In this document: in pieces, positions 1-24,456 of the stretch
How the letters are laid out: the number at the start of each line of letters is the position of its first letter
Position numbering within the stretch: position 1 is the stretch's first letter
Virus record (IMG/VR): IMGVR_UViG_3300044630_000396
Location: 1 to 24,456 of that record
DNA: 24,456 nt
DNA from: a virus
Strand: one strand, 5' to 3'
Notes under the pieces: generated by a model
Database searches by the model: none
What the model was told of the DNA's origin: nothing
What the model saw: the letters and a program-made list of their open reading frames with translations, nothing else
Translations under genes and position numbers: made by a program

Positions 1-1537
1 CAGTTGCTCCGATTGGAACTACAAAATCAAGTACCGCCGCACCTGATGTTCCGCTGTTCGTGACAGCGCCCGTTGCTCCACCAGTGGTTGTTCCAACGGC
101 AATAGTCGCCGCAACTCCAGTCGGTCCTGTCGCGCCCGTCAATCCAGTAGGACCTGTCGCGCCCGTCAATCCAGTCGGACCAGTCGCGCCAGTTGCTCCT
201 GTTGCACCCGTGAGACCAGTTGGACCAGTTGGACCTAATGGTTGTGGACCAACTTCAACCCAGTACGAATCGTAATAGACATACGTAATTGCAGTAGTTG
301 AATCAAACCAGAGGTCACCTTGTGCTGGAGATACTGGAGCAGTGTCGGAAATACTTACATACGCTACGCCTGTAGCACCAGCAGGTCCTGTTGCCCCCGT
401 AGGTCCTGTTGGACCAGTCGGTCCTGTTACTCCGTCAACACCAATAGTTCCGTTAGTACCAGATGGACCAGTCGGACCCGTTGCTCCCGTTGCTCCAGTA
501 GAGCCAGTCGCACCAGTTGCTCCAGTAGCACCCGCAGGACCAGTAGCACCAACCTCACCAATGTCACGAATGATGAGCAATACTTCATGGTTGTTACTAA
601 AGTTTGTGGTGCCCGTTCCGCTAGAAGTAACCAATGTAACGCCGTATTCAACATGTGTCGTTTGGTCGGTGACGCTAGTGACCGCCCATTCTTGATAGTT
701 GGTGGAGTCACTCGCATCTTGGATAAACAATTCGTCGCCAGGCTGGACATTGTTTAAAAATATGTGTACATCAAGTCCGTCTTTATCATTGTCGTCCACA
801 TTGATTTGTGTTGCACTTGTTTGTGTAGCATTGTTCCAAAGCAGATAGGTGCTGCCTGGGTCGCCGCTTGTTGAACCAGTTTTTGCTTTGTAATTAAAGT
901 ATGAAGAAGATTGTCCACGCGGTCCTGTAGAACCTGTTGCTCCAGTTAACCCAGTTGGTCCAGTAGCACCCGTTGGGCCGCTTGGTCCGAGTGGCTGTGT
1001 TCCGATTTCAACCCATTGGGAATCGTAGTAAACAAAAGTTTTACCAGTGTCGGACTCAAACCAAATCTGACCAGCAAACGGGGAGGATGGGGCACTGTCG
1101 GAGACAGTTGCTCCACCTGAAGCATTGGAGTTAACCCACGCAGTTCCATTGTATTGTAGAACCTGATTAGTGGCAACGCTTGTTATTGTTACGTCTGTTA
1201 GGTCATCAAGAGAAGCGACCGTTGATGCAGTACCAGGAAGAAACTTGGTTCCATTGAATTTAAGAACTTGGTCGCTAGTCGCGCCAGAAGTGTCTACTTC
1301 AATGCCATCAATAAAGAGGGTAGGCACCTTTAAGGTGTCGTCTGTTTTAAGGACGTTCGCTGCATCGCGGTAGAGGTTTACATCTCCGCCGCCAGTTCCG
1401 TCACCCCAAACAAGACGACCGCCACCTTGAATTTGAAGTCTTGCAAAAGTTTCTTGGTCTACAAAAATTGTCAACCCATCGGAGCCAGCAGAGGACAAGT
1501 TCTTAATGGCAATAGGGGTTATAAATTTTTGAGCCAT
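1..1537 (-). CDS. Collagen-like tail fibre protein, C-terminus cut off by the window edge
   Basis: Reading the minus strand from the ATG at 1537 gives 512 uninterrupted codons to the left edge, so the end of the gene is missing. The N-terminus [14 protein letters not shown] resembles that of the fibre encoded at 1776-3071. Residues 1-145 are beta-rich and contain the phage-fibre phrases [10 protein letters not shown] and [10 protein letters not shown]. Gly-X-Thr/Pro collagen-like tracts lie at about 184-208, 330-390 and 435-474. A cell at 146-190 (LWFDS/VYYDS/QPLGP type) recurs at 397-441. Residues 209-330 form a separate globular block. The final segment, about 475-510, matches the beta module that often follows collagen tracts in phage proteins (ending [11 protein letters not shown]-like). 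The inferred role is a trimeric receptor-binding or side fibre. Receptor unknown. Confidence 0.85.
121..174. repeat. Two tandem 27-base direct repeats within a collagen tract
   Basis: Positions 121-147 and 148-174 are near-identical 27-mers that share a 20-base core (CTGTCGCGCCCGTCAATCCA on the plus strand). They encode GPTGLTGAT twice on the minus strand. Since 27 is a multiple of three, unequal recombination would lengthen or shorten the stem without a frameshift. Confidence 0.9.
218..349 (-). repeat. Second copy of an internal fibre repeat cell (protein repeat)
   Basis: Residues 397-440 of the left-edge fibre repeat residues 146-190 of the same protein. Both begin SD(S/T)AP.SP, continue through a WF(E/D)S...T(F/Y)VYYDS.WVE core and end in QPLGP followed by collagen triplets. 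This is direct evidence of an internal duplication. Confidence 0.85.
968..1102 (-). repeat. First copy of the internal fibre repeat cell (protein repeat)
   Basis: Residues 146-190 of the left-edge fibre pair with residues 397-441. The cell leads straight into a Gly-X-Y tract in both cases, so the duplicated unit appears to be a small beta cap plus the start of a collagen stem. Confidence 0.85.
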
Positions 1538-1580
1538 GACCTCGGTCGTTTCTCTTGTTAATGCCCCTCAGGGCTAAACA

Positions 1581-1769
1581 TTAAGCCTTTTTGCCGAATG
1601 CTGTGTCTTTTGGATTTAGGTAACGAAGAATAACAGGAAGTGCTGCTGCCCAAAGAGCGTTAGCAGTAAGTTTTAAATCGTTTGTTGCTACATATGTTGC
1701 GACTGCTGCACCAAGGACGCTTCTTGCGTACGATGCTGCCATTGCTTTTTGTTCTGCTGTAATTTTCAT
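1581..1769 (-). CDS. Small membrane protein, holin candidate
   Basis: A 62-residue protein with an ATG start 6 bases downstream of the preceding fibre gene's stop and a GGATAGGA-type ribosome binding site. It has a short charged N-terminus (MKITAEQKAMAASYARS), an alanine-rich hydrophobic stretch at about residues 18-28, a second hydrophobic stretch at about 37-50 (ANALWAAALPVILRYL) and a basic end (NPKDTAFGKKA). Small two-helix proteins with charged tails inside tail-fibre clusters are often holins, which permeabilise the inner membrane for lysis. No endolysin gene is visible next to it, so the role is inferred from size, hydropathy and position. It could instead be a small virion-associated membrane protein. 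Confidence 0.45.
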   Translation of the reverse strand: MKITAEQKAMAASYARSVLGAAVATYVATNDLKLTANALWAAALPVILRYLNPKDTAFGKKA

Positions 1770-1775
1770 GTTTTC

Positions 1776-3071
1776 CTATCCTGTTACTACGATTGTGTAG
1801 TCGCCTGCGCCGATTTCTCCTTGCAGGACTACGGTTACTGTGTCTGTTGTTCTGTTGGTGACGTCTCCAATAACTATTTCTCCAGTTGAAACTTGAAAAA
1901 CTTGTACCATCACAACAGTGGTATTAAAGTTATGCGTGACTATGGTTGTTGAAACAGCACCAGAGTGAGCCAAACATGCCCTGCTTGCAATGCGAGCGAG
2001 CGTAGGAGTTGTGCTGGTACGACCTGTGGCTTCAGCAGAAGCCGATGCTAAGTTGGTGCGAGCACCAGACTCTGTTGAGGAACCAGTACCACCGGAAGCA
2101 ACAGCAATGTCGGTTGCGTCAGGACCCCAAACACCGGTAGTGATTGTTCCAAGGGTTGTGATGGTTGATTGACCCACATAAGTAGACGCAATGTCAATAC
2201 TGTCGTTATTGGCAGTAATACGGTCAGCCGTACCAACAACGTCAAGCGTATTTCCGCTCTTTGTAAGACCGAAGCCAGCGGTGATTTGACCAGCACCTGA
2301 AAACTGAACCCAAGCGATTGCGTCAGTACCTACAGTAATGGCTCCGTTGCTTGTAACAACCCAGCCAGAGTCTGCGTTTACGGTACCTTCTTCAACGAAA
2401 GTGAAGGCCCCACCGGACACTTCACCAGTTCCGTCAAAGTCTGTTGCACGAACTGCAGCGCCAGATGCTTGAACAACGTAAATTCCGTTTTCAGAAGCCG
2501 TGCCCTGGTTTTTTACAAGAACACGGTCGCCAGTAGCAAGAGTTACGCCGTCAATTACATCTGTATCCTCTAAGCCAGAAGCAAGAAGTACGGCAGTAGT
2601 CGTCGCTGCCCTTACTGACTGCTTGACGTCAAGACCCGAACGGGCTGCGTCTACATAGGCCTTAGTGGCAGCATGGGCATCAGCGGTTGGGGTGGCAACA
2701 GAAATATTACCGTCTCCGTTGCGCTTTACGAGCGTGTTTATTGTGGCAGAAGCAGTGGCATTAGTAAGGTCGGTAAAAAACGCCGCAGTAAGCAGACCGG
2801 CATTTTCAGCAGTTGCAACGTTGAGAGCAATGGTTACGGTTCCGTTTGCGGCAGGAGTAACGGTTATTGCGCCGGTATTAGCACCAGTCGTGGTGATGGA
2901 GGTGATTGCATTTACCCAAGCGGTACCGTTGTACACACGAACAACGCCATTGGTGCTGTTGTAGTACATGCGACCCGCATAACCTGTTGGGTCAGTGGTT
3001 AATACTTGAACCTTAAAGTTTAGGAGTTCGTTTTGATTTAGGTCAATATTTGTTAAAAACTTTTGTGCCAT
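1776..3071 (-). CDS. Tail fibre protein with shared beta module B
   Basis: A 431-residue fibre with ATG start and a GGAG site just upstream. The N-terminus (MAQKFLTNIDLNQNELLNFK) and the YYNSTNGVVRVYNGTAW stretch at about 36-52 are typical of phage tail fibres that attach through this end. Residues 60-145 are Thr/Ala-rich beta sequence with the common phrase ADAHAATKAYVDAARSG. Residues 146-258 are module B (GDRVLVKNQ...ENGIYVV...FVEEG), which also occurs in the gpI-like protein at 3824-5344. Residues 259-350 contain fibre-shaft phrases (TLGTITTGVW, ASGGTG). The C-terminal domain, about 370-431, holds a THNFN motif and resembles the end of the small protein at 3084-3398. Likely a receptor-binding fibre. 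Confidence 0.85.
   Translation of the reverse strand: MAQKFLTNIDLNQNELLNFKVQVLTTDPTGYAGRMYYNSTNGVVRVYNGTAWVNAITSITTTGANTGAITVTPAANGTVTIALNVATAENAGLLTAAFFTDLTNATASATINTLVKRNGDGNISVATPTADAHAATKAYVDAARSGLDVKQSVRAATTTAVLLASGLEDTDVIDGVTLATGDRVLVKNQGTASENGIYVVQASGAAVRATDFDGTGEVSGGAFTFVEEGTVNADSGWVVTSNGAITVGTDAIAWVQFSGAGQITAGFGLTKSGNTLDVVGTADRITANNDSIDIASTYVGQSTITTLGTITTGVWGPDATDIAVASGGTGSSTESGARTNLASASAEATGRTSTTPTLARIASRACLAHSGAVSTTIVTHNFNTTVVMVQVFQVSTGEIVIGDVTNRTTDTVTVVLQGEIGAGDYTIVVTG
2298..2636 (-). repeat. Module B, copy in the tail fibre (protein-level repeat)
   Basis: Residues 146-258 of the fibre align with residues 353-463 of the protein at 3824-5344. Shared landmarks in order are GLD(V/I), VR.ATT, IDG(V/I)(T/S)L, DRVLVK(N/D)Q, ENG(I/V)YVV, R(A)(T/D)DFD, F.FV(E/D).G and a closing IVLGT/ITVGT type strand. 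Confidence 0.85.
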
Positions 3072-3083
3072 TTTTACTCCACC

Positions 3084-3398
3084 TTACGTGAGATATGCTT
3101 TTCCAGAAAATGCCGCAGAAAACAGGACAGTAACTACAGTATTACTACTGTATTGTACCTCACCGAATACATGCGTATCTGCAGAGTCCACAATGGTTAC
3201 CTGTGGCTTACCTCCGAGCGCATGAGTTATGACCCAAGTTGCTGCTGGGGTTGCCTGAGTAAATTCAAGTCTGTTTGTAAGAGAGTTAGAAGGAGACGTT
3301 GAGCGAACAATAACAAGGTTTGCTGTATCTTGGTCAACGGTTACAAGGTTTGGAGTGTCTTGATAAACGTTTACATTGTTTGGAACTGTATTGCTCAT
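3084..3398 (-). CDS. Small fibre-tip-like beta protein
   Basis: A 104-residue protein that overlaps the preceding gene's stop by four bases (ATGA). Residues 1-40 contain repeated short strands (NVNVYQDTPNLVTVDQDTAN). Residues 50-104 hold a WVITHALGGKPQVTIVDS segment followed by GEVQY and FSAAFSGKAYL, a pattern common at the C-terminal ends of phage tail fibres. The same outline (T-H-hydrophobic, V.V, G.V...V.V, G.Y) closes the fibre at 1776-3071. It may form a separate tip or attach to a neighbouring fibre. No catalytic motif is seen. Confidence 0.7.
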   Translation of the reverse strand: MSNTVPNNVNVYQDTPNLVTVDQDTANLVIVRSTSPSNSLTNRLEFTQATPAATWVITHALGGKPQVTIVDSADTHVFGEVQYSSNTVVTVLFSAAFSGKAYLT

Positions 3399-3769
3399 CG
3401 TGTTACCTCTAGAGAGAGGGTGAATGTCCCCTGTATCACGCGTGATACAAGCCCGCCGGAAGAAATAATCTCAAGGTCATAAACTCCACTAGAAGTAAGA
3501 GCCGCAGTGTCCGCAGCAGTTATGGACAGGTTTATGAAACCTTCAGCACCGTTGAGGGTGATTCCTCCATTTTCTGTTGTCAATGTAATAAGTGGAGTTG
3601 TTGACTCAATCGTTCTTCTGACCTGCATCCGTGCCGTATGGTTCGTCAATATATAGGGTTCATATTCCGATGGGTCTGCTTCCGTTGGAGTCCTTGGCTG
3701 CTCAAGTGCTATGACGCGTCCAAAACTAGAACCTTGCTGACAGAGCATGTTGTAATTTCCTGCAATCAT
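3395..3769 (-). CDS. Small baseplate-associated beta-rich protein
   Basis: A 124-residue protein with an ATG start. It begins MIAGNYNMLCQQGSSFGRVI and is built of alternating hydrophobic strands (ARMQVRRTI, TPLITLTTENGGITL, VYDLEIISSGG, VIQGTFTLSLEVTR). Strand-rich proteins of this type sit beside phage baseplate and fibre genes. The layout suggests an adaptor linking fibre to baseplate, similar in idea to BppU-type N-terminal domains. No precise family can be asserted. A 54-base gap separates it from the gpI-like gene upstream, the longest gap in the baseplate-fibre part of the window. Confidence 0.6.
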   Translation of the reverse strand: MIAGNYNMLCQQGSSFGRVIALEQPRTPTEADPSEYEPYILTNHTARMQVRRTIESTTPLITLTTENGGITLNGAEGFINLSITAADTAALTSSGVYDLEIISSGGLVSRVIQGTFTLSLEVTR

Positions 3770-3823
3770 TTTTCCGCCCGTATTACGTTTATGTGGATAT
3801 ACATATTGTGCCTCATTAAGTCA

Positions 3824-5344
3824 TCACAGAACAGCAGTACCGAGTACGCCATAGATAGGGTCACCAAGGGTCAATGTAAATTTCTCTACTACTCTGTGTG
3901 TAATTGAATACCCAAGAGGTCTTGCTGGTTCAACAGCGGCTAATACTTCTGTGGAATCAGTAAACTCGGAAAAAGTTAAACCCGTCGTACCTAATACGAT
4001 TGTTCCTGTTTCCGCCAGCGCAAATGCTGTACCACTGTTGGCTTCTCCAGCATCAACAAAAAACAGTGCAACGCCAGCAATTTCTGATGGAGAAACTGTG
4101 TCAAAGTCGTCGGCACGACTCCAAGTGCTAGCGTTAACAACGTAGACACCATTTTCCGTTTCGTCTGATTGGTCTTTTACAAGAACTCGGTCGCTAGCGA
4201 CTAGGGATATGCCATCAATGGTTTGTGTGCCAGAGAGCGTAATATTGGCCGTAGTCGCTACTCTCACGTTTGTCCTAATGTCAAGACCTGGGGTTTGACT
4301 ACCAACCGTAGTGATTCTTATAGCCCAAGGGTTGTTATCGTGTCTTTGGCTAATAATTACAGATTTTGCTCCAGTAAGAACAAATTCAGCAGCCTCTCGT
4401 ATTGCGGACTGGGTTCCAGCACCACGACCATAGCCAGCAGGGTAAAGTTGCCAAGTCTTAAAATCTTCCAGATTATTGTTATCTATAATCCCAGTATTGT
4501 CTAGGTATATTTGATTTTTAATTTTATTTCCGGAAAACTGCATTAGCCATTCACTGTTTTCGTTTCTTACATGTTGGTAATCAACGAGCCTGCTTCTGCT
4601 TTCGTACGTGTTCAAAGCGATATTGGATGGTATTTCTCTTCTGTCATATCTGAACCATTCGCTGTATAGGTTCATGGTGTCAGATATTGCATCAGTTAAA
4701 ACTTCCACAAATCTAAAGAATGGGTATGTTGGGTCTTCTTCTCTGCTGTCGTAACTTTGATAGAAATCAGGTATAAAAGGGCGCATGCTTTGTACGACTG
4801 GAGAGTTTGCCCACGCGATGTCGTTAACTAAGTTTGGTGTTGATATTCGGACGTTTGAAGTGTTGTGGTTTGAAATAGTCAAAACAACTTTGTAATTAGT
4901 GCTCGCTGGAGCATTGTTGGCAATTGTTATCTGATTTGACCTTACCGCCCCCCATGTGCCGCCCTGGATTGTTCGTGTATTTCCAGCGTTCACAACTCCG
5001 TTTGCATCATAAAGAGCAGCGTTTATGGTGATGCTTTCGTCTGCTGAATATGCAACACATGAAAATACAAACACACCCCCTCTGTCTGCTGTTTCAAAAA
5101 CATTGTTGACATTCAGTGTCATAACCACGGGCGCTATACGGCCTGTAGACATTTCAATAACATAATGAGAAGCCCAATAGAAATCGTTTCCTGTTACATG
5201 CAGTGATGCGGTACCAATAGGGTCGGTGCTAACAACCGTCCAGTCGTGGTTTGCGACTACGTAACTTAAAGGTATTGTGCGCTGTGTTTCAACGCTATAA
5301 GTTCTTAGCGCATTATCGTCCGAAAGTCTTTGTAGGGTTTTCAT
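3824..5344 (-). CDS. Baseplate wedge protein, P2 gpI-like, with N-terminal beta domain and module B insert
   Basis: A 506-residue protein with an ATG start that overlaps the gp47/J-like gene by four bases and ends in a double stop (TGATGA). In contractile phages the gene after J is gpI, the wedge protein linking the baseplate to fibres. Residues about 25-185 look like a jelly-roll or carbohydrate-binding type beta domain. Residues about 186-240 (FIPDFYQSYD...LTDAISDTMNLYSEWFRYD) match the usual gpI opening. Residues 240-350 continue with the gpI-like core (TWQLYPAGYG...GTQSAIREAAEF). Residues 353-463 are module B, shared with the fibre at 1776-3071. A short tail (SITHRVVEKFTLTLGDPIYG) closes the protein. 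The extra domains make it longer than a plain gpI (under 250 residues in P2). Confidence 0.75.
   Translation of the reverse strand: MKTLQRLSDDNALRTYSVETQRTIPLSYVVANHDWTVVSTDPIGTASLHVTGNDFYWASHYVIEMSTGRIAPVVMTLNVNNVFETADRGGVFVFSCVAYSADESITINAALYDANGVVNAGNTRTIQGGTWGAVRSNQITIANNAPASTNYKVVLTISNHNTSNVRISTPNLVNDIAWANSPVVQSMRPFIPDFYQSYDSREEDPTYPFFRFVEVLTDAISDTMNLYSEWFRYDRREIPSNIALNTYESRSRLVDYQHVRNENSEWLMQFSGNKIKNQIYLDNTGIIDNNNLEDFKTWQLYPAGYGRGAGTQSAIREAAEFVLTGAKSVIISQRHDNNPWAIRITTVGSQTPGLDIRTNVRVATTANITLSGTQTIDGISLVASDRVLVKDQSDETENGVYVVNASTWSRADDFDTVSPSEIAGVALFFVDAGEANSGTAFALAETGTIVLGTTGLTFSEFTDSTEVLAAVEPARPLGYSITHRVVEKFTLTLGDPIYGVLGTAVL
3956..4288 (-). repeat. Module B, copy in the gpI-like wedge protein (protein-level repeat)
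   Basis: Residues 353-463 carry RVLVKDQSDETENGVYVVNA and flanking strands that line up with residues 146-258 of the fibre at 1776-3071. Here the module sits near the C-terminus of a wedge protein, whereas in the fibre it is in the N-terminal half. Confidence 0.85.
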
Positions 5345-6555
5345 TCATCTACCGACACCAATGTAACGGCTGTGTTTGCAACAGTCAAAGACGGCAAAGA
5401 ACCTTTCTTTGAAAAAAGAACGTTTCCACTACCATCGCTTGTTCCACCAGAACCAGGAGTAACGGTTAAAGACTGAACATACAAAACTCCAGGAACCGAA
5501 GATGCTATTGAATAAAATTCTGAAAGTTTTATTCCATCAGTAAATCTGTAATTTATTGGGGAGAAGTAATTTGTTAAAACTGTTTCAATATTTTCTTGAA
5601 CTACAGTACTTTCGTAAGAAGAAGAATACGCCACTTCAATGCTCACAGCAAGAGTGACTAGGTTTACATCACGAACTTCAAGTTCAAGACCAGCAACAGT
5701 TCTGTTTTGAATATCAATCAAAATATCTGATTTTTGGTCAATAGTTAGAGTGCTGTTAATACCGTATACAAATACTGTTACATATCCAGGTTCGTCTGCG
5801 TCTGCCCACTCAAGACCGCTTGCTGAGTTGGTTAAGTCATAGGCCTTGCACCTGCTCACCGTTGAAGCAAAAGTAGACAATACATGACCATCAATTTGAG
5901 AAGCGCGCGCAAAAGAAGAAGATAGTGAACCAAGAAACTGAACAGCCCTATTCAAAAACTCTTCAGTTGTTTCAGGACTTGTTCCGTTGCTTACGAAATC
6001 ATCAACGGTTGCACTAACTATGCTTGAAGTAGGTGTATCAATCTCTAGGACGGTACCTACTGGAATAGGTAGGGTTGCGCCCACATCAATTGCTCGCGCT
6101 TCTACGGTAACTGTGGGTAGTGCTTGCGTCCCCGTGTAAACAACCGCTGCGATTGTTCCTTCTTCTATTGTCTCAAAGTAGATAGACCTTTGTTCTCCAA
6201 GGAATTCATAGTCGTATCTAACGATTGTTCCCTGTGGGACGATTGTTCCGTCGTAGTCAATGCAGGTGAATTCAACATCAATAACCGCCTGAGAGCCGTC
6301 GTTTATTTCAACACCCATCATCCCAACGAGGCCAGCCATGAGTCTGTCTGGAAGCCTATTGATTGCTGAAATATTAAGAGCGGAGATGTAGGAAACAGCC
6401 TGAAGTATTGCGTCCTCTGGTGTTCCCTGTCTCGGCTGGAATTCAGGTAACGCTATTTTTGCATACTCAATTGAGTCTAAGTAAACAGCAGTTGGAGAAA
6501 CATCAAAGGGGACTAAGTAAACATATTCTGAAAAATCTATTGGCATACCAATCAC
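5341..6555 (-). CDS. Baseplate wedge protein, gp47/J-like
   Basis: A 404-residue protein that starts with GTG and overlaps the stop of the gp25-like gene in GTGA. Family landmarks include the N-terminal PEDAILQAVSYISALNISAINRL helix region at about 45-68, and a central beta domain with DYDGTIVPQGTIV and GATLPIPVGT. A later region (ETTEEFLNRAVQFLGSLSSS) corresponds to the usual baseplate J core, with a C-terminal SVPGVLYVQSLTVTPG. In T4 and P2, this protein polymerises around the hub to form the baseplate ring and triggers sheath contraction. The gp25-J-gpI order on the same strand supports the call strongly. Confidence 0.92.
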   Translation of the reverse strand: MIGMPIDFSEYVYLVPFDVSPTAVYLDSIEYAKIALPEFQPRQGTPEDAILQAVSYISALNISAINRLPDRLMAGLVGMMGVEINDGSQAVIDVEFTCIDYDGTIVPQGTIVRYDYEFLGEQRSIYFETIEEGTIAAVVYTGTQALPTVTVEARAIDVGATLPIPVGTVLEIDTPTSSIVSATVDDFVSNGTSPETTEEFLNRAVQFLGSLSSSFARASQIDGHVLSTFASTVSRCKAYDLTNSASGLEWADADEPGYVTVFVYGINSTLTIDQKSDILIDIQNRTVAGLELEVRDVNLVTLAVSIEVAYSSSYESTVVQENIETVLTNYFSPINYRFTDGIKLSEFYSIASSVPGVLYVQSLTVTPGSGGTSDGSGNVLFSKKGSLPSLTVANTAVTLVSVDE

Positions 6556-6872
6556 CCACGCAACTTAAAGGAAAATTCTACACTAAGCCCACCATTTGAA
6601 GTAAAGGACGGATTTATTCCCGTTATTTCTACTTCCGGAACGTATCTTGCTGCATTAATTATAAAGTCTTCTGGTTCAATCGGAGTAAAAGATGGGTCAA
6701 GTACTCCAAATTCTGGAGTTATTGGGTGTTCTCCTGGTTCGGTAAGTAAAGAAATTGTCAAGATTTGTTTGTAAAAATCAAAAGTTCCTTCTTCTAGCCG
6801 CTTGAGTCCGGTGTCGTTAAATTTAATTGGGAAGGAAAGACAGTCCATCTCTGTATTATCCCATACCATCAT
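6552..6872 (-). CDS. Baseplate wedge protein, T4 gp25-like
   Basis: A 106-residue protein matching the gp25/gpW family: LSFPIKF near the start, a central YKQILTISLLTEPGEHP (the R/E-T-PGE core of the family, here LLTEPGE) and FGVLDPSF, then VEITGINPSF and a C-terminal V.F.F strand. gp25 binds gp47/J and nucleates sheath assembly. The ATG at 6872 overlaps the upstream gene by 17 bases and lacks a clear ribosome binding site. The internal ATG at 6848 (giving MDCLSFPIKF) fits the family's usual N-terminus and lies just after the upstream stop, so it may be the real start. Confidence 0.9.
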   Translation of the reverse strand: MMVWDNTEMDCLSFPIKFNDTGLKRLEEGTFDFYKQILTISLLTEPGEHPITPEFGVLDPSFTPIEPEDFIINAARYVPEVEITGINPSFTSNGGLSVEFSFKLRG

Positions 6873-7215
6873 GGCTTTGTTGCGCTTCTACAGGATTAAC
6901 CCAAGACAATGTTTCTTCATCCCACAAATAGAAATTGTCGTCATCTGGTCTGGGAAATGGCGGCTCCCAGTCAAATGATTCACTTAGCAACCATGAAGGG
7001 AACGGAGAAGGGGATATGAAAACATCACTCACTTCGTCATACGTAAATCCGATGCCTGCAAACTGTTTACGGAAGTTGTTGTTGTACGAAGTTTGCACCC
7101 ATGTTCCCCCAAGGTTGTCCATCAACCACTGGTAACCTTCGTCGGGGTCATTGTTGTCACCTACGGTTACGCGTAGAACTATATTGTTTTCATCTATTTC
7201 TGCCCAGTGTGCCAT
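6856..7215 (-). CDS. Small conserved phage protein of unknown function
   Basis: A 119-residue acidic, Trp/Asp-rich protein starting [20 protein letters not shown]. The reading frame is open upstream to 7290, but that extension would overlap the conserved end of the adhesin gene. The ATG at 7215 forms a TAATG junction with the adhesin stop and is the better start. Sequence landmarks are WVQTSYNNNFRKQFAGIGFTY, WEPPFPRPDDDNFYLWDEE and LSWV. Proteins of this type recur in environmental phages near tail-fibre genes, often labelled hypothetical. Its position between an adhesin and the wedge genes suggests a virion or fibre-assembly role, but no function can be stated. Confidence 0.75.
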   Translation of the reverse strand: MAHWAEIDENNIVLRVTVGDNNDPDEGYQWLMDNLGGTWVQTSYNNNFRKQFAGIGFTYDEVSDVFISPSPFPSWLLSESFDWEPPFPRPDDDNFYLWDEETLSWVNPVEAQQSHDGMG

Positions 7216-8323
7216 TATATTGCGTAACTCACAATCACTATTCCGCTTCCTCCTGCACCGGAAGCGACACCTCCTGATGCATTTCTGCATCCACCGCCAC
7301 CGCTAGCCGTATTTGCACTAGCGCTTACGCCTGTTGTGTCTCCCGTAGTTCCATTGCCACCAACTCCACTACCGCCAGTTCCGGCAATGTTGTCGCCTCC
7401 ACCGCCTCCACCACCGCAATAAAAGGTACTCAAAAAAGAAACTCCTGCGCCACCGTTTCCGCTATTCACGCCAGAAACCGCGGTCCCTCCTGCTCCAATA
7501 AACCCACCGCCACCACCAGCAAGATAATAGCCGTTTGTTTGATTTGCACCACTGCCGCCAGCGTTGCCTTGCGTTGCCGAGCCGCCCGCCGAAAAGTTAT
7601 TCAAGTTAACACCACTAGACCCACCGCCACCCGAACCACCAGAAGAGCCAGTGGTAGGAGCATTGGCATTATAATAGCCCCCGCCTCCGCCTCCTGTTGC
7701 CGTGTAGGTGCCGCCATTTATGGTTGCAATAGTATTTACTCCGTTTGCTCCTTGACCGCCAAAGTAAGAAGTCTGACGCGCTCCGCCTCCTCCTATTGTT
7801 GCAACAAGAGAACCACTAGCAGGAAGGGTTTGGTCAACGGCTGTCAATCCACCGGCACCACCCCCGCCACCAACGGAGGAGCCCCCAGCCCCTCCCCCTG
7901 CATGTACACGCACATTGACCGAAGTGGCCGAACTACGAACACTCGTTAAGTTCCCGTTTGCTGTCATGAAATGGTAACGGCGACCACCGCTGTCAACAAA
8001 TGAACTTCCTCCAGTAATTCCAGTGCCGACCGTTATTGAAAAGGCTTGACTTACTGAACCACCAGCATTCGTTGCAGTTATTGTAAAAGAATAAGAAGAA
8101 GGAGAGGTTGGTGTGCCTGTTAACGCACCCGTAGATGAGTTAAGAGAAATGCCTGCCGGTAAAGACCCAGACGTTACCGAGTATGTTGGTGGAGGGGTGC
8201 CAGACGCAGTTACTGCATCAGAATAAGCAATTGTTAAATTCATTGTTGAACTGATGGTGTTGTCAGTCCAAGCAGGGGCAATTATTACTGCGCCAGAAGA
8301 AACAATGCCAATAGTTGACGGCA

Positions 8324-8324
<1 letters not shown>
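7215..8324 (-). CDS. Putative adhesin: Ig-like domain followed by a long glycine-rich domain
   Basis: A 369-residue protein with an ATG start in a TAATG junction. Residues about 14-99 form a putative Ig/cadherin-like domain of the He_PIG type ([30 protein letters not shown]). Residues 115-140 ([13 protein letters not shown]...[13 protein letters not shown]) begin a glycine-rich region that fills the rest and ends [12 protein letters not shown]. That opening and closing pair is typical of the glycine-rich domains on phage tail tips. In T-even-like phages such as S16, glycine-rich tip adhesins fold as polyglycine helices and bind host receptors, which is a structural parallel and not a claimed homology. 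The likely role is host recognition at the baseplate or fibre tip. Confidence 0.8.
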
Positions 8325-9622
<1,298 letters not shown>

Positions 9623-9633
<11 letters not shown>

Positions 9634-11905
9634 AAACTCCTATGTATGGGACCACTGCTGGTCCATATGTAATTAGATTAAGCCATGATTCTTGAATCGT
9701 GCTTAGGTTTTGGGCATATGTTATTGCATCGGCCGTGTTGCCGCTAGCAAATTTTCCTAAATGTTTCCCTGTAGTTAGGTAATACTGCCGAGCATCTGCG
9801 TCTTTGTATATTCTTCCGTTAATAATGGGCGTGTAAACAACTTCATTAACTCCGTCATTAAAAGAAGAACTTAATAAAGTACTGATAGAGCCATCCGTGT
9901 TCTTAATCAACGGTCTATCGGTTAGCGTAATATTTCCAGCCACAAGTGGAAGTGGACCAGACGACGGATAAAGAGTAGCCGGAAGTCCTGCTGTTGTTAT
10001 CTGCAATTCGGTTGGATATATGGGAACGTCAACTACCCACGGCTTAGCAGTTCTGTTTAATATGCTTTCTGCTGACTTTGGAAATCTATGTTTAATTACT
10101 TCTTTTTGCACTAAAATCAATATTTCTATATACTTTTTGGCTTTTGCTTCAGTAAGGAATACCCCATGATGCAAGTCTTCCGATTCGTATTTTGTTTCTG
10201 CTTCTGCCGTTGTTAACAGGGTTGGAACGTTATTGCACCAAAGACGTTCCGTTACAACAAATACGCCAGCAATAGAAAATGTCCACGCAGCATAAGTTCC
10301 GGAACTACCAATTGTATCGCACGTCATTGTCAGAGTCGTTCCTGAGACAGTAACGATACCTTCCATAAATCTTGCTGAGTTTGCTGTGTTTGTGGCACGG
10401 ACTCTTTGACCGGTTGCAAACTTGCTACCAGCAGTGATTATGAAAACTTTTGAACCAGTGCCGATTGCTCGTGATGTTGTTGAAGTAACCCCCGCATAGC
10501 CAGTACCTGTAGTTCCGGCAATCCCCTCTATGACTGTTGGATATATATGAGGGTTCAATGTTGGACCCAACAGGGCTCCATATTCGTATTCAAGACTTAT
10601 TGGCCTGTTGTAGCAGTCAATATTTCCACCAACTAAAATATCTTCAGGAACCAAACCTGAACCCTTAAAAGAAAGCAGTTCCGCTTTCGTGTTTGGATAA
10701 GTCCTGAGCCTTCTAGAGTTTGGAATTTTTGAAATATTCTGAGGGCCGACTGGATTTATGGTTGTTCCAACTCCAATAAATTGAGGAGTTGTTTCATTGA
10801 AAATCGGACGACCAACCGTAGTTGCGCCGAGTCTTGGTGAAGGCTGAAAATAATTACTGTTAAAAATTTTACCTATTGGCAGTTGAGGTATCTTCGGTTC
10901 TTTTCCGTTCACTTTTAATCGTTCTGGTGTTCTGAATTCAATGGAAACAGGGTCTGTTATTTGCTCCCCAAAAGTAACGCTGGTGATTAAATAGAAACTA
11001 CTCATAGTAGGAACGTTATTTATTCTTATGGTCATACCTGGCCTGAGTTGAACGCCGTTGTCTCGTGCAACTAGTAGGTTTCCGGAACCTTCCAATGGGT
11101 CGTTCCCAGAATCTCGCATTGATGGAAGGCTCAGTACTTCAAACTTTCTATTGTTTGATTTATTTATTGGCGCATATTCCATTGGAATAAAAAATTTATC
11201 TGGGTATTTTTCTGGAAGTTTATTTTTTCCAATTATCGGCTTGCCATTTTTTAATTTTATTTTACCTTCAATTTTTTCTGTTCCCCATTTATACATGAGC
11301 CATTGATGTGTTCCAAAGTACAAAGTTCCATCAGCAACAAATAAAACATACTGAGAATTGTCGGCAATACTTTTCATTACGGTCCACACAGAGTCCTGTT
11401 GACCATCTCCTGAGTTTTTAGAAGCGCTTTTTATTCTTGCGCTTTTTTCACCAACAAAACGAAGTCCGTATTTATTTGCTGCTTTCTGAACAAAAGTGTA
11501 ACCAGAACCACCAATAGAACTTGGTTTTTTGTCTCTTTTCATCTGCTGAACTGCTTTGGGCATTGCTTCAACCGACCACTGAGGGGAAGCGCTTCCTTGC
11601 TGCTGAACGCTAACAGAACTAATTTCGTAAAGATGTCTAATTCTGCTTATGATTGGCTCACCAGTTCCAGACGAAGAGTTGGCAACCTTTATTTTTGATA
11701 CTGAAGTCGTTTCATAAACAACGTCACGACCAATGTTGAAATAGTTATTGGAAGCCATTTCAAAACCAGGGTCAATCACAACGAAAGACAATTGGCTAGC
11801 CATATCCATTGTGTAGTTAATATTCAGCGTCAATAAGTTTGACGCCACGGTGGCCATTTGTTTTTCTGTTAAATCGCCTATTTGTAGTGATGTTGATGTG
11901 AACAT
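9623..11905 (-). CDS. Tail hub protein (gpD/gp27-like) with module A insert
   Basis: A 760-residue protein with an ATG start 11 bases after the upstream gene's stop. The N-terminal half matches phage late-control/hub proteins: LTLNINYTMDMASQLSFVVIDPGFEM at about 25-50, a YTFVQKAANKYGLRFVGE region at about 137-155, and SIADNSQYVLFVADGTLYFG at about 183-202 (LysM-like and hub strands). The phrase MTIRINNVPTMSSFYLITSVTF around residue 300 closes the hub core. Residues 469-549 are module A. The C-terminus (about 550-760) is a further region unlike the usual hub, ending in SWLNLITYGP. The hub trimer caps the tube and carries the spike, which fits its place between the adaptor and spike genes. It is long compared with gpD (387 residues in P2). 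Confidence 0.8.
10259..10501 (-). repeat. Module A, copy in the hub protein
   Basis: Residues 469-549 pair with residues 118-199 of the collagen-like fibre at 8324-9283. Shared stretches include GQRVRA, MEG.VTV and DTIG.SGTY. Upstream of it is ordinary hub sequence. Downstream is a C-terminal region not obviously part of the hub core. Confidence 0.88.
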
Positions 11906-11916
11906 TTTTGCCTAAA

Positions 11917-13488
11917 TTAGGATATTTTTTCAGGAATGGCAAGTGCTGGTTCAAAAGTAAATCCAGTAGTAAGAAGGTTGTTTTGGGGGTCTACTGGTTT
12001 GCAGGGTTTTGGTTTGCATGTTTTGGGAACTGGATTTTTTGGGGTCAACGGAGGCAAAGCGATGATATCTCTAGCAATAATTGGGTATTCATTTAAAGTA
12101 ATTGAAACTTCTGCTGCTGCCATTTTGCGGCCATTTGGCGTCATTCTTGTTGCGGTAATTGACATGTCTGCGATGACCCACTGTAGGTTGCGAGTGTTGT
12201 TTACATACGGAAACCTAAAAGATGTAGAGGTTAATGTATTCAAGTTGTGAAGAGTAATTGGATATGGAGAACCACCCATTGCTCTCAAAATTTCTATTTG
12301 TTCATCAATAGAAACATCAAGACCATCATTTACTACTGTTGATTTGACTGTTGCCTGTCCTGCATCAATAGTGTCGGTTCTTTTTCCAGCAACTAAAAAC
12401 CTAAAACTACACTTCGTCAGGTTATATTTAGACCAATCAACCATTGCATAGTTGCCACTTCTCTCAACCTCATTCCATACCGAAGAAAGTTGACTAAATT
12501 CAAAACTATTTGGAACTATGTTGAAAACGTGAGTTCTTATTATTTTTTCACGAGTATTGTTAACTGAATTGAAATCTGTAATAGTCTGCTGCATATAGGG
12601 AGCGTTTGCGTTTTCTGAACCTATTCTCCTATCTGGCAAATAATTTAAAACAGCAGTTGATTGACCAGTAGGAGGGTTTTGTCTTCCTCTCGTATTTGGG
12701 TTTGGACTTCTTCCACCACTTGCCGAACTTGGGTTGCTTCCGCCTCCAGGGCTAGCAAAAGATTTTTGTGCTTCTTCTATTCTTCTGAAATCTGCTGCTG
12801 AGTCAAGTACTGAACGGCCTGCTCCAAATCCGCTATTTCCATTTGCATCTGTTCTGTTGATTTGCGCAGGAGTTGCACTAGCACCAAACCCACTATTTCC
12901 GTTCGCGTCTGTTCTGCCTACTGTTAAAGCGCCGCTTCTTCCGTTGGATTCGTTGTACAAATGATTGTACATTTCTTCAATTTCCCTAAAAGACTTAGTT
13001 AATACACTCACTAATTTAGAGTCGGAACCTGTTGATATAGCCGTAGTTGATTCAGCGGATGTTACTGGTTCGCCTTTTATGAATTTATAATCAGAATCGG
13101 TGATTCCAATAAATATGAAAGACCCCCAATTCTTGACACTGTACTGATTTCCTTTGTTGAGTCTTTTTATTACCACAGCGCTTGAGTAGGCAATTTTCTT
13201 ACCATTAGCCGATACCGCTGATGGCTCATTGCCAGACTTTCCCATGTTTACAAGAACCTTATAAACGGTTGTTGCTTTTAGTGTTTCTACGTTTACAAGA
13301 GCCCAAACTGGTTCATCGTTTAATGTTCTGTATGAAGTACATACATATGTATTTCCATTTATTGGGTCGTCTGCGTATTTTCCCTGAACCTGATTGTCAA
13401 ATGCTTTTTTTCCTTTTTCCCATAGGAGAACGCCACTGGTAGAGTAAAAGCGAATGGGGTTTTGATAAGAGTTTCCTTCTTTTGACAT
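11917..13488 (-). CDS. Baseplate/tail-tip adaptor protein between tape measure and hub
   Basis: A 523-residue protein with an ATG start in a TAATG junction with the tape measure stop, preceded by GGAGAGAAG. Residues 1-135 are a beta-rich N-terminal domain. Residues 136-290 are low-complexity Ser/Gly/Asn/Pro sequence with a perfect 12-residue repeat. Residues about 318-480 (THVFNIVPNSFEFSQLSSVW, YPITLHNLNTLTSTSFRFPY, MSITATRMTPNGRKMAAAEVSITLNEY) resemble the tube-fold proteins found between tape measure and hub in contractile phages (LysM/XkdP-like adaptors), though no LysM motif is evident. The C-terminal tail has a KTCKPKPCKPV motif with two cysteines. Likely joins the tube end to the hub. 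The exact family is uncertain. Confidence 0.65.
   Translation of the reverse strand: MSKEGNSYQNPIRFYSTSGVLLWEKGKKAFDNQVQGKYADDPINGNTYVCTSYRTLNDEPVWALVNVETLKATTVYKVLVNMGKSGNEPSAVSANGKKIAYSSAVVIKRLNKGNQYSVKNWGSFIFIGITDSDYKFIKGEPVTSAESTTAISTGSDSKLVSVLTKSFREIEEMYNHLYNESNGRSGALTVGRTDANGNSGFGASATPAQINRTDANGNSGFGAGRSVLDSAADFRRIEEAQKSFASPGGGSNPSSASGGRSPNPNTRGRQNPPTGQSTAVLNYLPDRRIGSENANAPYMQQTITDFNSVNNTREKIIRTHVFNIVPNSFEFSQLSSVWNEVERSGNYAMVDWSKYNLTKCSFRFLVAGKRTDTIDAGQATVKSTVVNDGLDVSIDEQIEILRAMGGSPYPITLHNLNTLTSTSFRFPYVNNTRNLQWVIADMSITATRMTPNGRKMAAAEVSITLNEYPIIARDIIALPPLTPKNPVPKTCKPKPCKPVDPQNNLLTTGFTFEPALAIPEKIS
12820..12915 (-). repeat. Two-copy 12-residue repeat in the adaptor protein linker
   Basis: Residues 192-203 and 212-223 are both RTDANGNSGFGA, spaced 20 residues apart. 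The DNA copies differ at several third positions, so the duplication is not very recent or is held by selection on the protein. Confidence 0.9.
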
Positions 13489-16400
13489 TATCTTCTCTCC
13501 GAGTTAGAACGTTCTGTATCCCTAACTCTTTGCATGACAATTTCTGCTATCTCATTAGCAGAAGCATTTTGGCTTCCAGTTACATAGAAATTATACTCAT
13601 TGCCTTTTCCGCCAGAACCAACAGTCATTGGTTGCTGGAGACTTCTGGCAACTGGCATCATGTTGTCACCAATTGCCCCAGAACCAGGAACAACATGAAG
13701 ATGTCTTGCTTTATTGACTCCGTGGAATTCAGCAAAACCGCCAGTTGACTTTACGAGCGATTGGTACTGTCCAAGGTTTTGTCCAACAAGGTCATATGCT
13801 CTTCCGGTTACATGGTCAGAGTTCATTGAACCAAGACCATAGTTTCTGTAACCGGAAGTAACGGTCCTCTTGCCAGTTAATGCGCTATCCATTGAGGCGT
13901 GGCGACCCATTGTCTGAGACAGGCGACTAGACGTTGTGTCGCCAAATGCTTGTCCACGGGGGGTTTTGGTATCACCGTGTTTTGCCCACCAAGAAGGAGC
14001 CGTTGCGTACCAAGCCGGTGTTGCCTTGTCTGTTTCTTCAAAAAAGATTTTCATTTGGTCAATAAGTGCCGTTGTCTTCTCTGCTATTGCTTCAGGAAGT
14101 TTGGTTAAGTCAGTAGTTTCCGTTGGCGTTTTTGTGGCGACCAGCCCCTCCAGGCCCAACATTTTAAGTAGTGCCGTTGTGGCGTTTCCACCGGATGCTT
14201 CAACCATTCTCATTCCAGCCGCGCCAGAAGGTAAAGCAAAACCACTTTCTTGCGCTTTCTGTAATGCCACCTGTTGCTCCGGCGTCATATTCTTAAACCG
14301 TTTTGTGAATTCTGCTGTATTAATTGATTTGCCACCCTGGAGAAGTTTGGCGTTTAAGTCAGCACCGAGAGTGTTTCCTAGGTCTGTGCTTGTTTTGTCA
14401 AAATACTCTTTAAGAGCAGGATTGTTGGCAAAATCAATTTGCCCTTCCATTCCTTCAAGAGTTCTCCCCTTAGCAAACGCGCCACCCTGTTCGTAGTCTT
14501 TGCGTAATTGTGCAAATGAACTGACTCCCTCACCAAAATAAGCGGTGTAGTTTTTGACTTGGTCTTCTAGATATGTGTTGATATCTGTTTCTTTTAGTTT
14601 TCCACCACTTGCTTGTTCTCTGAGTGACTCTGCTCTTTCGTCAATTATTTCTGGAGCACGTGCCGCAGCAGTATATTTTTGGAAAATTGACGTGTTGTCT
14701 ATTACTAGGTTTGTTGTTGCTGCTCGCATTTGCTGAGCAGTTTTAACAGTTGTTAGACCAAGTTCTTTGAGAACTTCGTTAAAGTCCTTGGTGCTGTCCA
14801 TGAGATTGACGCCCATTGTTTTAGCAAGGGCTATGTTTTCTTGGTCTGATTTACCTGTGATTTTTGCTAAAGCATCAAGACGACTGTTGTAGTTTTTCTG
14901 AAGTGGAGCCATTGCTGCTTCGTTGACTTCCATATCTTTGCGCATGGTCCTTAAAGCCTCCCCAGGCTTCTTCATCATGTCTTTCTGCTGTTCCGCAGAA
15001 TATGTAAGACCATACTTTGATTGGTTTCTAAATATGTTGCTCAGTTTTGATTCTTGTTTTTGTCTATCAACATCTTTTTTATTATTAGTTCCATATCCAA
15101 GAGGGTTTAAAACCCTGTTGTCCAAAAGACTCTTGCCACCAAGTTTGGAAACAATACCAGCAGTGACGTTTCCTATTATGTCCATGTTTTGAGTTGCACC
15201 GCCAACAAGTTTCCTAATCAACTTGGGCATTCTTTTTCCGGTTGCGCTTTCAAACGCTAAACCAAGTTGCCCACCAGTGGCACCACGATTCAAGACGTCT
15301 GGAACTATTCCAGCGTAGTTCTTTCTATTTAGTGGAACACCAGCCGTGTCCTCGGAAAGTCTTTTACTATATTTTGCTGCAGTTCCAAAAGCGTCTCTGG
15401 TTGCGCTTCTGCCAACCCCAGTTTCTTTGCGCACGGCATCAAGGGTAAAAGAAAGTGAGTTATTAATAATGCTCTGTACTGCTTCACCAGCAGCCTTTTT
15501 TGATGCTTTAACTTCTAGTTTTTTCTTATTGAGAGTTCCCATAATTGCGCCAGAAACAGAACCAATAAGACCACCAATAATTGCACCTGCCGCCATTCCG
15601 AGAGGACCGCCCATTGTGCCAATCAGTGCACCGGCAGCAGCACCTCCAGCAAGACCACTAACCGCACCGCCTGTTGCTGTTCTTGATTTAAATGCAGTTC
15701 CAAGACCCGCTACAGCAACACCTGCAAGTGGGTTAACTGAACCTACGGCACCACCTAAAGCAAGCGCACCCTGTGCCTCTTCTGGTGCAAATTGTGACAT
15801 TGCACCAAGGGCAAGACCAACGCCCATTTTTGCGGTAGCCGAACCTTGGAACTTTTCCATTCTTTTATAGCCCTTGGACTGTCTGTCTCCAGAACGAGCA
15901 GCACGTTGCGCCGCTGTTCTTCTTGCTAGTTTTGCTCTTGTGGTTAATTCACCTTTTTTGTTAGTTCGGTTCATTTTATTGCTTAGTGCTTTTTCACCCT
16001 TGGGGTCTTCGGCATCCGCAGTAAAAGTGTTGTATGAAGCCTGTCTTGCAAGAGTTGAAAGCATGGCCAATTTAGGATTTTTAAATTTTGAAGCGGCAAC
16101 TCTGTAATCACGCGAGTTGTAAATTATGTTTCCGCTTGGAGATGTTTGTTGTGAACTGTATGTTCCGGAAGGAACTGCCATCCTTCCACCAAGTGGAGAC
16201 GATGGACCAACAGGACCAGTGAATCCCACTCTTCCTAGAGCGCTGGGACCTAGAGCATTTCCGAAAGCAGGACGACCGCCAGGACCCATCGGACCACCGG
16301 GTCCACCTGTTCTTGAAGAAAAACCACCACCAGGATAAACAGGAGCACCAGTTCCGTAGTACGCTCCAGTTGTTCCTAACGAACCACCACCGGTTACTCC

Positions 16401-18128
16401 ACCTCTTCCGCCTCCTGGGGCGTGACCTCCAGGTGTTCCGCTAGTAACGATTGTTGCATTGGGGGCATTGATGGTTGCGTTTTTTGTAACAGCGCTTGCA
16501 ATCATTCCGCCCTTGGTGTTTTTCATTGCATTTAATCCACCACGAACAGCAAGGAGCGTTGCGAGTGCTCCTACGGTTCCCCCGCCACTCAATGACCGCA
16601 TACCTTTTATGAAACTTGTCATTTGGCTGACCATTGCAGAAATACCATTGACAACATCGTTGATAAATGGCATTAAATCCTGTAGCAACTTTTTCATTTC
16701 TGCTTGAAACTTCATTATTTCACCAATGAGTTCACCAATTCTGTCTCCGAACTCAATCACGGTTGCTTTGTTATTTACTAGCCAATCGTTGAACTGCCCA
16801 AAACTTGATGCGGCAATATTTTTAACATGCACCCAAATTGCGCCAAACATGCTTTCAATTACACGCGCACCCTCTATGAATGGCCTTAGTTTGTCAAGCG
16901 TGGCATCCCAGCCGTATTTAAACTCTTTCCACCATGAAGCCATTCTTTCAAACATTCCGGTAACGGTTCCAAGGTTTTCGTTAATCAAGTTAACCGAAAG
17001 GTCTGTAAGTTTTTGTACCATGCCTACAAGACCATCAAGCATTGATGTCATGCCGAATCTTTGTGTACTGCCCGAAATCTTTGCAAATCCACGACTAAGA
17101 ATCTTAAAAATATCAAACATTGATTTTTTAATTGGCTCTAGGAGTGGTTGACCCATATCTCCAAATTGAACTTTAAGGAGATTAAAATATCCTTTTAGTT
17201 TATTAATCAGTGTTCCGGAAACCGCTTCAAACTGTCCTTCAAGACCGGCAGCCTTTGCGAGTTCACCAGACGTTATTGCCGCCTCAAGAGATTTTTTGTT
17301 ATTAATTTTTAAGTCTTTAAACGCTTTGTCAACTGCTTTTTTGTCTGGGAACAACTGCTGTGCAGAAGTTTTCGCTTCAGAAAATGACTTCTTTGAATCC
17401 TGAAGAAGTGCAACCAAGTCTGCTGCTTTTTTGATTCCTTCTTCAATTGGTTGACCCGCCGAAGCAAAGTCCATGAGGCCTTTAAGTAGCCCTTGGCTCT
17501 TTCCTGTGAAGGTTGAAGTTTTGGAGATAGTTGCAAAAGCGGTGTTTAGGTTCTCTACGCCGACAGAGGCGAGGTCCACGTCAGCGTGAAGGCCACGCAT
17601 AACCTGTCTTGTTTGATTGAGACTAGAACCAAACTGACCTTTGCTGGTTGTTTTGTATGCAAACATCGCCGCTTGTTGTTCACGTATTGCAGCAGCCGCA
17701 GCAGCCGCAGCAGCCACGACAGCGGTCATGCCAGCGGCAAGTGGACCCAAGGTAGACTTCATGAGTTTCATAGCCCCATTGCCCAAAACAAATGCAGCAT
17801 GGACTCCCAACATTGCAGCGCCCATTAGTGCCATTTCTATTGTGGCACCCTTTAGAGACAGGCTTAAACCTTTTAACCCGACAGTTCCAACCATCTTGAT
17901 TGCTTTGTCAAATTGGTCAAACGAGCGTTTCCATTTGACGAGGGTTTTAGTGATTGCACTGCCACCACCTGCTCCGCCTCCTCCGCCAGTACTTGACGCA
18001 AGGCCAGAACCAATCTTGTTGATTCTTCTTTCAAGTTTGCCAACAGAATTCTCAACGCTTTTGAGTTGCGCTTTAGCCCTAGCCGCACCGTCTACATCAA
18101 TCTGTAGTTCAATTTTCGCTTCAGCCAT
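13488..18128 (-). CDS. Tape measure protein with C-terminal M15-type peptidase motif
   Basis: A 1546-residue protein, the longest here, with an ATG start and GGAG site, directly after the tail assembly chaperone. It sets tail length and is released during DNA injection. Residues 1-45 form a charged helix. A Gly-rich linker follows at 47-57, hydrophobic stretches at about 95-147 include a poly-Ala run, and helical sequence continues to about 550. A Gly/Pro-rich linker lies at about 560-655, and a glycine-zipper hydrophobic tract (GGAAAGALIGTMGGPLGMAA) at about 788-865. The C-terminal part, about 1415-1485, carries SDHVTGRAYDL (His1439, Asp1446) and RHLHVVPG (His1478), matching the zinc-ligand pattern of M15 D-Ala-D-Ala carboxypeptidase-like enzymes. 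A tail of about 70 residues follows. The predicted role of this domain is local murein cleavage during infection. Confidence 0.93.
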   Translation of the reverse strand: MAEAKIELQIDVDGAARAKAQLKSVENSVGKLERRINKIGSGLASSTGGGGGAGGGSAITKTLVKWKRSFDQFDKAIKMVGTVGLKGLSLSLKGATIEMALMGAAMLGVHAAFVLGNGAMKLMKSTLGPLAAGMTAVVAAAAAAAAAIREQQAAMFAYKTTSKGQFGSSLNQTRQVMRGLHADVDLASVGVENLNTAFATISKTSTFTGKSQGLLKGLMDFASAGQPIEEGIKKAADLVALLQDSKKSFSEAKTSAQQLFPDKKAVDKAFKDLKINNKKSLEAAITSGELAKAAGLEGQFEAVSGTLINKLKGYFNLLKVQFGDMGQPLLEPIKKSMFDIFKILSRGFAKISGSTQRFGMTSMLDGLVGMVQKLTDLSVNLINENLGTVTGMFERMASWWKEFKYGWDATLDKLRPFIEGARVIESMFGAIWVHVKNIAASSFGQFNDWLVNNKATVIEFGDRIGELIGEIMKFQAEMKKLLQDLMPFINDVVNGISAMVSQMTSFIKGMRSLSGGGTVGALATLLAVRGGLNAMKNTKGGMIASAVTKNATINAPNATIVTSGTPGGHAPGGGRGGVTGGGSLGTTGAYYGTGAPVYPGGGFSSRTGGPGGPMGPGGRPAFGNALGPSALGRVGFTGPVGPSSPLGGRMAVPSGTYSSQQTSPSGNIIYNSRDYRVAASKFKNPKLAMLSTLARQASYNTFTADAEDPKGEKALSNKMNRTNKKGELTTRAKLARRTAAQRAARSGDRQSKGYKRMEKFQGSATAKMGVGLALGAMSQFAPEEAQGALALGGAVGSVNPLAGVAVAGLGTAFKSRTATGGAVSGLAGGAAAGALIGTMGGPLGMAAGAIIGGLIGSVSGAIMGTLNKKKLEVKASKKAAGEAVQSIINNSLSFTLDAVRKETGVGRSATRDAFGTAAKYSKRLSEDTAGVPLNRKNYAGIVPDVLNRGATGGQLGLAFESATGKRMPKLIRKLVGGATQNMDIIGNVTAGIVSKLGGKSLLDNRVLNPLGYGTNNKKDVDRQKQESKLSNIFRNQSKYGLTYSAEQQKDMMKKPGEALRTMRKDMEVNEAAMAPLQKNYNSRLDALAKITGKSDQENIALAKTMGVNLMDSTKDFNEVLKELGLTTVKTAQQMRAATTNLVIDNTSIFQKYTAAARAPEIIDERAESLREQASGGKLKETDINTYLEDQVKNYTAYFGEGVSSFAQLRKDYEQGGAFAKGRTLEGMEGQIDFANNPALKEYFDKTSTDLGNTLGADLNAKLLQGGKSINTAEFTKRFKNMTPEQQVALQKAQESGFALPSGAAGMRMVEASGGNATTALLKMLGLEGLVATKTPTETTDLTKLPEAIAEKTTALIDQMKIFFEETDKATPAWYATAPSWWAKHGDTKTPRGQAFGDTTSSRLSQTMGRHASMDSALTGKRTVTSGYRNYGLGSMNSDHVTGRAYDLVGQNLGQYQSLVKSTGGFAEFHGVNKARHLHVVPGSGAIGDNMMPVARSLQQPMTVGSGGKGNEYNFYVTGSQNASANEIAEIVMQRVRDTERSNSERR
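13695..13820 (-). other. Putative M15 metallopeptidase catalytic motif segment
   Basis: Residues 1437-1478 of the tape measure protein span the SxHxxGxAxD-type motif and the HxH-type motif. Between them lies GGFAEFHGVNKARH, resembling the GG(I/F)G-type turn of M15 enzymes. His1439, Asp1446 and His1478 would be the zinc ligands. A preceding TSGYRN stretch (about 1427) also fits the family. Confidence 0.75.
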
Positions 18129-18164
18129 GTGCTACTCCAGAATTACATGAGCGACCACAGATTT

Positions 18165-18338
18165 TTACGCTTTTTGCGCTTTTTGTTGTTCTTCACGGTC
18201 GTTAGATACAACCTTAGCACAAGCAAGGCGTATCAACCATTCATCATCGCTACAATCAAGGAGTCTTACGGGGTCTGTTCCAAACAGTTCACCTAATCGC
18301 GCAGCAGAGACGATTAGGGGGTCATTTACTAACTCCCC
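18165..18338 (-). CDS. Tail assembly chaperone, -1 frame extension (gpT-like part of a G-T fusion)
   Basis: In the -1 frame relative to the upstream chaperone, codons are open from 18365 to a TAA at 18165. From the likely shift point the extension reads about 56 residues, beginning ELVNDPLIVSAARLGELFG and continuing DPVRLLDCSDDEWLIRLACA, ending in a Gln/Lys-rich tail. There is no ATG, GTG or TTG near its beginning; the first TTG comes deep inside. It is therefore expected to be made only as a fusion of about 234 residues with the upstream protein. This matches the G/GT arrangement that is conserved between tail tube and tape measure genes in many phages. Confidence 0.75.
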   Translation of the reverse strand, partial: GELVNDPLIVSAARLGELFGTDPVRLLDCSDDEWLIRLACAKVVSNDREEQQKAQKA

Positions 18339-18365
18339 GAAGACTCCGTCGTAGGGTCCGAGGTG
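18329..18365 (-). promoter_or_regulatory. Candidate -1 programmed ribosomal frameshift region
   Basis: The two chaperone frames overlap only between the -1 frame TGA at 18366-18368 and the zero-frame TAG at 18329-18331, so the shift must happen here. No canonical X-XXY-YYZ heptamer is present. The best local site is the GGGG run at 18335-18338, where a Gly-tRNA on the zero-frame GGG can re-pair one base back, one codon before the AGT-TAG end. GGACCCT further upstream is a weaker alternative. Confidence 0.5.
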
Positions 18366-18868
18366 TCAATTGTATCCGAATAACCGGCAGCGTCAAGAAT
18401 TGCCAACGCAGCGGCTTCTAGGTGAGGGTCAACGCCAAAGAACGCACGAACTGCTTCTGGGATTGGTCTGGTTGTGTCTGTCATTGCAAGGATGTCAGCA
18501 GCCGCAAAGTTGAGCGTGTAACCATTCTCGTCGTAAACTTCTTCGCCATCAAAAACAATGCCAACAGTCGTGCTTCCGATTACGTAGCAGGAGAACTTAA
18601 TTGAGTCCATTCCTGCCTTGGTGTCTTCTCCGGAGTTCTTACGCCACTGACGCAACTGATGCTGTGTGATGTTTGGACTAATTCGCAAAGAAACGCCTGG
18701 ACGTTCTGGTACGTCAAGACGAACGACTGGTCTTTCAACCTTCTTCTGAATCACGTCTTTAAGTCGTGAAAGAACATTTGGTTCTTCAATCTTTTGAATT
18801 GATGGAGTCTTTGGCTCAGCCTTTTTTGGTGAATCAGGCTCGGTATAAAGGGAGTTGTTTTCTGTCAT
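18329..18868 (-). CDS. Tail assembly chaperone (gpG-like, zero-frame product)
   Basis: A 179-residue protein between the tube and tape measure genes, the standard position for the chaperone that coats the tape measure before tube polymerisation. Residues 1-50 are charged and disordered-looking (SPKKAEPKTPSIQKIEEPN). Residues about 60-165 hold the folded part (RISPNITQHQLRQWRKNSGE, SCYVIGSTTVGIVFDGEEVY, VRAFFGVDPHLEAAALAIL). The end is Ser/Thr/Asp-rich and overlaps the -1 extension. The ATG at 18868 has no visible Shine-Dalgarno sequence, unlike most neighbours, and lies six bases after a possible extended -10 element. Confidence 0.82.
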   Translation of the reverse strand: MTENNSLYTEPDSPKKAEPKTPSIQKIEEPNVLSRLKDVIQKKVERPVVRLDVPERPGVSLRISPNITQHQLRQWRKNSGEDTKAGMDSIKFSCYVIGSTTVGIVFDGEEVYDENGYTLNFAAADILAMTDTTRPIPEAVRAFFGVDPHLEAAALAILDAAGYSDTIDTSDPTTESSGS

Positions 18869-18874
18869 AACAGC

Positions 18875-18905
18875 ACATTAGCACAACATCAGATGAGCGG
18901 TGCAA
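18875..18905 (-). promoter_or_regulatory. Possible promoter giving a leaderless chaperone transcript
   Basis: On the minus strand TTGCAC (18900-18905) is followed after 19 bases by TAATGT (18875-18880), with TG one base upstream as in an extended -10. Six bases later comes the chaperone ATG. A start site about seven bases after the -10 would fall on that ATG, which also lacks a ribosome binding site. The 64-base gap is the largest in the tail module. Spacing and hexamers are imperfect, so this is a tentative call. Confidence 0.28.
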
Positions 18906-18932
18906 CTAGGCTGTAAAACGTTTATTTAATTT

Positions 18933-19388
18933 TTATACAACGCCTTGAACAGCGAACGTAAGGGCAAACGTTGCTGGAGCACCAGATGATGAGTCACCGT
19001 CTGGCTCGGTCATTCCCACAAGCAAGCAATTTGCATAGGTGCGGTCAAGACCCTGAACGACGATGTCGCAGTCGTAGGTTGTTACGGTGATGTCGTAGTA
19101 CACGCGACCAATGAGTGGTCTCAGTGTCTTAATTTTGGCTGCAATACCTGTTTGGGTATCTGAAGCCACTCTGTCGTCATCGTAGTGAGCGGTAAGCGTG
19201 ATGTCACCAATCTCTGCGGGTGCGCAAAGAACTTCAGGGAACTTTGCTCCACCTGGGTAGATTTTCTCAACGGACGCCGTAATTTCGCCACCCGAAACCT
19301 GCGCAAATCTGAAACCTGTCCATTTTGGTGACGTAGCGCCAACTGGGGCGATTTCTGCGAGGATTTGCCTCTGTGATACTTTAGCCAT
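18933..19388 (-). CDS. Tail tube protein
   Basis: A 151-residue protein with an ATG start and an AGGAG site 6 bases upstream. It directly follows the sheath gene with a 13-base gap, as tube genes do in contractile phages. Landmarks are FRFAQVSGGEITASVEKIYP at about 27-46, the ITLTAHYDDDR strand at about 64-74, VYYDITVTTYDCDIVVQG at about 96-113 and the C-terminal FALTFAVQGVV strand, consistent with the gp19/gpFII tube fold. Hexameric rings of this protein would stack to form the inner tail tube through which DNA passes. Confidence 0.85.
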   Translation of the reverse strand: MAKVSQRQILAEIAPVGATSPKWTGFRFAQVSGGEITASVEKIYPGGAKFPEVLCAPAEIGDITLTAHYDDDRVASDTQTGIAAKIKTLRPLIGRVYYDITVTTYDCDIVVQGLDRTYANCLLVGMTEPDGDSSSGAPATFALTFAVQGVV

Positions 19389-19401
19389 CGCTTACTCCTG
19401 A

Positions 19402-20877
19402 TTATACTGTAACAGTTGATGTTAGATTTGATTTGACAATTGTGACTTCAATCTTGTCACCGATTGGCGAAACTCGTACACCAAGTTGCGCTTTCACTGT
19501 TCCTCCTGCAAGTTGTGCAGTAGTGTTGATTGAAGTGTCGCACTTGACCGAGTAGCCAGGGTCAATAAGTTTTCCGTTGGCGTCGTATGCTTCGTACAGT
19601 GCACCGATGGACTTCATTCTTTCACAGATTCCTGTCAGTCTTCCCTCAATTGAGGAGAACAGACCGCCGCGACCATCAACAACAGCGAAGATTAGGTCTT
19701 CCATTGAGGCGTTAGCCTCAGCGACAACGCTGTTTACAGTGTCTTGAGTCGTGATGAATCTAAAGTTTTCCGTGTCTAGTGAAAGAGAACGCGCTCCGTA
19801 CACTCTTACCGTGTTGGCAATAATTCTGATTGCGTTTACGTAGTCGGCATCAAGAGAGTCTCCAAGAGTTCTGTTGACATCAACTTCAACGCCAGTAACA
19901 AAACGAGCGGCAGAAATAAGGCCAGCGGCTGGCTGATGAGGGCCAGTCTGGTTGTGTGCAAGTGCACGCTTTCCAGCAGCGTAACCATCTGGCGGAATCA
20001 GCCTTGTTACACCAGCAACTTCTGTTGGGACGTAAACCCAAGGATAGTAGAGAGCGGCATGCTCAGAACCTGTTTCAGCAGCAAGTGATGCCGCCGCTGC
20101 AGTGATTCCAGTTGCTGCTTCTGCGAGGTGGCATAGTGCGATTCTGTTGTATGTATTTGCGTGAGCAATAAGGTCTGCGTTGATTGCGTGGGTTTCTGGG
20201 CAAGAAACTGCACCAGGTCCAAAAGAATCGTTGAACAACTCAAGAGCAGCAGAAAAAGCAGTGAACGAAGTGTCAACAGTGTTATCTGTTCTGTCGTCAG
20301 AACCAACAGTAAATGTTCCAGCACCAAATGCTGTTGCTGCACTGACTTCTGGCATTCCGTCTGTCAACTTTGTTGCTGACATGTACTTTGAAGCGATTGC
20401 ACTTCCGTTAATTGCGGTAACGAGTGCGGTTGAGGTCGTCTTGAGTCCTGTTGCGTAAACAAGTTCATCGTTGTAGTACAACTTAATATTCTTGCTTGCT
20501 CCAGAAGCGACAACTTCAATGTCCATGTCATGTGCCCAGTCGCCAGGACCGTTTGCTACAAGGCGGATACAGTCAGCACCGCCAGCACCGCCCACGTTGA
20601 GCAGGTTGGTTGCTGTCGTGGCTGCAGGGCCAACAACTCTTGCTACATAGCACTGTGTGCCACCCTCTTCAAAGAAAGTTTGGACTGTTGGGTGAAGGTA
20701 TGCATATGTTACATATCCACCAAATGTCTCTTCAAACTCTGCGAGGCTTGTTACGAGAACTGCTTCATCGGAAGGACCACGCTGAGCAAGTCCAACAAAG
20801 AACGCCTGCGACGAAGCGCGCACCGTCGTACTTGTAGGACCTGTTCTAACTGCTGTAGTAATTGTTACGCCTGGCAT
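19402..20877 (-). CDS. Tail sheath protein
   Basis: A 491-residue protein with an ATG start and a GGAGAGAGG site. It opens MPGVTITTAVRTGP and continues with FFVGLAQRGPSDEAVLVTS and FFEEGGTQCYVARVVG, the classic N-terminal signature of phage tail sheath proteins. Further landmarks are YPWVYVP in the middle domain and a C-terminal domain with NTVRVYGARSLS, FRFITTQDTVNSVVAEANAS, GICERMKSIGALYEAYDANG and an ending VRVSPIGDKIEVTIV. The sheath polymerises around the tube and contracts to drive it through the host envelope. This gene shows that the phage has a contractile tail. Confidence 0.96.
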   Translation of the reverse strand: MPGVTITTAVRTGPTSTTVRASSQAFFVGLAQRGPSDEAVLVTSLAEFEETFGGYVTYAYLHPTVQTFFEEGGTQCYVARVVGPAATTATNLLNVGGAGGADCIRLVANGPGDWAHDMDIEVVASGASKNIKLYYNDELVYATGLKTTSTALVTAINGSAIASKYMSATKLTDGMPEVSAATAFGAGTFTVGSDDRTDNTVDTSFTAFSAALELFNDSFGPGAVSCPETHAINADLIAHANTYNRIALCHLAEAATGITAAAASLAAETGSEHAALYYPWVYVPTEVAGVTRLIPPDGYAAGKRALAHNQTGPHQPAAGLISAARFVTGVEVDVNRTLGDSLDADYVNAIRIIANTVRVYGARSLSLDTENFRFITTQDTVNSVVAEANASMEDLIFAVVDGRGGLFSSIEGRLTGICERMKSIGALYEAYDANGKLIDPGYSVKCDTSINTTAQLAGGTVKAQLGVRVSPIGDKIEVTIVKSNLTSTVTV

Positions 20878-20895
20878 GTGACCTCTCTCCGTGTC

Positions 20896-21273
20896 TTAAA
20901 GTTCGTCGCTGTTAAGCGTCTTACTGTCGTCTGGCAAGTCTAATTGTACCGAAACTTGCTCAGTAGAATCTGCAACTGTTGTTAAAGTTTCTTCTTTTAC
21001 TTTTTCAACTTTTGTTTCTTCAATTTTTGTTTTTTTGGGTTTTTCTTTTGCTTCTTCCGTCTTGACAATTTCAAGTTTGTAAGACTTTATGGCAGAAAGA
21101 ACATCTGGATTGTCGTTACAGGAGAATGCTTCGTCCTCTGGATACAGTAAAACAGGGGGTAAACCAATGGTTATATTTCTTCCGGAAATATTCTTGACAA
21201 CAATATGTCCAGAGCCGTCATTTTCAAAGTCGGATTGGCCTTTGATTTTTTCAACTTTGTGCGAATGGGTCAT
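20896..21273 (-). CDS. Small protein with a charged Lys/Glu tail, unknown function
   Basis: A 125-residue protein with an ATG start and a well-placed AGGAG site. Residues 1-65 look folded (GHIVVKNISGRNITIGLPPV, YPEDEAFSCNDNPDVLSAI). Residues about 68-95 are rich in Lys and Glu with a repeated K.EE/T.VEK pattern, and the rest is acidic and Ser/Thr-rich. It lies between the tail terminator and the sheath, where contractile phages often carry small proteins of unknown role. The charged tail could mediate protein binding in tail assembly, which is only an inference from composition. Confidence 0.7.
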   Translation of the reverse strand: MTHSHKVEKIKGQSDFENDGSGHIVVKNISGRNITIGLPPVLLYPEDEAFSCNDNPDVLSAIKSYKLEIVKTEEAKEKPKKTKIEETKVEKVKEETLTTVADSTEQVSVQLDLPDDSKTLNSDEL

Positions 21274-21312
21274 TTTTGCTCCTGATTAACTTTAATTAGT
21301 GTACATCACTAT

Positions 21313-21897
21313 TTACGGCGTTCTGTCTAGATTGCTAAATTCAATCTCAATAGGCAGCGCCGCAGCAAGTGGTCTTCTGTCAACAACTTCGTCAATAGAT
21401 AAGTCATAAGACATGTATGCTCCAGCAAGAACTCTGTCGCCCTTGAGAAGTGTTAAATCAGAGAACTGCTCCTGCATTGACCCTTCGTCTATCTGTATGC
21501 GGAATGTTTCCTGTGGGTCCGTTGCTTTAAGACATGGGTAGTCAAGGAGGGCCGACCTGACAACCGTCGTAAACCTGTCTCTCATTAGGGTTGTTTCTGC
21601 AGAACCAACATCCCTAACCCATACATAGGTGCGCATTGTGTAGTTAACCCTGTAGAGCGGATTAGAGTTGGAGTAGCCAATTCTTTCAATCCTGTTGGTT
21701 GACATGACGACCGTTATTATCGTCGGCCATTCATCAAGGGCGATTGGCTCATAGGTAAGAAACTTGACAGGTGTTGGTAGTTGCTCGTCGTCAGCATTCC
21801 AGCCGTTTCTGTAGTCAATAATTCTTATAGGAATATCATCACTGAGATAAGAATTAACATAATCCTTGGCAAATTGGGCACCGTACATTAGTTCCAT
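21313..21897 (-). CDS. Probable tail terminator/neck protein
   Basis: A 194-residue protein with an ATG start in a TAATG junction with the virion morphogenesis gene. Its content of alternating strands and a helix (TLMRDRFTTVVRSALLDYPCL at about 103-123) followed by VLAGAYMSYDLSIDEVVDRR fits the fold of tail terminator and completion proteins that cap the tube and meet the head. Position is the main evidence: connector, gpG-like protein, this gene, then sheath and tube. Family membership cannot be proven by eye. Confidence 0.62.
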   Translation of the reverse strand: MELMYGAQFAKDYVNSYLSDDIPIRIIDYRNGWNADDEQLPTPVKFLTYEPIALDEWPTIITVVMSTNRIERIGYSNSNPLYRVNYTMRTYVWVRDVGSAETTLMRDRFTTVVRSALLDYPCLKATDPQETFRIQIDEGSMQEQFSDLTLLKGDRVLAGAYMSYDLSIDEVVDRRPLAAALPIEIEFSNLDRTP

Positions 21898-22331
21898 TAG
21901 TTACCCTCGGCAATGTATCGCTCAGCGTCTTTAGCCAGTTTCTTTGCAAACATCGGTGGCTCAAAGATGATTTCACGTTTTGGCATGCTCCATGTTCCAT
22001 ATTGGTGAAATCTTGCAACCGGTGCGTCGGTTCCAAACCTTGCTGATTGACGGTTTATTTCACTAACTGAAAATGTTTCAATACTCTTGAACAGTCCACC
22101 AGACCTAACAAGTGTTGGTGCACCCGGAAAACGAACAGACTTCCATGCTCCGTATTCAGCATCCAATGGAGCCCATTTTCCATTTCCGTTAGAAAGAAAA
22201 TGCTTGGTGTAGATGTCTGATAAGTCTTCTTTTGCTCTTCTAAAAACAGGACGCAAGTCTTCCACTCTGTCCCTTACGTCTTGTAAGAGTTCCTGAGCAT
22301 CATTTGTGTTTACTTCAACCCGTACGCGCAT
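21897..22331 (-). CDS. Virion morphogenesis/tail completion protein (Mu gpG-like)
   Basis: A 144-residue protein with an ATG start one base after the connector stop. It shows the family layout: an N-terminal helix (LLQDVRDRVEDLRPVFRRA), WAPLDAEYGAWK, then LVRSGGLFKSIE, then a beta part ending FGTDAPVARFHQYGTWSMPKR. The W.PL, L..SG.L..S and A..HQ.GT..MPKR blocks are the signature of phage virion morphogenesis proteins of the Mu gpG/HK97 gp10 type, which help join the head to the tail. Its position between the connector and the terminator fits. Confidence 0.85.
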   Translation of the reverse strand: MRVRVEVNTNDAQELLQDVRDRVEDLRPVFRRAKEDLSDIYTKHFLSNGNGKWAPLDAEYGAWKSVRFPGAPTLVRSGGLFKSIETFSVSEINRQSARFGTDAPVARFHQYGTWSMPKREIIFEPPMFAKKLAKDAERYIAEGN

Positions 22332-22332
22332 C

Positions 22333-23220
22333 TTACGCCACTCTTGAGCGTTTGTATTTCTTTACAGACATCAGTTCTCTGTCGGTAAATCCTGTTTCAA
22401 GTGGAGCGACATTTCTTGGCTCCAAATCTTTAATACCGACAACGTCGTCATGCATGTTCTGCATTTCCCTAGTTGCTGCCCTGAGAATCAAAAGTTTGAA
22501 TACTGGTATTGAATCCCCATCTAAACCTGCCTCATAAGTAATCGTTACAGTGTCATCAGCAACAATGTTGAAAATGTCTATTCCGTATCTTCTTACCGTG
22601 TAGTTGCTACCAATTGCCTCTGCAAATCCACCAGAAACATAGGCGGATAAAGCGCCAGCCTCAACTACAACAACAAAGGTGTTTGCAGTAACCTCTGTAA
22701 TTTTTTTATTTAGAACATTGTAACCAATAGGCGTAATTCCTGTAACTGTCACATACTGACCGACTGTAAATTTGTGATTAGCGGCAGTGAAAGTTATTTT
22801 TGTTCCAACCTTTGCCGCCGAGGTAACAGTTGCTTCTCTGCTTACCGCTTCACCTAGGTATGTCGGCGTTGTCCACTGGTTCTGTATTTGAACACTCAAC
22901 ACACGAGCAACGGGAGAATTGCGTAGGTATATGGTTTCGGGAGGCATTGCGTAGTTCATTGAAGATTGACTTGCGTTACCGTTAGCGGTGTAAAAAGAAG
23001 ACTCAAGACTGCTTTGGTAAAAAAATGAAGACATCGGTATGGCGTTGTGGGTCGTAGGGACTTTGTATTCCTCAACAAACTCAACTACCTCAATTGGTCT
23101 TCTTAGGTATGACTCCAGTTCACTCTGGAGGCCAGACAGCACAATTTCAGCAGCATCCTGCTGCCTAAGGGACAGAGATATATCCATGTATGTTACGAGG
23201 TCTCGTACTTCAACTAGCAT
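22333..23220 (-). CDS. Head-tail connector (gp6-like) with inserted beta domain
   Basis: A 295-residue protein with an ATG start and a GGGGG-containing site. Residues 1-50 (VRDLVTYMDISLSLRQQDAA, LSGLQSELESYLRRPIE) are the helical core of gp6-like connectors, which form a ring below the portal. Residues about 95-125 continue the core (TIYLRNSPVARVLSV). Residues about 127-205 are an insert with KITFTAANHKFTVGQYVTVT and GYNVLNKKITEVTANTFVVV, a beta module like the FCCH/Ig-like units that recur in phage proteins. Residues about 206-250 return to the connector (RRYGIDIFNIVADDTVTITY, LLILRAATREMQNMHDD). The insert makes the protein much larger than plain gp6 (just over 100 residues in HK97). Confidence 0.82.
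   Translation of the reverse strand: MLVEVRDLVTYMDISLSLRQQDAAEIVLSGLQSELESYLRRPIEVVEFVEEYKVPTTHNAIPMSSFFYQSSLESSFYTANGNASQSSMNYAMPPETIYLRNSPVARVLSVQIQNQWTTPTYLGEAVSREATVTSAAKVGTKITFTAANHKFTVGQYVTVTGITPIGYNVLNKKITEVTANTFVVVVEAGALSAYVSGGFAEAIGSNYTVRRYGIDIFNIVADDTVTITYEAGLDGDSIPVFKLLILRAATREMQNMHDDVVGIKDLEPRNVAPLETGFTDRELMSVKKYKRSRVA
22606..22842 (-). other. FCCH-like beta insert in the connector
   Basis: Residues 127-205 interrupt the connector fold. The pattern of G.ITFTAA.H.F.VG..VTVTGI...GYN....I..V.ANTF.V and a closing SGG is the recurrent small beta unit of phage virion proteins. Its role is likely surface decoration, since connectors without it function in other phages. Confidence 0.7.
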
Positions 23221-23245
23221 TGTTTCCCCCTTGGGGATTTATTAA

Positions 23246-23443
23246 CTATCTTCCAGGGCGGCCACGACGGAAAATGGCACGGCCACCTTCTCGTACGATG
23301 TCTCCAGGACGCTCGCCACCGACACCGCCTCTGCCGAATCGTCTACGACCAGCCTGGACAAGTGAACGGACAAAGCGGCGACCACGACCGGCGCGTTCTG
23401 CTCCGAGAGTTCTTCTTAAAAAACCAGTTTTTGGTACGTCCAT
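23246..23443 (-). CDS. Small Arg/Gly-rich basic protein, unknown function
   Basis: A 65-residue protein with an ATG start and an AAGGAG site about 7 bases upstream, which supports real translation. By my count 18 residues are Arg and 15 are Gly, half of the protein. The middle holds GRGRRFVRSLVQAGRRRFGR and the end is FRRGRPGR. The local base composition is clearly more GC-rich than the neighbouring genes, as expected from CGN and GGN codons. Its place just before the head-tail connector suggests a virion or DNA-binding role, for example a protamine-like packaged protein or a small head protein. No family is recognised. Confidence 0.65.
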   Translation of the reverse strand: MDVPKTGFLRRTLGAERAGRGRRFVRSLVQAGRRRFGRGGVGGERPGDIVREGGRAIFRRGRPGR

Positions 23444-23487
23444 TGCTTAACTCCTTGAATTGGGTGCTCGGCAAATTGTACCATTAA

Positions 23488-24039
23488 TCACCTATCAGCG
23501 TTTGGTGGGCGCTCAATGGCGACCTGTATTTCTGTCGCTTTAGGGTCCGCTTCAACTGGAACCCAAGCACGGGAATAGTTATGTTCAGAAATTTTACGGT
23601 GTTTAAGCAGTGAGCCATCAAGCATTAAATGGAATTCATCATGACGCATTTGCAAAATTTCTTCAAAATCTTCTTTGCAGTACTTTTTTGACTTAACTAA
23701 GTTTCTAATAATGCTTGATACTGGTTTAGCCACAAGATTACCCCGAGAACGATTCAACCTAAGGTGCATAAATTGAGCATCAAGACTGTCGCATTCAACA
23801 TAAAGAACAGGACAGTTGTCCCCAACGGTGCTTTTTACGTGCTTGTTTTTTGTGGCAAGCAAAAGACGTTCGTTCCCGTCAATCACAATATTTGTGTCTT
23901 TCTGCACAACTATTGGCAGCATAAAACCCAAATCCATCAAAGACCTAGAGAGAGCAAGAAGGTCGGGCCGCAGTATGTAAGTTGCCTTAAATGGGGCTAC
24001 TTGTAAGTCCGAAAATGGCACCATCTCAATATTGTTCAT
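23488..24039 (-). CDS. ParB/Srx-like nuclease-fold protein
   Basis: A 183-residue protein with an ATG start and a GCAGGAG site. Residues 1-100 follow the ParB N-terminal domain: MVPFSDLQVAPFKATYI, LLALSRSLMDLGFMLPIVVQ, VIDGNERLLLAT (the GxxR box, here GNER at about 54-57) and a MHLRLNRSRGNL motif at about 91-102, as in other phage ParB-like proteins. The C-terminal part (about 105-183) is helical with YCKEDFEEIL and LKHRKISEHNYSRAWVPVEA. Such phage proteins are predicted DNA-binding or ATP/CTP-binding nuclease-fold proteins, but their role is rarely known. It overlaps the upstream gene by 14 bases, so the two may work together. Confidence 0.78.
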   Translation of the reverse strand: MNNIEMVPFSDLQVAPFKATYILRPDLLALSRSLMDLGFMLPIVVQKDTNIVIDGNERLLLATKNKHVKSTVGDNCPVLYVECDSLDAQFMHLRLNRSRGNLVAKPVSSIIRNLVKSKKYCKEDFEEILQMRHDEFHLMLDGSLLKHRKISEHNYSRAWVPVEADPKATEIQVAIERPPNADR

Positions 24040-24456
24040 TATTTAACTCCTGCTCTGCTGCTTTCGCCCTAAGTGTATGCGCTTTTGTTTTTGGTCCCAC
24101 TGGTGCTGCTGCAGAAACAGTTATTTCATTGAGAATTAAGTTTCTGATAAGCCAGTTAATCGGGTAGGAGTAAGGGTCCTTGATATGTTTTTTTCTAAAA
24201 TCTGCCGTGTATGCACGAGCGCGTCGCTTGTCAATCTCATCAAGCATGTTTTCATTGATGCAGCGTTTTGCACCTTCAAAACCGTCAACAGCGTAACTCT
24301 GAATAAACTTCTCAATATCAAAATCGGGCCACCAACGCCTCTGTGCGTCAATATTGGGCCATATTTGCCAAAGGGTGTCGTAGAAGCCTGGCTCCGTCAT
24401 AACGAGGTCACCGATGCGCCTGATAGCCACTGCGTGCAAAGGAACGCCAACCCTGG
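24026..24456 (-). CDS. C-terminal part of an unassigned protein, possibly a PAPS reductase-like family member
   Basis: The frame is open from the window edge to the stop at 24026. A TTG at 24439 exists, but the frame continues to the edge as RVGVPLHAVAIRRIGD, so the N-terminus is probably outside the window. Visible landmarks are GFYDTLWQIWPNIDAQRRWW, a short SYAVDGFEGAKR helix and YSYPINWLIRNLILNE. The end is basic and Ala-rich. Phage genes followed by a ParB-like gene are often PAPS reductase-like (IbrA/IbrB-style pairs), and the GVPLHA plus DAQRRWWPDF phrases would suit the C-terminal end of such an enzyme. The catalytic part is not in view, so the assignment is a guess. Confidence 0.6.
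   Translation of the reverse strand, partial: RVGVPLHAVAIRRIGDLVMTEPGFYDTLWQIWPNIDAQRRWWPDFDIEKFIQSYAVDGFEGAKRCINENMLDEIDKRRARAYTADFRKKHIKDPYSYPINWLIRNLILNEITVSAAAPVGPKTKAHTLRAKAAEQELNNEQY

Follow-up and report, generated by a model that had tools for sequence, protein, structure and literature searches.

A diverged M15-like domain, probably a peptidase, near the C-terminus of the tape measure protein in uncultured contractile-tailed phages

The tail gene cluster and the end of the tape measure protein

The stretch of DNA considered here (the window) is the entire 24,456-base IMG/VR record, which is probably a genome fragment. It encodes a contractile tail cluster in the order sheath, tube, chaperone-like ORF, tape measure, 523-residue protein, hub-like protein, spike-like protein, gp25-like wedge and baseplate J (Table 1). 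The tape measure protein is recognised as a long gene between the tail chaperone and the hub/spike genes with an alpha-helical C-terminal tail; complete homologues beside related sheaths measure 1194-1836 residues from stop to stop, and A0A6J5RBP0, a structural match to the domain model described below, carries the name tape measure protein. The 523-residue protein that adjoins it gives in Pfam a weak GpU match alone (E 0.1), and the hub-like protein matches no Pfam family at E≤1, with no hydrolase recognised in it; the 760 residues of the latter (9623-11905) compare with 375 to 788 for the relatives' hub-like proteins examined alongside. Fibre-like proteins with collagen-type GXY repeats are encoded at 2-1537 and 8324-9283, the second of which starts with an Mtd_N domain.

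An earlier note on this DNA had marked positions 13695-13820 as a peptidoglycan peptidase motif built into the tape measure protein. That span corresponds exactly to Ser1437 through His1478, with SDHVTGRAYD(L) and RHLH lying near the C-terminus, and the three proposed ligands are found where the note had placed them: His1439 (codon 13812-13814), Asp1446 (13791-13793) and His1478 (13695-13697). The protein has 10 histidines in all and a single HxH, and the arrangement HxxxxxxD followed by HxH occurs in it once. When 51 unique related tape measure proteins were shuffled at constant composition, this loose pattern arose in 3 of 5100 shuffles and a strict version, which adds the Ser and the residue before the His, in none of 5100. 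The His/Asp pattern is no chance event.

These residues belong to a compact domain of ~86 residues directly upstream of a C-terminal helix, which is predicted to span 1524-1545 and which, by analogy with the diffocin particle (PMC11329794), would be a probable anchor of the protein to the hub or spike. The C-terminal tail resembles that of Gordonia phage GMA6 (E 3). GD-type tags (GDT, GDS, GDN, GDM) flank the domain on either side in 90 of 97 unique cases, the upstream GD(S/T) tag being present in all 97; in the window they lie at 13662-13670 and 13935-13943. Elsewhere in the same tape measure proteins GD(S/T) occurs 106 times, over 252,202 residues. The tags could be linker, fold or processing sites.

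Table 1. Tail genes of the window and features within its tape measure protein (coordinates are those of the window)
Feature	Position	Strand	Basis or remark
Baseplate J protein	5341..6555	-	Pfam Baseplate_J, E 1.1e-13
gp25-like baseplate wedge protein	6552..6872	-	PHROG baseplate protein, E 4.6e-10
Short spike-like protein, 116 aa	9283..9633	-	weak PHROG baseplate assembly match, E 0.1
Hub-like baseplate protein, 760 aa	9623..11905	-	same position as the isolates' hub
Tail protein, 523 aa, adjoining the tape measure gene	11917..13488	-	syntenic with the isolates' LysM-like protein
Tape measure protein, 1546 aa	13488..18128	-	longest ORF; between tail assembly chaperone-like ORF and baseplate genes
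C-terminal helix, residues 1524-1546	13491..13559	-	predicted
M15-like (hedgehog/DD-peptidase type) domain, residues 1396-1481	13686..13943	-	22- and 66-sequence alignments, AlphaFold2, Foldseek, VIA-align
RHLH, residues 1475-1478	13695..13706	-	putative third zinc ligand His1478; strand in both models
GGFAEFHG, residues 1463-1470	13719..13742	-	candidate catalytic acid Glu1467 and invariant His1469; beta strand in both models
SDHVTGRAYD, residues 1437-1446	13791..13820	-	putative zinc ligands His1439 and Asp1446
TSGYR, residues 1424-1428	13845..13859	-	equivalent of the M15 SGYR motif; hhalign to PF08291 members
Tail tube protein	18933..19388	-	synteny with annotated tube proteins
Tail sheath protein (contractile tail)	19402..20877	-	PHROG tail sheath, E 3.1e-43

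Relation to the M15 families

The two M15 profiles proposed in the earlier note gave different answers. PF08291 (Peptidase_M15_3) matches a 190-residue C-terminal piece with E 0.0063 and 17.1 bits, below its curated cut-off of 23.2, while PF02557 gives no match at E≤1. The whole 1546-residue protein gives no PF08291 match in Pfam. Among the relatives, PF08291 matches 17 of 22 at E≤1 (best 3.9e-4), and in the long relative records it matches once in 9 of 10, always in the tape measure frame, with the cut-off exceeded in none of the 10. Because scores stay below the curated cut-off, the domain is not filed here as a member of PF08291. A comparison by hhalign with 10 genuine PF08291 proteins nevertheless aligns 37 columns (probability 82.8%, E 9.3e-6), pairing TSGYR with SGYR and SDHxxGxAxD with SxHxxGxAxD; the HLH end falls outside this local alignment.

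Several other routes to an assignment were tried. M23, VanY (PF02557) and NlpC/P60 were rejected as identities for the domain, there being no match at E≤1; an NCBIfam scan returned no peptidase, the PDB searched by sequence returned no meaningful match, and the full tape measure protein was uninformative against Pfam and PHROGs. Against 50,697 phage records, tblastn with the full protein found no match, the domain alone found only the GMA6 C-terminal tail (E 3), and the domains of two diverged relatives found none.

Three sequence features of the M15/hedgehog-DD-peptidase superfamily are in place. The SxHxxGxAxD motif with its putative His and Asp ligands is invariant; the third ligand of the C-terminal xxH/HxH strand corresponds to His1478, which lies in a predicted strand and is kept in 64 of 65 complete proteins; and the upstream Arg of SGYR corresponds to Arg1428, which, counted along the alignment, matches Arg138 of the Streptomyces albus G zinc DD-peptidase (1lbu). 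On sequence and model together, the domain is a diverged M15-like one and would probably act as an M15 peptidase does.

Conservation

Searching by pattern with the last 167 residues yielded 41 loci, 21 of which were aligned with the window. In all 22 sequences His1439, Asp1446, Glu1467, His1469, Arg1475, His1476 and His1478 are invariant. Because these 41 loci had been found partly through the motifs themselves, a motif-independent sample was built from loci fetched by the sheath only. It comprised 160 loci, of which 65 have a complete long ORF after the sheath, the remaining 95 being excluded where a contig end cuts the gene or no such ORF is in reach. The motif is present in 64 of these 65 complete tape measure proteins (50 of 51 unique sequences). 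The single exception, locus L300, is without the domain and keeps the C-terminal tail, which points to a modular domain with its own boundary; the same locus counts against the peptidase reading. The three ORFs that follow the tape measure gene of L300 show no hydrolase, and one of them has collagen repeats.

A wider collection of 99 unique domains was made with a pattern requiring SDH, the Asp, an acid at 1467 and HxH. Residues outside those demands, Arg1428, Gly1442, Ala1444 and Arg1475, are each present in 99/99, and at 1467, where the pattern accepted either acid, 96 domains have Glu and 3 have Asp. In 18/18 pairs, identity is higher within the domain (82-87 codons; 56-100%) than across the remainder of the protein (26-88%), two of the pairs showing 91% vs 57% and 62% vs 30%, and the dN/dS of the domain is ≤0.1 in all five pairs having dS below 1. 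Judged by these substitutions, purifying selection on the domain is strong. A scan of IMG/VR for GGFAEFH or NxxRHLHVVP shows at least 351 stretches that encode related domains.

Predicted fold

Two AlphaFold2 models were made, the first of 167 residues from 22 sequences (mean pLDDT 58) and the second of 106 residues from 66 sequences (mean pLDDT 74, pTM 0.67), in which most core blocks reach pLDDT 84-92 except the loop before the first ligand. Searched against the PDB with Foldseek, hedgehog N-domains occupy ranks 1-35 for model 1 and 1-32 for model 2, in the latter case with probability 0.91-1.00 and E 0.012-0.073; in neither model does E fall below 0.011. VIA-align places the M15A DD-peptidase 1lbu at rank 1 for both models (Z 7.8, 98 aligned, rmsd 3.9; Z 7.5, 88 aligned, rmsd 3.7), followed by hedgehogs near 7 and then VanXYg, LysECD7, Ply500, LysB4, ChiX, VldE and VanY. 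The best structural matches are thus all of the M15/hedgehog fold, at a moderate level (Z 7.5-7.8, Foldseek E about 0.01). In VIA-align, models that lack any clear counterpart commonly have a best Z of 7-8, and type II secretion domains, which are unrelated, reach Z 5.3-6.1 here, so that the fold match taken alone is moderate evidence. In a viral structure library, the two strong matches are uncultured Caudovirales phage proteins, A0A6J5RBP0 being one; the next are viral peptidases, several of them named M15A, and the tape measure protein of Gordonia phage Dorito stands at rank 11 with probability 0.93.

The middling Z scores and the sub-threshold profile score would also fit a structural domain of the tail tip whose histidines merely resemble the M15 motif. 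We consider this very unlikely, given that profile, fold search and conservation agree at exactly the M15 positions and that the shuffles speak against a chance pattern. The M15-type zinc peptidase proposed in the earlier note is supported by profile, conservation, predicted fold and position, with metal binding and catalysis as predictions.

A candidate catalytic acid

In Sonic hedgehog the zinc ligands are His141, Asp148 and His183; Glu177 marks the position of the base in related peptidases, and His135 and His181 are stacked next to the site (PMC8052667). In the window's domain His1476 is the counterpart of His181, so that the HxH end of the domain resembles the His181/His183 pair, and there is no acid six residues before His1478, at the spacing of Glu177. 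The sole conserved acid on the preceding strand is that at 1467, eleven residues before His1478. Four of the true PF08291 members have a strand glutamate 9 or 13 residues before the histidine. Glu/Asp1467 is therefore likely to be the catalytic base, and is the best candidate for it.

The missing counterpart of Glu177 (PMC8052667) would also fit a pseudo-enzyme, a hedgehog-like domain that keeps zinc and fold and, rather than cutting, binds peptidoglycan or stabilises the tip; the nearest Foldseek structures are indeed hedgehogs, whose peptidase role is disputed. Yet the acid at 1467 persists even where Glu has been replaced by Asp (3/99), Arg1428, His1469 and His1476 are likewise invariant, purifying selection is strong, and phage Cantare holds a real peptidase family in the same slot (see below). 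We regard a pseudo-enzyme as unlikely, though not negligibly so.

Wall hydrolases elsewhere in the tail, and the host

The earlier note had held that the spike is short and has no lysozyme domain, and that the tape measure domain could be the main wall-cutting activity carried by the tail. The spike-like protein, at 116 residues, indeed matches no Pfam family at E≤1, and Pfam recognises no hydrolase family in the other tail proteins of the window that were scanned, namely the hub, 523-residue protein, spike, baseplate J, sheath and fibre-like proteins. NlpC/P60, M23, CHAP and Amidase_2 give no match in the five longest relative records, and a single SLT match lies far from the tail genes of one of them. 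Since the scanned tail proteins and relative records show no other, the tape measure domain is the sole recognised, if putative, tail-borne wall hydrolase of the clade. The SLT domain lies in a 185-residue ORF (G001:22440-22751) that is a possible endolysin of the clade.

The comparison extended to the tape measure proteins of 11 isolates with contractile tails (GMA6, Cantare, Gray, DalanDe, DrYang, BarretLemon, Abba, ArV1, Jawnski, LuckySocke and Hirko), ten by Pfam and that of DalanDe by pattern only. None of the 11 shows the M15-like domain, and nine show no hydrolase domain. The tape measure protein of Brevibacterium phage Cantare carries Peptidase_M23 (E 3.4e-18) immediately before its C-terminal tail, and that of LuckySocke carries NlpC/P60 (E 4.8e-23) in mid-protein. 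Of the three hubs tested, two (GMA6 and Gray) have NlpC/P60 and the third (ArV1) has CHAP. In the annotation of these isolates, Streptomyces phage LuckySocke gp92 (L339:15691-18855), the NlpC/P60 protein in the tape measure place, is labelled hypothetical, and GMA6 Orf40 (L315:25054-25377), in the place of the gp25-like wedge, is labelled putative lysozyme, which we take to be probably a misnomer inherited from T4 gp25.

The M15 families that the domain resembles act on peptidoglycan, and contractile relatives carry wall hydrolase families in tape measure or hub proteins; both observations weigh against a maturation protease that would cut tail proteins, be it its own tape measure protein or a baseplate partner. 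Such a role would fit the GD-type tags on either side of the domain (90/97 unique cases) and the frequent processing of tape measure proteins (PMC1796659), and we judge it highly improbable.

Among bacteria, WhiB is described as confined to actinobacteria (PMC6802176). WhiB genes are found in 3 of 10 long relative records, all possibly fragments, with two copies in each of the two longest; in a control, 1 of 14 genomes gave a match, a Corynebacterium one. Among 100 isolate records, sheath relatives come from phages of Arthrobacter (72), Gordonia (14), Streptomyces (6) and Brevibacterium (2) and from cyanobacterial phages (6). Because of the WhiB genes and these sheath relatives, the hosts are, on genomic grounds, most likely actinobacteria. 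Of genome contigs scanned, 2 loci matched, both from freshwater MAG bins, one with the label Bacteroidetes and the other proteobacterium; given the same indications of an actinobacterial host, these are read as probably mis-binned phage contigs. The lake names of the two contigs suggest a freshwater habitat. A 132-kb relative (G001) has tryptophan halogenase and glycosyltransferase genes at L064-L070.

Comparison with known systems

That tape measure proteins may carry murein hydrolases, as the earlier note stated, is established. Motif 3 of the TM4 tape measure protein is reported to be active, dispensable for viability and an aid to infection of stationary cells (PMC1796659), and a review counts tape measure proteins among the usual seats of peptidoglycan hydrolases (PMC6116005). 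TM4 is thus alike in placing a peptidoglycan hydrolase within the tape measure protein, and differs in its motif and in its long non-contractile tail.

M15-type domains, too, are already known from tape measure proteins of Microbacterium and Gordonia phages. Gp82 of Microbacterium phage Zooman, a tape measure protein, passes the PF08291 cut-off with 37.5 bits, and its domain, used as a query, matches 251 records, 89 of which are from Microbacterium and 44 from Gordonia phages; 33 of 60 among the matches listed fall in genes annotated as tape measure protein. Zooman and many Microbacterium, Curtobacterium and Gordonia phages share with the window an M15-type domain near the tape measure C-terminus, with SGYR and SxHxxGxAxD. 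They differ in that the PF08291 score of Zooman is canonical, no sheath gene is annotated in the Zooman stretch examined, and the BLASTP alignment of its domain to that of the window spans 43 residues only. The window domain shares with 1lbu and PF08291 the Arg, His and Asp positions and the fold, but has a shorter Arg-His loop, its acid elsewhere and a score below the Pfam cut-off, and lies within a tail protein. The hedgehog N-domain and the bacterial hedgehogs (an M15A subgroup) are closest in fold by Foldseek, and the HxH end resembles theirs (PMC8052667), but a Glu at the Glu177 spacing is lacking here.

Among contractile systems, the closest parallel is Cantare, with a related sheath, the same gene order and a peptidase right before the same kind of C-terminal tail, its domain being M23, not M15. 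The diffocin particle, a contractile one directed against a Gram-positive host, bears its hydrolase CD1368, a lytic transglycosylase with NlpC/P60, on the hub (PMC11329794). Diffocin and Bendigovirus resemble the window in combining contraction, Gram-positive or actinobacterial hosts and a tail-borne wall hydrolase, but place the enzyme on the hub, not in the tape measure protein, as NlpC/P60 in the Bendigovirus case. The claim that an M15 type inside a contractile tail is less usual therefore holds in part: it accords with 0/11 contractile isolates, yet 64/65 of the uncultured clade have the domain, isolated actinophages often have M15 domains in their tape measure proteins, and other hydrolases occur in contractile ones (M23 in Cantare, NlpC/P60 in LuckySocke).

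In the titles and abstract openings of the literature searched, no description of a contractile-tail tape measure protein bearing an M15 domain was recognised. The mycobacteriophage tail 'D-Ala-D-Ala carboxypeptidases' are presumably of the serine type. They are described in PMC5831693, and the passages of PMC10194240 on enterococcal tape measure proteins name lytic transglycosylases only. Other candidate papers were set aside: "M15" is an E. coli allele in PMC4205034 and a separate gene in PMC10305713, the M15C enzyme of PMC11370258 has no tie to a tape measure protein in its relevant passages, PMC6318371, PMC5513430 and PMC9671378 concern endolysins, and PMC6116114 merely cites TM4.

Proposed mechanism

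The domain is most likely a virion-carried peptidoglycan peptidase that would be released with the tape measure protein, and the explanation that we favour overall, with fair though not full confidence, is of an M15-like zinc peptidase that cuts the wall when the tape measure is ejected. The last ~150 residues would comprise the peptidase domain and then the helix anchoring it to the hub or spike. In diffocin the tube contains a trimeric tape measure, ~25 A wide, whose C-termini are anchored on the spike (PMC11329794); by that analogy, the tape measure of these phages would fill the tail tube and end at its tip with the C-terminus, which would put the domain, lying just before the C-terminal helix, at the tip as well, where exposure or refolding on ejection is likely. 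On sheath contraction and departure of the spike, the tape measure would be pushed out, and the domain, now folding or becoming exposed, would bind zinc through His1439, Asp1446 and His1478 and, with Glu/Asp1467 as candidate base, cut stem peptides or cross-bridges of actinobacterial peptidoglycan. A local hole in the wall would then open for the tube and the DNA. An advantage in slow-growing cells may follow. A consideration against this mechanism is that a folded trimer may be too wide for the tube lumen.

What appears to be new, from sequence and models, is a diverged M15-like subfamily that is nearly fixed in contractile tails, in the slot that holds M23 in Cantare. One may go further, and suppose a separate, hitherto undescribed M15/hedgehog subfamily confined to contractile-actinophage tape measure proteins, in which the base has moved to the preceding strand (Glu/Asp1467), the enzyme being latent in the tube and becoming active by refolding and zinc uptake after ejection, with the slot before the anchor serving as a general cargo bay in which wall-cutting enzymes (M15-like, M23 or none) are exchanged. 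This larger proposal is speculative, and we offer it as an idea that could well be wrong.

For a large group of uncultured contractile actinophages, with at least 351 IMG/VR stretches encoding the domain, the analysis assigns a likely role to the C-terminal end of their largest tail gene, which profile annotation at the usual cut-offs misses. It would provide a case of a wall-cutting enzyme that travels on the tape measure within the tube, in contrast to the hub-borne enzymes of contractile relatives, and it raises the question of how a narrow tube may store a metalloenzyme and then switch its activity on.
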